Positions 1 through 64,000 of a stretch of 64,000 bases of DNA are shown in pieces. The translations under genes and the position numbers were made by a program. The number at the start of each line of letters is the position of its first letter. Positions within the stretch are counted from its first letter, which is position 1. The DNA comes from a virus: IMG/VR virus record IMGVR_UViG_3300049489_001303, positions 106,145 through 170,144 of that record. One strand, 5' to 3'. Below the pieces are notes generated by a model that was not told where the DNA came from, made no database searches, and saw only the letters and a program-made list of their open reading frames with translations.

Positions 1-810
1 GCCATCCAAGGTCAGGATATTGGGTACGGCGTTCTCAACAACGTAGTACCCCCGGTACTCCACATCATTGCCAGACACAACACTGGTGATCTCCAGCATA
101 TCGCCGACCTGACAACGGGCCATATCTGCAGTCAGATCCGTCAGGGTATAGTCCCCGGTAGGCCCCGCCACCTGAGCCATCAGGCCAGCGCTGCCCGACG
201 CTACTACGGTGGTTCCCCGCTGCCCCATGAAGCGCAGTGTGTCCCCGCGTCTGATGCCCTCGTTGTACCAGTCCCATGACGTAGGGAGATAGGCCATGCG
301 GCTGTCAGAAACCCGGTTACCCACTGTCTTCTGGATCTTTCTCCAGGCCACACCCCGTTGGGGCTCATAGTTGCCACCAACAGACAAGGAGCGGCGGAAA
401 GGATCCTCAACGAATCGGACGATACCATCATCCGGATTCATGAAGAACTCCACATTCTTGTCCATGACTATCTGCGGATCAAAGATGGTGTTCTGCAGTG
501 TGTTGACGTTCATCACCGCGCCGGGGGGATCATAGATGTAGCGGTCTTCTGACCCATCCTCGCCCTTGGCGTAGTTGATTTCAGTCTCGTCGATCAGCCA
601 TAGCTTCCACAACTCACGGTTGAACACCGGAGTGTCAACGACACCCGTAGCCAACACGTTGGACATCAGGTCCAGATACACCTGGCTGAGGTAGGTCTCG
701 GAGGCCTGATAGAAAGCCTCCAGGTCTTCTGTATCACGGAAAAAGCGTTGCCAGAAACCTGACAGGCTCTGAAACAGAACAGAAGAAGTGTCACCGGTAA
801 ACGTACCCAT
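1..810 (-). CDS. Putative baseplate protein, partial (C-terminus beyond window)
   Basis: The minus frame is open from an ATG at 810 to the window edge, giving at least 270 residues. It is preceded by a GAGGT Shine-Dalgarno inside the end of the gpJ-like gene. The N-terminus (MGTFTGDTSSVLFQSLSGFW) is followed by a helical, aromatic-rich segment and then by beta-rich sequence. I do not recognise a domain. Its position directly after the gp25-like and gpJ-like wedge genes, with only 7 bases between, suggests a further baseplate or tail-fibre-attachment protein. The role is inferred from order only. Confidence 0.7.
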   Translation of the reverse strand, partial: MGTFTGDTSSVLFQSLSGFWQRFFRDTEDLEAFYQASETYLSQVYLDLMSNVLATGVVDTPVFNRELWKLWLIDETEINYAKGEDGSEDRYIYDPPGAVMNVNTLQNTIFDPQIVMDKNVEFFMNPDDGIVRFVEDPFRRSLSVGGNYEPQRGVAWRKIQKTVGNRVSDSRMAYLPTSWDWYNEGIRRGDTLRFMGQRGTTVVASGSAGLMAQVAGPTGDYTLTDLTADMARCQVGDMLEITSVVSGNDVEYRGYYVVENAVPNILTLDG

Positions 811-817
811 CTGGATT

Positions 818-2929
818 CTAATACCTCAGCACGAACGTAATAAGGTCTGCTCGTGTTTTGTAGGATGTCGTCCTGTCTGTGATACCCATCCAATTGTACC
901 ACGTATTCAACTCCGCGACAGTGTCAATGTTACCGCTGAGTATCTTGCCATTGGCCAGGAGCTCTGCGGGGGTTACGAGGTCCGAACCATTTGAAAGCGT
1001 GACGCCATTGCTCTGGTCCTCCACGGGGAAGATCGACACGATGTCCGTGCTTTCAAACATTGCCTGCTGCCCATCCGGGGCGTTCAGGGTGAAGCGTAAT
1101 GTGACGGGATACATCGTTGAAATCTGAGCATAAGTGCTGCGCAGGAACGTCGTGATGTCCGACGAATCCAGCATCAGGTTGTCATTGAAGGCGTTAATGT
1201 AGTCTGTCAGCCCGACAGCCGCGGTATCCGTATCGAGGGTGGTGCCCTCCTGCAGCTTGTAGTCAACCTGGAAGTTTATCCACACAGGATGGCGTGAGCG
1301 CACCAGATGATTAGCAACAGCTGTTCGGCGGCTGCGACTGACAACATAGCTATGAATGGGAGCAAAGCCCTGAAGACTCTCATAGGTCACCTGCAGTTTC
1401 TTACCGTCGAAGGCTGCAACCTGGGTTCCCAGATTGAGTAAATTGATTGCCGCCAGAGACTGTGCCTTCTCGGGATTGGTCACCTGAAGCTGATATTGGG
1501 TGTCCGAAGGAACTGTTGTGGTCGTGTTTACAGGCGTGCCATTGACCCTCGTGACAAACACAATTTTGCCTGTAATAGGATCCGCCATGGTGCTGCCAGC
1601 CGGCGCATCCAGCATCTCAACCCAGGTTACGTCCAGAATCGGACCCGTCAGTGCTACCTTACCGGGCTGATGCGTCAGATTGGATGTCCCATAAGGCACT
1701 TCCGGATAGTCTACATGCGCCGCGGCGATCCTGGTAACTGTCGGAGGGTCCCCGGGTGTGAAATTGATATTCTCATAATCGGGAGGCAAATAACCGATGG
1801 AATATGTAATAGTCTGGGTAGTATCTGACACCACCGGAAACGGGTTGCTATCGCTGACGGTCAACTCATGGGCTGACACACTGGTGATCAGGTACTCCTG
1901 GGGACTGTTAACCAATCCGGACTTTACCTTGAGAACATAGCCAACCTTCACGCCGAGGGTGACATAATCATAGCCAGTCTCATATGTCAGCCCCGGATCC
2001 CTGAAGGTATTGATAAGGCCATCAGCGCGTGGGAAGTAGCCCCCCACCGTGCACATTTCGGTGACGCTGGTACGGGGAAGGGTCACGTAGGTATCATAGC
2101 AACCACCCACATGCAGCAACATATGCGCCCCGAGCTCCTTGGGCACATCACGGACCATCTCTGGTTCACCCATACCCACCGTCATCGTCTCCTCGATAAG
2201 GGGGAACTCGTTCTGCAGAGTCACATCACAGGACCGATTATTCACCAAGTTCCGGACAGAAATGACCGTATCGGCCCTCTGTAGCAGCTGATCAGTGCTC
2301 TCGACATCGTTGCCACCTTCAGAAGAGACCACTGTCTCGGCATATATGAGGTCCGACAGGCCTATGGGGGCCACTACTCGCATAAAGCGGCCCGGCTCAG
2401 TCTTGTAGCTGGCCCCGGGGGCGCTTGCTCTCAGGGGAATGTCGGCGACATACTCAACCAGCTGCCCCTTCGTGTCATACACGGGAAACTGGGCGTCTTC
2501 AGAGATCGCGAAGTCCGTACCATCCGTGTTCAGCACGAACTTCTGAGCCGCTGTCTTAAAGAACTCGGAACGTACAGATATGGTACGGGGTATCCGGCGC
2601 TGCAGATGCACACGAGCACTAACCGTGACGTAGGTGCCGCCTTTACGTGTCACGAACCAGTTCGACAGGATCTCGTTGACGGACTGCTTGATGTCCTCCT
2701 CATCAGTGAGTTCTTCCTGAATACGCAACAGGGACTGGCGTGCAGATACGCGATCTACCTCTCCGCGGAGGAAAGCGTACATCGTGGCGAAGCCGGTAAC
2801 CATGAGGTCCCTGATGGCACTGCCGGCTTCATAGTTACCCTCAGGAACTTTCTCTTTCAGAAAGCCCACCAGGAAGGCTTCGGCGTCCCTCAGATCTGTT
2901 TGACTGATAGTTGTTTTGTAGCCGTCCAT
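818..2929 (-). CDS. Baseplate wedge protein, gpJ/gp6-like
   Basis: A 703-residue protein. The N-terminus (MDGYKTTISQTDLRDAEAFL, then a stretch of the type Y-x-x-GSAIRDLMVTGFA) is typical of large baseplate J-like wedge proteins, in which an early helical domain is followed by beta domains. In this family the protein forms the inner wedge ring with gp25 and connects hub to sheath. The gene begins just after the stop of the gp25-like gene and ends 7 bases before the next start, so translation is probably coupled. It is longer than P2 gpJ (about 300 residues) and closer to the T4 gp6 size class. The family call rests on the N-terminal pattern and gene order, without a search. Confidence 0.72.
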   Translation of the reverse strand: MDGYKTTISQTDLRDAEAFLVGFLKEKVPEGNYEAGSAIRDLMVTGFATMYAFLRGEVDRVSARQSLLRIQEELTDEEDIKQSVNEILSNWFVTRKGGTYVTVSARVHLQRRIPRTISVRSEFFKTAAQKFVLNTDGTDFAISEDAQFPVYDTKGQLVEYVADIPLRASAPGASYKTEPGRFMRVVAPIGLSDLIYAETVVSSEGGNDVESTDQLLQRADTVISVRNLVNNRSCDVTLQNEFPLIEETMTVGMGEPEMVRDVPKELGAHMLLHVGGCYDTYVTLPRTSVTEMCTVGGYFPRADGLINTFRDPGLTYETGYDYVTLGVKVGYVLKVKSGLVNSPQEYLITSVSAHELTVSDSNPFPVVSDTTQTITYSIGYLPPDYENINFTPGDPPTVTRIAAAHVDYPEVPYGTSNLTHQPGKVALTGPILDVTWVEMLDAPAGSTMADPITGKIVFVTRVNGTPVNTTTTVPSDTQYQLQVTNPEKAQSLAAINLLNLGTQVAAFDGKKLQVTYESLQGFAPIHSYVVSRSRRTAVANHLVRSRHPVWINFQVDYKLQEGTTLDTDTAAVGLTDYINAFNDNLMLDSSDITTFLRSTYAQISTMYPVTLRFTLNAPDGQQAMFESTDIVSIFPVEDQSNGVTLSNGSDLVTPAELLANGKILSGNIDTVAELNTWYNWMGITDRTTSYKTRADLITFVLRY

Positions 2930-2930
2930 T

Positions 2931-3380
2931 TTAGTATTTGGATACCCCTATAGTCGCTACCGCGGTCTCCGCAGACTCACCGGCTTTGTTTTTCAACCTG
3001 ATCCACACCTCAAACCCGGTGTCCTTGGGTTCATAACCGATAACCTCGGCACTCATCAACTGCTCCGTATCGTCAAAGCCACCATCAATATCCTGCCGAC
3101 GAACCTGCGCCGCGGCGTCTGCTACTGACATTTCCACCGTGTCTGACACAAGGGAATTCCCCCTGGAAATGTTGGAGCCTATCAACCCTCCGAAAACCGT
3201 ACCGTAATCTTTGTTGAGGATATCACTACCCACCGGAGTCATCAAGGTTTTAGCGAATCTATTGATAAGAGCTTGCAACCCTGTCATTTTCAGTGGGGCT
3301 GCGTAGGCAAACTCGAAACAGCGAAAGCCGTGCAGATCATCTGCCGAAACGCCCTGGAAATGTATGTCGTACCTTGGCAT
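2931..3380 (-). CDS. Baseplate wedge protein, gp25/gpW-like
   Basis: A 149-residue protein. The central part (LQALINRFAKTLMTPVGSDI, then LNKDYGT and Gly-rich sequence) matches the gp25/GPW family pattern, in which a helix is followed by T-x-x-G and an acidic Y-G turn. The family normally has about 100-150 residues and forms the conserved wedge component that nucleates the sheath. It sits immediately upstream of the gpJ-like gene, the usual arrangement in contractile tails. The C-terminal third (about residues 105-149) looks like a small beta domain ending in a Val/Ile-rich strand. Confidence 0.82.
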   Translation of the reverse strand: MPRYDIHFQGVSADDLHGFRCFEFAYAAPLKMTGLQALINRFAKTLMTPVGSDILNKDYGTVFGGLIGSNISRGNSLVSDTVEMSVADAAAQVRRQDIDGGFDDTEQLMSAEVIGYEPKDTGFEVWIRLKNKAGESAETAVATIGVSKY

Positions 3381-3387
3381 CTTCGCT

Positions 3388-4641
3388 CTACACCACTACT
3401 ACCCCCACAGAGGTGTTCTCTGTGGTTGATGGCAAGCCCGTCGGCTCTGCGTTAAGCGCTGCTCTTTTAGTCTGAGACCGCGCCGCTTTCTCTTCATAAA
3501 CGATCGCACGTTTCTGTGCGCTGTTTGCCGCCGCCGTGTTGTAAGCCGACTTGTCCCTGTTCAATAGTTTCTCAGCACGCTTACGTGCCATCATGTCGAT
3601 CTGTATCTGCTCAGTGACCTTGCCACCATACGAATCCTCGGGATCCTTACCAAGGAGCGTGGTGTTGGGGAGGGCCCCGACTCTGTAAGCAGGGATAGAC
3701 TCAAAGACCATCTCAGCTGTGACGTTTGTATAGCTGTCTACCTGCACAAACAGGTCTGCCCAGGCTTTCTCAGTATTGAAGGTGTGCTCCGTGCCTATGA
3801 GGTTACCCCCGGACAGGGCCCCGGCGTCCACATACCCGGAAATGGCGTTACGTGCAGACCCGGGAGACAGACAGAGGTTGCGAGCCTTCAATGCCGGATA
3901 CACCAGCTCCAGCTTCCGAAGAAGGATCGCCAGTGTGCGCAGTTGCTGCTCGCTGTAGTCAGCGTAGACCACATTTTCAAAAGAGTTCCCCCAGATAGCT
4001 TTATTGCCCGAGCTGCGCGGGTTATTGCGCACAAACAGGGCCTCCTCGAGAAGGATAGAAAGGCAGGTCTCCTGTACCTCAGCACAGTTCTTGAACGCGA
4101 TGTTACAGTCTCCCACAACATACAGATCCCCCAGCCGACTCACAAGGAAGTGCGCTGGTTGGGTGGCTGCCCTGCCCGCGTGCTTCTGAGATTCAGAGGC
4201 TATCCGGTAGCCATGAAACAGCGTGATCGGATCAGAGCCACGGGCAATATAAACGGTGTCAGCTTTGTACTCAACGGCAATAGCACCCTGCCCCGCGGAA
4301 GTGGAGTTAAGCCACCCCGTCCCCTTGGTATCGGCGTGCCACCCCTGCCCGAAAGACCCGAGAACAACGAAGGAGATCTCCCGGGAAGTGCTGTACGGTA
4401 TGTACATTGTGCTGCTGATTTCAGCCTGTATCAGCTTACAACTGGGTGGAAAACCCTCTGCAGAAATAACACTTCGCGGTGTCCCGCTGTATTTGCTGAG
4501 CGGCCCGGAGGACACGACGCTGTTATTCACGTACGCCGCGGCGTTGTCATAATGCTGCCGAGCCACCGCGTTCAGATAGACAGAATAGTCATCTGTCTTA
4601 TCCCGGGTGTAGGAGCTGCTCTGGCTGCGGGTATCCACCAT
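3388..4641 (-). CDS. Virion protein with amidase-like central region (tentative)
   Basis: A 417-residue protein whose ATG overlaps the stop of the sigma-factor gene (TAATG). Residues about 85-175 read like an N-acetylmuramoyl-L-alanine amidase or PGRP-type fold: a hydrophobic strand followed by GQGWHADTKGTG, then PAHFLVSRLGDLYVVGDCN, which resembles the 'sahylidrdG.iyqlv' strand of amidase-2 proteins. A complete zinc triad is not evident. The C-terminus (about residues 340-400) is Lys/Arg/Ala-rich and likely helical. The setting between hub and wedge genes fits a baseplate-associated protein that could bind or cut peptidoglycan. It may equally be an inactive structural protein. Confidence 0.5.
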   Translation of the reverse strand: MVDTRSQSSSYTRDKTDDYSVYLNAVARQHYDNAAAYVNNSVVSSGPLSKYSGTPRSVISAEGFPPSCKLIQAEISSTMYIPYSTSREISFVVLGSFGQGWHADTKGTGWLNSTSAGQGAIAVEYKADTVYIARGSDPITLFHGYRIASESQKHAGRAATQPAHFLVSRLGDLYVVGDCNIAFKNCAEVQETCLSILLEEALFVRNNPRSSGNKAIWGNSFENVVYADYSEQQLRTLAILLRKLELVYPALKARNLCLSPGSARNAISGYVDAGALSGGNLIGTEHTFNTEKAWADLFVQVDSYTNVTAEMVFESIPAYRVGALPNTTLLGKDPEDSYGGKVTEQIQIDMMARKRAEKLLNRDKSAYNTAAANSAQKRAIVYEEKAARSQTKRAALNAEPTGLPSTTENTSVGVVVV

Positions 4642-5363
4642 TAAAAGGTCCTCTTATGGGCTTCCAGGAGCCCATCCACCAGCTTGCGCCGCTTATAGCT
4701 GAGTTGCCCCTGAGTAAGCTTGTACTTGGCACATAGCTGCGCATTGTTCAGCTCTTTGGCGCCATCATAGCCCGTGATGTCCTTGAACATCTTTTTATCC
4801 TCGGCATCCAGTCCGTGGAAGAACATATCCATGACTGAGGCCCCGCCACTGCTGGGCATCTGTGCAGACTGGAAATCCATGGTGGCGCCGGCAGATTCAA
4901 CCAGTTCTCGGACGCCATAGGCCTTGCCGAACTCGATAACTTTTTTGTGCGACCATTTGAGGTGGTCGGCCATCTCCTCAGACGTAGGATCCCTGCCCAG
5001 ATCATCCACCAGCTGGTTCTGCGCCACGCTGTATGTATTGTAAAGAAGCTGCTTATTCTCAGGCAAACGTGCTACGTTCTGGTAGGGGTACACAGACCGC
5101 GACAGTTTTCTTAACCGTGAGGTAACATGCGTGCCGATGGACGCTCCGCGGTTGGGATCGTAGGTCTTGAGGGCTTCAGCCGTAAGCAGGCGAGCTTTGG
5201 CTTCCAGCGCTGGCCCGGGGACCGACGACTGCCACTTGCTGACCTCACGATAAATCAACGGCTGCAGGCGCGTCAGAAGAGCCTCGAGCTTATCAGCCCT
5301 TCCGGTCTGCTTCCACTCACGCCAGAGCGTAAGATCCTGGTCTTGTCGTGCACTAATGTCCAT
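4641..5363 (-). CDS. RNA polymerase sigma factor, sigma-70 family
   Basis: A 240-residue protein. The early-middle part has sigma region 2 character, including LKTYDPNRGASIGTHVTSRL followed by a basic helix and an RLPENK motif as in RpoD-like proteins. Residues about 122-150 (LGRDPTSEEMADHLKW, then S-H-K-K-V) are a typical region 3 helix-turn-helix. The C-terminus (about 190-240) has a region-4-like basic helix pair. I chose ATG 5363 because AAGGG lies five bases upstream; a GTG at 5369 overlapping the hub stop is possible. It probably redirects host RNA polymerase to phage promoters, and its place in the baseplate operon suggests late production. Confidence 0.82.
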   Translation of the reverse strand: MDISARQDQDLTLWREWKQTGRADKLEALLTRLQPLIYREVSKWQSSVPGPALEAKARLLTAEALKTYDPNRGASIGTHVTSRLRKLSRSVYPYQNVARLPENKQLLYNTYSVAQNQLVDDLGRDPTSEEMADHLKWSHKKVIEFGKAYGVRELVESAGATMDFQSAQMPSSGGASVMDMFFHGLDAEDKKMFKDITGYDGAKELNNAQLCAKYKLTQGQLSYKRRKLVDGLLEAHKRTF

Positions 5364-5365
5364 GA

Positions 5366-8300
5366 TCACCCTTGGGGGTATTTGTATCCAGCTACACTCA
5401 GAACAATTTTACGATATTGCTCAAGCCTGTCGTCCCAATTATCACGTGTCTGAGCCATACCCGTCTCCGGGCCGGCCTTTTTAAACTCTTTAACCGGGGG
5501 GTATTCCTCCGCGGGACCCACGTTAGAGTAGGCTGGGTCGGGAGTATTACCCGGACCTTGCAACAATTTGTAGATTCGTGACCAGTAAACGGCCCCCTGG
5601 CTCCCCTTCGAGTCACCCGCCTCGCTGTAGAATCGCATCTCTTTAGCTCCCCGGACACTCTCAGCTTTGGCGGCGTCACCACCATGCCAGATACTGATAT
5701 AGTCCTGCAGGCTGCACGCCGGCCGCGCCGCAAAGCGCATGGCCATTTCATAGTTCTCATACAACGGCGCCAGCTTCGCAGTGGCCTTCAAGAAGCTGTT
5801 ATTTGTCAACTTCGACAGGTCACCCGTGAGTTCTATATCCTTCCCGGAATCATCCGACGCGATGAGAAGCTCTCTCCAGTTGAACACCGCCGGCTTCGTG
5901 GAATTGGCGTCGCCGTACAGGAATTTGGCATAGTTGGTTTGAGCGGCTGTCAGGTACTGGAAAGCCAGCGTAATATCCGGGATAACCTCTATGGGGTACA
6001 TATCAGCTTTTTTAATAGGTATCCTGACCTGATACTCCTGGGGCTCCGACGTAGGAGTATTGCTCACCCCCGTGAAGTCCGCATCGTTATCCCCGCTGTC
6101 CTCGATCACTTGCCTGACGGCCGCTGTCTCAGGGTCTCCTCCAGTGCCCGTCGAAACACTGGTGGGCTTAAGACCCGCCTCAGCTTGCTTCTTCCACATC
6201 TCAAGGTTGTCCGTATCATTCATAGCTTCTGTGTGGGCAACATTCGGGGGATCCAGATGCACCCACCGCTGAGTCCTGGCACTCATCTTACCGTTATTCG
6301 CTCCTCGGATATCCACATGTGTGCTGCCGCCACCGTAGGGGTAGTATCCTACGCCATGGCCTGTCGGGAAAGCATCCAGACAAAACAGCCAGAGCTCCTC
6401 CTGAGAAACACCCTCCACCTTAAAGTCGAGAGCTATAGCTCCTGAATGAAGCCCGCCCTTAGGGGCTCCATTCTCGTAGTAACCCTTGGTATTCTCTGTC
6501 GCTGCAAACCTATAGCCCGACACAATGTTTATAGCTTTACCGGGAAACCCCTGTGCCACGGTCTCAATGATGTTGATCGTTGCGGGGTTCATGGGTAATG
6601 CCCCCGGACGATCTGCTCTACAAAGGGTATTCCAGGTATCTTTCTGCTCCTGCGTCCAAGAGGCCCAATCGTTACCTGGCCACTCCAGCTTCTTACCTTT
6701 GCCCCTGATGATAGTCTTCTTGCCGGGCTTAGGAGCCTTGGTGGCAGCTTTTGCAGCCTCCCCCTGTTTCCCTGCAGTTTTTGTGGGGGGTATAGTCATC
6801 GTGATTAAACGCCCACCACCCCCGCCTTGAGCACTATCTGCCTGCACCTGCGCTGTTGTAGCGCCGGTAACCCCTGCAAACTCCTCCAGGCTTCTGGAGA
6901 AGGAGAAGGAGACCGTTGTCGTCATGCTACCCTGGGCGTTCAGGTTGTGGGACACCCCGGTGATGTACATGAAGATGTCCATCCCGGATTCATCTTTGTC
7001 GAAGATTACACCGGGGAACCCCGGTAGGACGTAGGGGTTAAAAGCCATATTTACGGTGCCGCTGCGCTCGCAGTAACGTCTGCGGTAGTACTCGTACTGA
7101 GCGTAATCCTCGAAGATCTGACTGAGGGGTCCATCAGATGTCTGAGGGCTCTCGACGTTACCAGTGCTCTTCAGATCCTGGGCAAGCACGAACATCCACT
7201 CCGGGGCACTGGCCTGAGCCGACGTAGGACCTATGAAAAACTCCTCGGGGAACAGAAGCATATTCTTGGAACTCTCGACACCACCTGTCAATAGCTGCTT
7301 CATGCGTTTACGCACAGGCACAGGATAACCAGTAACCAGAACTGCACTGATGAGCGCCGCACTGGATGCTGCTTCATCTGATTCCCCGAAGAGTATCGTT
7401 TTGGTTACAGAGTTCTCATTGAGATACAACCTTGTGGGCTGCCCGTTGTAATTCTCCGAGTAGCCCCAGTCTGTTATCTGGGAAGGGAAAAACACGTTGC
7501 ATACCGGAGGAAGCGCGAAATAAAGAGAGGGCTTCACATAGTGCGACGCAATCGTGGTGTTGGCATCCGCTTTGGCCCCCACCAGGCCATCGGCCATGTG
7601 TGTATCTTTGTTGAGCTGCACCGCGGGAGGCGCCGGCACCGCCAACACCTCCATATACATGTATCCCAGCACAGCCTGCAGCAGATCCCATGCGGACCCC
7701 GAGTTACCAACGCTCTCACCAACACGGGTCTGCAATACCTCCAGGATCTTCATCTCCTGTGCTGCTTTTATGAGAGGGAAGCACCCACCATTATCATAGT
7801 TACTGGGGCTATCATCGATCCCCGGGAAGCCGGCCCAACGCTTATAGAAGCCGGTCATCAAAAGCCACCTACCAAAGAAGTTGCGCCCGGGAACCGATGC
7901 CGCGGTCTTGGGGAGCTTTACCTCAAAATTGGAGATGCTGTTATTATCCCCTGCCACAACTTCAGGAACATCCGTGTTACTGGTACTGATCTCGGACAGT
8001 AGCGCTCTGAACACATTCAACACAAACTCGATGGGCCGCTTGATGGGGTTACCCACAGAATTGCCATCGGGCTTTGTCAGCCCTTCATAAAACAGGCTGG
8101 CCGGATATAGTACTTTCGGCTCTGTAAAGTATGACGCATCGGAATTGCCCACAGCACTAAGAGCCTGAACCATGTCATCTACTGACGATATGTAGAAGAA
8201 CTGCAGCTGTCTGAAAATAGCCGCCTGTCCCAGGCAGTTCAGCTGCATCGATCGGCCACGGGGGTTGTTCTGATATGAAATACCCACAATCTCATATTCG

Positions 8301-8542
8301 CCCATAAGGCGCAGGGTGGGTTGTTCATCCCAGTGATAGTCCAGATAAAAAACAACCACTTGGATGCGATCTTCAGCCCCCAGGCGACGCAATAACCTGT
8401 GTGGTGTGACTGTCAACGTTGCCGTGGGAACTTGCCAGACGCCGAAGGACGTGGACACGTTCTCAACGGGGATCTCCAGGCCATTGATATAAACCAGCCA
8501 GGCGCCCAAATGAAAGTCGCTGCTGCTGTAGTTAGTTGCCAT
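5366..8542 (-). CDS. Baseplate hub protein with M15-type peptidase domain
   Basis: A 1058-residue protein starting at ATG 8542 (SD GGAG ten bases upstream), although the frame stays open to 8578. The N-terminal half has hub/gpD-like character: an early strand-rich domain and, near residues 500-560, PYVLPGFPGVIFDKDESG followed by an ITGVSHNL strand, as in tail hub proteins. Residues about 610-750 resemble a peptidase M15/DUF882-like domain, with LHSGAIALDFKV carrying the first His and Asp and GGSTHVDIRG carrying the last His ligand of a zinc site. Such domains cut peptide cross-links of peptidoglycan during injection. The C-terminal 300 residues are unassigned and helical. Confidence 0.78.
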   Translation of the reverse strand: MATNYSSSDFHLGAWLVYINGLEIPVENVSTSFGVWQVPTATLTVTPHRLLRRLGAEDRIQVVVFYLDYHWDEQPTLRLMGEYEIVGISYQNNPRGRSMQLNCLGQAAIFRQLQFFYISSVDDMVQALSAVGNSDASYFTEPKVLYPASLFYEGLTKPDGNSVGNPIKRPIEFVLNVFRALLSEISTSNTDVPEVVAGDNNSISNFEVKLPKTAASVPGRNFFGRWLLMTGFYKRWAGFPGIDDSPSNYDNGGCFPLIKAAQEMKILEVLQTRVGESVGNSGSAWDLLQAVLGYMYMEVLAVPAPPAVQLNKDTHMADGLVGAKADANTTIASHYVKPSLYFALPPVCNVFFPSQITDWGYSENYNGQPTRLYLNENSVTKTILFGESDEAASSAALISAVLVTGYPVPVRKRMKQLLTGGVESSKNMLLFPEEFFIGPTSAQASAPEWMFVLAQDLKSTGNVESPQTSDGPLSQIFEDYAQYEYYRRRYCERSGTVNMAFNPYVLPGFPGVIFDKDESGMDIFMYITGVSHNLNAQGSMTTTVSFSFSRSLEEFAGVTGATTAQVQADSAQGGGGGRLITMTIPPTKTAGKQGEAAKAATKAPKPGKKTIIRGKGKKLEWPGNDWASWTQEQKDTWNTLCRADRPGALPMNPATINIIETVAQGFPGKAINIVSGYRFAATENTKGYYENGAPKGGLHSGAIALDFKVEGVSQEELWLFCLDAFPTGHGVGYYPYGGGSTHVDIRGANNGKMSARTQRWVHLDPPNVAHTEAMNDTDNLEMWKKQAEAGLKPTSVSTGTGGDPETAAVRQVIEDSGDNDADFTGVSNTPTSEPQEYQVRIPIKKADMYPIEVIPDITLAFQYLTAAQTNYAKFLYGDANSTKPAVFNWRELLIASDDSGKDIELTGDLSKLTNNSFLKATAKLAPLYENYEMAMRFAARPACSLQDYISIWHGGDAAKAESVRGAKEMRFYSEAGDSKGSQGAVYWSRIYKLLQGPGNTPDPAYSNVGPAEEYPPVKEFKKAGPETGMAQTRDNWDDRLEQYRKIVLSVAGYKYPQG

Positions 8543-9032
8543 TGTTGTCCATCTCCATGTACGCTGCCAGAAGCACAACCGCCGACATGCCTGCTACACG
8601 GAGAACTGGACTGTTAGACTCGAGAGCAGCCAGGAGCAGAGTTACCTGAGAGGTCGGCAGATTGTATCCGGCGAAGGCTCTCGCTGCATTCTGGAAAAAG
8701 GGCATATCCGAAAGGAGGTCATCCGCGATCGCCTTGCTGTTCCGCTTCTCACATATTGGAACCTGTAAGGCTTTACGGCGGGGCAGTAATCGGAGAAATA
8801 TGGGTGAAATATTGGAGTCGAGCACTCTCAGAATGGTCTCACGGGTACTTACCGCCGGGGTTGTGGTATTCACCACCGTCTTCAGGAACTTAACCCGGAG
8901 AGCCTCAAAAGCTTCCATATACTGGAAGCTCCTCGACATCACCACCTCAACGTCGATCATGGGACCGCGGTGGCACCCCCTGAAGGTTGTCGAGGTTCTG
9001 TCCCCGGTGTTGAATCTCCAAGTAAACGCCAT
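8532..9032 (-). CDS. Conserved phage protein of unknown function (baseplate operon)
   Basis: A 166-residue protein. The ATG at 9032 is preferred over the in-frame GTG at 9044 because a GGAG lies eleven bases before it. Both overlap the end of the upstream gene. Beta sequence at the N-terminus (AFTWRFNTGDRTSTTFRG) is followed by helical Leu/Arg-rich sequence and a hydrophobic C-terminal stretch (LRVAGMSAVVLLAAYME) that could be a buried helix. The last bases overlap the start of the hub gene by 11 bases, implying coupled expression. I do not recognise a family. Confidence 0.7.
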   Translation of the reverse strand: MAFTWRFNTGDRTSTTFRGCHRGPMIDVEVVMSRSFQYMEAFEALRVKFLKTVVNTTTPAVSTRETILRVLDSNISPIFLRLLPRRKALQVPICEKRNSKAIADDLLSDMPFFQNAARAFAGYNLPTSQVTLLLAALESNSPVLRVAGMSAVVLLAAYMEMDNNGN

Positions 9033-9034
9033 GG

Positions 9035-9439
9035 CTACGGCCACTCCACTACGGCTGTTTTGGTTGCTTCGTTTCCGAACTCATCGAGCTGTGACACCCC
9101 GACAACGATCGTGCTGTTGCGGCGCCAGGCCTGGCTCTTACGTATCTTTATCCACATGCGCTGACCGTCATAGGGCCGAACAACGATGCTGTAGGGGGAA
9201 TCATGTGCTGGGAGGTACGTAGCACCCGCATCCTCGCTGATGGTTGTGCTATTTGCCAAGTCATCGGGGGAAAGTGTGCTGCTATAGCAGTAAATGTAGA
9301 ACTCAATCCAGCTATCCAACAGCACATTGATAGCACCGTCCACAGGCGATGACAACTGGAAACGCGGCTCTATATTGCTGGAAGGTGCACCATTCTGGTG
9401 ACGCCCCCAGGCCAGATTACCAAAGCCGCCCGTTGTCAT
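9035..9439 (-). CDS. Ig-like virion surface or tail protein (unknown)
   Basis: A 134-residue protein. The composition and strand pattern (RFQLSSPVDGAINVLLDSWI near the start, and TKTAVVEW at the end) resemble bacterial Ig-like or FN3-like sandwich domains that decorate tails. It has no signal peptide and no catalytic motif. It is followed immediately by the 166-residue gene whose start overlaps its stop. The Ig-like label is inferred from the 'S-P-x-D-G-A' opening and beta periodicity only. Confidence 0.6.
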   Translation of the reverse strand: MTTGGFGNLAWGRHQNGAPSSNIEPRFQLSSPVDGAINVLLDSWIEFYIYCYSSTLSPDDLANSTTISEDAGATYLPAHDSPYSIVVRPYDGQRMWIKIRKSQAWRRNSTIVVGVSQLDEFGNEATKTAVVEWP

Positions 9440-9457
9440 GTAGAAACCTCCAGAGCC

Positions 9458-9955
9458 TCAACAGAGTTTACACTCCAATAATACTACAATTTCCTTCGCG
9501 TTGAGGATACCATCGCACCAATCAGGCTCGATGGGGGTAAGTTCGGCTTCGATTTCTTGCTCCATCGCCTCTGGGAGGGTACGCATCCGCTCATTCTCAG
9601 CACTGATAGCCTCTGCATATTCCGTGATGAGAGGCTGAAGGTCCGCAGTATAGGCTTCGGTGTCGGCCAGGTCATAGCGGAGCGCCTGCCCTTGAGGGGT
9701 ATTAATAACCTCTGTGATGGCTTGCCCCCTGTCATCGCGCTTGGCATGCTTCTCAAGGAGCTCAGCCTGCTTCTTACCGTATTCCACATAAGCAGATACA
9801 CTGGTGTTTACTTTGTCAACAGCCTCGGCGAGGGGCTTGAGGGCGATCAGATTGCGGGCTACCTTGAACGCCGAACCAGCCGCGGGAACATCCCCGAGCT
9901 TCTGCATGACCTGAACCAAAGCCTTGACCTGTGAGTATTTGATATTGATTTTCAT
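9458..9955 (-). CDS. Helical protein of unknown function
   Basis: A 165-residue protein starting at ATG 9955 (MKINIKYSQ), chosen because AGGAG lies seven bases upstream; the open frame extends 12 codons further without SD support. It is almost wholly helical. Residues about 45-140 are rich in Glu/Lys/Ala heptads, suggesting a coiled coil. The C-terminus is acidic with a CDG and a CKLC pair. The overall look is like small phage helper proteins near tail genes, but no family is recognised. It has its own promoter candidate (9982-10010), unlike most genes in the operon. Confidence 0.68.
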   Translation of the reverse strand: MKINIKYSQVKALVQVMQKLGDVPAAGSAFKVARNLIALKPLAEAVDKVNTSVSAYVEYGKKQAELLEKHAKRDDRGQAITEVINTPQGQALRYDLADTEAYTADLQPLITEYAEAISAENERMRTLPEAMEQEIEAELTPIEPDWCDGILNAKEIVVLLECKLC

Positions 9956-9981
9956 TGAAATCTCCTGTTGTTGGTGGGAGG

Positions 9982-10010
9982 AATGTAACACGAGGCAGGA
10001 GCGTAATCAA
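9982..10010 (-). promoter_or_regulatory. Sigma-70-like promoter candidate
   Basis: On the minus strand TTGATT (10005-10010) and TACATT (9982-9987) are separated by exactly 17 bases, in the 58-base gap between the genes at 10014 and 9955. Each hexamer matches consensus at four of six positions. It would start transcription of the 165-residue gene and everything to its left. Confidence 0.4.
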
Positions 10011-10013
10011 GAC

Positions 10014-10292
10014 TTAAGCGTGGAAATCAACCCGAATCTTTCCGGGGAACGTCTGAGCCCACACATAGATGTTCACGGGGGTGGGGTAATCGACGTTGTG
10101 TGTCGGGTAGTCCCAGACAATACCGGTCTCTACGCCGGTCTCCGGCGGATCGCTTTCGGGAGTCCGATACGTCCAGTAATACTGCGGAGCATTTGTGACG
10201 CGGGGGCGGAGGTGGAGTTGCCCTTGCTTGATGCCTTCTGCGACGCGCACCCACTGCTCTTGAGGGATTTCTACAATTTCAGGGTTCTTCAT
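10014..10292 (-). CDS. Small virion-type protein, paralogue of the next gene upstream
   Basis: A 92-residue protein. It starts MKNPEIVEIPQEQWVRVAEG and ends with strand-like VWAQTFPGKIRVDFHA. Both ends align with the 143-residue protein encoded at 10302-10733 (PKDTWTKVAAGVKSG and the ending F-D-G-R-V-L-V-D), so the two are tandem paralogues. The fold is probably an all-beta domain. Position downstream of a collagen-like fibre suggests a fibre cap or decoration protein, an inference from context. Confidence 0.68.
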   Translation of the reverse strand: MKNPEIVEIPQEQWVRVAEGIKQGQLHLRPRVTNAPQYYWTYRTPESDPPETGVETGIVWDYPTHNVDYPTPVNIYVWAQTFPGKIRVDFHA

Positions 10293-10301
10293 TTTGATTC
10301 C

Positions 10302-10733
10302 TTAAACCATGTCCACAAGGACACGTCCATCGAAAGGTGTAGAATACACCCAGATGTCTGATGCCTCATTCACATTCAGGCTGTTGTTTTTGTCCAGGTA
10401 CACCCGCTCGTTGTCCACACCGTCGGTCATGTTGATGTGTGGGACCGTAAACGTGTCGAGGAACAGCACCTTACCCGCCAACACCGCTGCGTTTCTGTCT
10501 GCAGAGATGTCTGGATTCACCAGGTCCGCGGGGGAGGGGAGGCGGTTCCAGGTGTCATCCGCCGGAGTGGCACCCAGATTCCATACGTCCTTGGTGCCCG
10601 TGTCTACGCGGCACCAGATATACGTCGGAGCAGCCCAGGCTGTTTCTACCGTATGCAGGGTTCCAGACTTTACACCAGCGGCTACTTTGGTCCAGGTGTC
10701 CTTGGGGCATGTTACATAAACGGGATTTGCCAT
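10302..10733 (-). CDS. Small virion-type protein, longer paralogue
   Basis: A 143-residue protein beginning MANPVYVTCPKDTWTKVAAG. It shares the 'P-x-x-x-W-x-x-V-A-x-G-x-K-x-G' opening and the 'I-W-V-Y..F-x-G-x-x-x-V-D' ending with the shorter neighbour at 10014-10292. It carries about 45 extra residues in the middle, including a 'LFLDTFTVPHINMTDG' strand pair. It has no membrane segment or signal peptide. It lies 9 bases after the collagen-like fibre gene, so probably belongs to the same fibre module. Confidence 0.7.
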   Translation of the reverse strand: MANPVYVTCPKDTWTKVAAGVKSGTLHTVETAWAAPTYIWCRVDTGTKDVWNLGATPADDTWNRLPSPADLVNPDISADRNAAVLAGKVLFLDTFTVPHINMTDGVDNERVYLDKNNSLNVNEASDIWVYSTPFDGRVLVDMV

Positions 10734-10742
10734 TTTAATTCC

Positions 10743-13523
10743 TCACTTCGAGTAGAGAGTGCGGCTTCCCAGCGCGTCAATCTCGTAATGTGTGCCGTAG
10801 TTGATCAGGAATACATCCCCGGGGAACGTGTCCTGGCTGCTGCGCGAAAATGACGTCAGGTTCTCCTGCGAAACACTATTGCTCACGGGCTGGTACCCTG
10901 TCAAGTTGCTCCAGTCAGCTGAGTCATCAATGGGAACCAGATAGTGTCCATACGCCGGGTAGGTCATGGAAGCTGTCCAGGTCACGTCGAACGTATGCGT
11001 GTTATTGGTGAACACCCCAGTGCCTACCGGATCCACTTCTGTGGCTCCAATGTAGTGAATACCCGCCGAATAGATCTCCACGATGAACCTGATAGTCTGC
11101 CCAGCTATGATGTCCTGGTTAGTCGTGATATGCACATGTGGATATACCTTGCTCCCCACCAGCCAATTGTGCTGCATAGGCACATTGAAGCTGGCAGACT
11201 GCATGATTCCAGGCTCGAAGGCCAGCAACTGAACGCCTCGGGAAATATCGTTACCTACAGGGCCCACCACCCAGCTGGGAGATCCGGCCAATACCAGAGC
11301 ACTGCCGGTCAGGGTGTTGGCCACAGACGTTCCAGCGCCTTCTTCCATGCGCCAGATACCTACCGCGGTGGGGCCCGACGGAATAGTATACGTGCCGTGT
11401 CCATCATTGTAGCGGCTCAGAACGTTTGCGGGAGACATCACCGTGGAGTACACCGCCACGTTCGTGATAGCCGCGTCCGCCGAATACTGCACAGCGCCAC
11501 CATTGGCAGCAAAACCACCCACCGTGATGGGCGAGTTGAAGTTGAACGTAGCCGCCGTGAGTGCTGTGGACTTACCGTTCACGTAGAGCAGTGCTGTGTT
11601 TCCGGTTGTGGTGAGCACCAGGTGGTTCCAACGATTGAGCGCCAAAGGATAAACTCCGTTGACTGCCGTGCCACCGTTGAAGCGTACATACGGTATTCTG
11701 GAGTTGTCCGGGGTTCCGATCTCAAGCCGCGATGTAGAAGCATTGTTATGCGCTGCGAAGTATACCTGCTGCCCCCGGATGTTAGTTGGTCGGACCCACA
11801 GGTCAATACTGTACGTGCCGCTGGTCAGGGCGTTCGTGAGCGCCGTGTATAGGGCAATGGTTCCGTACTTGCTGGTGGCGTTGAAATTAACAGCGTTAAG
11901 GGTTGTCCCCGAGGTCTGCAGTACAGTCTTGTAAACCGGGGGGTTAGCCTCATCAGTGGTCATTCCAGCAGCTGCAACGTAGTAGTCTTCAAATGTAGTG
12001 GCCTTACCATGCAACTGCATGGATCCGTCACCCTGCACTTCAAAGTAGTCCGCGCCCACGCCCACTTTGAGAATAGGATTGCTGTTCGCCGCGGGGGAAA
12101 TAATCTCGTACAGACCCGTCGCCGGGTTGAACTTGAGACGTGTTGAGGACGTATACGGCGTAACCACGCCGTTGATCGTGGTGCTCATTACAGGGTACAG
12201 ATTCAGGTTGGCCGAGGTGTCTGTACCGGACATCGTTGTGCCTGCGGGGCCTTCAGCGCCCGTAGCCCCAGTGGGGCCCGTGGCGCCCGTAGCACCAGTG
12301 GGGCCGGTAGCTCCTGTCGGGCCGTCCGCGCCGGTGGGGCCAATCAAGCCTTGTGGGCCAGTGGCTCCTGTGGCGCCTTTCGCCCCCGTAGCACCTGTGG
12401 GGCCCTGCGGTCCTGTGATATTGCCCACATCCGTAAAGGTATCCGGCAATGCGGTGCAGACATAGAGGTGACCGGAGTCCACCACGATGTAACCATCACC
12501 GAGGGTGTTACCTTCTGTAGGAAGATTCGCCGCAGTGGCCACGCTGCCTTTGATAACAACAGACTGGCCATCCTGGCCCGTTGGGCCAGTGGGACCGTCG
12601 GCGCCAGTTTCACCTGTGGGGCCGGTGGGGCCGGTTGCACCAGTTGCACCAGTGGCGCCGGTGGCGCCGGTTGCACCCGTCGGGCCAGTGGCTCCGGTGG
12701 CTCCAGTAGCGCCAACGCCCGTGGCTCCAGTAGCTCCAGTGGGACCTGTGGGACCAGTGGCTCCCTGAATACCCTGCAACCCTGTATCACCGGTGGGACC
12801 TGTGGGGCCGGTGGGGCCTGTTCCACCTGTGGCACCCTTAGCAGCTACCAGTTCCCAGTAGTTCGTGTCGGTAACGGGGTTTCCCGTTGAGGGTGTAGCA
12901 AAAACATAGACGTAAGATGCTCCGTTGAACGTTACAACGTCCACATAGCGGTATTCGGTGCCGACGTCCCAAACTCCCATGGGCATCCACATAACCCCTG
13001 TAGCGCCGGTAGCGCCGGTGGGTCCCGTGTCGCCGCGGATGCCGCTGTCGGCGATTTCGTTGATGGCGCCGATAACGGAGGTAGCTGTAAACCCCGGGTC
13101 GAGACCGGTAACCCCCGGCTCAGTAAAGGGTATAGGGTCCGCAAGATTGCCCATGTCTGCAGTATGGAACTGTACAACGTCCGCTCTTAAGGAGGTTGTG
13201 GCTACGCCGAAGCGTACGTCCGTAGTAACCTCTGCCCAATTGGAATCTGTGCTGGCGGACAGCCTACAGGATAGCATCAGATCAGCGCTGTCTTCATATA
13301 TTGTGCAGTCCAGACCTGCATTATTATCCCCGGAGCCTGTTCGCGCCATTACAGTAGCATACGCGTTACGTACTTCAGCCCCTACAGGGGTTTCTGCGGT
13401 ATTCTCTGCCAGGAGCAAAGCTTCAACAGCGTCTGTAGTCTCATTGAATTCAGCTACAAGCGTGACATCCTGGCTCACACTGATTTCACCACTGAACCCC
13501 GTATTATTACCCAAGTTAGCCAT
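10743..13523 (-). CDS. Collagen-like tail fibre with LamG-like lectin domain
   Basis: A 926-residue protein. A beta-rich head (1-155) is followed by Gly-X-Y repeats in three blocks (about 160-175, 229-315 and 375-430), mostly GPT and GAT triplets, which should form a collagen triple helix. Between blocks lies a carbohydrate-binding-like insert ([18 protein letters not shown], ending in 'NYWEL'). Residues about 560-720 look like a LamG/concanavalin-like domain ([12 protein letters not shown], then [20 protein letters not shown]). The C-terminus is an unassigned beta domain. The protein is likely trimeric and involved in receptor binding. Thr in the Y position is a known glycosylation site in bacterial collagens such as BclA, and two glycosyltransferase genes lie in the same cluster. 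Confidence 0.8.
12230..13030 (-). repeat. Gly-X-Thr collagen-like coding repeats
   Basis: A run of 9-base periodic sequence encoding GPT/GAT triplets, interrupted by two non-collagen inserts. Synonymous positions vary, so the repeat is maintained at protein level rather than being a recent DNA duplication. The opposite strand shows Pro/Ala-rich shadow frames that are not genes. Confidence 0.85.
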
Positions 13524-13559
13524 TGAGGTCTCCTATATCCAAGCAAAGGATCTGCTTCT

Positions 13560-13565
13560 ATTATA
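13560..13565 (-). promoter_or_regulatory. TATAAT -10 box before the first collagen-like fibre
   Basis: A perfect TATAAT on the minus strand lies 37 bases upstream of the fibre ATG, in one of the few gaps of the operon. I see no -35 match at 16-18 bases. A similar context (A-G-TATAAT) precedes the fibre gene starting at 20717. It could be read by the phage sigma factor. Confidence 0.35.
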
Positions 13566-13578
13566 CTACAAAACGTTC

Positions 13579-14700
13579 TCAACCTATGTAAGAACGTGCC
13601 ACGGGGGCCGCGCCGCCGCCTGTGGGTATGTTCTCTACCGTGAAGACTCCGCGGAAGGCGGGGAGTCCCATGTTGCTTCCCATCCGTTCGTATACCGCGA
13701 TGCCCTTACCGGGATACAGCACGGTCTCACTCAATGTGTTCTGTCCGAACATTGAATACTTCGCGGCGTTCTCGATTGTCTGGTTGAAGGGGATCGCCGC
13801 GTCCTGTGCCTGATGGAACCAAGCCACTGAACGAACCAGGGGCTTTGTGACCAAGCCACCCTGATTAGCGCCGGCGCGGGTTGTGGCAACCGTAGTCATG
13901 ACTTTTACAGTGGACGGCAATGGAACCGCGCTGTCCATGGGGATCACATCTTCAGCCCCACCTGTGGTCGGGTCTATGTTATCGATGAATTCAACTTCAA
14001 ATTTGTTCTGAACCGCAAGTCCAATTTCAATAACCGTGATGCGCTCGATCTCCACAGGGTATGTCGAGTCGGCGTTGAAGATCGTCCACATCGGAAAGCC
14101 TCGGATGACGGACACTTCCGCGCTGCACCAATATGTCAGCGAATTCTGACGAAACCTGACACCTATACCGTAAGCCATAGGAAAACTGTTACCGGGCATA
14201 TCCAGGCAGAGGCCTTGATTCTGATTCAGGGTGATCGGCTGAACCTGACCCACTACACCTGCTTGCCGGTCGTAAACTTCCGAGCAACATGGGAACTGCC
14301 GTGCGCTTCCCGGCAATGCAACTGTGGCCATTGCCAGTGGTAGACACTGGATACTACGGACAAGGCTGTTTGCCGTGAGTGTCACGCTGTCCGGATTCGC
14401 GCAGACAGTTACGTTCGTAGGGTCGGCGTTGTTCGAGTCCATCTTCAGCGGGGTAGCCGGCCGCCCTGACCCCACTGTGACTGCGCTGATGCGCTGCAGT
14501 TGGGCGCTGCCGCCGGAAAGACTTGTGCCTGGATGATTTCCAAAAACGTCGATCTGCTTGATGCGGACGATCTTGCCGGAAGATCCAGTATTGTAGATAG
14601 CGAACGCCGCAGAGTTCTGCATAAACCCCAGCACGTTATCAACATTCTGTCCCCAGATTGTCTGATACGGCCGGATGTTGAATGCGTAGCTGTCAGCCAT
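13579..14700 (-). CDS. Structural protein of unknown function (fibre module)
   Basis: A 373-residue, beta-rich protein without collagen repeats. The opening (NSAAFAIYNTGSSGKIVRIK) and the closing region (LYPGKGIAVYERMG, then an F-T-V-E strand) resemble the corresponding parts of the 172-residue neighbour at 14707-15225. The two therefore probably share a jelly-roll-like fold, with about 200 residues inserted here. It contains several Cys residues (QFPCCSEVYD among them). Its position between two collagen-like fibres suggests a virion surface or fibre-associated component. Confidence 0.72.
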   Translation of the reverse strand: MADSYAFNIRPYQTIWGQNVDNVLGFMQNSAAFAIYNTGSSGKIVRIKQIDVFGNHPGTSLSGGSAQLQRISAVTVGSGRPATPLKMDSNNADPTNVTVCANPDSVTLTANSLVRSIQCLPLAMATVALPGSARQFPCCSEVYDRQAGVVGQVQPITLNQNQGLCLDMPGNSFPMAYGIGVRFRQNSLTYWCSAEVSVIRGFPMWTIFNADSTYPVEIERITVIEIGLAVQNKFEVEFIDNIDPTTGGAEDVIPMDSAVPLPSTVKVMTTVATTRAGANQGGLVTKPLVRSVAWFHQAQDAAIPFNQTIENAAKYSMFGQNTLSETVLYPGKGIAVYERMGSNMGLPAFRGVFTVENIPTGGGAAPVARSYIG

Positions 14701-14706
14701 TCGATT

Positions 14707-15225
14707 CTATTCCTTCGTGAACTCAATCCAGGTGTCGAGCAAGCCCACCGCGCCGGTCGTGTTGTAGACAGCCACCAGCTCATTCTGTCGAAGTGTCAAC
14801 GGCTGCACGTTGCTGTCGCCGTATCCCGCATCCCAGATGATGTTCAGCGGCACCATTGTTTCGAGCTCATCGAGCGTACCTGTCGAGATCGCTGCTTCGT
14901 CCGATGACCAGAACACACGGCGAAGAAGTGTCGATGTTCCAGCCAATGTTCCGGCATGCGCATACGTTGCAGTAGTAGGTGCGCTGTTCGTGGTGTCATG
15001 TGTCACCGGAGTAATCGCCGTGCCAGCCACCGAAAACGAAGCACCCGTGTATCGCCGCAACTCCAACTGGCACAATACACCCGTCACAGATGCTGTCTGC
15101 GCATTAAGCAGCCCTACGCGCCGCACTTTCAGAATTTCAGAAGCATGTGCATTCAGCACCGCACCCATGTTTTTACCGGCTGCGAACGCGATACCAGAAT
15201 AATATGCTGTCCATGTCTGTGCCAT
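14707..15225 (-). CDS. Structural protein, short relative of the neighbouring 373-residue protein
   Basis: A 172-residue protein starting MAQTWTAYYSGIAF. It has the pattern A-V-L-N-A-x-x-S-E-I-L-K-V-R-R near residue 24 and LRQNELVAVYNTTG near the C-terminus, matching the equivalents 'AIYNTGSSGKIVRIK' and 'LYPGKGIAVYE' of the downstream gene. It is probably a minimal version of the same beta-sandwich. There are 6 bases between its stop and the next start. Confidence 0.7.
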   Translation of the reverse strand: MAQTWTAYYSGIAFAAGKNMGAVLNAHASEILKVRRVGLLNAQTASVTGVLCQLELRRYTGASFSVAGTAITPVTHDTTNSAPTTATYAHAGTLAGTSTLLRRVFWSSDEAAISTGTLDELETMVPLNIIWDAGYGDSNVQPLTLRQNELVAVYNTTGAVGLLDTWIEFTKE

Positions 15226-15228
15226 TGT

Positions 15229-15485
15229 TCAGTCCTTTGAATACAGAGTAGTCTCGTTGCGACCCTCATTTAAAATTGCCTGTTCCACTTTACCTGCCCG
15301 CAGATTCTCAATGGCTGTGACCACTCGGTCCTTACGGTCTCCCGGGGGCATGGACGCTGCCATTTTTCCACGCGCATTCAGGGTGAACTGACAGACCCTC
15401 TTGAGCTGGATAGGCTCCAGCATTCGTGGTGTCTGGCAGATCCATACACCCCTGAGATCATTATACATCATGCGGATGTCATTCA

Positions 15486-15489
<4 letters not shown>
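15229..15489 (-). CDS. Small basic protein of unknown function
   Basis: An 86-residue protein. The start ATGATGA overlaps the stop of the large fibre gene; GGAGG seven bases upstream favours ATG 15489. The sequence is basic, with an [20 protein letters not shown] segment and a helical, Arg/Lys-rich C-terminal half ([18 protein letters not shown]). It may be a chaperone or adaptor for fibre assembly, in the place often taken by such genes, but nothing in the sequence proves this. Confidence 0.62.
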
Positions 15490-21625
<6,136 letters not shown>

Positions 21626-21633
21626 CTTGCTAC

Positions 21634-21828
21634 CTACCCCTCCCAAAAAGTACCGTTCCACCGTTTTACCGGCGCAGACTCCCAGGCTGTGTTCGTGGCG
21701 TTCCTTCTCTGTACGTCCACCAACTCCCAGGCTGTGCCCGTCCACCGATAGACTCTACCAAGCTTCAAATTGATGTCAAATGAAGTAGTGGTTGGTTGTT
21801 CTTTCAGCCATATATCGAAGTCCGCCAT
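21634..21828 (-). CDS. Small Trp-rich fibre-associated protein
   Basis: A 64-residue protein. The ATG overlaps the stop of the 651-residue gene (TAATG), and the stop lies 9 bases before the glycosyltransferase TTG. It has short W-x-G-T-x-W-E repeats (GRVYRWTGTAWELVDV, then VKRWNGTFWEG), the type of motif seen at the tips of phage fibres and in carbohydrate-binding proteins. No family is recognised. Confidence 0.65.
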   Translation of the reverse strand: MADFDIWLKEQPTTTSFDINLKLGRVYRWTGTAWELVDVQRRNATNTAWESAPVKRWNGTFWEG

Positions 21829-23783
21829 TACTGCCTCGTTGGAGTACCATTGGCACTTCTTCCTATCCGTGTTGCACTTTCATACCCTACTGTGTATTTA
21901 GCTCTGGGGTCAAATACATACGTTGTATATGGGCCATTACCGGTTCGGGTGGTTGTTGTGAGACACTCGTCCGTAGTGGCGTCATGATATTTAATGGTGA
22001 CCGTGCCACCCGCAGATTGGAAAACCTGGCCCATTATCTGGAAGTAGTGGCCGTGGTAAGACACCCAGTGCTCAAAACTCTTGTACGCCGTGCTGATAGT
22101 GTCTGCCTTCCAGTACCTGGCACCCTCTACAGCTAAGCGTTTGCTGTCATAGTCACCATCGAATCTATCGAAGAGGTCTGTAGCGTCGGCATACACCGAT
22201 TTTCTCCCGAGCTCCGGATCTGTGCTCAGAGTGGTTGAAATAATAGTTCTGTAACCCCCACCAGACCCCTCACCAGCATTCTGGGATACAGCAATGTTGG
22301 TGCCGTTCTGGGTTAGAGCGCTTTCGGTTTCCATCAGAACGCCCGCACTGATAATCCCATAGTAGGTCTCTGGAATATCCAGCAGAGTGGGAGAGCCTAT
22401 AGCTATGGCGGTCCCGTCAGCGGCTGTTGCGTACGTAAGCTTTTTGATTGTTTTTGCGTGAACACCTGTGCCGCCAGTGGTAGCTTTATCCGATGTGTAG
22501 TTCAGATAAATAATACCGCACACGTTGGTGTACACGGCTAAGGATGCCGAATAGGAATCAATGGTTATAGTGATTGCATTATCAGAAATAGAGGCCCCAG
22601 CACCTTGTGCGCCGCCAGAATCAAACCTCTGGGTCAATGACACCTGTCCACAAGTCACTGACCCGGCATTTGTAGTATACGTTCTATACGCCTGGCTTCC
22701 TATCGCACAGGATTGATTAGCTGCAGATACCGCACTGGAATAGATCATAACACCACTCTGCACCAGTGTTAAGGACCCCGGTTCACAGAGATTAAAGGAT
22801 CTACTATACCGGCTTTTATAACCGCTGCTATTGTACAGATTCACGTCTTCAAAATGCCACGGTATCGCCAATGAATTAATTACTGTAGAAGTAGTGGCTT
22901 CAGTGTATTCATAAGTGACAACGAGCACCACACACAGATTATTGTAGCCCGCAACGCCCGCCATCTTAGCCATAAAAGCATGCGTGCCGTTCGTCGTCAT
23001 ATCACTTCTTGTCCATATCAACGTATCAAAACAAGAAGAGTTATTTGCATTTTCATTGGGGCTGAAGGAGAAACCTGGTGTTTCAGCATCTAACGCAACC
23101 GTCAGGGTGGTGTCTGTGGTTGCACCTATGGCCTCATTCCCGCTTATCTCAAAAAACTTACACCGATACGCAGTGGTGTCCTCAGGCAAAAATGTATCCA
23201 GATTGGGTATCTGATTCGTTCCTATCTGCGTGAGTGTGGTGAGTGGAACGGTGTCCGTATGACTCTCAAGAGGTATACGTACTGTTTTGATTCTTGTTGT
23301 AGCACCTGAGGTGTCATCATACGAATAGGTAATGACCAACTTAGCCGAGATATTGGTTAGTATCACTGGATTTGTTGCTGAGCTGGTAGCAAACTGGAAC
23401 CCTACTTGTACTGCTTGACTGCTGCCTGTAAATTGTGCCGTGAATCTGGCCGTAACGTCTCTTTTCCAGATGTAACTGATCTGCTCACCTGTGTCAGTCA
23501 TTGTGTCCGTTACTGTTACGTCATCAAAAGCATTGGCACCAAACTTAATACCTATAAGCCAGCTGGATAGGGATGCTCTTGAAGACGTTGCAGACGAAGC
23601 GTCCCTTGCACAGATCTCTACGTAGGCGCTGATAAAAGTTCTGGACGTTGTTTCTGGGATATAGACGTTTAGCTGGGAGCCACCGTAATTCACAAAGTCA
23701 TGTCGCGTCGCTGCGGCTAGGGTGTATGCGGGTGACGTTCTAAGATCGAATGCATATTCAATTGTGTTTAATCTAGTTGCCAT
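21828..23783 (-). CDS. Large beta-rich fibre or surface protein
   Basis: A 651-residue protein with no collagen repeats. It is rich in Thr/Ser/Ala and beta strands throughout, with repeated segments of the type 'LVITYSYDDTSGATTRIKTV' and 'VVTYEYTEATTSTVINSLAI', so it probably consists of several related beta domains. The C-terminal 130 residues (from 'DLFDRFDGDYDSKRLAVEGA') look like a distinct domain. It is less GC-rich than the flanking baseplate genes, like its upstream neighbour. Probably a secondary fibre or fibre tip. Confidence 0.72.
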   Translation of the reverse strand: MATRLNTIEYAFDLRTSPAYTLAAATRHDFVNYGGSQLNVYIPETTSRTFISAYVEICARDASSATSSRASLSSWLIGIKFGANAFDDVTVTDTMTDTGEQISYIWKRDVTARFTAQFTGSSQAVQVGFQFATSSATNPVILTNISAKLVITYSYDDTSGATTRIKTVRIPLESHTDTVPLTTLTQIGTNQIPNLDTFLPEDTTAYRCKFFEISGNEAIGATTDTTLTVALDAETPGFSFSPNENANNSSCFDTLIWTRSDMTTNGTHAFMAKMAGVAGYNNLCVVLVVTYEYTEATTSTVINSLAIPWHFEDVNLYNSSGYKSRYSRSFNLCEPGSLTLVQSGVMIYSSAVSAANQSCAIGSQAYRTYTTNAGSVTCGQVSLTQRFDSGGAQGAGASISDNAITITIDSYSASLAVYTNVCGIIYLNYTSDKATTGGTGVHAKTIKKLTYATAADGTAIAIGSPTLLDIPETYYGIISAGVLMETESALTQNGTNIAVSQNAGEGSGGGYRTIISTTLSTDPELGRKSVYADATDLFDRFDGDYDSKRLAVEGARYWKADTISTAYKSFEHWVSYHGHYFQIMGQVFQSAGGTVTIKYHDATTDECLTTTTRTGNGPYTTYVFDPRAKYTVGYESATRIGRSANGTPTRQ

Positions 23784-23788
23784 ATCGT

Positions 23789-26700
23789 TTACCCATTATC
23801 TATCCAGATGTCGCCTGTTAAGACCCCTACTGTTGGAGCGGTACTCGCTATCGTTAGTTTATAAGTACTGATGCTAAGCTGTTCTACCTTGGTTTTGTCA
23901 GCTGCTGACATAAAACCAGCTACAGATATTGTAGCATCACTATGTGTATGATTTCCAGCAGCAAAATTAGTTGCACCAGTACCGGCAACCAGATTACCAT
24001 CATGCCATATTTTTCGCCAAGAAGTCCATACAGCACCATTATCAGTTCTTACATACCATTCATTCGTAGCCCAGTCACTCGCAATCTGCGTAGCGAAAGA
24101 GGCGTTATAGGCTAAGGTTAATAGCGTATGGGTTGTTCCAGGGGGCTTGTTCGTACTTCCAGTATAGTATGCAGTGATTCCGGTAGCGGCTCCATCATTA
24201 GCATCGGCTAATAATGCCAAATAGGCATTGGATAAATAGGCATGGGTGTGGGAAGATGCCGCTGCACCTACATCAGTATAGGTCAGTCCATGTGCTCCAA
24301 AAGCATATGTGGTGGCTCCGGTTGCTTTTAGAAAATGGCCAGTAGTTAATCCAGAAACTGAGTGTCCTGTTGTGTCTATTAAAGCATGCGCTGAGGGGGT
24401 TCTTGCGTTGGATAGTCTGCTGTCATCTCCAACACATGCGGTAGTACTGCTGGTTCCATAAGCAACTGAAATAGTCTTGGCCGCTGAGCCATCGAAGGTA
24501 GTCCCTGAACTGACTGTGATCCCAGTACTGAAAGTGAGAGCGTTGGCTACTGAATTAGCAGCGCCTCCGGCTGATGAGGATCCTGCGTAATTATGGGTGT
24601 GAGTACTGATTGAATATGTATTCGTATCTAATGTGAAGGTGTCCGCACCTGTATATTTAACAAAGGCAGCCGCGGTGTACGTCAATCCTGCGAGAGAGGT
24701 GAGCCCTGCGTCACTTGGCTGATAAGCGTGCGTGTGATCCCCATACGCTGCAGTTACATGGCTGGTGCCGAAACCGGGGAATGAAACCAATCCGCCCGCA
24801 GTACTTCTTACCTCATTGATTGACCCGACTATCGTTTTGTTGGTCGTAGCGAGTGCAGTATTGCTACTATCGCTGAACTTTATGGCTGCAGATAAATTAC
24901 CATCATTAAACAGCAACTCCCCAGCGTTTATTGTAGCTCTGGTATGATTGTCGTCACTATTCGTTATCGCATCATCCCTTTCAACCCTGATGTATGCGCT
25001 ACTAGGGGCATCAGTAAGATACAATTCTGAGTAGTTTACTGTTGTGCCTGTGGCGTAATAGGACTTAGCCCTTACTCCTGACTTTATAGCATAGTAATTA
25101 TTTTCAAGCGAGAACTCCGCCGTATACTGGTACGACTTAATATTCAGTATGGTTTCAGAGTTGTGCGCCGTAGTTTTATATTCCAGTAACGCTATACCTG
25201 TCCCGTCTACTGGGTTATTTCCTACGTTTACCGCCACAGTATTGCTTATGCTGGTGTTTTCATTGGCGCTCGTAATAGTTGCGGTGCTTCCAGCCGTATA
25301 CACATTCTGTAGCGTATGTGTGTGTGATGTAGTGGAATACGTGTTGGTATCCAACGCAAACTGGTTGGCCCCTGTCATCTTAACAAAAGAAGCTGAGGCG
25401 TAACTTAAAGAATTTAATCCACTAGCCCCTACTAGGTTTAATGCATTGGTCCATGTAGAACCAAAAGGAGTCGCATTGGTAACGAGCAACTGGTATTGTG
25501 CGCTACCTACTGGAACACCTCCGGAAGGAGTCTCCCATGTATACGTCCCTGCAACCGATCCGGCAGTTAAAACTTTACCCGTGTTGCCTGTACCGTTTAC
25601 GGGGACATGAAGATTACCGTCACCAGTGGGGTGTACGTAGTTATTTGCATTTGTAGCAATGCCATCGAGCTTTGTGATTTGGGCAGCAGTAGCTAAACCA
25701 GGTTGTGATGCAGTAGCGCTCTGGATAGTATCTCCAGTTATATGGCTGGCAGCATGTGCTGTAGGAGTACGTGAATTAGATAATCTGGAATCATCCCCCG
25801 CACAGAAATTGGTAGACCCTGTGCCTGCAGTTAGATTTGTGCTGTGCCATAGCTTTGACCATGCAGTCCAGACTGTGTTGTTCTGCACACGGACGTACCA
25901 CTCATTGGTTCTCCAGTCAGATGCCATTTGGCTAGACCATGCTGCACTATAATTCAAAGTCAGCAATGCGTGATCTGTACCAGGAGGCTTAGTCCCACTT
26001 GACGAACTGAGATAATAAGTGGTTATGCCTGCATTGTCTGCGTTATCCGCTTCTGCTAATGTCTGGCCTCCCAGGTAGGCATTCGACAAATAATTGTGAG
26101 TGTGGTTGCCTGCTGCATAGTTCGTAGCTCCAGTTCCAATGTTATTGTTATTGGTACTGTAGACTCGATTGGCACCTTCGTATAAAGCTGTGCCAACCAA
26201 GTTGGCGGGGTACGTTACATTCTTATCTGAATCCCACGTAAAGATGTTTCGATTTCCTGCAGGGTATCCACCCCACATTTCCATGCTTAAGAACCCTATA
26301 GCGCCAGCACTTGCCCATGTTGGCGTAAATACAAATTCAATATCAGTAGAGTGACCAACATATGTCGGAACAGGAATAAGCCAGACAGCTGGGAACTGCA
26401 CAAAGTAATGTCCAGGTGAAGCCATGTATGGTGCAGTATTGTCTGCCGTTACAGCAACCCATGTCCCCACATTGTTCTTTCTGTTGACGTGAACTTTCAT
26501 TTGGTGTCCACCGCCATCAACATAGAAATAAGCCATAGACACTGAGAAATAAGAAGAGGCCGCAATCCTGATTCTATAACTGATCGCTGCCGTAGGAATA
26601 ATGCCAACATTGCTAGAGTTAAGGCCTGTTGTAAAGTTTTTAATTTTAGCAGTAGTGGGAACTGTGTCAGTAATCCAGTCCGTTCCATTCATTGTATATT

Positions 26701-29155
26701 CAAATGTAAACTTAGTCGGATCATAGAACCAGAGTTTATTACTAAACTCAGCTTGCAATAATGCAGCTTCAACTATTGAAGGATCTCCAAGATTAGATGT
26801 TGGTATACCGTTATTTCTTAAAATAAGTCTATGGGCAGATAGCGTTCTATCACTATTTGACCCATTGGCCAGCACTGTATCCAACGTATTATTGGTATTC
26901 AGCAACGTCGAAAGACTCGTGAGTCCTGTTCCGCCATTTGCGACAGGCAATGTGCCAGTGACGCCTGGGGTTATGTTCGCAGTTCCATCAAAAGAGGCGG
27001 CGGAAGTAGAGGCTAGGTTAGTCTGTATAGTACGGGCGTTGGTAAGTTTTGTAGCGTTGGCTGCATTGCCCGAAGCGTTCACGGCAGTGCCAGCGTTGGT
27101 TGCGTAGGTGGCTGTAGTGTTGTCTACACAGACTGCTTCGTTCGTTATCCCGGTTTCACTTGTGATAAAAGAAAGAGTCCAGTCAGAGTCAGTTAATGTG
27201 GATGCTCCAAAATGTGAGTGCCTTACATTGTCTACAGTTATGAATGGATAGCTCCATACGGTAGCCGTACTCCCAATAAGGGCGCAATTATTTGTTCCAT
27301 CATGCGCTAAACGGACAGTAAGTTCTCTTTTGCCGCTACGCACAAAATAAAAATTGACCCATCCAGGGGCTCCACTATAGTTGTAGCCTGTTATGGTGTA
27401 TACAGTATTGCCATTAACTCCGTAGTCGTACAACGTAACATCGAACGTTATCATGGAACTGTTCCATGTTATGGGCATTACTATTTTTAACGTTCCAGTA
27501 ACTGCTGGATTATTTTGACGAATAGCACCGACAACATCTCTGTATATAAAGGCGTTGGCACCTGGGAGATAGCTGTATTGCTTTTTAGCCGCACCTATTT
27601 CTGCTAGGGTGTAGGCTACATTGGCGCTACCATTGAAAGACTTTCCTGTGTCCCCGATAGTGATCGTTCTGCCTGTAGCTAATACCGTGGCTGATCCAGC
27701 ATTGCCTACTAAATTCGCTTCCCAAGTTAGCACCCCAGCAGAGGCCCCTGCTGTTAAGACTTTCCCTGAATTGGTTGTTCCGGTGGCAAGAACATGCAGG
27801 TTGCCATCGGTGGTTGGGTGCACGTAGTTGTTTGCGTTGGTGGCAATCCCATCTAATTTCGTTATCTGAGTTGCAGTAGCTAATCCGCTTTGGGAAGCTG
27901 TCGCATCCCTGATAATGTCGCCGCCACCGGTAACGTGGCTTGAAGCATGCGCTGAGGGAGTTCTTGCATTTGATAGTCTGCTGTCATCTCCGACGCAAGC
28001 AGTAGACGAAGTGGCACCATATGCCACTGAAATAGTCTTGGCTGCTGAACCATCGAAAGTGGTTCCTGAACTGACTGTGATCCCAGTGCTGAAGGTAAGG
28101 GCATTAGCCACTGAGTTAGCCGCGCCTCCGGCTGATGAGGATCCTGCATAACTATGCGTATGGTTTCCTGCCGCAAAATCAGTAGCTCCAGTACCGAATG
28201 CTCCGACAGTTAAAACTCCAGATGTACCGGTCTTCACTGGGAGACCGGCCGTAGAACCTATTGCCCCAGCATTGGATATATTTCCATGCGTATGGGATGT
28301 CGGTACTCTTGCATCAGACAATCTTACGTCGTTGCCTGCACACGCCGTACCTGCGGTGGTGCCCAAGTTATAAGACGGGGAATAATCGACTAGCCCAGTC
28401 ACCCCTGTATAGGTTGCAGATGCTGCTGCGACCGTAACGTTAGCCGGATCTGTCAATACGCTTATAGTTATTCTGGCAGTGCCTACTGTGGAGCCAAGCG
28501 TCCTTCTTATTCTGAATAAGGCTACGTTAGTTGTTACCTTCACATCCACTTCAAAGTCATTGGATGAATAAGCTCCAGTAGAATTTGAAGGTATCACTCT
28601 TTGCCAAACTCCGCTGGTCTTATCGTAATTTATGGGGCACGAATACTGCTTCACCGTGGCGAACGCCGTGTCATGAACTGCTACGCTGATATCTAGTCCA
28701 ACAGATAAATTGGAGATAGTGACTGATGCAAAATCTATTGCGCTGTCTAATACCGTAGGTACTGCAACTGAATAACTGGTAGTTCCTACCGCTGTTCTTG
28801 CGTCAGACAATCTTGTGTCGTTACCCTGGCAGAATGTATTTACCGCTGTACCAAAAGACCCAGCCTGAACAATTCCACCTGTACCAGTTATCAATGGGAG
28901 ATTCGCAGTTGTTCCTACAAGACCACCGTTGGTGATATTCCCATGAACGTGTGCCGTTGGGGTTCTCGGGTCCGACAACCGCGCATCATTGCCTACACAC
29001 GCCGTTGATCCATCGGTTCCGAAGCCCGGAAAGCTCACACCCTTGTCTGTCCACTCAGTATCGAGATCCGCCGCCGTCTTCTTCGACAACACCTTTCCAG
29101 CGTCACCTCCAAGCGGAAGCCCGTTTATGCCCTCTGGAAATACTGTTTTACCCAT
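23789..29155 (-). CDS. Giant tail fibre with knob-like domains and His-x-His motifs
   Basis: A 1788-residue protein, the largest in the window. The N-terminus shares '[20 protein letters not shown]' with the interior of the upstream 537-residue fibre. It contains many N-H-T-H and S-H-T-H motifs typical of metal-binding trimeric phage fibres. Two pyocin-knob-like units are encoded around 24000-24240 and 25850-26080 (PPGTTHTLLTLAYN, then a W-x-x-W-R-K-I-W-H ending). Two copies of the 'GNLHV...KVLTAGA' module and a long internal duplication are present. It is probably a homotrimeric receptor-binding fibre. Codons are clearly more AT-rich than in the baseplate genes, suggesting recent acquisition. 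Confidence 0.82.
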   Translation of the reverse strand: MGKTVFPEGINGLPLGGDAGKVLSKKTAADLDTEWTDKGVSFPGFGTDGSTACVGNDARLSDPRTPTAHVHGNITNGGLVGTTANLPLITGTGGIVQAGSFGTAVNTFCQGNDTRLSDARTAVGTTSYSVAVPTVLDSAIDFASVTISNLSVGLDISVAVHDTAFATVKQYSCPINYDKTSGVWQRVIPSNSTGAYSSNDFEVDVKVTTNVALFRIRRTLGSTVGTARITISVLTDPANVTVAAASATYTGVTGLVDYSPSYNLGTTAGTACAGNDVRLSDARVPTSHTHGNISNAGAIGSTAGLPVKTGTSGVLTVGAFGTGATDFAAGNHTHSYAGSSSAGGAANSVANALTFSTGITVSSGTTFDGSAAKTISVAYGATSSTACVGDDSRLSNARTPSAHASSHVTGGGDIIRDATASQSGLATATQITKLDGIATNANNYVHPTTDGNLHVLATGTTNSGKVLTAGASAGVLTWEANLVGNAGSATVLATGRTITIGDTGKSFNGSANVAYTLAEIGAAKKQYSYLPGANAFIYRDVVGAIRQNNPAVTGTLKIVMPITWNSSMITFDVTLYDYGVNGNTVYTITGYNYSGAPGWVNFYFVRSGKRELTVRLAHDGTNNCALIGSTATVWSYPFITVDNVRHSHFGASTLTDSDWTLSFITSETGITNEAVCVDNTTATYATNAGTAVNASGNAANATKLTNARTIQTNLASTSAASFDGTANITPGVTGTLPVANGGTGLTSLSTLLNTNNTLDTVLANGSNSDRTLSAHRLILRNNGIPTSNLGDPSIVEAALLQAEFSNKLWFYDPTKFTFEYTMNGTDWITDTVPTTAKIKNFTTGLNSSNVGIIPTAAISYRIRIAASSYFSVSMAYFYVDGGGHQMKVHVNRKNNVGTWVAVTADNTAPYMASPGHYFVQFPAVWLIPVPTYVGHSTDIEFVFTPTWASAGAIGFLSMEMWGGYPAGNRNIFTWDSDKNVTYPANLVGTALYEGANRVYSTNNNNIGTGATNYAAGNHTHNYLSNAYLGGQTLAEADNADNAGITTYYLSSSSGTKPPGTDHALLTLNYSAAWSSQMASDWRTNEWYVRVQNNTVWTAWSKLWHSTNLTAGTGSTNFCAGDDSRLSNSRTPTAHAASHITGDTIQSATASQPGLATAAQITKLDGIATNANNYVHPTGDGNLHVPVNGTGNTGKVLTAGSVAGTYTWETPSGGVPVGSAQYQLLVTNATPFGSTWTNALNLVGASGLNSLSYASASFVKMTGANQFALDTNTYSTTSHTHTLQNVYTAGSTATITSANENTSISNTVAVNVGNNPVDGTGIALLEYKTTAHNSETILNIKSYQYTAEFSLENNYYAIKSGVRAKSYYATGTTVNYSELYLTDAPSSAYIRVERDDAITNSDDNHTRATINAGELLFNDGNLSAAIKFSDSSNTALATTNKTIVGSINEVRSTAGGLVSFPGFGTSHVTAAYGDHTHAYQPSDAGLTSLAGLTYTAAAFVKYTGADTFTLDTNTYSISTHTHNYAGSSSAGGAANSVANALTFSTGITVSSGTTFDGSAAKTISVAYGTSSTTACVGDDSRLSNARTPSAHALIDTTGHSVSGLTTGHFLKATGATTYAFGAHGLTYTDVGAAASSHTHAYLSNAYLALLADANDGAATGITAYYTGSTNKPPGTTHTLLTLAYNASFATQIASDWATNEWYVRTDNGAVWTSWRKIWHDGNLVAGTGATNFAAGNHTHSDATISVAGFMSAADKTKVEQLSISTYKLTIASTAPTVGVLTGDIWIDNG
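24384..24605 (-). repeat. Internal direct repeat of giant fibre, copy A
   Basis: About 220 bases nearly repeated at 27948-28169, encoding a segment with 'DDSRLSNARTPSAHA' and 'NALTFSTGITVSSGTTFDGS'. The differences are largely synonymous. Confidence 0.75.
25529..25672 (-). repeat. Shared fibre module, copy 3
   Basis: Encodes '[19 protein letters not shown]' followed by [15 protein letters not shown] in reverse-strand order. It is related to the two copies in the 1743-residue fibre. Confidence 0.7.
27717..27859 (-). repeat. Shared fibre module, copy 4
   Basis: Fourth copy, with 'HPTTDGNLHVLATGTTNSG' and KVLTAGASAG. Each copy in this gene is preceded by the segment 'QITKLDGIATNANNY'. Confidence 0.7.
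27948..28169 (-). repeat. Internal direct repeat of giant fibre, copy B
   Basis: Partner of 24384-24605 in the same gene. The 3.6-kb separation makes it a possible site for recombination that would delete or duplicate knob units. Confidence 0.75.
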
Positions 29156-29162
29156 TTAGCAC

Positions 29163-30776
29163 CTACACCACGAAACTTATTCTGGTTGCATGTATTCTAA
29201 AATCAGCCAAGCCAATGTAGCCACCACCCTGATACGTATTGACCTTGAACCTGTAATATCTGTAGTTGGCTTCTGAATCTAAATTAAAACAAACTTGCGC
29301 CCATATTCCCCTGTATACTTGGTAGTAATTACCAACTGTCCCTCGTGTTACACCGGACATGTCAGTTACCGTATCTAAAGCAGTCCAATTTGTACCATCA
29401 TTCGAACCGTCAAACGTCCACCCTGTAGGGGATCTTAGACCGTAATTATCAATAGACCAAGGAGCAAAGCTGTAAGAGTTTACTACTGTTGCTGCTCCGA
29501 AATCGTACTTTATCCAAGCATCAGTAGGATTACTGTTGGCCGTCAACCATCCGGCTGATGTTTGATTCATGGCAGCCCAAGCCATAGTACCTGCATTATA
29601 TGCTGAACCCTCGCTGGCAACACCTGAAGGATCTGTATTGCTTGTCATTTGGGGGATCAAGTTGGTAGGAAGATCCACTCCAGATCCACCACTCTGATCC
29701 ACCCACTCAGTATCGAGATCTGCGGCCGTTTTCTTTGCCAGAACCTGACCTGCGTCCCCGCCCAGCGGAATGCCACCGACACCCCCACCACTACCATCAA
29801 CACCTGTTGCGTACCGTATGCCGCTCGCCGTCCAGCCGCTCGTCGCCGCTGTTGCGAGCAATTGAACATTCCCGAGCGCGGCGGTCATCGTCACCGAGAA
29901 CACAATATCTGCTGTCGGATCTCCGAGATCTACGCTTTTCTCAGAGCGGAAGCTCACTGTCCCAGCGCTGTCGTCCCACGCGGCGTTCACCGTGTACTCC
30001 GTCAGCGCGTTGCTCTTCATCAGAAAGAGGTGCCATACAGCTTTCCCATCCCCGTTGGGATTGAAAAAGTCTACGATAGTTGTGGGGGAATTCACCGTAA
30101 CATCTGAAATCTCGGTCCACATGCTATCCCCGGTGGCTCCGGTTGCGCCTGTGGGACCCGTAGCTCCGGTGGCACCATCGGCGCCATCAACGCCGGTGGC
30201 TCCGGTGGGGCCTGTTGCTCCGGTGGCTCCAGTGGGGCCTGTAGCTCCGGTTGGTCCGTCAGCGCCATCAGCGCCGGTGGCTCCTGTGGGGCCTGTAGCA
30301 CCTGGGAGACCCGGCGTTCCAGGGTCACCCGTGGGGCCTGTTGCTCCGGTTGCTCCTGTAGGTCCGTCAGCGCCATCAACTCCGGTGGGTCCCGTCGCTC
30401 CTGTTGCGCCATCAACTCCTGTGGCTCCGGTGGCTCCTGTGGGTCCGTCAGCGCCGGTGGGTCCGGTGGGACCTGCAGGCCCAGTGGGACCCGTGGGACC
30501 TGTAACACCTTCACCTCCGCCACCATACTGCCAGCCATCTGCCGTTGTCACGCGGATGGGGCGCCAGTAGCAGCCGTAAGCGGGGTGGACTTTCCAGCCG
30601 GCGGTGTCCAAGTCTGCTTTGTCTGTAGCTGAGACGTGGTGGTACGCCACCTCTGGCACCATCACGCCGTTGGGGCATGTAGCGAGGGGGCGGCTGGCGT
30701 GGAAATCCGAGTCTGTGGAATTGGCATATCCCTTCAGAATATCCAGGCCGGCAATGACATCAGTGAGGATGCTCAT
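29163..30776 (-). CDS. Collagen-like fibre with discoidin-like C-terminal domain
   Basis: A 537-residue protein. The N-terminus (about 1-85) is related to the 71-residue neighbour (shared 'AGWK...YG' pattern). Collagen-like GPT/GAT/GVD triplets occupy about 95-235. A linker carries '[20 protein letters not shown]', shared with the start of the next fibre. Residues about 395-530 look like a discoidin or F5/8 type C carbohydrate-binding domain ([20 protein letters not shown], then '[20 protein letters not shown]'). This is likely a sugar-binding trimeric fibre. Confidence 0.8.
30120..30510 (-). repeat. Gly-X-Thr collagen-like coding repeats (537-residue fibre)
   Basis: About 130 residues of Gly-X-Y triplets, including GPT, GAT, GVD and GAD. 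The GAD/GVD-rich variant is more acidic than the other two fibres. Confidence 0.85.
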
Positions 30777-30779
30777 AGT

Positions 30780-30995
30780 TTATCCCACCGTAGAGAAAAT
30801 CAGGCCATAGAGCTTATCGAACTTCCAACCAGCGTCCTGCAGGGATAACTGTTCTGCTTTACTGAATTCTGACTTCTTCTTCGCAACATAGATGAGATAG
30901 CCCTGCACATTGAGTGTGGTGTTCGGGAACTTAACATTGATGATGTTAAGTCCTACAAGGCAATTCTCGATCATGTTTGCGTGGGAGATGGTCAT
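30780..30995 (-). CDS. Small protein related to fibre N-terminus
   Basis: A 71-residue protein. The segment 'SKAEQLSLQDAGWKFDKLYG' resembles '[20 protein letters not shown]' in the downstream 537-residue fibre, suggesting that a small attachment domain was duplicated and left as a stand-alone gene. The first half (NIINVKFPNTTLNVQGYLIY) is strand-rich. The stop lies 4 bases before the next start. No known family. Confidence 0.62.
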   Translation of the reverse strand: MTISHANMIENCLVGLNIINVKFPNTTLNVQGYLIYVAKKKSEFSKAEQLSLQDAGWKFDKLYGLIFSTVG

Positions 30996-31030
30996 TACTC
31001 AAACCAAAATCCTTTTATCGCCATCAGGCG

Positions 31031-31942
31031 TTACGGTAAATCTATGTAATCCACGCGGCCCAATAGTCCCGTGATCTGTGCACATCCTGCAAGCGCGATT
31101 TTGAGCCCTTTGTCTGCGACGATAGTCAACAGATCCATGACCGAAAAATAACTACCAGCACCACTGGCTCTGTAATATCCGCCGCCGGTCGTGAGTACAT
31201 TCCCGCCGACAACAAGCGCATTTGTTTTCACAATTTCAGGCGTGCCGCTGTTGTTCGGATAGTTCAGAATGTGCAGAGTTTTTACCGCGCCGAGCAATCC
31301 GCCTTGCTGATCTTGAGCGTTGTACAGATTGAGGTCGCACTGATAATATCCCGACGCCGTTGCACTCCACGAAAGAGACTCCACTGTAAAACCGGTATCG
31401 TCCGCCGCAGATACGGCCATATCGACACCGGCATACGCGCCTCCGACGATGGTTATCAAATCCCCATTAGCCAGCTTGCATCCTGGTACCGCAAATCGCG
31501 GCTTACCGCCCGAGTCAGACACTGACTCAAAACGCCCTCTAAATTCTCGCGGTGATTCCCATGCGCTGCGAGCGATGTTGTAAAGCTTCGTTCCACCTTC
31601 GCTCGGGTCGGACGATGACGACGCGGCGGCAATGACCGCCCACGTTCCGTCTACAGAACCTCCCGCAGCAATAATGTACTGGGCCGTCTCATCTGCCGCT
31701 ACCGTCCCCAGCGTCGTGGGGGTTACCGTTGTAACAGTCACCGACTTGGTACTTGCGTTCACAAACTGATAACCAGCCTCTCCAACCGATAACTTAGTAG
31801 CGTCCGGCAGCACAAAAGAGTCTCCCTCCGCGGTTCCCGTTATTACAATGGTTCCAGCATCATTGACTGTAAGCGTATGGGTTGTGCTTCCAACAGTGGC
31901 TATGGTGCTCACTCTGTTCGCATAGTTCTTAACAACAGTCAT
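31031..31942 (-). CDS. Putative tail fibre or surface protein
   Basis: A 303-residue, beta-rich protein. The first 100 residues (HTLTVNDAGTIVITGTAEGD, then 'FVLPDATKLSVGEAGYQFVN' and a V-T-V-T-T-V-T-P run) match the pattern often found at the start of phage tail spike and fibre domains. The middle and C-terminal parts contain 'GYYQCDLNLYNAQDQQGGLL' and a hydrophobic ending. There is no catalytic motif. It lies between a glycosyltransferase and fibre genes, in the same operon. Confidence 0.7.
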   Translation of the reverse strand: MTVVKNYANRVSTIATVGSTTHTLTVNDAGTIVITGTAEGDSFVLPDATKLSVGEAGYQFVNASTKSVTVTTVTPTTLGTVAADETAQYIIAAGGSVDGTWAVIAAASSSSDPSEGGTKLYNIARSAWESPREFRGRFESVSDSGGKPRFAVPGCKLANGDLITIVGGAYAGVDMAVSAADDTGFTVESLSWSATASGYYQCDLNLYNAQDQQGGLLGAVKTLHILNYPNNSGTPEIVKTNALVVGGNVLTTGGGYYRASGAGSYFSVMDLLTIVADKGLKIALAGCAQITGLLGRVDYIDLP

Positions 31943-31943
31943 A

Positions 31944-32678
31944 TCAGTTCATCCTTCTCCACGGCTTGGTGCCGTCTTCAGTCATTGTGGATTTCTCGCC
32001 TATCAAAGCGATCTTAACGATAGCGTGCTCCACCACGTAAGCATAGCCCTTCGCGATCCCGGGCACAAGCGTGCCGAAGTCCTGCTTGTAGTCCTTAAAG
32101 CACACCGACCACCACTGCACGTCGCAGGGGTAGTACATTGGGAACTGAGCCTTCAGGGCTTTGCGGGCGCCTTCGAGGGTGATCACGTAGCCGTAGTTGC
32201 CACCGCCGTAGGTCAGGTGGCCCTGGCTATCCGTAGACATGTTGGGATAGGCGGCGTCCCGCCCCTGGAGAAACAGCACATCGGCGTCTGCGGGGAAGCC
32301 GCCCTGCAGCCCCACGGACTCCTCGAAGGTGTTGTGAAAGTGCTCTGTAAGATCGATGTCATCCTCGAGCACCACAGTGCAAGGGATCTCATTGTCAACG
32401 ATGTGCTGCCATGCAGCGCGGTGGCCGAGAGCACAGCCAATCTCTGTGGGGATGAGGGGGAACCAGTGAACGTCACCCATGACGCCAGAGTCTTTGAGCG
32501 CTTCCATATCTGCAAAGTTCCAGAGGGGCCGGCCAGTGGCGTCTTCGCCCGGAGCCTGCCAGGGACGACCGTCCACGCCTTCGATGCGCGTAAAGGTGGG
32601 GAGCATAGCAACCATGTGCTCAAGACGCTCAGGAGAACGCTCAAGGTTGATCACCAGTATGGGCCAGTCAGACATCAT
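31944..32678 (-). CDS. Family 25 glycosyltransferase (LPS/collagen galactosyltransferase type)
   Basis: A 244-residue protein. The GT25 pattern is clear: 'ILVINLERSPERLEHM' at the N-terminus, 'FTRIEGVDGRPW' next, 'IGCALGHRAAWQHIVDNE' near residue 85, and 'TVVLEDDIDL' near 105 containing the acidic EDD motif. The family contains LOS biosynthesis galactosyltransferases and the animal collagen hydroxylysine galactosyltransferases. The start may be at 32678 or 32675 because two ATGs lie side by side, overlapping the stop of the 1081-residue fibre. It probably modifies the neighbouring fibres; host-glycan modification is the alternative. Confidence 0.85.
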   Translation of the reverse strand: MMSDWPILVINLERSPERLEHMVAMLPTFTRIEGVDGRPWQAPGEDATGRPLWNFADMEALKDSGVMGDVHWFPLIPTEIGCALGHRAAWQHIVDNEIPCTVVLEDDIDLTEHFHNTFEESVGLQGGFPADADVLFLQGRDAAYPNMSTDSQGHLTYGGGNYGYVITLEGARKALKAQFPMYYPCDVQWWSVCFKDYKQDFGTLVPGIAKGYAYVVEHAIVKIALIGEKSTMTEDGTKPWRRMN

Positions 32679-35600
32679 GTCGGGGCAACCTCATGGCCGT
32701 TAGATGTGATCTCAGGACCGTAGGTGTAGCACTGCCACGTGACGATCTCAGCAGAGCTGCCTGTTGCAGTGATTCGGAATAGGGAACCTACCATAGACAC
32801 TACAATATCCCAATCAGCCTCTGTGCCGCTTGACGTGGAATCCAGAATCTCATATTTCGGGGTTCCCACAATGGCGCCGTTCGTGACCGTAGTTGTAACC
32901 TCCCAGGACTTGGCCCGAGCGCCGTCGGGGTTGGTTGCGATCACCAGTGTGCGAAGTACATACGCATGATACGTCTGCAGCGTTAACTCAATAGAGTTGT
33001 CCGCACCGTCCATATACAGGATCTTCTGATAGGACGCCGTGGTGGGCGTGGCTCCTGAGTGTGGGATCATACCCAGATTCTGACCACCGCCAGAATATAG
33101 CCAGGCATCCGACCCGACCATAGCGGCGCTGGCGCGGGTGGGGTGTCCGCCCGAATTGATGTGCATATATCCTCGGCCCTTGGCATAGCCCAACACACCG
33201 GTCATAAAGATGCCCTTGGTACCGGAGGTGATCAAATTTTTGCTGCCCAGGATGGTGCTACCTGCTGTGGCGTTGGCGGTGTTGTAACGCCCCGCTATGA
33301 ACGTGTCGCTGCTGGCGAGCAGCATCTGATTCGTGAAGCCGAAAGCTGTGCAGTATGTGGAGTTTCCTGTAGAACTGTTGGAGGCACCGCGGAGGGTGTT
33401 ATAGGCATTAAGCCCTGCCACACCTACACCCGTGTGAGTGACAACATTGCCGTCCCCCAACACCACATGCCAGTTACCTGACGTAACGTTGTTGTCGCCC
33501 ACGATCAGAGACTTCGTGGTGGCGTACGTAGCCGCGGTGTTGGTGTTTGTGGAGCCGAGGATGACGTTGTAAGTAGCTCCGGAGGCCAGGGTATTAGACT
33601 TTCCGCCTATCAAACAGTATGAATTGCCTTGTGGCAGGGTGTTAGACTCCCCAAAAACCAACGTGTAGTCAGATTGCCCCGTAGTGAACGTGTGCGACTT
33701 TCCAAACACCGTGATATAGCTGTGAGGGTGCGACCCCAGGAGCTGGTGGTCGGAGCCACTGACCAAGCAATACTGCGACTGAAAGCCTATTGTATGCCTA
33801 GCGCCCAATAACACGTTATGTGAAGAACCACCGGCATTAACTGTAAAGGTGTGGGTCTGCCCCTGTAGAAGGGTATAGGTAATACTGGCGTTGAGGCTAA
33901 GGGCGTACCCCAGCAACACATTGTAGCTGCTACCGCCCCCTACGATGCTATTATCACGCCCACTGATCAGGTTGTATACCGCCGTACCAGATAGTGCACA
34001 GTTCCGCCCTAACAGGCTGTTGTGGGTGCACCCACCCGCCGAGATTGTGTGACCTTCCCCCGTTAGAAAGCTATATGCAGCACCTCCAGCGGTAATTGAA
34101 TGGCTCTTCCCGGCCAGCAGGTTATGTGTGAAGCTATCTGATGCGCCTGTGACACTGTGGGCCTCACCTATTACGCCATTGTGGGTTACCCCTCCCACGT
34201 TAAAAACATGCGACGCACCGGACACCAGGTTGTGTGTCATACCTCCAGAAACGCTTGCCCCGGTGTGTTGGTGCCCCACTATGAGATTGTTAAGGCTTTG
34301 CTGCGCCGAAAAATCGTGGGAACTACCAAATAGTGCATTGTACGGGCTGTTAGGCCCCAGCTTATGCTCTTGACCGCCTAGCACATTAAAGCTGCACGAG
34401 ACGCCGAGTGTGTGTACAACACCTGAGATGCTGGAGAAATTGCAACCAGCACCTATCACATGACTAAGCCCGGTAATCGAAGCGTACGAGATGCCCGAGG
34501 CCGCGGTATGTCCTTGCCCTGCAATAAAGTTACCGACGGAGGGACCTCCTGAAGCGACAACGGTATGACTGTACCCCGCGATCAAGTTACCTGTACCCCA
34601 TCCAGCAGCATTTGACTGTCCCAGAATAGCGTTGTAATTGCTATACGCCGCCAGCGTATTTCCAGACCCAGCCACAAGGTTAGCACGACAGTCGTCCCCC
34701 ACTTCATGGCTACTGCCCATCAATACAGTGTGGTTACAGCGTCCCGCAGACGTTCCCATGGCATTATCACTGCCCAACACCACAGAAAACTCACTACCCT
34801 TGACAGTGTTGGATTGCCCCCCGATCACACTGAATAAAGTCCCCGCACCTATGGTATTCCCCTGACCAGAAATCAAGTTGTGTGTGGTAATTGCCTCTAC
34901 CGTGTGCCCCTCACCCGCAACCAGGGTAAAGGATGCCCCTGTGCCCAGCGTCGTGTTATATCCAAACACCGCCGTGTGATCTACTGCCCCGATAACGTTC
35001 TTACCGCCAGCCACAATGGTGTTGTTGCTGTAGTAATCAAGGCTGTTGTAGTAGAATGGGTGTGTGCTGATGCTGACCAGGTTGCTCAGGTTGTTGCCGT
35101 AAGTTCTGAGGCCGACGGCGGGAACCCATTCAACAGCGTCAATAGTCAGCGGATTTACCGTGCTAGTGCGCCAGAAAGTACCACCATATACATTCCCGTT
35201 CATCACATACGTGGTAGCTCCCAGCTGCGCTCCCGCCAGCACGAGCACCCTGTTCAAAACGAAAGGTGTCGTGGCTGAACCCAAGTCACCTATCTGCCAG
35301 ATGCCCGCGTGATCCCCGCTGGCCCCTATAATCAGAATATTCTGATCCTCCACAAGATCTGTTATCCCGTCGAGGGCTTCGTCATTCAAGCTTCCGTCAG
35401 CTGTGGCCGTAAACACGTCACCCACCAATGTGCCCGCTGGAATACTTGTCCAGTCATCAACAGCTATGCGGCACGTAAAATCGTACACGCCCAGAAGACG
35501 CGCAGGCCAGGTGTCTACCCACCGCAACATAGCATCTACTTTGTACCAATAGCCCGGGTCCTGTCCCGGCTCTGAGTTGTCAAAGTAGGTCTCATTGAAC

Positions 35601-35920
35601 GCCGGGATGCTGAGATTACTGTTGGCCAGGGGGATACCCAGGTAGAGGACCTGGATGTCTTTCGTAGCAAGGCCCTCATCCACAGTGTAGCGCACCAGAT
35701 AACCGCCGGTGGTGTCCAGCGTCAGGGTGGCCGTCTGGGTCGTTGCATTGGTGAGTACCGAGGTGCACCCGATCGGCTCGCTTATAATCTCCCAAAGGTA
35801 GTTCGTCGCGGCGTACTGGCCTGAAAGTGTGATGGGGAGCGTGACCTGCAGATCTTTACGGGCTACGCCCCAGTCTCCAACGACGCCATCCTGTGTGATT
35901 CTGTATGTTGCTAGGGTCAT
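32675..35920 (-). CDS. Fibre with YadA-head-like beta-roll repeats
   Basis: A 1081-residue protein. The first 100 residues resemble a PKD/Ig-like adhesion domain (YLWEIISEPIGCTSV, then GGYLVRYTV). Residues about 300-890 consist of some 34 imperfect repeats of about 16-17 residues with core G-x-x-[NH]-[TSA]-hydrophobic, such as ISGQGNTIGAGTLFSVIGG. This is the spacing seen in left-handed beta-roll heads of trimeric autotransporter adhesins like YadA. The C-terminal 190 residues form a separate beta domain. It is probably a trimeric, rigid receptor-binding fibre. It has no membrane anchor, as expected for a phage protein. Confidence 0.78.
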   Translation of the reverse strand: MTLATYRITQDGVVGDWGVARKDLQVTLPITLSGQYAATNYLWEIISEPIGCTSVLTNATTQTATLTLDTTGGYLVRYTVDEGLATKDIQVLYLGIPLANSNLSIPAFNETYFDNSEPGQDPGYWYKVDAMLRWVDTWPARLLGVYDFTCRIAVDDWTSIPAGTLVGDVFTATADGSLNDEALDGITDLVEDQNILIIGASGDHAGIWQIGDLGSATTPFVLNRVLVLAGAQLGATTYVMNGNVYGGTFWRTSTVNPLTIDAVEWVPAVGLRTYGNNLSNLVSISTHPFYYNSLDYYSNNTIVAGGKNVIGAVDHTAVFGYNTTLGTGASFTLVAGEGHTVEAITTHNLISGQGNTIGAGTLFSVIGGQSNTVKGSEFSVVLGSDNAMGTSAGRCNHTVLMGSSHEVGDDCRANLVAGSGNTLAAYSNYNAILGQSNAAGWGTGNLIAGYSHTVVASGGPSVGNFIAGQGHTAASGISYASITGLSHVIGAGCNFSSISGVVHTLGVSCSFNVLGGQEHKLGPNSPYNALFGSSHDFSAQQSLNNLIVGHQHTGASVSGGMTHNLVSGASHVFNVGGVTHNGVIGEAHSVTGASDSFTHNLLAGKSHSITAGGAAYSFLTGEGHTISAGGCTHNSLLGRNCALSGTAVYNLISGRDNSIVGGGSSYNVLLGYALSLNASITYTLLQGQTHTFTVNAGGSSHNVLLGARHTIGFQSQYCLVSGSDHQLLGSHPHSYITVFGKSHTFTTGQSDYTLVFGESNTLPQGNSYCLIGGKSNTLASGATYNVILGSTNTNTAATYATTKSLIVGDNNVTSGNWHVVLGDGNVVTHTGVGVAGLNAYNTLRGASNSSTGNSTYCTAFGFTNQMLLASSDTFIAGRYNTANATAGSTILGSKNLITSGTKGIFMTGVLGYAKGRGYMHINSGGHPTRASAAMVGSDAWLYSGGGQNLGMIPHSGATPTTASYQKILYMDGADNSIELTLQTYHAYVLRTLVIATNPDGARAKSWEVTTTVTNGAIVGTPKYEILDSTSSGTEADWDIVVSMVGSLFRITATGSSAEIVTWQCYTYGPEITSNGHEVAPT
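33230..35030 (-). repeat. About 34 degenerate beta-roll repeats of 16-17 codons
   Basis: Counted by eye from the core G-x-x-[NH]. The copies differ widely in DNA sequence, so they are old and kept by structural constraint. Consecutive examples are GEGHTV, GQGNTI, GQSNTV and GSDNAM. Confidence 0.75.
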
Positions 35921-35944
35921 TTGTATTCTTCCTTTAAGCTTTGC

Positions 35945-36952
35945 TTAAAATAAAGGCTCTGCCGTTAAATCCCGCTGGCCCCTATCGGCAATCTCATAAA
36001 TCGTGGGCTCCCTTACAATATCCGCAAGTGCGGCGACACCTGTGCCTGTAGACCCTGTATCCTGGGACGCCGTAGTGCTTTCGGCCTGTATCTGAGCCCA
36101 CGACTTAAGACCCTGTGTCGTTGGCAATGGGCTATTCGCCGTAGCTGCCCCCTCTGGCGTACCAGACTCCGTACCCGCGATAGTCAATACCGCCGCCGAG
36201 TCAGCTGGATCCGCCGGAGCATTGGCATTCGGGATGGCTGCTCCCAACTTGGCAGACTTCGTGGGGGGTGTAAGGCCACCGAGAGTTATTCGAATCTCCT
36301 TCACAAGGAGTGAGAAGCTGAAGCTGCAGGCCATCGGCATCTCCGCGGTGGTTGCCCATGAGAAGTTGGACATGGCACCGGTAACCATCAACGAGTCATA
36401 GGTGAGCCGTATGGTTTTTTTGTGACGTGCCAACTGAGATCCGCGGGCGAGGTCCCGGTAGGTACGGAACATGCTCATGGCCCAATCATCCTGAAACGTA
36501 TTGAGGAGGGTTCCCGTGTATTGGAAGATGGGGGGCGCCTGGCCGAAGAAATAGGCCACATAGTTGTCCGACAGGGTCTCGTGGATCTGCATGTTCTCAG
36601 AGAATCCCTGCTGGGCCACGTGCAAAAGAAAATCCACGTATCCATATCCGCCAGTCCCCGAGCCGTCGCCAGCCAGCACCGCCAGAATATCCTTAGTCTC
36701 CTGCTCCTCGAATCCAGCAACAAACTTGGCATACTCCGCGGCGTTAACATGCATGTACAGGCGTGCCGTCGTGTCCGTGTAGTCGGAATTACGCAGAGCG
36801 TGCTTCAGATGCTTGGGTGTCATCATCGGGAACGAAGAATATACACCCTGGGCTCGAGGATCGATAGCGGGAGACCCGTTAGTTCCCCGCACCGCCGCCG
36901 AAGATACTGTCGGGCTGCTGTTGCTTATCGGTACTGTGGTGGTCCCTGCCAT
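35945..36952 (-). CDS. Tail or baseplate structural protein (unknown)
   Basis: A 335-residue protein. The middle (HVAQQGFSENMQIHETLSDN, then 'YFFGQAPPIFQYTGTLLNTF' and 'MFRTYRDLARGSQLARHKKT') matches a pattern I associate with a conserved virion protein of large myoviruses, in which a gel-forming 'F-G-x-x-P' turn precedes a tube-like beta domain and an 'R-G-x-x-L' helix. The C-terminal 100 residues are Ala/Thr/Ser/Pro-rich and probably flexible. Its place right after the tape-measure region suggests a tail tube terminator, hub or tail-tip component. The family is not named with certainty. Confidence 0.66.
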   Translation of the reverse strand: MAGTTTVPISNSSPTVSSAAVRGTNGSPAIDPRAQGVYSSFPMMTPKHLKHALRNSDYTDTTARLYMHVNAAEYAKFVAGFEEQETKDILAVLAGDGSGTGGYGYVDFLLHVAQQGFSENMQIHETLSDNYVAYFFGQAPPIFQYTGTLLNTFQDDWAMSMFRTYRDLARGSQLARHKKTIRLTYDSLMVTGAMSNFSWATTAEMPMACSFSFSLLVKEIRITLGGLTPPTKSAKLGAAIPNANAPADPADSAAVLTIAGTESGTPEGAATANSPLPTTQGLKSWAQIQAESTTASQDTGSTGTGVAALADIVREPTIYEIADRGQRDLTAEPLF

Positions 36953-36957
36953 TATGA

Positions 36958-37176
36958 TCAGCCCTTGGTAATATTCAGTTCAGTGTCTGATGGATACACC
37001 ATCATGGGCATGATACCGATCTCGTTAACCAACATATTTGCCCGTGTAACCAGTGGAGGCAGATACACCTCCGTGTCAAACCCTTTACGTACATTATAAA
37101 GGATGTTGCCGGTAACCGCCCGCAGAAAGTCGTCGGGCTGGGGGAGGATGTACTGTAATTCGCTTTCGGTTTTCAT
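36958..37176 (-). CDS. Small protein after tape measure
   Basis: A 72-residue protein. The ATG overlaps the stop of the tape-measure candidate (ATGA), so it is translationally coupled. It contains 'YILPQPDDFLRAVTGNILYN' and a Met/Val-rich C-terminal half (IGIMPMMVYPSDTELNITKG). No family is recognised. Probably a small tail component. Confidence 0.64.
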   Translation of the reverse strand: MKTESELQYILPQPDDFLRAVTGNILYNVRKGFDTEVYLPPLVTRANMLVNEIGIMPMMVYPSDTELNITKG

Positions 37177-40100
37177 CAGTGGCCAAGCTCCTCTGTGATT
37201 AACTGTTTCAGATCCTTCACTGCTGTGCCGAAAGAATCAACGGCATTACTGAATACCTTTTCCGGGAGGTTGGCTGCAAGGTTAGCAAAAGCGGTGTCGT
37301 CACGTTTAACCCGCTTCGCCGCCGCGCCGGTGGCGGGAGCGGTCTCTGTGTCCTGGCGCATCTGGGAGGTGAGACGCTCTGTAGTATACCGGCCGAGAAG
37401 AGCAGCCGCCTCTTCAGCTTTGGGGCCCTCACCGTGAATATCGATCGCAGCTTGACGGTACTTTTCTTCCTTGTCCCCGAACTTACTGGGGTCGTACTTC
37501 TCGAGAATTTCCCTGAAACTAGTATACGCCTCTGGATTCCTCAAGGCCCCTACCTTCATTTTTGAGGATAGCTGCTGCATACCGGCCTGGCTGAAAATGG
37601 CAGTGGTCAATTTATTTGACAGGGCTAAATCCTGCAGCTGCCCATAGGCTGCGGGAGTTTTTGCCAACTCCCCTAAGCCTTCCCTCAAGTCATCGTCGGA
37701 CAGAACCCCCTTAAAGCTTCCGGTCTGAGCCTTTCTAATGGCCTCGGCAAAGTCATCTATAGTCCCCTTCCCACCTGCACCAGTCCAAGCCTTGTACAGC
37801 GCGGGAGTTGCGCCCTCAGCGATACCCATGATCTCTACTTGGGTTTTTCCACCCACAGGATTATCCCCGATAAAGCCCATCAACCGTTCCCCGACATCGT
37901 CACGCCATATGCCGGTGCTTATTCCGGCATCGGATTGCAACTTAGCCATCTTTGCCTTGTTACTTTTCAGAACTCTATCAACGGCTTCCTTCTGCTTCTC
38001 CTCAAAATCTCCGGCAGCATCCGACATACCTGCAGCCAGGGCTCTTTTCGCTCCGGGCCTTTGAGAAGCCTCTAACAGAAGAAGCTTCATGATCTCAGCT
38101 TTCTCCTCATCCGTTTTGTTTGCATATCCCGGTATGGACTTGGCGGCTTTATCCAGTTCCTCTTTAACTTGGGGTGATTCCAGGTTCCACGCTTCTCCCG
38201 AAGTAAGGCTGGACCACAAAGACCCGCCACGGCTCTCTAATTTTTTTGCAACACTTACTGCTGCTACTTGCAAAGCGGCCCCAGAAACATTCAAGCGCTT
38301 AGCTGCCTTTCCAGTATCACTCGGGTCCATGCCACTCATGCTGTTGGCCAATTCATTAATAAACGTATCCGGATCTGTGGATAAAGTCCCAGCCGTGTTG
38401 GCCCCCTTACCCGATCCAATACGTGTACGGGTGCCTGCGGCACTACCCGCGTAGCGCCTCGTGCTCTCTGTATTGATCGAGTCGTTGTAACTGCGTCGGC
38501 GCCGGACCATACCACTCTCCGGCCCGCCGATAAGCGGGAAGTCCGCCAGGAAGTTGCCGATGTTGTCAATCCCACGACCCATGGCGTTGGATGGGTACTC
38601 GATGGCTTTGCTCAGTGCTCCGCCGATACCGCCAGTGAAGCTGGCAGGCAGGAGGGGTCTGTTGCCCATGGCGCTGCGCTGCATCCCCGCCAGATCCTGC
38701 ATCTGATCGAAGCTGCTGCGCTGGAGCTGACCGAGACCTCCGGACTTCATCATATGGATCATTTGCTCGCCCTGGTCTCTCCCGAACATAATCTGAGCAC
38801 CAGTGGCAAAGCCTTCGATGCCACCCATGCCGAGCTGCTTCCCGGTGTTGAGAGCCATCATGTAGCGCTCGGCCATAAGCTCTCCGGGGGTCTTCTTCGA
38901 TGTTGCGCTGTCGGCGACCTCACGGCCCTGGAGCTGGAACATGGCCAGAGCTCCAATACCGCCCTTCGCCACGCCGGCGCTCAGGTTGCGATAGGCATCC
39001 GTGACCATGCCCTGCGCTCCACCCGCAGCCATGTAATCCGATGCGCCATCAGCCGCCGCTGTCCAACCCTTGGCACCGAACCTACCACTCTTCGCGGCGT
39101 AAAGGGGCATACTGGAGAACGCCGCTTGTGCCTGAATGTCCCGTTGGGTCATACCCGACACTCCACCCAGTAGAGCCAGCTGCTGTGCGGACATATTGCC
39201 GCCCGCAACCATCTGGCGGGTCATTCCCGCGGCGAAGTTACCATACTGGAATCCGGCACCAGCCGTAAGACCGGCTCCCTGAAAAGTAGCTGCGCCGGGA
39301 AGTCCGCCGATTTCTTTGAGACCTTGGATGGAAGTCCCGGCCTGACGTGAATATGCTCTCATCCCCTGCGCTGCCTGGGACATCTGCGCCTGAGTCATAC
39401 CCATCTGCTGCATCTGTCCCATCTGCTGGATCACGCTGGTGAGGCTCGGGTCGTTGGTGAGCTGCATGAACTCTTTGATAGTGTTGGCAGTCTCCCGGAG
39501 CTTGTTCTTGATATCGGGAACAGACTGCGCCATGTCAAACAGACCGGCCTGGCCGCCCTGCTTGAGGATATTCATCATGTCCGCTTTGTTCATTCCGGAC
39601 GTATTACTCGAGTCCGCCGCCATATCCCGGATGCCACTTGCCAGTTCACGGGAAGCCTCTCGAGTCAGGCCGCGGCCTGTGGGGCTGAGTCCTGCACCGG
39701 AAGTCACGAAGCCACGGGTGGCATTCTGGATGTCGGCGCCCATGCGGATCGTCTCCATGGGGATGCCTGTAACCATATCCGCCATTCCACCGACGGCTGA
39801 GGGGATTCCCGCCAGCCCGGCGCCCAACATGCCAACGCCGGCACCGATCGCACGGCCCCAGGGCCCGAAGGCGCCACCGAGCTTAGCCCCGGCCATAGCT
39901 GCGGCACCAAAGCCGATACCCTGACCCATCACCCCGGGAATCTTAGACGCCGCGGCGTAAGCGTTCATGGAAGACATGTCCCCGAACGTCTGCTGCTGCT
40001 CGGCGGGGGACTGGAACATCGGCTGGGGCAGACTGTAGCCCAGACCGATGGGGGACAACATACGATTTGAGAAAGAAGGGATCCCCATGGGCGGTAAAGC

Positions 40101-40496
40101 CCCGAAGCCGGGGGATGGCGCCCTCGGACGGAAAACTCCCGTCTCAGACGGCGTCATCATCAGGGGCGAAGGCAGCATGCTCTCCGAAGGCACTCCGAAG
40201 GGATTACGTGCTAGATCCTGAGACGTGTAGTTGGGATTTCGAGCCATGTAGAGCGCCTGCGCCACTTGCGGGGACATATTCTGCGTTGCTTTGATAGCCT
40301 CGTAGTTGGCCTGAAACTGCCGCGACACGCCCTGCACGGCCGTGCTGATGTTCACCTGTGCCTGTTGCAAACGCAAAGATGCGTCTTGCATGAGGCGCAG
40401 GGACGTTTCGGCTGGAGAAGGCGTCATCGGTGACTGAGAACTCGCTCCGCCACCGCCCAGACCCATCCCGGACTGCATCATGTTGAGGTCTGCCAC
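37176..40496 (-). CDS. Putative tape measure protein
   Basis: A 1106-residue protein starting at GTG 40496 with an AAGGG seven bases upstream. The N-terminal 190 residues are Gln/Met/Pro-rich. About residues 195-245 are Gly/Ala-rich and hydrophobic (FGAAAMAGAKLGGAFGPWGR, then GAGVGMLGAGLAGIP), typical of tape-measure transmembrane segments. The remainder is helical with Gln/Met-rich stretches (VIQQMGQMQQMGMTQAQM). The gene follows a two-frame chaperone gene, the classic position. The length would correspond to a tail of roughly 160 nm by the usual 1.5 angstrom per residue rule, which is an inference. No lysozyme or peptidase motif is visible. Confidence 0.72.
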   Translation of the reverse strand: MADLNMMQSGMGLGGGGASSQSPMTPSPAETSLRLMQDASLRLQQAQVNISTAVQGVSRQFQANYEAIKATQNMSPQVAQALYMARNPNYTSQDLARNPFGVPSESMLPSPLMMTPSETGVFRPRAPSPGFGALPPMGIPSFSNRMLSPIGLGYSLPQPMFQSPAEQQQTFGDMSSMNAYAAASKIPGVMGQGIGFGAAAMAGAKLGGAFGPWGRAIGAGVGMLGAGLAGIPSAVGGMADMVTGIPMETIRMGADIQNATRGFVTSGAGLSPTGRGLTREASRELASGIRDMAADSSNTSGMNKADMMNILKQGGQAGLFDMAQSVPDIKNKLRETANTIKEFMQLTNDPSLTSVIQQMGQMQQMGMTQAQMSQAAQGMRAYSRQAGTSIQGLKEIGGLPGAATFQGAGLTAGAGFQYGNFAAGMTRQMVAGGNMSAQQLALLGGVSGMTQRDIQAQAAFSSMPLYAAKSGRFGAKGWTAAADGASDYMAAGGAQGMVTDAYRNLSAGVAKGGIGALAMFQLQGREVADSATSKKTPGELMAERYMMALNTGKQLGMGGIEGFATGAQIMFGRDQGEQMIHMMKSGGLGQLQRSSFDQMQDLAGMQRSAMGNRPLLPASFTGGIGGALSKAIEYPSNAMGRGIDNIGNFLADFPLIGGPESGMVRRRRSYNDSINTESTRRYAGSAAGTRTRIGSGKGANTAGTLSTDPDTFINELANSMSGMDPSDTGKAAKRLNVSGAALQVAAVSVAKKLESRGGSLWSSLTSGEAWNLESPQVKEELDKAAKSIPGYANKTDEEKAEIMKLLLLEASQRPGAKRALAAGMSDAAGDFEEKQKEAVDRVLKSNKAKMAKLQSDAGISTGIWRDDVGERLMGFIGDNPVGGKTQVEIMGIAEGATPALYKAWTGAGGKGTIDDFAEAIRKAQTGSFKGVLSDDDLREGLGELAKTPAAYGQLQDLALSNKLTTAIFSQAGMQQLSSKMKVGALRNPEAYTSFREILEKYDPSKFGDKEEKYRQAAIDIHGEGPKAEEAAALLGRYTTERLTSQMRQDTETAPATGAAAKRVKRDDTAFANLAANLPEKVFSNAVDSFGTAVKDLKQLITEELGH

Positions 40497-40499
40497 GTT

Positions 40500-40808
40500 T
40501 TATCCCTTGACTGTCAATGCCGCCACCTTGTCCATCAGGCGTTTTTGTTCATCTTCGGCACTCTGCTTAGCCTGCTGGACCAGTTCCTCAACAGGCGTGT
40601 ATCTATAATTATAGCGAAATTGGTAGACCTCTTCAGCATAACTGGCCACCAATCGAGATACTTCACCCCTGGACAGGCCTGATATAGGCTCTAAAAGAGC
40701 TGCGAAAAGCCGAGCGAAGGCCACCTTCTCCTGCTTCTCACGCTGCAGACCCTCTGCCAGGATGTTGAATTTGAAAGAACCCATCGGCGGCAGAGGGATA
40801 CCCTTCAA
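40500..40808 (-). CDS. Tail assembly chaperone, downstream frame (frameshift extension)
   Basis: The frame is helical and acidic/basic (AEGLQREKQEKVAFARLFAA, then 'VEELVQQAKQSAEDEQKRLM'). It lacks a credible start: TTG 40808 and ATG 40784 have no SD at proper spacing. The frame is open leftwards from a TGA just upstream of 40870 through the stop of the 219-residue chaperone, and lies in -1 relative to it. This is what is expected of the T part of a lambda G/GT-type pair. The full frameshift product would be 334 residues. The tape-measure gene begins 4 bases after its stop. Confidence 0.7.
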   Translation of the reverse strand: MKGIPLPPMGSFKFNILAEGLQREKQEKVAFARLFAALLEPISGLSRGEVSRLVASYAEEVYQFRYNYRYTPVEELVQQAKQSAEDEQKRLMDKVAALTVKG

Positions 40809-40843
40809 ATAACAGTGGATCCGCGCCTGCCCTACCGCCGAAT

Positions 40844-40850
40844 TTAAAAA
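40844..40850 (-). other. Possible -1 programmed frameshift site
   Basis: On the minus strand the end of the chaperone frame reads GAT TTT TAA, with five consecutive T. A -1 slip at T-TTT-TAA re-pairs Phe-tRNA perfectly and turns the stop into TTA. It then continues without a stop (AAT TCG GCG GTA and onward) into the downstream frame. A TGA in the -1 frame about 35 bases upstream limits the slip to this short overlap. It is not a canonical X-XXY-YYZ heptamer, so the exact site is uncertain. Confidence 0.55.
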
Positions 40851-41503
40851 TCCGAGGGCGCTCCTTCAGAAAACACAGCGTAAACTTTGCTGTCAAACTT
40901 GGCCACGCAATCCATCAACCGCGCTGCGACTGGGGTGGGCAGGCTCATCACAAACTCCAGGCGTGCGTGGAACGCCCGCTCTATTTCCTCTTTGCGGGCA
41001 TCGTATGTCATATTTTCTGTGAGGGCCGGTTGCACCATCTTCTGTCCCCGGTATTCCACCAGGGACGCCGCCAGGTTACACCGCGACAGGATATCGTTGT
41101 AATGTGTCGGGCTGGTGGGGTTCTCCGCCTCCACGATCCTGAGCATCCGCTGGGTATCCGTGTAGGTGCGTGTGCGCACAATAGCGGTAACACCCCTGCC
41201 AAGCTCTACTGTCTCTTCGTACATGTCGTTGAACAGCACCTTGTCCAACATGATCCGGGCCTCTTCCTGAGTAACCTCTACAGCTTTAAGCCCCTCCAGA
41301 TACAGCTTCGCACGCTCCTCGGCGGTGGTGGGGATCTTTTTTTCAGCCTCTTTGGCCGCTTCCCCTGCCGACTTTTCAGCTTCCGGTTTCGGCTCTGGTT
41401 GTGGCTGGGGTTTAGCCTGCAGCGTAGCCGGCGCCTGGTGTCGAAGCTTATTTCCTTCTGCGGACTCAAATTTGCCAATGATGTTGTGCTGCGAATCGGT
41501 CAT
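40844..41503 (-). CDS. Tail assembly chaperone-like protein
   Basis: A 219-residue protein starting at ATG 41503 with AGGAGG ten bases upstream (the open frame runs on to 41710 but lacks support). After a Pro/Lys/Glu/Ala-rich linker (about 25-65) comes a domain with 'LYLEGLKAVEVTQEEARIML' and then 'ARTRT'-type basic strands and helices. Position directly upstream of the tape measure, together with the overlapping -1 frame, marks it as the G-type tail assembly chaperone that coats the tape measure during tail building. It is the first gene of the leftward operon in this window. Confidence 0.7.
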   Translation of the reverse strand: MTDSQHNIIGKFESAEGNKLRHQAPATLQAKPQPQPEPKPEAEKSAGEAAKEAEKKIPTTAEERAKLYLEGLKAVEVTQEEARIMLDKVLFNDMYEETVELGRGVTAIVRTRTYTDTQRMLRIVEAENPTSPTHYNDILSRCNLAASLVEYRGQKMVQPALTENMTYDARKEEIERAFHARLEFVMSLPTPVAARLMDCVAKFDSKVYAVFSEGAPSDF

Positions 41504-41571
41504 GGTGGGAGGCCTCCTGTATGTTGATGTCTCACAACATATCAAGGAAACCGGGTAAAAGCAACAACTGG

Positions 41572-41600
41572 TTGACATGGGGTTTGGTGTCCTGTAGGAT
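41572..41600 (+). promoter_or_regulatory. Strong sigma-70 promoter, rightward
   Basis: TTGACA (41572-41577), a 17-base spacer and TAGGAT (41595-41600) lie in the divergent gap between the chaperone gene and the first rightward gene. The predicted transcript starts at about 41607, almost at the ATG 41609, so the first gene would be leaderless. It should drive 41609-43854. Confidence 0.7.
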
Positions 41601-41608
41601 TTGACCCA

Positions 41609-41983
41609 ATGCACTATATCATCGGAATAGCCCTTGCGGAGCAGACTGACGAGCAGGTATTGGTTTCTGCCGTGACCTGTTTCAAGGAAACTCCCCGACG
41701 ATTCGGGCATGGGCGCCTGTCAGCAAACACTGTAAAGAGGGAAGCCATATGCTGGGTATCCATGATAGCCCCCAACTACGTGAGGGGTATATCCGCGGCG
41801 TATCATCGATCCATCGAAAAGATCCTGCTGCGCAATGACTTCAGGATACCTCCCTCCGGTCTGGATGCGACAGCCCTGATCTTACGGCCGTACGCCAGCA
41901 ACAAACTGCAGGTTCCCCACAAACTACAGAGTGCCCATTGGACTATCACCGCAGCGGAAGAGCTGCTACTGGAGGTGCTATGA
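41609..41983 (+). CDS. Protein of unknown function, first gene of rightward operon
   Basis: A 124-residue protein. The opening (MHYIIGIALAEQTDEQVLVS) is strand then helix; the remainder is mixed with many Arg. The end overlaps the next start (ATGA). The promoter TTGACA-N17-TAGGAT ends only about 9 bases before ATG 41609, so the mRNA may be leaderless, or a downstream start near 41762 is used. An out-of-frame ATG at 41748 with AGAGG upstream would encode only 29 residues. No family is recognised. Confidence 0.6.
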   Translation: MHYIIGIALAEQTDEQVLVSAVTCFKETPRRFGHGRLSANTVKREAICWVSMIAPNYVRGISAAYHRSIEKILLRNDFRIPPSGLDATALILRPYASNKLQVPHKLQSAHWTITAAEELLLEVL

Positions 41984-42213
41984 AAGGTCTATTCAACCCC
42001 GACGACAGCCGTCCCCGTGTAGACAATAACGTTTGCGGTAAGTGCCGGCGCAAATTCGAACGCGGGCATCGGGTGACCACCGCCTACATCTTCGATAGCT
42101 CCGGGCTTAACCCCAGAGACTTCAGGTCGCAAGGTGTCTACCTTGAAAAGGAATTCGAGCTGGTTCATATTGACTGTAAAGATCCTACCCTTACCAAGGG
42201 TCTTGTGAGTTAG
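41980..42213 (+). CDS. Small CxxC protein, possible zinc-binding
   Basis: A 77-residue protein starting at ATG 41980 with GGAGG five bases upstream, overlapping the previous stop. Near residue 17 it has 'NVCGKCRRKFERGHRV', a CxxC followed by a basic stretch and His, and near the C-terminus 'ELVHIDC', so a C-x-x-C...H-x-x-C zinc knuckle is plausible. The family is unknown. Confidence 0.66.
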   Translation: MKGLFNPDDSRPRVDNNVCGKCRRKFERGHRVTTAYIFDSSGLNPRDFRSQGVYLEKEFELVHIDCKDPTLTKGLVS

Positions 42214-42215
42214 CC

Positions 42216-42662
42216 ATGTCTGGAATATTCAACCCCTTCGAGAAGCCCAAAGAGAAGCTTCCCACCTATGATCAGGCTCAGGAAAAGCTTGAAAAGGAGC
42301 GGGAGGCTCTTCAAGAGGAGCTGTGTGATGCGGCGCTGGATGGTGGGGGATTCGTGCTCAAGATCCTTCAGGTAAGGCCTGAAGACATCTATGAAAGGCT
42401 CGGGAGACTGATAAAGGACGTAGTTAAGGTGCCTGAACTGAAGGCGGAGCTGGAGCGCTACGGAGTAACGCTTACCAACGACAAAATAGCTGAGGCCTGC
42501 GTCTCTTCCCTGAAAACAAGCTCCGGCTACCTGGGTGTTAACCTGGGGGACAAAGCACATTCTGAAACCGCAGTATACAACCGACTGGCTCGGGCACTGT
42601 ATAATGTACCCATAAAGAAAACCCTGACGGATCACAATGCCGTCATTATCAAGAGAGGATGA
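42216..42662 (+). CDS. Helical protein of unknown function
   Basis: A 148-residue protein beginning MSGIFNPFEKPKEKLPTYDQ, which has a similar ring to the 'MKGLFNPDDS' opening of the previous gene. A charged coiled-coil-like part (AQEKLEKEREALQEELCDAA) is followed by a small domain of alternating helices and turns. Its start lies 2 bases after the upstream stop. No known family. Confidence 0.66.
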   Translation: MSGIFNPFEKPKEKLPTYDQAQEKLEKEREALQEELCDAALDGGGFVLKILQVRPEDIYERLGRLIKDVVKVPELKAELERYGVTLTNDKIAEACVSSLKTSSGYLGVNLGDKAHSETAVYNRLARALYNVPIKKTLTDHNAVIIKRG

Positions 42663-42672
42663 GTTAAACTGA

Positions 42673-42927
42673 ATGCCTACGTATCCCTGCAGTAAATGCG
42701 CGAAATTCTACGCTCTGCGTAAACCCAAAAGAGATGGTAGTGGCTTCCTTGAACTGAAGCATGGCTACTGTCTGGCCCGGACGGTGTTCGCCAAGAACCG
42801 GCCCGGCGATGAGGTTCTCCCGATCGGAGCTAAGAGCGCAGATCTGCCCAACGGACAACACAATGTGGTGCTGGTGCGTGTGGACAGCCTGGAGCTGGGC
42901 TGCAATGACGCCGTGCCACGAAAATAG
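42673..42927 (+). CDS. Small Cys-containing protein, rubredoxin/zinc-ribbon-like N-terminus
   Basis: An 84-residue protein. It starts MPTYPCSKCAKFYALRKPKR, giving a CxxC, with further Cys at 'HGYCLART' and near the C-terminus (LELGCNDAV). This fits a small zinc-binding protein or reductase-like fold of uncertain function. It is part of the rightward operon. Confidence 0.63.
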   Translation: MPTYPCSKCAKFYALRKPKRDGSGFLELKHGYCLARTVFAKNRPGDEVLPIGAKSADLPNGQHNVVLVRVDSLELGCNDAVPRK

Positions 42928-42936
42928 GAGGCTCAT

Positions 42937-43248
42937 ATGGAAGAGATGAAGAAGGGGGAAATGATCCCCGGACAGACTGCCAACAAGGATAAACAGGCAC
43001 AAGTCATGGCTACAGCCTCAGAGGCGGCACACTGGGAACGTGTCGGTAAAGCATCGGAGGCTATCAATAAATATGCTATGTTGCATATGAAAGACTATCA
43101 TTTGACCCATGAGGAGATGGCACAGGCCATTTACCTTGAGGTCATCAACTGGAAAGAATTCTGGCCGACTGATCTTGGCGGCCCCGCTCAGTTCGATGCC
43201 CTGAGCAAAGATGTCTGGGACTGGTTCCAGGCAAATAAAAACAAATAG
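42937..43248 (+). CDS. Helical protein of unknown function
   Basis: A 103-residue protein; ATG 42937 is preceded by AGGAGG. It is mostly helical (EAAHWERVGKASEAINKYAM), with a Trp-rich C-terminal part (LEVINWKEFWPTDLGG, then DVWDWFQAN). The gap to the next gene is 33 bases. No family is recognised. Confidence 0.66.
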   Translation: MEEMKKGEMIPGQTANKDKQAQVMATASEAAHWERVGKASEAINKYAMLHMKDYHLTHEEMAQAIYLEVINWKEFWPTDLGGPAQFDALSKDVWDWFQANKNK

Positions 43249-43281
43249 TTCATAGTTTGAAAATCACAGAAGGAGTCGGAC

Positions 43282-43854
43282 ATGAAACGTATATATTACG
43301 TACTGGTAGCCCTTATTCTCACTTTGCCCACGCTGGCGGGTGAACCCGCACCTGTTCGGGTGGCCATGCTGGAAGCCATTGAGACTGAGACAGTTGAAGC
43401 CGAAGCAATGCGGATGGAAGACAAACTCGACAGCGCAATCCTCTACTACCTGGCGGGTTCAAAGAGACATCCAATGGCCAAGTGGGACAATCGTGAGGCC
43501 CTTATCAAGGATCTGATCGTCGCGGGGAATGAATATGGCGTCTCTCCCTACCTGCTGCTTACCACGGCTTTCTATGAGAGTAGCCTCCTGATTTCGGCTG
43601 TCGGCACGAGGGGGGAGATCGGACTTACTCAGGTCCACGGGGATGCCAAGAAAGAGTGTGAGCTTGACACACAACTTGGCCAGTTAATGTGTGGTGCCCG
43701 GTGGCTGAAGAAGGCTCATGATGTTTGTGGATACTGGCCGGGAGCGCTTACAATGTACGCCACGGGTGAGTGTCGTTCCAAATCGGAACGTGTGGTTCGG
43801 CTGGTTCACTTCCGTATGGAGAAGTGGCAGTACGTCGAAAACCTGACTAACTGA
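43282..43854 (+). CDS. Secreted SLT-type transglycosylase (endolysin candidate)
   Basis: A 190-residue protein; ATG 43282 follows AGGAG. Residues 1-20 are a Sec signal peptide (MKRIYYVLVALILTLPTLAG) with a probable cleavage after the AG. The SLT/goose-lysozyme-like core runs from about residue 75: 'YGVSPYLLLTTAFYESSLLI' carries the catalytic Glu in the family's 'ES' motif, followed by 'GEIGLTQVHG' corresponding to the 'G-x-x-G-L-M-Q' motif, and 'GALTMYATGE'. It would cleave the glycan chain in the periplasm. A Sec-exported lysozyme need not await a holin. It is the last protein gene before the structured RNA. Confidence 0.78.
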   Translation: MKRIYYVLVALILTLPTLAGEPAPVRVAMLEAIETETVEAEAMRMEDKLDSAILYYLAGSKRHPMAKWDNREALIKDLIVAGNEYGVSPYLLLTTAFYESSLLISAVGTRGEIGLTQVHGDAKKECELDTQLGQLMCGARWLKKAHDVCGYWPGALTMYATGECRSKSERVVRLVHFRMEKWQYVENLTN

Positions 43855-43863
43855 GGGTATAAA
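43835..43863 (+). promoter_or_regulatory. Promoter candidate of structured RNA
   Basis: TCGAAA (43835-43840), 17 bases, TATAAA (43858-43863). The -35 hexamer lies inside the end of the SLT gene and the -10 just after its stop. The predicted start near 43870 coincides with the 5' strand of the closing helix. Confidence 0.42.
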
Positions 43864-43869
43864 GACTTA

Positions 43870-44040
43870 GCAACACGTCGGCTTCTTTACAGGGAAGCAG
43901 GGGTACAGAAACTGTACCCACTATGCCCTGCCCCTTCGAAGACTCGGGGCCAAAGGAAAAAAGAGGACTGCGGACTTTCTCCAGGTACACACAAAGGTGT
44001 TGCAGAGGATGGTTGAAATATACCATCCTCTTTTTTTTTT
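43870..44040 (+). ncRNA. Putative structured small RNA (about 165 nt)
   Basis: A non-coding interval. A 7-bp helix GCAACAC (43870-43876) with GTGTTGC (43997-44003) encloses it. Inside are a GCTTC/GAAGC hairpin (43881-43898), a perfect 8-bp hairpin GGGTACAG-AAA-CTGTACCC (43901-43919) and GCCCC/GGGGC (43930-43950). The strong intrinsic terminator starts at 44004, the very next base after the closing helix. A promoter-like element sits at 43835-43863. The organisation is that of an independent small RNA. The family is unknown; a tRNA fold does not fit despite a TTCGAA stretch. Confidence 0.55.
44004..44040 (+). terminator. Rho-independent terminator
   Basis: Perfect 10-bp stem AGAGGATGGT (44004-44013) with ACCATCCTCT (44022-44031), 8-base loop, followed by a run of T to 44040. 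Ends the rightward operon and the putative RNA. Confidence 0.92.
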
Positions 44041-44044
44041 GGCC

Positions 44045-44073
44045 TTTACACTGCAAACAACCCCTGCTATCAT
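44045..44073 (+). promoter_or_regulatory. Sigma-70-like promoter after the terminator
   Basis: TTTACA (44045-44050), 17-base spacer, TATCAT (44068-44073); each hexamer matches five of six consensus positions. Predicted start near 44080. It should drive the 44114-46257 operon. Confidence 0.72.
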
Positions 44074-44113
44074 CCACCCATAGGTTAAACGCGAATGGCC
44101 GGGGAGGTTGGGA

Positions 44114-44413
44114 ATGACTGTGGACATTTATAAAGAGGGTGAAGAGAATGTGATCGCTGAGATTGCCATGCACACGGGGAACCTACTTATTGTAGACGAC
44201 GTAGCATTGGCGGGGCTTCCAGCAGGAACTAACTTCGTGAGCCTGCATGTGGGTTCAGTGCAGCCCCAATGGGTTCCCGTGATCGCTACGCGGCAGGGGG
44301 GAAAAAGATACATTCTGATCTCCATCGACGACGCCATGGACATGCCCACGCAACTGACTGAAATAGTCCCTATTGAAACCCCGGAAACAAACGAAGATGC
44401 AACCGATAAATAA
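44114..44413 (+). CDS. Small protein of unknown function
   Basis: A 99-residue protein. ATG 44114 has GGGGAGG seven bases upstream; the TTG at 44108 has no support. It is beta-rich (MTVDIYKEGEENVIAEIAMH, then 'NLLIVDDVALAGLPAG') with an acidic Thr/Glu-rich tail. The last 17 bases overlap the dNMP kinase gene. No family is recognised. Confidence 0.66.
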   Translation: MTVDIYKEGEENVIAEIAMHTGNLLIVDDVALAGLPAGTNFVSLHVGSVQPQWVPVIATRQGGKRYILISIDDAMDMPTQLTEIVPIETPETNEDATDK

Positions 44414-44981
44414 CCCCCTGAGTATTGTGGGCATCGCCGGAGGGTTGAACTGCGGTAAAGGTGCTGTCGCCGCTGTGTTCCACGGCCAAGGATATATGGA
44501 ACGAAACTTCTCAGATCCCCTCAAGCGTATTGTCCGTGAGCTTTTCAACGTTTCCACCAAAGAGTTATGGGGCCCCAGCCAGAACCGATCCCCCGAGGTG
44601 CGTGCCATGCTGCAGGAGTTAGGCACAGACTACGCCCGTAAGTTCCGGCCCAACATCTGGGTGGATAAGATGGAAGAGTCCCTTTCTGCCTTTGCCTCCA
44701 GTGGCATCAAGGGGTACAAAGGGGTCGTTGTAGCTGACATACGATTCCCGAATGAGATTGAGCTGCTACGCTCCATGGGTGGAAAGATGATACGTATCCG
44801 TCGCCCGGGAAACTGCTCCCACTTGCCCACGGAGCTGGGCAAACACAGCAGTGAAACTGCCATAGATAATATGCCTGACTCGGCCTTCGACTACATCATA
44901 CAAAACGACGGAACACTGGAAGACCTCCAGAACACCGTCCTGAGCATAATCGAAGACATCAATGCCCTTCATATCAAATGA
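44397..44981 (+). CDS. Deoxynucleoside monophosphate kinase
   Basis: A 194-residue protein starting at ATG 44397 inside the previous gene (the frame is open 8 codons earlier without SD). Residues about 11-22 (GIAGGLNCGKGAV) are a P-loop of the G-x-x-x-x-G-K type, here with Gly instead of Ser/Thr at the last position as in some phage dNMP kinases. 'YMERNFSDPLKRIVRELFNV', 'LQELGTDYARKF' and 'VVVADIRFPNEIELLRSMGG' match the phage dNMP kinase family (T4 gp1-like). It phosphorylates dNMPs for phage DNA synthesis, and is the only nucleotide-metabolism gene in the window. Confidence 0.83.
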   Translation: MQPINNPLSIVGIAGGLNCGKGAVAAVFHGQGYMERNFSDPLKRIVRELFNVSTKELWGPSQNRSPEVRAMLQELGTDYARKFRPNIWVDKMEESLSAFASSGIKGYKGVVVADIRFPNEIELLRSMGGKMIRIRRPGNCSHLPTELGKHSSETAIDNMPDSAFDYIIQNDGTLEDLQNTVLSIIEDINALHIK

Positions 44982-45408
44982 CCTGCCGGTAAACCCCGCC
45001 GACGGCGCCATATTCACTTACCCCGCTGGCAAGGTGGGGGGCGCTGGCAGCGCGATCTCTCTGTACCACATGACAGAGCTGATCGGAACAACCCCCAGCG
45101 TCATGCCGGTGGCGGGGAGAGACGACCTCATGTCCCTGGAGCGGGTCGTTACCAAAGTGCCCGTCGAAAGTAAGATGGTCTTGAAAATCCTGGCCGAACA
45201 GTTTATATTCGGTTCTCTTATTTTCCATAGCGGCTTCGGGTGGTTTGGCTTCGATGACGGAAAGGTGTCCAAGCTACCCATATATGAGCGTTTCGTGCGT
45301 GTGACTTGCGTTGTACCCATAGGCCCCACTACTGAGGGCTTGTACCTGTATGAGAAAATTGGTGTCAAACTGATTGGAGGCCTCGATGAAGAAACCAGTG
45401 GTACCTGA
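44962..45408 (+). CDS. Protein of unknown function
   Basis: A 148-residue protein overlapping the end of the dNMP kinase gene by 20 bases. It has mixed strands with many Gly/Phe (HSGFGWFGFDDGKVSKL) and Val-rich strands (FVRVTCVVPIGPTTEGLYLY). Its 3' end overlaps the next gene, which starts at 45386. No family is recognised. Confidence 0.66.
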   Translation: MPFISNDLPVNPADGAIFTYPAGKVGGAGSAISLYHMTELIGTTPSVMPVAGRDDLMSLERVVTKVPVESKMVLKILAEQFIFGSLIFHSGFGWFGFDDGKVSKLPIYERFVRVTCVVPIGPTTEGLYLYEKIGVKLIGGLDEETSGT

Positions 45409-46117
45409 GGATTTAAGAAGACAAGTGGAAGAAGCTATCCGCACCGGGGCGCCCCTGCCTCCTGGAGTGGTAACGGTTGGCCCGGGCCAGAAGCCGCCGC
45501 CCGGAGCTATGTCCCTGGGATCGATCGACCCCAAGCACCCGGCCATGGCCAAGAAAGAATCCCAGAACCCGCTACCAAGTGGGGCCGCTGGGTTAAAAAC
45601 CATCCGGGACGGTGGGGAATGCAACATCGGCTATGAGACGGGCAACCTGAACACCCTCATGGACAAAGTGCTCGATGACGCCAAGGGCTGCAGTGAAGAA
45701 GAGTCTGAGAAGCTGGAAGAGCTCCTCCGCGACTCACTGGCCAAGGGCGTTGTGGTGGCCATGCGCATGGAGGAGTACTGTGAGAACCACAGCTCCAGGA
45801 GGGTCTCCATCACCTTTGAGCGTCACCCTGAGTTGCTCGAAGTGCATCAGGAGATCGGCCGGCTGCAGGCTGAGGCCGAGGAAACCCGCAAGAAGATGCA
45901 GGAACTGCTGGCCGCCGGCAAAGAGGCACTGCAGAAGCGCTGGGAACTGGCCGTCAAGCTGGGTGGGCTGTCCCCCGAGAACAACTACTACATGATCAAC
46001 GAAGAGGCTGGTTGTGTGGAGCTGGTTGAGCTGAACTGCCATGAGTGTAAGGGTGCTGTCAAAGTCCGGAAGGCGCGGCAGGCGTTGCAGGAATATGCGG
46101 CGAAGATCAAGCCATGA
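45386..46117 (+). CDS. Coiled-coil protein with Cys pair at C-terminus
   Basis: A 243-residue protein starting at ATG 45386 (GGAGG five bases upstream). The first 85 residues are Pro/Gly-rich and probably disordered. About 90-210 are strongly helical and charged (EIGRLQAEAEETRKKMQELL). Near the C-terminus comes CVELVELNCHECKGAV, a C-x-x-C with flanking Cys that could bind zinc. No family is recognised. It overlaps the tiny Cys-rich gene that follows. Confidence 0.66.
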   Translation: MKKPVVPEDLRRQVEEAIRTGAPLPPGVVTVGPGQKPPPGAMSLGSIDPKHPAMAKKESQNPLPSGAAGLKTIRDGGECNIGYETGNLNTLMDKVLDDAKGCSEEESEKLEELLRDSLAKGVVVAMRMEEYCENHSSRRVSITFERHPELLEVHQEIGRLQAEAEETRKKMQELLAAGKEALQKRWELAVKLGGLSPENNYYMINEEAGCVELVELNCHECKGAVKVRKARQALQEYAAKIKP

Positions 46118-46257
46118 GTGAACAACCTGAAAAAGCCCCTGAGTTTATCTGTGCTACGTGCGCGGAGTGTATTCTGAACGATACGTATTGCTACGCTTTT
46201 GAGAGGGAAACCACCCCCGACACTGAGGGATGTATGCACTACAAGCTGCGGGTTTGA
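46114..46257 (+). CDS. 47-residue Cys-rich protein
   Basis: A small frame whose ATG (46114) overlaps the previous stop (ATGA). It encodes six Cys, arranged as 'FICATCAECILNDTYCYAFE' and then a C-M-H motif. It could bind zinc or an iron-sulfur cluster, resembling short zinc-knuckle proteins. The stop is 1 base from the end of the convergent minus-strand gene, so no terminator fits between. Supported by coupling, not by homology. Confidence 0.6.
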   Translation: MSEQPEKAPEFICATCAECILNDTYCYAFERETTPDTEGCMHYKLRV

Positions 46258-46258
46258 T

Positions 46259-47536
46259 TCACTTCTCTGAAAATCTTCGCTGGATAGCGTCCCGTAATTT
46301 AGACCCACCGTAATAGATGCCACCGCCAGTCGCCAAGGCCAGGGGGAGGGTGCGGGTAAGGGCGTTTCTTCGAAGGGCTCTGATAACCTCGGGCGTATCT
46401 GCAGCTGTTGTTAAAAACAGTTTTCGAGCCAATGTCTTCGTCGAGGGAACAACCTGAGGTCCGTACTCCAAGATGTCTTTCTTTGGCCATTCAGAGTAGT
46501 CCAATCCCTCGTAGGGAATTCCCTTCTTCAGCTGGTGCGCGACTACCCTTGCCGCCAGTTCGGGTGCTGCCAGGCCTCCCACAACAGATGCTGCCATAAC
46601 GGGATCCTGGGCCGTACCATAAGCCGCTCCTCCCAATGCTGCTCCCAAAGCTGCCCTGGAGCCATAGCGGTAAGCTGCACGATCCAACAACCCCTTATAG
46701 GCTCTTGTCTGATGCCCTAAAGAAGCTGCCACTGGAACAAAGCCGGAACCTTCTCGGAGGAAATCTGCAGGAAGCATCTCACCGGGTAGCTTACCCCTGA
46801 AGCCGGAGGCCGTTCCTGCAGCGGCGTGCGCCTCTGCGGGGAACGACGAACACATCTGATCCTTGCATACGTTCTTCTCCAGATGTCTTTTAACCCGGTC
46901 TTTACCCGATCTGAATATCTTGGGGACGAATAGATCTCTGAAGGTTGCGTGGATACCCTTGCTGAAGCTGTATTCTCTGTTCGTTCTTTTCGCCAACTCT
47001 TCGAGATACGTGGCTTGCTGTTCGGGGGTCATGGGGCGCTCAGGGCGTATAAGAACAGCGTCCTTATATTTGTGGTGCGCCATGTGGGCTCTGAGTGTTC
47101 GGGACTGATTAGACGCCGCCTGTGGGGTGGGAATGTGGCGCCCATCATCCCCACGGAGAGCTTCTCCAGCATCTAAAATTGTGGCCTTGCCCTTGCGTTT
47201 ACCGTTGATCGCTGCGGCATGAAAAAACTCACTGCCCGAGAACGGTGATTGTGTTGCTTTGAACCCTTCCCAGGAGGGTCTGGAGACGAGTAGGATGTCT
47301 CCAGGTTGCGCCATTCTTTCGAGATCTTTCAGGGACGCATGCGTCACATTGGGATTGAGGTGCGGGTCATGAACCAGCTTCTTCTCCCCGATCATACCTA
47401 AAAAAGGTGACGCTGCTGCCGCGGCACCAATCCCAAGGCTTACGTCCCTATGATCCTGCCCACTGCTCATGGCGTATTTATCGAAGGCTGCCAGATATCC
47501 CTGATTGCGGAATAATAGAAGTGCTGCGTGGGTCAT
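46259..47536 (-). CDS. Permuted NlpC/P60 (YiiX-like) papain-fold protein
   Basis: A 425-residue protein. Residues about 76-245 show the permuted papain pattern: 'AQPGDILLVSRPSWEGF' (G79-D80), 'PFSGSEFFHAAAINGK' with His106, 'ATILDAGEALRG', 'REYSFSKG', then the nucleophile in 'MCSSFPAEAHAA' (Cys229). This family hydrolyses peptides or lipid-linked amides and often acts on peptidoglycan. The C-terminal 150 residues contain several Gly/Ala-rich hydrophobic segments (GALGGAAYG-like, LALATGGGIYYGG). N-terminal 'QGYLAAFDKYA' resembles the tag of the M-W-T-K-E-A proteins. Likely a virion-associated or envelope enzyme. Confidence 0.7.
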   Translation of the reverse strand: MTHAALLLFRNQGYLAAFDKYAMSSGQDHRDVSLGIGAAAAASPFLGMIGEKKLVHDPHLNPNVTHASLKDLERMAQPGDILLVSRPSWEGFKATQSPFSGSEFFHAAAINGKRKGKATILDAGEALRGDDGRHIPTPQAASNQSRTLRAHMAHHKYKDAVLIRPERPMTPEQQATYLEELAKRTNREYSFSKGIHATFRDLFVPKIFRSGKDRVKRHLEKNVCKDQMCSSFPAEAHAAAGTASGFRGKLPGEMLPADFLREGSGFVPVAASLGHQTRAYKGLLDRAAYRYGSRAALGAALGGAAYGTAQDPVMAASVVGGLAAPELAARVVAHQLKKGIPYEGLDYSEWPKKDILEYGPQVVPSTKTLARKLFLTTAADTPEVIRALRRNALTRTLPLALATGGGIYYGGSKLRDAIQRRFSEK

Positions 47537-47563
47537 GTCTTATACTTCCTCCATAACACTTCA

Positions 47564-47569
47564 ATTATA
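47564..47569 (-). promoter_or_regulatory. TATAAT box in divergent gap
   Basis: Perfect TATAAT on the minus strand, 28 bases before the ATG at 47536, in the 45-base gap between divergent genes. No good -35 hexamer. The context CCTATAATTG also occurs on the plus strand at 53609-53618. Confidence 0.35.
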
Positions 47570-47581
47570 GGAGGCTTCCAC

Positions 47582-47875
47582 ATGACCGACGAACAGAAAA
47601 AAGAAACACTCAGCAGCGTAGAGAAGAAGGCCCTTCACAGCAAGAAGTTCCTTGCGTGGCTCATCCAGCAGATTCTGATGTGCGGGATGGCTATCGTGGC
47701 GTTGGTGAAACAGCCTGACATTGGCTGGCCGCTGGCGTCCTACATGGGCGGCATCGTGTTCATGATGGGCATCAGCACCATGTGGTATCTGGGCAAACAG
47801 GCTGCCGTTGATTCGGCGGTGCGGGGCTATGCTATGCTGGCGGGGAAGAAGGATTCTACTGACGCTGGCGCATAG
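47582..47875 (+). CDS. Holin-like two-helix membrane protein
   Basis: A 97-residue protein. ATG 47582 follows AGGAGG; the longer frame from 47528 has no SD. Two transmembrane helices (LAWLIQQILMCGMAIVALV and LASYMGGIVFMMGISTMWYL) are separated by a short 'KQPDIGWP' loop. The N-terminus is charged (MTDEQKKETLSSVEKKALHS) and the C-terminus is charged too, as in class II holins. The lysozyme lies 4 kb away, so the link to lysis is an inference. The gene converges with and overlaps 47856-48746 by 20 bases. Confidence 0.66.
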   Translation: MTDEQKKETLSSVEKKALHSKKFLAWLIQQILMCGMAIVALVKQPDIGWPLASYMGGIVFMMGISTMWYLGKQAAVDSAVRGYAMLAGKKDSTDAGA

Positions 47876-48746
47876 ACTGGCGCGGAACTTCTGGCCCCAC
47901 CTCAGGGAGCATCATACCTTTACGCGCACGACTGTCCATGTAACTCTGAACAGCTGAATCACTCAAGGCTCCCGGGGCGCTACGCTCTGACGGTGCTGCG
48001 CGTAAGGATTGGCGAGGAACTTCCGGACCTACCTCTGGGAGCTGCATACCCCAATGGGAACGGCTGTCCAAATAGGCAGAGCGCCCGGCATCCGTCATAG
48101 GCTCCGGCTTACCGCCGCGGTACTCGGGAGCTGCACGCATAGACTGGCGAGGAACTTCCGGGCCTACGTCGGGGAGCATCATGCCTTTGTGTGCGCGGCT
48201 ATCCATATAAGATGCACGATCGGCGTCTGTCATGTATTTCTGCCCTGTAGGGCCTTTTGCTTGCAAAGCCGAAACTGCGGAGGGTTTAGACTCTGCTGGG
48301 GACGACACGGGGGTCTGTCCCTTAGAGGCTACCACAGGGGCCACGGGCGCAGCATGGGACTCGGGAGTCTTGGGTGCGCCACCCTGAAACTTACTGAGGT
48401 CTACGCCCTTATTCCATTTCTGGAGGCGTGCCATCTGCTCAGGATCACCATTGGCCGCGGCGAGCTGCTGCCGAAGCCGGGCTTGCCAACCACCGGTGTT
48501 GCCGCCGGTGTGTTTGCGCTCATTGGATGCCACGGCGGTGGGAGCCTGCTGCATAAGCTCCTTCCTCCAAGAATCTGAGCCCGGCATCACCTTCCCGGGG
48601 AGGAGTGCCCCTACGGGATTCGCTTTTGGTTCCGTGGGTTCCGTACTGAGAGAGAACATGGGCGGAACATCCCCTGCCATGCCTTTACCTGGTGCCGCCA
48701 TCTTCTGCAAAGTTATACGTGCTATCTGCGCCGCTGTTTTGATCAT
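47856..48746 (-). CDS. Repeat protein with shared N-terminal tag
   Basis: A 296-residue protein. It starts MIKTAAQIARITLQKMA, an amphipathic helix also found on proteins encoded at 52103, 59959 and 61002. The rest is Pro/Ala/Ser/Gln-rich and probably disordered, ending in three repeats of about 44 residues containing 'YMDSRAHKGMMLPDVGPEVP' and an 'RQS[ML]R' motif. No catalytic motif. By analogy with T4 internal proteins, it may be packaged in the head through the N-terminal helix; this is inferred. Confidence 0.68.
   Translation of the reverse strand: MIKTAAQIARITLQKMAAPGKGMAGDVPPMFSLSTEPTEPKANPVGALLPGKVMPGSDSWRKELMQQAPTAVASNERKHTGGNTGGWQARLRQQLAAANGDPEQMARLQKWNKGVDLSKFQGGAPKTPESHAAPVAPVVASKGQTPVSSPAESKPSAVSALQAKGPTGQKYMTDADRASYMDSRAHKGMMLPDVGPEVPRQSMRAAPEYRGGKPEPMTDAGRSAYLDSRSHWGMQLPEVGPEVPRQSLRAAPSERSAPGALSDSAVQSYMDSRARKGMMLPEVGPEVPRQSMRQRQ
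47875..48225 (-). repeat. Three direct repeats of about 133 bases
   Basis: C-terminal triplication in the preceding protein, starting near 47877, 48009 and 48142, each coding D-S-R-x-x-[WK]-G-M-x-L-P and V-G-P-E-V-P-R-Q-S. The first two units match at protein level with silent DNA changes. Confidence 0.75.
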
Positions 48747-48780
48747 GTGTAAGGCTCCCTTGTTGCAAATCTTCCTCTAT

Positions 48781-48804
48781 ATTATAGAAGAACCGTGGTA
48801 TAAC
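48781..48804. promoter_or_regulatory. Divergent promoter elements
   Basis: Minus strand: TATAAT at 48781-48786 for the repeat protein. Plus strand: an extended -10 TGGTATAAC (48796-48804) for the gene at 48837 and the Gly-rich array. Neither has a convincing -35 hexamer. Confidence 0.42.
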
Positions 48805-48836
48805 AACTAGAATATTCACAAAGAAAGGACTACACG

Positions 48837-49052
48837 ATGAGTCACAAAAGAACTTTACAATCCAGGTTCCGCTCCGACAAGAGATGGCGCACGTCGTCCT
48901 TTGCCGGGTCCAAAGTTATTCTGTTGGGGGTGGGGGCTGATGATCGTTTCAATGGTGAGACGTTGAGTGTGTACACGTGGTTGGTGCCATGGCTGTTTCA
49001 TGAAATGGAGCCGATCTCTACGGAGAGGTTCACTGCCAGGAGACTGGCGTGA
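48837..49052 (+). CDS. Small basic protein, first gene of the Gly-rich array operon
   Basis: A 71-residue protein; ATG 48837 follows AAAGGA. It begins MSHKRTLQSRFRSDKRWRTS, strongly basic, then has a hydrophobic stretch (SKVILLGVGADDRFNG) and 'YTWLVPWLFHEM'. It has no Gly-rich repeat. Its stop overlaps the GTG of the next gene. The family is unknown. Confidence 0.6.
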   Translation: MSHKRTLQSRFRSDKRWRTSSFAGSKVILLGVGADDRFNGETLSVYTWLVPWLFHEMEPISTERFTARRLA

Positions 49053-49288
49053 TTCGCAGGTATGTGGACTACCCCCGACAACTCGGGACGCTGGAGATGG
49101 GTGGGGGCATGGGGACTTACTCGGAAACACTACACTTCACAGGCACGGTCAAATCTGGGGGAGGATCCGGTGGTGGGTATTCCGGGATGCTGGGTAATGC
49201 TTATGGCACCGGCCCTTGCGGCCTGGGCGGCTCCAGATTTGGAAATGGGACCTGTATGAGCATTGCCCCCGATGAGTACTTCCAATGA
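49049..49288 (+). CDS. Gly-rich small protein 1
   Basis: A 79-residue protein starting at GTG 49049, with CAGGAG seven bases upstream and overlapping the previous stop. Its middle (MGGGMGTYSETLHF, then 'KSGGGSGGGYSGMLGNAYG') is Gly-rich. It differs from the later members by lacking RGDG. It contains two Cys. Together with the next eight small genes it forms a tightly coupled array. Function unknown. Confidence 0.6.
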   Translation: MIRRYVDYPRQLGTLEMGGGMGTYSETLHFTGTVKSGGGSGGGYSGMLGNAYGTGPCGLGGSRFGNGTCMSIAPDEYFQ

Positions 49289-49377
49289 GAGATGAACACG
49301 AGCCTTGGTTCTGGGGATGCGTTGCAGCGCTGGTGCTGGTGCAGCTCTTTTATGGGGTGAGAGCGTGTCTCCAATGA
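49285..49377 (+). CDS. 30-residue single-helix membrane peptide
   Basis: ATG 49285 overlaps the previous stop (ATGA) and the TGA at 49375 overlaps the next ATG. The peptide is MRDEHEPWFWGCVAALVLVQ followed by LFYGVRACLQ: a charged N-terminus and one hydrophobic helix. Such overlap on both ends in an array with exact coupling suggests a real gene. It is not Gly-rich. Confidence 0.5.
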   Translation: MRDEHEPWFWGCVAALVLVQLFYGVRACLQ

Positions 49378-49568
49378 GAACCCTGAATGAGTATATCCGC
49401 TCAGAGAGTCCAAAATCCACTGGCCGCGGTGACGGTTTCGACTTCGGGATCGGGTTGGGTACCGGTATAGGCTTTGGGATCCCCTTTGGTCTTAATGACG
49501 GTTCTGGTAAGGGCTTCGGCGGCCAGGACCTCTGGGGTCTGGAGATCGATGAAGAGGAGATGTTATGA
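49374..49568 (+). CDS. Gly-rich small protein 2 (RGDG type)
   Basis: A 64-residue protein. It starts MRTLNEYIRSESPKSTGRGD and continues 'GIGLGTGIGFGIPFGLNDGS'. Alternating Gly with Phe/Ile is characteristic of the array. The C-terminus is acidic (EIDEEEM). ATG and stop both overlap neighbours. The start matches the shared M-[KR]-T/I opening. Function unknown. Confidence 0.62.
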   Translation: MRTLNEYIRSESPKSTGRGDGFDFGIGLGTGIGFGIPFGLNDGSGKGFGGQDLWGLEIDEEEML

Positions 49569-49804
49569 GGGCCATTCACACGTATCCTGTGGGGGCTGAA
49601 ACATCCTACAGCGATGGCAATGGTGCTGACTTCGGTTTCTGGGACTACGGGGGTGGTGCTGGCGATGGCCGGAGCTACGGCGGTGATGGTTTTGGTGATG
49701 GCTTTGCTTTCGGTGATACTGATGGGGACGGCTACGGGGACCTTAACTGCGATAATCGTGCAGAAGGGCCCGAAATATATGAAAGTGGGGAGTTTGTTAC
49801 CTGA
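49565..49804 (+). CDS. Gly/Asp-rich small protein 3
   Basis: A 79-residue protein, ATG 49565 with GAGGAG six bases upstream. Starts MRAIHTYPVGAETSYSDGNG and has a GDGFGDGFAFGDTDGDGYGD core, the most repetitive of the set. The Asp-Gly pairs resemble calcium-binding Gly/Asp-rich turns, but no EF-hand or RTX nonapeptide periodicity is strict. Acidic end. Confidence 0.62.
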   Translation: MRAIHTYPVGAETSYSDGNGADFGFWDYGGGAGDGRSYGGDGFGDGFAFGDTDGDGYGDLNCDNRAEGPEIYESGEFVT

Positions 49805-50010
49805 TGCGAACCCTCACAGACAACCTCCCCCACCGCGGAGATGGGATAATGCCCTACCTGGATACGCTCTTCGGCGATCGTTTCGGAGGTGGCTGCGGCT
49901 ATGGGGCGGGTGGCTATGGCCTTCCGGATATGTTCTTCCCTATGGAGGATCCGGACACTGAGTTTACACACGCATACGGCCCGGCGCTGAGTGCGTGGGA
50001 GGTACAATGA
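49804..50010 (+). CDS. Gly-rich small protein 4 (RGDG type)
   Basis: A 68-residue protein; the TGATG overlap joins it to protein 3. Opens MRTLTDNLPHRGDGIMPYLD and has 'FGGGCGYGAGGYGLPDMFFP'. A Cys lies in the Gly-rich part. Aromatic C-terminal half. Confidence 0.62.
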   Translation: MRTLTDNLPHRGDGIMPYLDTLFGDRFGGGCGYGAGGYGLPDMFFPMEDPDTEFTHAYGPALSAWEVQ

Positions 50011-50228
50011 AAACAGTGACAGGTGAGAGTGTTTACCGGGGAGACGGTCACTCTGGCGGCTTTGGGTGGGGCTTTACCTCCGGTAGGGGCAGTGGGTGCG
50101 GCGCCATGAATCCTGTTCAAAGGGGGAATGGTTACGGCTGCGGCGAACCCTTTGGCAATCACGCCGGAGACTCCGTTTTCGACTACCTCCCCCATGGTGA
50201 CGTTATAGATATGACGAGGACACAATGA
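50007..50228 (+). CDS. Gly-rich small protein 5 (RGDG type)
   Basis: A 73-residue protein; ATG 50007 after GGGAGG. Opens MKTVTGESVYRGDGHSGGFG. It is clearly paralogous to protein 6 (the next gene), which opens MRIVTGESLPSRGDG and shares 'GGFGWG'. Two Cys in the Gly-rich part. Confidence 0.64.
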   Translation: MKTVTGESVYRGDGHSGGFGWGFTSGRGSGCGAMNPVQRGNGYGCGEPFGNHAGDSVFDYLPHGDVIDMTRTQ

Positions 50229-50446
50229 GAATAGTAACAGGTGAATCCCTCCCCTCCCGCGGGGACGGGTGTGAGGGTGGCTTTGGGTGGGGATATAACA
50301 AGCACGGTGGTGGGGGTATGAGCAGATTCTACGTCGGCCAAGGGTCCGGCTACGGGTTCGGTTTCGAATTCGGTAACTCTGTGGGAGGTAGCTTCAGCTC
50401 CTATTGGCCCATCGGCGCTAACCCGATAAGAGGGGATTTGCAATGA
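50225..50446 (+). CDS. Gly-rich small protein 6 (RGDG type)
   Basis: A 73-residue protein, the same length as protein 5. The pair shares 'VTGES...RGDG...GGFGWG', then diverges: here 'QGSGYGFGFEFGNSVGGSFS'. The N-terminus is conserved while the remainder varies, which is the pattern seen across the array. Confidence 0.64.
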   Translation: MRIVTGESLPSRGDGCEGGFGWGYNKHGGGGMSRFYVGQGSGYGFGFEFGNSVGGSFSSYWPIGANPIRGDLQ

Positions 50447-50670
50447 GCATCCGAACATACTACGTGGTTGAAACCCTCAGGAATCACCTCTACATCAACA
50501 TTGGCACAGGCATCGGTAATGGTTTTAATTTCGGATCCCACGATGAAACATACAGCTTTGATGGGGATGGGCAAGGTTACGGATATGGTTCGGACCTGGG
50601 CCTGGCTCCCCGTGAGCACATACTGTCGTATTGTTTCCCCGCAATTAGAAAGGGTTTTGAGCATGAGTAG
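50443..50670 (+). CDS. Gly-rich small protein 7
   Basis: A 75-residue protein, ATG overlapping the previous stop. The N-terminus (MSIRTYYVVETLRNHLYINI) is not Gly-rich; the middle (GTGIGNGFNFGSHDETYSFD, then GDGQGYGYGSD) is. Its last bases overlap the DUF6745-type gene. Confidence 0.62.
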   Translation: MSIRTYYVVETLRNHLYINIGTGIGNGFNFGSHDETYSFDGDGQGYGYGSDLGLAPREHILSYCFPAIRKGFEHE

Positions 50671-51304
50671 TGACTTGTATAAGAAATGGTTCGAGGTGGG
50701 TTCCACTACAGAACCCATTAATCATGCGGTGGCTGAAGAGACGCTGCGTAGAGCCTACGCCGCGGCGGGCTTGAGTGAGTTGGAAGAGATAACCTGGGTA
50801 GACTCGCCGATGGGTGCGATGTTTGCGGCCTCGAGAATATGGCCGGGAGACGAAAAGGGTGGTCTGGCTTATACACTGACGCAGATGGTCTGCTACGGCC
50901 AGCTGGACGCTGGGTGGCACGCCTTTTATGAGCGGTTGGCGAATCATATCGTCGATCGTGCCGGCAGTCTCATGCTCTGCCATGAGCTGGCCACGGTGGC
51001 GCATTGGTGGTGGGCGTTCAAGAAGCATGCGATCATGTGCGAACGTCCCATCGTCTTTTGCGTGGATGAGGCGCTGCGTCCCCACTGCACCACCGGCCCG
51101 GCGATTCGGTATCGTGACGGCTTTGAAATATACGCCGTTGGGGGCGTGAGGGTGCCGCAGGTTGCAATACTGAAACCCACGGAGATCACCGCTGAGATGA
51201 TTATGGGACAGGGGGATATCAAGGTCAGGAGTGCCATGCGGTCACTCGCCCCGGCGATTGTGGGGCTGTTGAGTGCAGAGGCTGACACAGGCGACACTTT
51301 ATGA
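50663..51304 (+). CDS. DUF6745-type protein
   Basis: A 213-residue protein starting at ATG 50663 (the frame is open upstream but within Gly-rich genes). The sequence 'LRRAYAAAGLSELEEITWVD' followed by SPMGA, a middle 'HELATVAHWWWAFKKHAIMC', and 'RPHCTTGPAIRYRDGFEIYA' then 'VGGVRVP' match the pattern I know for the DUF6745 family (aaGL...SP, then 'H...GPA..Y.DG...YA..G..VP'). The family function is unknown. It is the last gene of the Gly-rich array and is joined to it by overlap, suggesting that the proteins act together. Confidence 0.72.
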   Translation: MSSDLYKKWFEVGSTTEPINHAVAEETLRRAYAAAGLSELEEITWVDSPMGAMFAASRIWPGDEKGGLAYTLTQMVCYGQLDAGWHAFYERLANHIVDRAGSLMLCHELATVAHWWWAFKKHAIMCERPIVFCVDEALRPHCTTGPAIRYRDGFEIYAVGGVRVPQVAILKPTEITAEMIMGQGDIKVRSAMRSLAPAIVGLLSAEADTGDTL

Positions 51305-51319
51305 GCTACAATTAACGGC

Positions 51320-51739
51320 ATGGATACTCTACCTGTTTACATAGGACTTCTCGCTTTCTTCACTCAGATATGGGTTCACGAGGGCAGCCATCTGGCCATG
51401 GTGAAGATCCTGGCGCCGGAGTCACGCATCAGAAGCTTCAAACCTTGGCCCCATATTCAGAATAAGCGTCTGTATATGGGGCGTTTGGTAGTGGACAATC
51501 CCACCCCGCTAAGGGGATTGCATCTGTGCTACTTCCTGGCCGCGCCGCTGATTGGGGCCACAATAGCACTCTGCATCTACGGGGCGTTGGGGGACCTGTT
51601 TGTACTGGCCTGCATTTCCCCACTGATCGATATCGCTTTCTGGATGCTTTGTGCTATGCTCCTACCCGCAGACCCCGATGAGACAACAAACGACGGGCCA
51701 CGCTGTATGGCCGCTTGGAAGGATAAAGATGCACGCTAG
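51320..51739 (+). CDS. Membrane protein with HExxH motif
   Basis: A 139-residue protein. 'QIWVHEGSHLAMVKILAPES' contains HEGSH, the zinc-binding HExxH of metalloproteases, inside an N-terminal hydrophobic stretch. Three further hydrophobic segments follow (LCYFLAAPLIGATIALCIYG and 'FVLACISPLIDIAFWMLCAM'), the last with an Asp in a 'SPLID' context that could be the third ligand, as in site-2 or intramembrane proteases. It may be an intramembrane protease. TACAAT (51307-51312) may be a -10 box before it. Confidence 0.6.
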   Translation: MDTLPVYIGLLAFFTQIWVHEGSHLAMVKILAPESRIRSFKPWPHIQNKRLYMGRLVVDNPTPLRGLHLCYFLAAPLIGATIALCIYGALGDLFVLACISPLIDIAFWMLCAMLLPADPDETTNDGPRCMAAWKDKDAR

Positions 51740-52070
51740 AGAACGCATAGCTGCCCATTGTGCAGAAAACGAAGAGGCTATTGTCGCCTACACCCAAGAG
51801 CTGCGGAGAGACAGTGAGAACTACTGTGTGGCGCATGGGGGTCACTTCTTCTCACCCTGGCACGTGACGTCCACCAACCCCATATTCAATGTGCCCTGCC
51901 TGGAAGAGCGCCGATGCGCCGCCTGTGGGTCTACTGAAACCCGGACACCCGAGTATGCTCAGCTGGACATCCAGCGCTTTGCCAGTACCTCAGATGATGA
52001 CCCCTTCCTCTTCCGACAGAAGAACGCCCCCCGGGTAATAGACATGGATCTTGATGACGAGGATGATTAG
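51729..52070 (+). CDS. Protein with zinc-ribbon-like Cys cluster
   Basis: A 113-residue protein starting at ATG 51729, overlapping the previous stop by 11 bases. It has a helical N-terminus, then 'HVTSTNPIFNVPCLEERRCA' followed by ACGS, giving C-x5-C-x2-C, plus 'NYCVAHGGHFF'. The C-terminus is acidic (DMDLDDEDD). Possibly a zinc-binding DNA- or protein-interacting protein. Family unknown. Confidence 0.63.
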   Translation: MHARERIAAHCAENEEAIVAYTQELRRDSENYCVAHGGHFFSPWHVTSTNPIFNVPCLEERRCAACGSTETRTPEYAQLDIQRFASTSDDDPFLFRQKNAPRVIDMDLDDEDD

Positions 52071-52079
52071 GGCTATACT
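52051..52079 (+). promoter_or_regulatory. Sigma-70-like promoter
   Basis: TTGATG (52051-52056), 17 bases, TATACT (52074-52079). The -35 hexamer lies in the end of the upstream gene. It should drive the tagged basic protein at 52103. Confidence 0.55.
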
Positions 52080-52102
52080 TCTCGGTGATGGAGGACTGAC
52101 AC

Positions 52103-52471
52103 ATGTACAAGACATCTGAAGAGATCGGGTTTGAGGTTTTGGAGAAGGTGGCTGGGCGTTTTGGCGCGGCGTTGAAGGCTGGCAAAGAAGCTTGGAAGAG
52201 CTACGGAGCACCTAAGAAGGTCACTGCCCGTAAAGGCCTGTTGGGGTTTAGAAGCCGCGCTAAGCGCAATGCTGGCAAGACTACTGCCGAGAAAGCCCCC
52301 GCCGCCGAGGTGAGTGTTGGTGGCACCCCCAAAGACAAAACGAACGTTGAGACGTCTGAGCCCAAAGACAAATGGGGCAAGGCCAAGACCGTAGGTCTCC
52401 TCGGCGCTGCTGGCGCTGGCGGTTATGCCCTGGCCAACAAAGGCAGCGAGCAACAGCCTCCGCCCTACTGA
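52103..52471 (+). CDS. Basic Gly/Ala-rich protein with shared N-terminal tag
   Basis: A 122-residue protein starting MYKTSEEIGFEVLEKVAG, which matches the 'M-x-K-T-x-x-x-I-x-x-x-x-L-x-K-[MIV]-A' tag seen on other genes here. The middle is highly basic (KKVTARKGLLGFRSRAKRNA). The C-terminal part has a hydrophobic Gly-rich helix (TVGLLGAAGAGGYALANKG) and ends in PPPY. A basic tagged protein could be packaged with DNA. It is the only tagged gene on the plus strand. Confidence 0.65.
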   Translation: MYKTSEEIGFEVLEKVAGRFGAALKAGKEAWKSYGAPKKVTARKGLLGFRSRAKRNAGKTTAEKAPAAEVSVGGTPKDKTNVETSEPKDKWGKAKTVGLLGAAGAGGYALANKGSEQQPPPY

Positions 52472-52501
52472 TTCCCTTCAAAATTTCCCTCACCTTTACG
52501 G

Positions 52502-52507
52502 TATAAA
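52502..52507 (+). promoter_or_regulatory. -10 box TATAAA
   Basis: GGTATAAAACTTAAACACG precedes the paralogue pair. It resembles the leaders at 58194 and 59723 (GGTATAA, then A-rich). A weak TTCAAA lies 19 bases upstream. Confidence 0.35.
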
Positions 52508-52531
52508 ACTTAAACACGAAAGGAGTTAACC

Positions 52532-52903
52532 TTGCTGTGCATAACTGCACTGACCGAGAACCTGCGTCAATATAGACCTATGATACAGCTGTCAGCAGCC
52601 ACTCAGGAGGGTCGGCTGGTATGGCTCCTACGGTTGTGGGGTTCTGGCCAGGACGCTATGGCACTTGTAAATGCCATCACCCAATCTCCGGAATTGAACG
52701 TCATGTGCTATCAGGACTGTGACGCGTTATCACCCACACTACGGCTGGTTTTAAGTAAGATGGAAACACAAGAGATCGTACACACAACCTTCATTGGCCT
52801 GTTTGAAGCCCTGGGCTCAGAAGGTCTGAGGGCCTTAACCGAAATACCTGAGGAGCACTGGAAAGATGTTCTTAGCCGAATTGATCCGCTACATCCAATC
52901 TAA
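52532..52903 (+). CDS. Paralogue pair member 1, unknown function
   Basis: A 123-residue protein starting at TTG 52532, six bases after AAGGAG. 'IQLSAATQEGRLVWLLRLWG' and 'GLFEALGSEGLRALTEIPEE' correspond to matching segments in the following gene. Helical. The stop overlaps the next start. No known family. Confidence 0.6.
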   Translation: MLCITALTENLRQYRPMIQLSAATQEGRLVWLLRLWGSGQDAMALVNAITQSPELNVMCYQDCDALSPTLRLVLSKMETQEIVHTTFIGLFEALGSEGLRALTEIPEEHWKDVLSRIDPLHPI

Positions 52904-53282
52904 AGCTGCGGGGAACCTGCAAGTTTCTGCTGCACTACCTGGCCGGCAACTATACTGGGTGCTATTCTGTCCTGGCATCGGCCATATGTTCTTTAAGCAG
53001 GTGATTGAAGCCGAGCTCCGCCATTTGTTGTTGGGTACTGGCGGGGAATACTTCGAACAGTTCACAGCCACAAAAGATCTCAACCTGAGGATACGCCTAT
53101 CAGTAGAGGCAACCGAAAAGCTACTGTGGGACACGCCCTTCGGCGAGTTAGTCCTCAACCTTGGCAAAGAAGGGTTTGAAGCCCTTGGTAGAATTGACAA
53201 ACATTCGCTGCAGGAAAATCTTGCAGCTATACGAGGAGAAAAAGATGAAAACGTCGAAAATCAACGAAAACTCACAATTTGA
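52866..53282 (+). CDS. Paralogue pair member 2, unknown function
   Basis: A 138-residue protein; ATG 52866 lies inside the previous gene. 'LQVSAALPGRQLYWVLFCPG' and 'GELVLNLGKEGFEALGRIDK' match the two blocks of member 1, in the same order and spacing. The pair is a tandem duplication with strong divergence. The C-terminus overlaps the next gene. Confidence 0.62.
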   Translation: MFLAELIRYIQSKAAGNLQVSAALPGRQLYWVLFCPGIGHMFFKQVIEAELRHLLLGTGGEYFEQFTATKDLNLRIRLSVEATEKLLWDTPFGELVLNLGKEGFEALGRIDKHSLQENLAAIRGEKDENVENQRKLTI

Positions 53283-53559
53283 CAAAGAACTCGAAATGGC
53301 CGTGCAGAAGGTGCTCGATAACCCGGCGAGCGTCTTTGAGACCAGCCACGAACTGAAGAGCATGGGCTTCCACGCCGCGGCGTCCGCCCTCAAGAAGGTG
53401 GGATATTCCCACACCAAAGCTTCCGGTCTCATCGACTACAAGTCGGCTCCCCCGGCTGGGGCTGTGGTAGTGGGTAAAGGGCCGATGCGGCTCTGGTTCC
53501 ACCCCACATCGCTGTTTGAGAAAGATGTTCGGGCTGTGGCTGAGCGTCTGATCGGTTGA
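53245..53559 (+). CDS. Helical protein of unknown function
   Basis: A 104-residue protein starting at ATG 53245 (GAGGAG upstream), embedded in the end of the previous gene. It has helical segments 'KELEMAVQKVLDNPASVFET' and 'HAAASALKKVGYSHTKASGL'. No family is recognised. It is the last gene before a strong terminator. Confidence 0.64.
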   Translation: MKTSKINENSQFDKELEMAVQKVLDNPASVFETSHELKSMGFHAAASALKKVGYSHTKASGLIDYKSAPPAGAVVVGKGPMRLWFHPTSLFEKDVRAVAERLIG

Positions 53560-53569
53560 ACCTACAGAG

Positions 53570-53600
53570 ACTGCCTTCATTATGAGGGCAGTTTCTTTTT
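53570..53600 (+). terminator. Rho-independent terminator
   Basis: ACTGCCTTC pairs with GAGGGCAGT (one G-T pair) around a short loop, followed by TTTCTTTTT. It closes the 52502-53559 unit. Confidence 0.88.
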
Positions 53601-53610
53601 GCCTCCGGCC

Positions 53611-53616
53611 TATAAT
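53611..53616 (+). promoter_or_regulatory. TATAAT -10 box
   Basis: Perfect TATAAT immediately after the terminator, 27 bases before ATG 53643, in the context CCTATAATTG. No clear -35 hexamer. Confidence 0.45.
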
Positions 53617-53642
53617 TGCTTCGTGAAACGGAGGCTTCATCA

Positions 53643-54179
53643 ATGACACCATTAATTGAATTCATGCATCTGCTGACTCTCTATAAACGCCAGTACAAGC
53701 TCCAGGTCTACGCCAAGGACAAGAAGTGGGTGAAGTTCTGGAAAATAGCCGATCGGGCCTACAGAACTATCAGCTTTGGGAGGGGTGGGAGCCTGTTGAA
53801 AGACTACACCACCACCATTGGCCCCTGGATCTTTTTCCCCGCAGGGTGGAAGAGTCAGAACGTATCCACCGAGGATTGTGTCACCCTTCAGCACGAAGCC
53901 GAGCACATCCGTTGGTTCCACGACTTTGGGTTGGGCAATCCCTGGCTGGGGGTGCCTGTGATAGGGTTCCTCTATTTGTTTTTCCCACTGCCCATCGGGG
54001 CAGCGTGGTTCCGCTATGCAATGGAGCGGGAAGCCTACCTGGTATCTATCCAGGCTTGGCGTCACTACGGGGTCAAGGTATCAGGTGACTACTATGCGTC
54101 GAAGATCGCGGGTCCCGGGTATCTGTGGGCGTGGCCTTACAAGAAGGTGGCGGCTTGGTTTAGGGAAAATGTTCGTTAG
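53643..54179 (+). CDS. Membrane protein with HExxH metalloprotease-like motif
   Basis: A 178-residue protein starting at ATG 53643 (ACGGAGG upstream). 'TLQHEAEHIRWFHDFGLGNP' contains HEAEH, the HExxH zinc motif. About 25 residues later is a hydrophobic stretch (GVPVIGFLYLFFPLPIG), then 'YAMEREAYLVSIQAW' with a Glu that could be the third ligand of a gluzincin-like site. Possibly a membrane-associated zinc peptidase. The 3' end overlaps the convergent gene by 4 bases. Confidence 0.62.
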   Translation: MTPLIEFMHLLTLYKRQYKLQVYAKDKKWVKFWKIADRAYRTISFGRGGSLLKDYTTTIGPWIFFPAGWKSQNVSTEDCVTLQHEAEHIRWFHDFGLGNPWLGVPVIGFLYLFFPLPIGAAWFRYAMEREAYLVSIQAWRHYGVKVSGDYYASKIAGPGYLWAWPYKKVAAWFRENVR

Positions 54180-55123
54180 TTGTCGCTGAGCAGCATGTGG
54201 GCCAGAAGACCTGTTCCGGCCCCGGCCGCACCCATACCCATCACCCGTTTGGCATTTGCACTGTGAGCCAGCGTCTTCAGTATCCGCACAGCTTCATCCG
54301 CGGGAACGTTGTGCTTGGTGCCTTTGATGGTGTCGTTGAGAAGGATGTTCGCGGGGATCTTTCCCTCTCCACGTGCCTTCTCCGCGGCATCGAGCAGCTC
54401 TTTGGGGATACTCTTGATGCCTTCTCGATACTTCACAGCATCCTCGTGGGGGGAAACGAAGTGAGCACCTGCGGCACCTGCAACAGCACCAGCCCCCATC
54501 AATCCCGCCGGGCTGCCGTAACTGCGAGCCGCTTCAGTGATCTGTGGATCCTCATAGTAGGCACTGCCCTCGTCCGCGGCTTGTTTCTGGCCACCGGCCA
54601 GGTTCTCGCGATACTTCTGCTGCTGATCAGCCTGTATCTGCCGGAGAGAGTCGATGTCAGGAAGCTGCTCCGCTGGGGCGAGCTTCTTCTGGGCGGCTTG
54701 TTCGGCATACTCAAGCTTCTTGCGCTCAGCCTCGAGCTGCAACTGCTGCTTCTCCGCGTTGAAAGCCATCTGCTGCTCATGCTTCTCCAGCTTCATTCTC
54801 TCATCATTCAGTTGATCAGCAGCCCACTTAAAGGATTGTCTACGCATTGGTCTCACCGTCGCATTCTTTGTATAATCGCTGTCTTTTCCCGGCAAAGCCG
54901 AGGTACGCATCATTGTTTCTTCGTGACCGCCCGAGGTCTGGGCGCCGGCGGCGAGCATAGCCGTGGTGGGTTCCGCACGGAGACCGGTGTTCACTGTCTT
55001 AAGCCAGTCGGGGGAGGGGGCGCCGCGGGGGGAAGAGTCCTGTGCCGAATCCGGGGCATCCTTGGGCTTACGAGATTCTCGATTGTCGAGAATACTGCGT
55101 AAAGTATCGTAGTCGTTATTCAC
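54176..55123 (-). CDS. Helical protein with Gly-rich C-terminal segments, putative virion protein
   Basis: A 315-residue protein starting at GTG 55123, overlapping the previous stop (GTGA), with AAGGGG upstream. A disordered N-terminal third is followed by a long charged helix (KWAADQLNDERMKLEKHEQQ onward to residue 180). Two Gly/Ala-rich hydrophobic segments (GLMGAGAVAGAAGAHFVS and MGMGAAGAGTGLLAHMLLS) frame a soluble part. It is the last gene of the leftward operon that begins at 57711. Possibly an ejected or internal protein. Confidence 0.65.
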   Translation of the reverse strand: MNNDYDTLRSILDNRESRKPKDAPDSAQDSSPRGAPSPDWLKTVNTGLRAEPTTAMLAAGAQTSGGHEETMMRTSALPGKDSDYTKNATVRPMRRQSFKWAADQLNDERMKLEKHEQQMAFNAEKQQLQLEAERKKLEYAEQAAQKKLAPAEQLPDIDSLRQIQADQQQKYRENLAGGQKQAADEGSAYYEDPQITEAARSYGSPAGLMGAGAVAGAAGAHFVSPHEDAVKYREGIKSIPKELLDAAEKARGEGKIPANILLNDTIKGTKHNVPADEAVRILKTLAHSANAKRVMGMGAAGAGTGLLAHMLLSDN

Positions 55124-55626
55124 TGCAACAGCCCCTTCAAGAGGTAACCACCGATAGCCGCTCCGGTGAGCATCGCTGCGATAATCCAGGGGCCGGCTTT
55201 CAGGATAATGTCTTTGGTTGTGGCTGTCGCCACTGCGGCGGCCATGCCGGGGTTATCGCGCATGTCATCGCGCCCACGGCCCCTCATATCGACGACACCG
55301 GTAACTTCTCCCCGCTCTTCCTGAATCTTTTCTTTGAAAGTCTCGACCTTCTTGAGGCGTGCGTTGATACCCCTATTGTCTTGTCGGGCTTGGCAAGTGG
55401 CCTGTTTCTCTTCCACGCTAGACACGCGGTTCTCTATGCGGGTCACATTTGTGTTGATGGCTGTAAGGGCTGTCTGTACGCCCCCGAGCTCCCTGGCAGT
55501 ATTCATGGACGCCGTCTGAACCTTCTCGAGCCCATTGTCTAACCTGTCTGCCGTGGTTTTGAACAGCAGCTGGTTGTCTGCATGATGCTGCTGGATCACT
55601 TTCAAGAGTTCGGCGATGTCTGACAT
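55120..55626 (-). CDS. Coiled-coil protein with C-terminal membrane helix
   Basis: A 168-residue protein. Residues 1-100 form heptad-rich helices (ALTAINTNVTRIENRVSSVE). After a basic Arg/Gly/Asp stretch (VVDMRGRGRDDMRDN) comes a C-terminal hydrophobic helix (AGPWIIAAMLTGAAIGGYLL). The topology is of tail-anchored or spanin/hemolysin-XhlA-like proteins. It overlaps the next gene. Confidence 0.68.
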   Translation of the reverse strand: MSDIAELLKVIQQHHADNQLLFKTTADRLDNGLEKVQTASMNTARELGGVQTALTAINTNVTRIENRVSSVEEKQATCQARQDNRGINARLKKVETFKEKIQEERGEVTGVVDMRGRGRDDMRDNPGMAAAVATATTKDIILKAGPWIIAAMLTGAAIGGYLLKGLLQ

Positions 55627-55647
55627 AGCAATTATCTCCCCAAAACG

Positions 55648-56067
55648 TTACACGTTTTCGTTTCGGTCAGCTTTCCGACCGCCGAAGAGAGCTGCCCCCG
55701 CACCTAATCCCGCCAAACCACCACCTACGGCCTTACCCCAGCCGGGAAGTCTTTTCCAAGAATTTTTGATCCCCGATAGAAGACCCTTACCGGGTTCCTT
55801 TTTCGGTACCAGTGTTGCCTTCTCAGTCTTATTCAGGACTTCATTCACGCCTACTTTACCCTTGGATGCCTTAGCCTCAGTTACTGCAGCATCAAGACCT
55901 ATACGCTGGGCCTGGCTGGCACGTGTAGCAGCTGAACGACTCTTATATCGCGGATCAGCGTTTGCTCTGCCACCACCACGGTTTCCGCCGGTAGTACGGG
56001 CTTCTTTAATCAGAATGGCCTCCAAGGCCTCCAGGTAGGATTGGTCGGATGCTTCTTTAGTCCACAT
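55648..56067 (-). CDS. Basic protein with M-W-T-K-E-A tag
   Basis: A 139-residue protein; ATG 56067 (GGAG eight bases upstream) is preferred over the extended frame. It starts MWTKEASDQSYLEALEAI, matching the start of the protein at 57319-57711. The middle is basic and disordered (GNRGGGRANADPRYKSRSAA); the end is a Gly-rich hydrophobic segment (WGKAVGGGLAGLGAGAALFG). It overlaps the upstream gene. Confidence 0.65.
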   Translation of the reverse strand: MWTKEASDQSYLEALEAILIKEARTTGGNRGGGRANADPRYKSRSAATRASQAQRIGLDAAVTEAKASKGKVGVNEVLNKTEKATLVPKKEPGKGLLSGIKNSWKRLPGWGKAVGGGLAGLGAGAALFGGRKADRNENV

Positions 56068-56374
56068 GTGATGTCTCCCGAGGTGGCGGCGCCACCGACT
56101 TGCTTGCCTGTGACAATGATAGTACCTCATTGGTCAAGGACACAAGCAATAGTGCAATTTGATGTTGTCTTTCCATGTTACTGCGTAAAGCTGCAGCTAG
56201 CTCTTCCTCGTTACCTACCATGATCTGAACCTTTTCGTCCCGGGACGTTTCGATGCGGCGGCAGGTGTTATGCCATGCGTGAACACGCTGAACGTACGAC
56301 AGCGTAACCATTCCGAGGATCAGAATGCCCAGAAGCAGGAAGAAGAGGGCTAGTAAGATATAGATAGATGACAT
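56057..56374 (-). CDS. Membrane-anchored helical protein
   Basis: A 105-residue protein. Start ATG 56374 has GGAG nine bases upstream; the extension to 56398 has no SD. It has an N-terminal transmembrane helix (IYILLALFFLLLGILILGMV), then a charged helical cytoplasmic or periplasmic part (EEELAAALRSNMERQHQIAL). It could be a spanin-like or inner-membrane protein. No family. Confidence 0.66.
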   Translation of the reverse strand: MSSIYILLALFFLLLGILILGMVTLSYVQRVHAWHNTCRRIETSRDEKVQIMVGNEEELAAALRSNMERQHQIALLLVSLTNEVLSLSQASKSVAPPPRETSHVD

Positions 56375-56445
56375 AAGTAGCACTCCAGTGTCCCCCACAA
56401 AAGTCTCATATGCAAGTATACGGGAAAGGATTTACTGTTGATGCT

Positions 56446-57312
56446 TTAATCGAGGCCCAGGGTGCGATTTATGCTGTTCAGGGTGCTGGTGGTGGGCGCC
56501 AACTTGGCGTAGTGCTCAGCGAATGACCGCACAGTGGGAGCCAGGCGTATGTTATTCATTGCTGTCACGACATCCTGCGTGTTATTTAAAGCCCTGCCTG
56601 TGAGCTCCTGTGCGTTCGTGGTGAGTGCCCGGGATCTTCGAATCATGTTGGCATGGTGCAATGCCAGGCGCTGCAGGTGATGGTCGCGCCCATGCTGCAC
56701 TGCTCGAGTGATCTGACGAAGCTGGCTGTTGTAGCGGTGGGGATGCTCTTTGAGCATATCCTCTTCGGTCTTGAGGATCCCCTTCAAAAGGCTGTCATAC
56801 TCCAGCTGCGTATATTTCCGCTCGTTTGAGATACTGGCCGCAATGTTCTTGCTGATCAGCAACGGATCGACGTTGGGGGAGTGTTTGGCCATATCGGCGA
56901 TGGCATTGAAGCGGTGCTGGATATACAGGTCGCGATCAGCCTCAAAATCCTTTGTCCCAATGCTCAACTCCTCAAGCAACTTGTTGTAACCCTCTTGGGG
57001 GGACTTATTGAAGGCCTCGTAGTGGGCGGCAGCTCGATCGCTCCAAGGCTTAGCCTGCCCCACTGCCGCCATCACTTTCCCCAGGGGGCCTGAGCGGAGG
57101 TCTTTAATATACTCAAGACCTGTTGTGTCTTTGCCATCATACTTGACTGGCGCTGCAACCGCCGCATGGGACTTATTCATATAGTCCTGTATGGCCTGGT
57201 CGGGGTGGATCGCTTTGGGGATATTGGTCAAGTCCTGGATCTTCGCCTCTGTCGCGGGGTCATAGGTGACCGTGAGAATGTTTCCGGCGAGTTTGGTGTG
57301 GAGTTCGAGCAT
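56446..57312 (-). CDS. Large helical protein of unknown function
   Basis: A 288-residue protein, all helical after a short strand start (MLELHTKLAGNILTVTYDPA). It is rich in His/Lys/Asn, with basic helices such as 'LRQITRAVQHGRDHHLQRLA'. No signal peptide or membrane segment. A gap of 6 bases separates it from the upstream gene. The high helix content and basic charge suit an internal virion protein, but this is only context. Confidence 0.66.
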   Translation of the reverse strand: MLELHTKLAGNILTVTYDPATEAKIQDLTNIPKAIHPDQAIQDYMNKSHAAVAAPVKYDGKDTTGLEYIKDLRSGPLGKVMAAVGQAKPWSDRAAAHYEAFNKSPQEGYNKLLEELSIGTKDFEADRDLYIQHRFNAIADMAKHSPNVDPLLISKNIAASISNERKYTQLEYDSLLKGILKTEEDMLKEHPHRYNSQLRQITRAVQHGRDHHLQRLALHHANMIRRSRALTTNAQELTGRALNNTQDVVTAMNNIRLAPTVRSFAEHYAKLAPTTSTLNSINRTLGLD

Positions 57313-57318
57313 TAGCCT

Positions 57319-57711
57319 CTAATCCCTGTCCTTCTTGCGTTTCTGTAACAATCGCCGAATGGCTAACCCACCACCAACGCCAGCGCCGATACCCGCCAAC
57401 GCTCCCAGGCCTTTACCCCGATTCAGCAGCTTCAGGTATTTCGCATGGGACATCGTCTTTTTGGGGAGCATCTCTGCCAATTCACGACGTGCGGGGTGCT
57501 TGGCAATCATCTTAAGCCCTTGTCGGCGATGCTTCATTGCTCTCATAGCCTTGCTGCTGTGAGCAACATGTTTACCGATGGCAGCGCCCGCGGCGCCACC
57601 AAGAAGACCTGTGCCGATGGGGGTTCCGACGATGGGTTTCTTGCGTTTTTCTTTAGCCACCTTCTCAAAAGCCTCAACGTAACACTGATCACAAGCTTCT
57701 TTAGTCCACAT
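57319..57711 (-). CDS. Basic Gly-rich protein with M-W-T-K-E-A tag
   Basis: A 130-residue protein. ATG 57711 has GGAGGG upstream; the frame extends to 58056 but crosses a terminator and promoter and another gene. It starts MWTKEACDQCYVEAFEKVAK, matching the protein at 55648-56067. Then comes a Gly/Ala-rich hydrophobic segment (GTGLLGGAAGAAIGKHVAHS), basic Arg/Lys/His helices and a second Gly-rich segment (LGALAGIGAGVGGGLAI). First gene of the operon driven by the promoter at 57754-57782. Confidence 0.7.
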   Translation of the reverse strand: MWTKEACDQCYVEAFEKVAKEKRKKPIVGTPIGTGLLGGAAGAAIGKHVAHSSKAMRAMKHRRQGLKMIAKHPARRELAEMLPKKTMSHAKYLKLLNRGKGLGALAGIGAGVGGGLAIRRLLQKRKKDRD

Positions 57712-57753
57712 GATGTTTCCCTCCTTAGGGGGGGGGTAGAAGTTACTGGGTAA

Positions 57754-57782
57754 AGTATAGGGCGGATGGGTCGCGTTGGCAA
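57754..57782 (-). promoter_or_regulatory. Sigma-70 promoter for the 57.7-54.2 kb operon
   Basis: Minus strand: TTGCCA (57777-57782), exactly 17 bases, TATACT (57754-57759). Each hexamer matches five of six consensus positions. Predicted start near 57747, 36 bases before ATG 57711. Confidence 0.75.
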
Positions 57783-57811
57783 AAAGAAAGCGCTGTCTCA
57801 CGACAGTGCTT
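57780..57811 (-). terminator. Rho-independent terminator, leftward
   Basis: On the minus strand AAGCACTGTC pairs with GACAGCGCTT around a GTGA loop (one A-C mismatch), followed by TCTTTTT. It ends the single gene 57827-58081 just before the next promoter. Confidence 0.85.
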
Positions 57812-57826
57812 CTTCCGAGTTGCCTT

Positions 57827-58081
57827 CTACAGGCAGATGGCGCGAATCTCACGAGTGAGATCACTGGGGGTGTGGGTGGGCTCGCAGTCTTCACTATGGG
57901 CCCAGTAGAAGCTCTTTCCAGAGATCGTGACCCCACACTTCTCCGGAAGGGGAAGTGCAGTCTCCGCTCTGTTGAGCTTGAAGTGATGGGTGAAGTTTCC
58001 TTGAGTTTCCTCACGGACTTCGTCGAGCCACGCCGCGGCTGCGGCCCGACTATCAAACGTCGCTGTCATGTGTTTGGGCAT
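57827..58081 (-). CDS. Small protein under its own control
   Basis: An 84-residue protein; ATG 58081 follows GGAGGG. 'DSRAAAAAWLDEVREETQGN' is a helix with the 'D-x-R-A-A-A-A-x-W-L' pattern of small phage accessory proteins, followed by strands 'KCGVTISGKSFYWAHSEDCE'. It stands alone between a 25-bp dyad and a terminator, suggesting independent regulation, possibly autoregulation. No family. Confidence 0.65.
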   Translation of the reverse strand: MPKHMTATFDSRAAAAAWLDEVREETQGNFTHHFKLNRAETALPLPEKCGVTISGKSFYWAHSEDCEPTHTPSDLTREIRAICL

Positions 58082-58090
58082 GCCTGCCCT

Positions 58091-58128
58091 CCTTATAAGG
58101 TTGCAATCAAAGAACCGTTCTCTGATTG
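58091..58128. promoter_or_regulatory. Operator-like dyads in divergent region
   Basis: CAATCA-A-AGAAC-C-GTTCT-C-TGATTG (58104-58128) is symmetric at 22 of 25 positions with centre 58116. A perfect CCTTATAAGG palindrome lies at 58091-58100, next to the SD of the leftward gene. The arrangement fits a repressor operator between divergent genes. It could alternatively be an RNA hairpin in the leader of the leftward gene. Confidence 0.5.
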
Positions 58129-58193
58129 ACTATCTTCTTATACCAAATATCGTACATGTATACGCATGGATCTATTAAATACCGCGGGTGGAA

Positions 58194-58221
58194 TTGGTAT
58201 AAGATGTTAACAACAAAACAA
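58194..58221 (+). promoter_or_regulatory. Shared promoter-leader motif, copy 1
   Basis: TTGGTATAAG, two variable bases, then GTTAACAACAAAACAA. This block is identical at 26 of 28 positions to 59723-59750. It contains an extended -10 (TGGTATAAG). It precedes the lipoprotein gene by 31 bases. Confidence 0.6.
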
Positions 58222-58252
58222 CTGGGCATTGAACTGCCCGAGGAGAATGACA

Positions 58253-59236
58253 ATGAAACTGAAACACGTTTGGATACTTTGGATCCTGGTCGCCGGCTGT
58301 GATGCTGGCACGATTGGAAGTCTTGAAGAAGACACTGGCACCGAAACAGATGTGGATACGGACAGTGATGCGGACAGTGATGCGGACAGTGATGCGGACA
58401 GTGATGCGGACACTGATGCGGACGCTGACACTGATGCCGACACTGATGCCGACACTGATGCCGACGCTGACACTGATGCCGACACTGATGCCGACGCTGA
58501 CACTGATGCCGACGCTGATGCTGACGCTGATGCTGACAGCGACATTGATACGGACACTGGCGTTGACACTGTAGACACTGAATCGGAAACGGACACTGGC
58601 GTTGATACCGTTGACACCGGGGCAGATGCTGATACCGACACGGACAGCGACACTGACAGCGACACGGACAGCGACACTGACAGCGACACGGACAGCGACA
58701 CTGACAGCGACACGGACAGCGACACTGACAGCGACACTGACAGCGACACTGACACAGATGCGGATGTGTGCACCCTCAATGAGACTGAGACCTTTGACAC
58801 CAACCTCGGGGAGTGGGTGCCGACGGCGGTGTTCCCCACCATCTACCCATCCCACTGGGCTTGGTCGGGGGATACCGTCAACTACACCGGGGAAGCTCGG
58901 GCAGTGGGTTCTTCCTATGGCGTGGACACGCTCGTGTCTCCGCTCTACACCGTTGGTGGGTGTGGTAGCGTGACGATCCAGTACTCCCAGAAGTACACCT
59001 CATCATCCTCAGCTGGCTACGCCATAATGTCGTTCAGCGTTGGGGATAGTGGGGTGTGGGTGGAGGCGTGGAGGGTTAGTGGGTTGGCCTCTGCGGCCAC
59101 GCCGTACACAACCATAACCAAGCGGCTCTTCGATTACCTGCCCGCCGGGACACAAACCTTCCGAATCAGATTCGGGCTGAACACCTCGCTCGCAATTCTG
59201 CGGGTGGACAACGTCCATGTTCGGGGTGCTCTATGA
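58253..59236 (+). CDS. Lipoprotein with Asp-Thr/Asp-Ser repeats and C-terminal beta domain
   Basis: A 327-residue protein starting at ATG 58253, seven bases after AGGAG. It has a lipoprotein signal (MKLKHVWILWILVAGC, lipobox V-A-G-C). About residues 30-175 alternate Asp with Ala/Ser/Thr. The C-terminal 140 residues form a Cys-containing jelly-roll-like domain (GECG-free; 'SVTIQYSQKYTSSSSAGYAI', then 'TQTFRIRFGLNTSLAILRVD'), resembling carbohydrate-binding or MAM-like domains. DT-rich lipoproteins are common in Myxococcota. It may act on the host surface, for example in superinfection exclusion, as T5 Llp does; this is inferred. Confidence 0.75.
   Translation: MKLKHVWILWILVAGCDAGTIGSLEEDTGTETDVDTDSDADSDADSDADSDADTDADADTDADTDADTDADADTDADTDADADTDADADADADADSDIDTDTGVDTVDTESETDTGVDTVDTGADADTDTDSDTDSDTDSDTDSDTDSDTDSDTDSDTDSDTDSDTDTDADVCTLNETETFDTNLGEWVPTAVFPTIYPSHWAWSGDTVNYTGEARAVGSSYGVDTLVSPLYTVGGCGSVTIQYSQKYTSSSSAGYAIMSFSVGDSGVWVEAWRVSGLASAATPYTTITKRLFDYLPAGTQTFRIRFGLNTSLAILRVDNVHVRGAL
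58345..58762 (+). repeat. Asp-Thr/Asp-Ser/Asp-Ala coding microsatellite
   Basis: Period 6 and 12 in DNA (GACACTGATGC, GACAGCGACACT units) over about 400 bases. Likely hypermutable in length. Opposite-strand frames over this stretch are artefacts. Confidence 0.85.
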
Positions 59237-59445
59237 AAACCCTACATCCCGCGGCCCTGGACACTCCCAGCTTCAACCTCACCAAGGAAACCAAGAATGG
59301 TCGTGGGGATGGAGCTGGGTTTGGGTTCCGTTATGGGGCTGGGATGGGGACTGGAACCCTGGCGGATAACAGCCTCGACGGTGATGGGGGCGGGAAACCC
59401 CTGTCACGGGGAAACACTGTGAACGGTTGGGGGCCGGAGAAATGA
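59233..59445 (+). CDS. Gly-rich small protein 8 (RGDG type)
   Basis: A 70-residue protein; ATG overlaps the lipoprotein stop. Opens MKTLHPAALDTPSFNLTKET and continues with 'GRGDGAGFGFRYGAGMGTG', like the array at 49-50.6 kb. Basic end. Translation is coupled to the lipoprotein. Confidence 0.62.
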   Translation: MKTLHPAALDTPSFNLTKETKNGRGDGAGFGFRYGAGMGTGTLADNSLDGDGGGKPLSRGNTVNGWGPEK

Positions 59446-59675
59446 AAACCCTCAACATTCTCAGCCCCGATTCCAATGAAGACCGCTTTATCAGTAGAAT
59501 GCGTTGTGAACACATGGGAGAGGGATTTGGTGACGGCAATGAGTTTGGACGTAGCGACTTTGCGTCAGTTGGGAATGGGCGGGGTTATGGGGTTCCAACG
59601 CATCGAACAGTCATGATTGCGTTCCGCGGGGACGGCCACTCAGAGGAGCTACGCCGTCCGTACATTATCGAATGA
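59442..59675 (+). CDS. Gly-rich small protein 9
   Basis: A 77-residue protein; ATG 59442 overlaps the previous stop. Opens MKTLNILSPDSNEDRFISRM, middle 'GEGFGDGNEFGRSD' and 'GNGRGYGVPTH', and near the C-terminus 'AFRGDGHSEELRRPYIIE', so the RGDG motif is at the end rather than at the start. Followed by a terminator. Confidence 0.62.
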   Translation: MKTLNILSPDSNEDRFISRMRCEHMGEGFGDGNEFGRSDFASVGNGRGYGVPTHRTVMIAFRGDGHSEELRRPYIIE

Positions 59676-59680
59676 CCTTA

Positions 59681-59713
59681 AAGCACATCACCTCTCGTGG
59701 TGTGCTTCTTTTT
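59681..59713 (+). terminator. Rho-independent terminator
   Basis: AAGCACATCAC (59681-59691) pairs with GTGGTGTGCTT (59697-59707), one G-T pair, followed by CTTTTT. Ends the lipoprotein unit. Confidence 0.88.
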
Positions 59714-59722
59714 GCCCCATCC

Positions 59723-59750
59723 TTGGTATAAGGAGTTAACAACAAAACAA
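59723..59750 (+). promoter_or_regulatory. Shared promoter-leader motif, copy 2
   Basis: Second copy of the block at 58194-58221 (TTGGTATAAG, two bases, GTTAACAACAAAACAA), here directly followed by a GGAGG and the start of a 56-residue membrane protein. Confidence 0.6.
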
Positions 59751-59760
59751 GGAGGTCGTC

Positions 59761-59931
59761 ATGATACTGCAGCTGATAACCCTCAACACCCTGTTCGTAA
59801 CTGCCATCATAACCCACGGAAGCCTGTGGGGGGTTTGCCTGATGCTTCTAGCGCCGATCCCGGTGCTGGTTCGAAAGCAGCGGGAGTGGGATGCCTATGA
59901 TCGTCTCAATGGAAGGTGGCAGAGGAACTAG
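59761..59931 (+). CDS. 56-residue membrane protein
   Basis: ATG 59761 follows AAGGAGGTCGTC, an SD of full length. Starts MILQLITLNTLFVTAIITHG and continues 'SLWGVCLMLLAPIPVLVRKQ', which makes two hydrophobic helices, then a charged end. It has its own promoter-leader (59723) and terminator (59931), so it is a stand-alone unit. Function unknown; small membrane proteins of this kind can alter host envelope physiology. Confidence 0.65.
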   Translation: MILQLITLNTLFVTAIITHGSLWGVCLMLLAPIPVLVRKQREWDAYDRLNGRWQRN

Positions 59932-59957
59932 AAGAGGCTTTGGGCTTCTTCTTTTTG
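59931..59957 (+). terminator. Rho-independent terminator
   Basis: GAAGAGGC pairs with GCTTCTTC (one G-T pair) across a short loop, then TTTTT. Ends the 56-residue gene just before the convergent gene's stop. Confidence 0.82.
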
Positions 59958-59958
59958 C

Positions 59959-61005
59959 TCAGCGGTTGATAGGTCCTCGAAAGGTCATTCCGCGGCTGGC
60001 ACGGTCGTTGTAGGTGGGGGTGGTGTCGGGGCTACCTACTTGAGCGCGGCTACGTAGAAGCCCGCGATCGGCCCGGCTGGTTGGGGTGGTTTGGTTGTTG
60101 GGGACCGTGGGAACTGCCGGCGTTGTTGGGGCTATTGCCCCGGGTGTGTAGTTGTTGGTTGGCGCCACGCTCATGCTGGTACCAGTCATCGCCCTTGAAG
60201 GCTCCACCCTGCTCATACTCGACAAACCAGCACCAACTCCCGCACCCGTTGCAGCCGTCATAGCTAAAGGCACTGCTTTATTGACAGCCGTGGTTGACGC
60301 TCCATCCGGCGCATTGCCTCGTGGGGGATCATACGTGGCCTTGTTCAGGATGGCTTCCTCTTTATCCTGAAAGTGCCTTATGGGATTAACAAACGTCCTA
60401 TCCTGTGGGGACTTTACGGCCTGTCGAGTCTCGTGCTGCAACAAGCTCTGCGCCTTGGGCACGTTACTTGGATTAAATATGGGTTGCGTAGGATCCGACG
60501 AATAGTCGAAAGACTGTTGAGGCTTTGGGGCCGCTGGGGCGGTGCGTGGCTGTCTGTTGGGGAGTACCCCAGTAGCATCCATCGCGGAGATCGCCGCATT
60601 AGCTGCCGGGGCTTTCTTTTTGGCGGCTTCTGCAGCATCATCGGCCGCCTGCAAAAACTTACGGCGATCCTTGATCTCCGCAAAGCTTTTGGGCCCACCC
60701 TCAGCAACCTGTGTGGGCTCCGGCGCTCTGCTGAACAACCCCTGCAGCTTACTTTTATATCCCTGAAGCACCCCGGGGACTTCACTCAGAACACCACGTG
60801 CCGCGGGCAAAGTGGCCTTTAGTGTCTGGGTTGCTTCTGGAGCCTTCCCTATGCCGCCGCCCATCGCAACACCCATGTTATCGACCCAGTCACTATTGGG
60901 TCCAAACCCCAAGGTGTCGGCGCCACGATTAAGGGCTGATACGAAGTCACCCTCAGCTATTTTAGCCAGGGTCTGGTGCGCAATCTGGCGGGCTGTCTTT
61001 ATCAC
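59959..61005 (-). CDS. Disordered protein with shared N-terminal tag
   Basis: A 348-residue protein starting at GTG 61005 (overlapping the previous stop). Opens MIKTARQIAHQTLAKIAEG, the same tag as on proteins at 47856, 52103 and 61002. The remainder is Pro/Ala/Thr/Gln-rich with little predicted structure (AAEAAKKKAPAANAAISAMD), and ends with short R-x-x-x-G-M-T-F-R elements similar to those in the 47856 repeat protein. Possibly an internal virion protein. Confidence 0.66.
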   Translation of the reverse strand: MIKTARQIAHQTLAKIAEGDFVSALNRGADTLGFGPNSDWVDNMGVAMGGGIGKAPEATQTLKATLPAARGVLSEVPGVLQGYKSKLQGLFSRAPEPTQVAEGGPKSFAEIKDRRKFLQAADDAAEAAKKKAPAANAAISAMDATGVLPNRQPRTAPAAPKPQQSFDYSSDPTQPIFNPSNVPKAQSLLQHETRQAVKSPQDRTFVNPIRHFQDKEEAILNKATYDPPRGNAPDGASTTAVNKAVPLAMTAATGAGVGAGLSSMSRVEPSRAMTGTSMSVAPTNNYTPGAIAPTTPAVPTVPNNQTTPTSRADRGLLRSRAQVGSPDTTPTYNDRASRGMTFRGPINR

Positions 61006-61211
61006 AACGTCCCACTCGTAGCGCCACCGGGGGCGGAGGGGGTGGTGGCTTTGGCAGAGGTTCCGCCCATGCTGCCCTTAACACCCTTGAACAGATCCCC
61101 TTTGGCCGATTGGCTGTTGCCAATCACCTTCCCGATGCGGATGGGGGGTTCTGCGGCAACTGCCATTTTGGTCAGGACGTCTTGTGCTATTTGTTTTGCT
61201 GTCTTCAACAT
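61002..61211 (-). CDS. Short tagged protein
   Basis: A 69-residue protein, MLKTAKQIAQDVLTKMAVA at the start. After the tag there are only about 50 residues rich in Gly/Ser/Lys (GKVIGNSQSAKGDLFKGVKG). It is coupled to the 348-residue protein. It is almost all tag, which makes it useful for comparison. Confidence 0.66.
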   Translation of the reverse strand: MLKTAKQIAQDVLTKMAVAAEPPIRIGKVIGNSQSAKGDLFKGVKGSMGGTSAKATTPSAPGGATSGTL

Positions 61212-61230
61212 GTCCTCAAGTATACGCCAC

Positions 61231-61265
61231 CAAAAGAAAACCGCACACCCTTTTTCAAGGGGTGC
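61231..61265 (-). terminator. Rho-independent terminator, leftward
   Basis: On the minus strand GCACCCCTT pairs with AAGGGTGTGC with a 1-base bulge around a GAAA loop, then GGTTTTCTTTT. Ends the operon that begins to the right and separates it from the tagged genes. Confidence 0.75.
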
Positions 61266-61274
61266 AGCTTCTCT

Positions 61275-61730
61275 TTATCTATAGGCTATGGTGAGGCTGA
61301 TGTCGAGGGCACAACACAGGTTGTTGATTTCGGTGGGGTTAACCTTCCGCGACGCCGCGGCGAGGAGGGTTTGTTGGACGGCGTGCAGCACCTGGCGGGT
61401 GGCTTCGATATCTTTACCACACAGCGGCCCACACTCGAGAACGTCGATGAGGTGGGCGAGGTGCTCGGATGTTCGGGCGGTATCGCCGGCGGGTTTGTTG
61501 TTGGTGGCGACGGTGAGAAGCATGTCTTCGTAGAATGACGCTACGAATTCAAGCTCATCATCGTACCAGTCATACAGGCTGTCGCACTCCTCGCCGAGGA
61601 TCAGCTCGAGCCGGGCAAGTCGCTTGGTGTGTTCATCCAGTGTGTATTCAGATGTGTGTTCAGGTACGATACCCGCATAATGCATCTCAAGCACGGAACT
61701 GGCTTGGGTCAGTATTCTTTCACGGTTCAC
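61275..61730 (-). CDS. Helical protein of unknown function
   Basis: A 151-residue protein starting at GTG 61730, after GGAGG and inside the end of the previous gene. All helical and acidic (LARLELILGEECDSLYDWYD). The C-terminal part has a Cys-bearing 'CCALDISLTIAYR' end. Last gene of the small leftward operon. Confidence 0.64.
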   Translation of the reverse strand: MNRERILTQASSVLEMHYAGIVPEHTSEYTLDEHTKRLARLELILGEECDSLYDWYDDELEFVASFYEDMLLTVATNNKPAGDTARTSEHLAHLIDVLECGPLCGKDIEATRQVLHAVQQTLLAAASRKVNPTEINNLCCALDISLTIAYR

Positions 61731-61884
61731 GTTTAACCTCCGGCAATCTGATTTGCTTCATTTTTGGGGGCGCATCAATGTCATCCTCGATGAGGATACG
61801 CTGTTGCATCCGAACCTCAACAATTGCTTCATCCAACTTCTTCATGGCTTTCTCGAGCTTCTTGATCTGTGCTTCTCGGGTCAT
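61720..61884 (-). CDS. 54-residue coiled-coil protein
   Basis: ATG 61884 has GGAGG ten bases upstream and overlaps the previous stop (ATGA). It reads MTREAQIKKLEKAMKKLDEA and then 'VEVRMQQRILIEDDIDAPPK', a short parallel coiled-coil type helix. Its 3' end overlaps the GTG of the next gene. Supported by coupling at both ends. Confidence 0.62.
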   Translation of the reverse strand: MTREAQIKKLEKAMKKLDEAIVEVRMQQRILIEDDIDAPPKMKQIRLPEVKREP

Positions 61885-62363
61885 GCTTCCATCACCTCCC
61901 CCGACGCGCCGGCCATACCACGCACGTTGAGATCCAGCAATCGGGTCTGCACTGTATAGAAAGCTTTCGCCTCATCGGGATCCAGGAGAAGCATGGACTC
62001 TCCTTTGGCTATGGCTTCTGCCACTTTGATGAACAGCTTGACCTCACTGTCCGTTGCGCCGCTGCGGTGTAACAGGATTGCAAGGTTGGCCGCTTCCTCG
62101 GGGGTGTACCGCGGCATGGGCTCGTACTGAATATCACTCTCCATCCTGGCGGCCATCACCACAAACAGCTTTGTGAGCGTGAGTTGGTCTTCAGCGTCCA
62201 AGCCCTCGGTGGGTGGGTCGTCACCCCGCAGGATCGCTGGGAGGTATTTGTCCACCACTGCCATTTCCTTCTCGTCAAACCCACAATCGACGCAGATCTT
62301 CCTGAGCCTGGGGATGAAAACCTCCAGCTCCGACGGATCGGTGGGTATCAATTTATTTTGCAT
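61881..62363 (-). CDS. Helical acidic protein of unknown function
   Basis: A 160-residue protein starting at ATG 62363 (MQNKLIPTDPSELEVFIPRL). It has helical segments 'LTLTKLFVVMAARMESDIQY' and 'EAANLAILLHRSGATDSEVK'. It has no zinc motif beyond a C-V-D-C. Possibly a host-interaction protein. It overlaps the upstream gene. Confidence 0.64.
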   Translation of the reverse strand: MQNKLIPTDPSELEVFIPRLRKICVDCGFDEKEMAVVDKYLPAILRGDDPPTEGLDAEDQLTLTKLFVVMAARMESDIQYEPMPRYTPEEAANLAILLHRSGATDSEVKLFIKVAEAIAKGESMLLLDPDEAKAFYTVQTRLLDLNVRGMAGASGEVMEA

Positions 62364-62793
62364 CTCTCTTCCCTTTCGCATTTAACAGCAAATGCAAACC
62401 CTTTAAAAGCTTGAGTGCTTTGCGGCACGCCTCCTCGTCGAACATCCCCACGTGGCAATCATCTATTGAGATCCCCATGCGAGTTGCCAGCCACCTGTAG
62501 GCGTGATCACGCCCCCACCCAAGTCTCCCCCATAGAATGTCGAAACGATCATGTACTCTGGAACGAAGAGCACGCAGCTTTCTATCAGCCAGCGTGCCCA
62601 TGGGCTCTACCCCCGTGAAGTTAAACTCAGCGTTTTTACGGTGTGCTTTAACAAAAGCTTCGCAAGGTACACAGACCCAGTAATGGGATCCACTTTGCGC
62701 TTTGACAAACGCTGGCATAAACTCAGCAGCGAAGAAATCAGCTTCCTTCTGACAGTAGGGACAGAGCACTATCGGCATGGTCACGTTCTGCAT
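62353..62793 (-). CDS. Zinc-finger-containing protein (DUF3268-like)
   Basis: A 146-residue protein. 'IVLCPYCQKEADFF' and 'HYWVCVPCEAFVKAH' give two CxxC pairs, a zinc ribbon. 'PMGTLADRKLRALRSRVHDR' and 'FDILWGRLGWGRDHAYRWLA' followed by 'IDDCHVGMFDEEACRKALKL' match the pattern I know as the zinc-finger-containing DUF3268 family of phages and prophages. Function unknown; DNA or RNA binding is plausible. Confidence 0.74.
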   Translation of the reverse strand: MQNVTMPIVLCPYCQKEADFFAAEFMPAFVKAQSGSHYWVCVPCEAFVKAHRKNAEFNFTGVEPMGTLADRKLRALRSRVHDRFDILWGRLGWGRDHAYRWLATRMGISIDDCHVGMFDEEACRKALKLLKGLHLLLNAKGKRDAK

Positions 62794-62797
62794 AATA

Positions 62798-62929
62798 CTA
62801 TCCGCTTACTTGCTCTTCCTGATCAGCTTGCGCATCTTTACTCTCTTTCGCGGGGGGTTCAGTCCCCACCATCGCATCAATCATCCGCCCCAACAGGGCT
62901 TCAGCCTCATCTACAAATCTTTGGAACAT
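62798..62929 (-). CDS. 43-residue acidic small protein
   Basis: ATG 62929 follows GGAG nine bases upstream. It reads MFQRFVDEAEALLGRMIDAM and a charged Gln/Glu/Lys tail. Short helix plus disordered end. The start lies within the previous small gene in another frame. Confidence 0.55.
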   Translation of the reverse strand: MFQRFVDEAEALLGRMIDAMVGTEPPAKESKDAQADQEEQVSG

Positions 62930-63027
62930 GGCCACTTCTCCTTTCTGTGATCGAGTAGAACATACAGCGCACCCACCACCAACAGGGCGAGGGTGCACAG
63001 TATGTATTCGCGTTTTGTAAGTTTCAT
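62911..63027 (-). CDS. 38-residue single-helix membrane peptide
   Basis: ATG 63027 overlaps the stop of the Gly-rich gene (ATGA). It encodes MKLTKREYILCTLALLVVGA then LYVLLDHRKEKW: a basic N-terminus, one hydrophobic helix and a basic end. The same kind of small membrane peptide sits in the plus-strand Gly-rich array (49285-49377). Confidence 0.55.
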   Translation of the reverse strand: MKLTKREYILCTLALLVVGALYVLLDHRKEKWPCSKDL

Positions 63028-63308
63028 GATTGCACTCTCAACTCCAGGCCGATGGGTGGTGAAGCAGCCCCACTCAGAGCGACACCGTTGCCCCTCAAGT
63101 GTTCATACCGCACGGAAAATCGCAGGCTCGACTCTATCACGCCGTAGCCTGAGCCATCTATCACACCACTGCTTCCCGTTCCTTTGCCGTTACCTCTGTC
63201 GCTGTTATGTATCCCCACAGAGTTACAATCTCCCATCCCATAGCCCTCTGCTATCTGCGTGGAGTGGCCTGTTGTCATCAGCTCGCTGAAGCTCAGGATC
63301 AGTTGCAT
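63024..63308 (-). CDS. Gly-rich array 2, protein A
   Basis: A 94-residue protein. Opens MQLILSFSELMTTGHSTQIA; the middle is Gly/Ser/Asn/Asp-rich (SDRGNGKGTGSSGVIDGSGY); the end is less so. The ATG overlaps the 'YRCN' end of protein B. Confidence 0.62.
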   Translation of the reverse strand: MQLILSFSELMTTGHSTQIAEGYGMGDCNSVGIHNSDRGNGKGTGSSGVIDGSGYGVIESSLRFSVRYEHLRGNGVALSGAASPPIGLELRVQS

Positions 63309-63586
63309 CTGTACCTCACCAGCGACTCATAGGTGCTGTTGCCGTTACCATTGTGAGCAAACGCTGCAAGGCCGCCGCCTGTTCGGGAGCCATACAGGTC
63401 ATAGTTGTGGCGCTCTGCCCAGGGGATCCTCGCAGTGATAAACGCCCAATCCTCATCGTAGCGACTCCCATCCATACCGCCCCCGCTTATGCGCCGGTCA
63501 GTGAGTAGCAGATAATTCAAGTCTCCTACTCCACTGTACAGCCCTATGGCTTGTACACGTGGGTCTGAGCCAAATGTCAGTTGCAT
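63299..63586 (-). CDS. Gly-rich array 2, protein B
   Basis: A 95-residue protein with 'DPRVQAIGLYSGVGDLNYLL' and 'RTGGGLAAFAHNGNGNSTYE', ending in VRYRCN. It is clearly paralogous to protein C (same order of blocks, same ending). The start, after GGAGAAGTACAG, overlaps the end of protein C. Confidence 0.64.
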   Translation of the reverse strand: MQLTFGSDPRVQAIGLYSGVGDLNYLLLTDRRISGGGMDGSRYDEDWAFITARIPWAERHNYDLYGSRTGGGLAAFAHNGNGNSTYESLVRYRCN

Positions 63587-63879
63587 CTGTACTTCTCCAG
63601 TTTAAACTCACCTTGACTCTGTCCATCGCCGCTGGAACCGAATGCTGTGATGCCGCCGCCCAGCCCGCCGCCAGAGAACTTCAACTGCCTGGCGGTGGAT
63701 CTGCCGCTTATGTGCTCTACCAATTCAAAGTTTTCATAGCCTAGACCTGAACCCATGCCGGATCCCCCAATCTGAATGCTGGTGTTAAGTCCTAAACACA
63801 GCATATAAAAATCGTTCCCTACCCCGCAACCCAAGACCGCTACACGGGGATCTAAGTCATTGTCTTGTGTCAACAGCAT
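63577..63879 (-). CDS. Gly-rich array 2, protein C
   Basis: A 100-residue protein. 'DPRVAVLGCGVGNDFYMLCL', then 'IGGSGMGSGLGYENFELVEH', and 'GGGLGGGITAFGSSGDGQSQ', ending in KYRCN. It shares the 'GLGGGITAFGSSGDGQSQ' block with protein D, indicating a recent duplication. Confidence 0.64.
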   Translation of the reverse strand: MLLTQDNDLDPRVAVLGCGVGNDFYMLCLGLNTSIQIGGSGMGSGLGYENFELVEHISGRSTARQLKFSGGGLGGGITAFGSSGDGQSQGEFKLEKYRCN

Positions 63880-64000
63880 CTGTACCTCACCAAGTTGCGG
63901 TCGCCCTGGCTCTGCCCATCGCCGCTGGAACCGAATGCTGTGATGCCGCCGCCCAGCCCGCCGCCCAGCCCACCTCCGCCGCTCTGCAGCTTCCAGATGA
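63870..64000 (-). CDS. Gly-rich array 2, protein D, partial
   Basis: Only the C-terminal part lies in the window (N-terminus to the right). It has 'GGGLGGGLGGGITAFGSSGD' then GQSQ and ends in VRYRCC. The GATGCT of its end contains the start of protein C. An additional GLGG unit compared with protein C shows length change by slippage or recombination. Confidence 0.6.
   Translation of the reverse strand, partial: IWKLQSGGGGLGGGLGGGITAFGSSGDGQSQGDRNLVRYRCC

Follow-up and report, generated by a model that had tools for sequence, protein, structure and literature searches.

A single-unit structured RNA in a large bacterial virus and its probable place in a new modular family of phage RNAs

The locus and its RNA unit

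The window analysed here is a 64,000-base stretch (bases 106145-170144) of a 170,144-base IMG/VR virus record (G000), and its source is a large virus of bacteria. Between an SLT-like transglycosylase gene and a small gene for a predicted all-beta protein (predicted structure at pLDDT 71, without a significant match in a fold search) lies an interval that a first-pass annotation had listed as 43835-44040 and had read as a discrete, phage-encoded structured RNA. The SLT-like gene still occupies the first ~20 bases of that interval; the rest holds an RNA of ~134 nt counted from P1 to P1', or of ~165-170 nt counted with leader and terminator (Table 1). No tRNA was found at the window locus.

Table 1. 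Features of the window locus and matches to the unit descriptor in the whole G000 record (window positions unless marked as genome positions)
Feature	Position	Strand	Basis or remark
Upstream gene, SLT-like transglycosylase	43282..43854 (stop 43852-43854)	+	RNA lies after its stop, as arrays do in relatives
GGGTATAAAG, possible -10-like element	43855..43864	+	sequence; missed by promoter scan
Complete RNA unit, P1 to P1'	43870..44003	+	descriptor match, fold z, synteny with relatives' RNA arrays
P1 5' strand, GCAACAC	43870..43876	+	sequence; equivalent helix fully paired in 34 units
P2 hairpin, GCTTC-TTTACAGG-GAAGC	43881..43898 (stems 43881-43885 / 43894-43898)	+	sequence, fold prediction
P3 hairpin, GGGTACAG-AAA-CTGTACCC, 8 bp perfect, triloop AAA closed by G-C	43901..43919	+	sequence, fold prediction
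P4 hairpin, GCCCC...GGGGC	43930..43950 (stems 43930-43934 / 43946-43950)	+	MFE and centroid structure
Additional CCAG	43981-43984	+	sequence
AG directly 5' of P1 3' strand	43995..43996	+	sequence
P1 3' strand (P1'), GTGTTGC	43997..44003	+	sequence; covariation count
Intrinsic terminator, 10-bp stem and T-run	44004..44040 (stem-loop 44004-44031)	+	terminator scan
Promoter-like site TTTACA-17-TATCAT, 3' of terminator	44045..44073	+	promoter scan, better of 2 matches
Downstream small gene, predicted all-beta protein	44117..44413	+	adjoins array in 4/5 relatives
Deoxynucleoside monophosphate kinase gene, synteny anchor	44388..44981	+	synteny with relatives
Descriptor match	genome 27334-27526	-	precedes tRNA-Leu
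tRNA-Leu (TAA), sole ARAGORN tRNA in G000 record	genome 27071-27155 (L012:8071-8155)	-	downstream of the preceding unit, same strand
Descriptor match, site 2	genome 88576-88693	+	descriptor
Descriptor match, site 2	genome 88700-88856	+	descriptor
Descriptor match, the window unit	genome 150014-150147	+	descriptor

The 7-bp closing helix (P1) ends exactly at the start of the terminator, as the first-pass annotation had claimed, and the internal hairpins that it had noted were located as P2, P3 (the perfect 8-bp hairpin) and P4. When compared with dinucleotide shuffles, the fold of 43835-44040 gave a z-score of -3.5 with no shuffle equally good, the trimmed interval 43855-44045 gave -4.6, and the corresponding intervals of relatives gave -2.4 to -9.9. 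Shuffled 170-kb genomes are expected to contain 0.1 comparable units each (P3 of at least 8 bp, P1 of at least 7 bp, P1' preceded by AG). We consider it almost certain that the interval specifies a stable structured RNA. The interval had been described as devoid of open frames; three mechanical ORFs do overlap it (108 aa and 68 aa on the minus strand, 64 aa on the plus strand), and for none of them was a relative found among the fetched loci.

The promoter-like element reported earlier was not recovered, as the promoter scan picked up nothing sigma-70-like on the 5' side of the RNA and its better match lies after the terminator, where it would serve the next gene and not the RNA. This sigma-70-like site (within 44045-44110) stands in place of a TTAAANTCTGTTAACGT-like motif that the relatives L054, L055, L053 and L145 conserve ahead of the gene for the small beta protein. 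As a promoter element, GGGTATAAAG is suggestive only. GGTATAA or a close variant is found shortly 5' of the P1 5' strand in the window (43856-43862), at L015:12565-12575 and at site 2 (see below) of L017-L020, L025 and L026; the site-2 copy overlaps with the last bases of the polymerase gene and in G000 coincides with a GTA codon plus stop. GGTATAA upstream of arrays is a possible promoter.

A riboswitch or attenuator of the small gene and the kinase gene would also look like this, with a terminator directly behind a structured domain and a same-strand gene beyond it. We regard that reading as scarcely tenable, since P1' (ending at 44003) and the terminator (from 44004) do not overlap and so are not mutually exclusive structures, the promoter-like site lies 3' of the terminator at a place where relatives share the TTAAANTCTGTTAACGT-like motif, other copies of the unit have a convergent gene or tRNAs behind them and thus no comparable gene to regulate, and no Rfam riboswitch was matched.

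Syntenic slots and further copies

Relatives were retrieved via terminase, and whole records were then searched with the neighbouring proteins; the SLT-like protein as query gave no usable relatives, and the kinase alignment was dominated by unrelated kinases. The nearest isolates are Salmonella phage Arash and Vibrio phages D181, D148 and D69, at ~29% identity in terminase and 33-35% in RNA polymerase. Phages of this group encode an RNA polymerase of the multi-subunit type, with beta-like proteins at L014:8515-12900 (-) and L014:5296-7146 (-). No direct DNA homologue of the window RNA was found in 50,697 phage records, whole-record blastn against 24 relatives gave nothing beyond chance matches of 15-19 nt, and the exact P3 hairpin is absent from the viral contigs searched.

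Gene order around the slot is shared by four terminase relatives (G012, G003, G002 and G009), and a fifth, L145 (record G025), was reached through a small membrane protein encoded 3.5 kb downstream, which has no match in prokaryote genomes. In all five, the region that separates the SLT-position gene from its downstream neighbour (the kinase gene in G012, that for the small beta protein in the other four) is long, non-coding and rich in hairpins. These slots hold one unit in G012, three each in G003 and G002, and four each in G009 and L145, and they constitute a fair test because the loci were picked by their proteins and not by their hairpins. Between the window RNA and the arrays of the relatives there is no recognisable nucleotide similarity; architecture alone is held in common. 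The RNA family was found solely in uncultured phage records: in the collection searched no isolate has the arrays, and none of the isolate phages has the G009 SLT-position protein, the 45374-46117 protein or DNA resembling the L019 array.

A strand-aware descriptor consisting of P1, AG and P3 was run over whole records. With wobble pairs allowed, G000 has exactly four matches against 1.0 expected in shuffles, all of them in non-coding structured loci (Table 1); relatives have 3-7 matches each (0-0.8 expected), and more distant or unrelated records 0-2. Two of the G000 matches lie at a second conserved slot (site 2), flanked on one side by the 3' end of the DNA polymerase gene and on the other by the terminase gene in convergent orientation. 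In several terminase relatives (L017-L026) this slot contains arrays of 0.3-1.2 kb; it is missing in other relatives (e.g., L028, L032, L033, L037 and L038). Terminators follow immediately 3' of units at two G000 loci, the window and site 2. Units also occur among tRNA genes. One G002 unit has tRNA-Gln on one side and, on the same strand, tRNA-Glu on the other, which starts 3 nt after the end of P1', and another lies 3' of tRNA-Pro/Lys, again on the same strand. G002 also encodes a tmRNA (tag ADNVVELFPKVEAAPVAKAA; L054:8829-9208 (-) / L171:17629-18007 (-)), ~3 kb away from its RNA array.

The placement of units right after stop codons (of the SLT-like and DNA polymerase genes), before terminators or convergent genes and in the same orientation as the upstream gene would suit a cis-acting 3'-end element, i.e., a 3'-UTR structure that protects or processes the upstream mRNA or insulates transcription units and is not a free RNA. 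We think this explanation unlikely, given that units are also found among tRNA genes and as close as 3 nt to a tRNA start, that the length of the arrays (up to ~1.1 kb) far exceeds the need of a terminator or stabiliser, and that the conserved triloop described below hints at a binding partner.

Unit architecture, covariation and strand

The elements of a unit follow in the order P1 5' strand, usually GA, P2, P3, further hairpins, AG and P1 3' strand. P2-like hairpins are present at the equivalent place in most units of relatives, and the P2 loop of the window unit is similar to TTTACTAGG / TTTACTAAA of the L145 and G003 units. P3 has 6-8 bp across the family with an NWA triloop closed by G-C, and P4 often has a UUC triloop. 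AG before P1' was required by the descriptor; among 34 distinct units the full triplet is CAG in 20, AAG in seven and TAG in seven. The window unit has the whole set of family elements (P1, G/GA, P2, P3 with the G-NWA-C triloop and AG before P1') save for one deviation and is slightly atypical, with GT instead of GA after the P1 5' strand and AAG instead of CAG before P1'.

Covariation was counted by script on the 34 structure-anchored units, at six inner pairs each of P1 and P3; this counting was used without a covariance model because the unit sequences are too diverged for full-unit alignment by MAFFT. Double (compensatory) changes were found at 6/6 P1 positions and 5/6 P3 positions (11/12 in total), and every position other than the invariant P3-closing G-C pair displays 3-5 pair types and 8-22 double changes. 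The compensatory changes in the GCAACAC/GTGTTGC helix that the first-pass annotation had proposed to look for are, at the level of the family, present. Standard pairs make up 100% of P1 and P3 in 34/34 units, a figure that is partly so by construction because the descriptor required both helices to be paired. When the 3' strands were re-dealt among units, pairing fell to 52% for P1 and 56% for P3, and in 1000 trials it never exceeded 69% and 68%, respectively. This control speaks to the pairing as well, and independent support for it comes from synteny, the low background and the strand control.

In the strand control, 34/41 P3 hairpins on the RNA strand are accompanied by P1 and AG, versus 2/25 on the opposite strand of the identical intervals. 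The ratio of wobble pairs to A.C mismatches was 48:31 in the intervals versus 188:168 in a gene control, which is a modest signal. Total folding energy has no preference for the RNA strand, the minus strand being as good or better in 15/21 intervals. The last result is what inverted repeats would give if the hairpins acted at the DNA level, in replication, packaging or recombination, with the RNA fold incidental, and the multiple copies and the slot that adjoins the terminase gene point the same way. Such a role is nonetheless very improbable, for the GA, AG and G-NWA-C motifs are strand-specific, the orientation of units tracks that of neighbouring genes and tRNAs, T-runs lie 3' on the RNA strand, and some wobble pairs favour the RNA strand.

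The earlier reading of a discrete, phage-encoded structured RNA is borne out by conserved position, by compensatory changes in P1 and P3 and by repetition within the same genome. The result extends beyond that reading, as the unit belongs to a family that is dispersed, modular and sometimes arrayed in tandem. We propose that the window interval is probably a single-unit member of a new modular family of structured phage RNAs.

Known RNAs, possible roles and cassette arrays

The family very probably had not been described before. At the gathering threshold Rfam gave no match in the window and only a tmRNA and a tRNA in 15 loci (246 kb) of G000 and relatives, in keeping with the first-pass annotation, which did not recognise the RNA; an E-value scan of the interval produced a chance lincRNA match only, and a literature search for a described equivalent turned up only GOLLD, ROOL and OLE. 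GOLLD is a large, elaborate non-coding RNA of phages and prophages whose role is unknown and which often adjoins tRNA genes, and ROOL is an ornate phage and prophage RNA, often near tRNA islands and without a known protein partner, that forms RNA-only cages (PMC12286853). By habit (phage-borne, tRNA-adjacent, ornate) these two are the nearest known RNAs. The likeness lies in same-strand proximity to tRNAs, as in the tRNA-Glu/Gln, tRNA-Pro/Lys and tRNA-Leu units, and does not extend to the window locus. The new family is comparable in kind to GOLLD and ROOL but is not a member of either: covariance-model matches are absent from the window and relatives, GOLLD differs from the small repeated units and from cassettes with complementary linkers, and ROOL is a single large fold whereas the new family occurs as 1-4 tandem units or as one-to-many cassette arrays. 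The Ro-associated Y RNA was considered and rejected, as no PF05731 protein was detected in six records (the control was detected) and there was no Rfam match.

Stable RNAs of the T4 tRNA operon (species 1 and 2, or RNA C and D) are ~120-140 nt long, are cut from tRNA transcripts and have no known role. Their resemblance to the new units is one of description, and we know of none that occur as arrays or at operon ends. Repeated identical hairpin elements give multivalency to sponge RNAs of the CsrB/RsmZ type; the new units differ from these in that the conserved loop is G-NWA-C, without GGA, and that each unit is a closed multibranch domain.

Most probably the RNA is stable and non-coding; it would be transcribed together with the upstream operon or the tRNAs, then cut from the 3' end of the operon transcript or from tRNA transcripts and trimmed to P1, or else be made from its own promoter. 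In the window, the intrinsic terminator would set the 3' end. The sequence variation in P1 speaks against a fixed antisense target, and the fixed P3 loop speaks for recognition. The repeated identical elements (P3 triloop and P1 junction) might be presented to a partner, with copy number setting the valency, and we tentatively suggest a multivalent scaffold or decoy, a role that is possible though open to considerable doubt. Few classes of large structured phage RNA have been described, and their functions are unknown; the new family is a modular addition to them, in which one domain occurs alone (~134 nt), in tandem or in cassette arrays of ~1 kb, with clear compensatory changes. A unit of this size can be synthesized, which makes its binding partner, oligomerisation and role testable and may ease the approach to what the ornate, tRNA-adjacent phage RNAs do. 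The intergenic space of these RNA-polymerase-encoding phages is not empty.

In the cassette arrays, several cassettes, each consisting of a hairpin, AG and a copy of the P1 3' strand, follow a single 5' element. One array, at the polymerase slot of L019 (G003; 11602-12760 on the minus strand, downstream of terminase), has nine near-identical copies of AGCAGT(G/A)CC against one 5' strand, GGTACTG. The copies are spaced 51-130 nt apart and every gap holds one long closed hairpin, except the first, which holds two; the final copy is a perfect complement of the 5' strand, and the inner eight copies each have one wobble pair. Smaller cassette arrays are present in the polymerase slot of L022 (four copies), L021 (three) and L025 (three), and the L019 pattern was found in no other viral contig. 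One could imagine a reconfigurable or self-assembling RNA in which the P1 5' strand pairs with alternative cassettes of the same molecule or of another copy, so joining the conserved P2-P3 core to different hairpin payloads or polymerising. We hold this to be rather improbable; if true, it would amount to a phage RNA machine of an undescribed kind. A different tandem array, with ~4 units made up of CTCCGTAGTGGAG and AAGCCTAGCTT hairpins, lies at this slot, downstream of terminase, in L035 (G019; interval positions 790-1560) and is probably a second, related RNA type.
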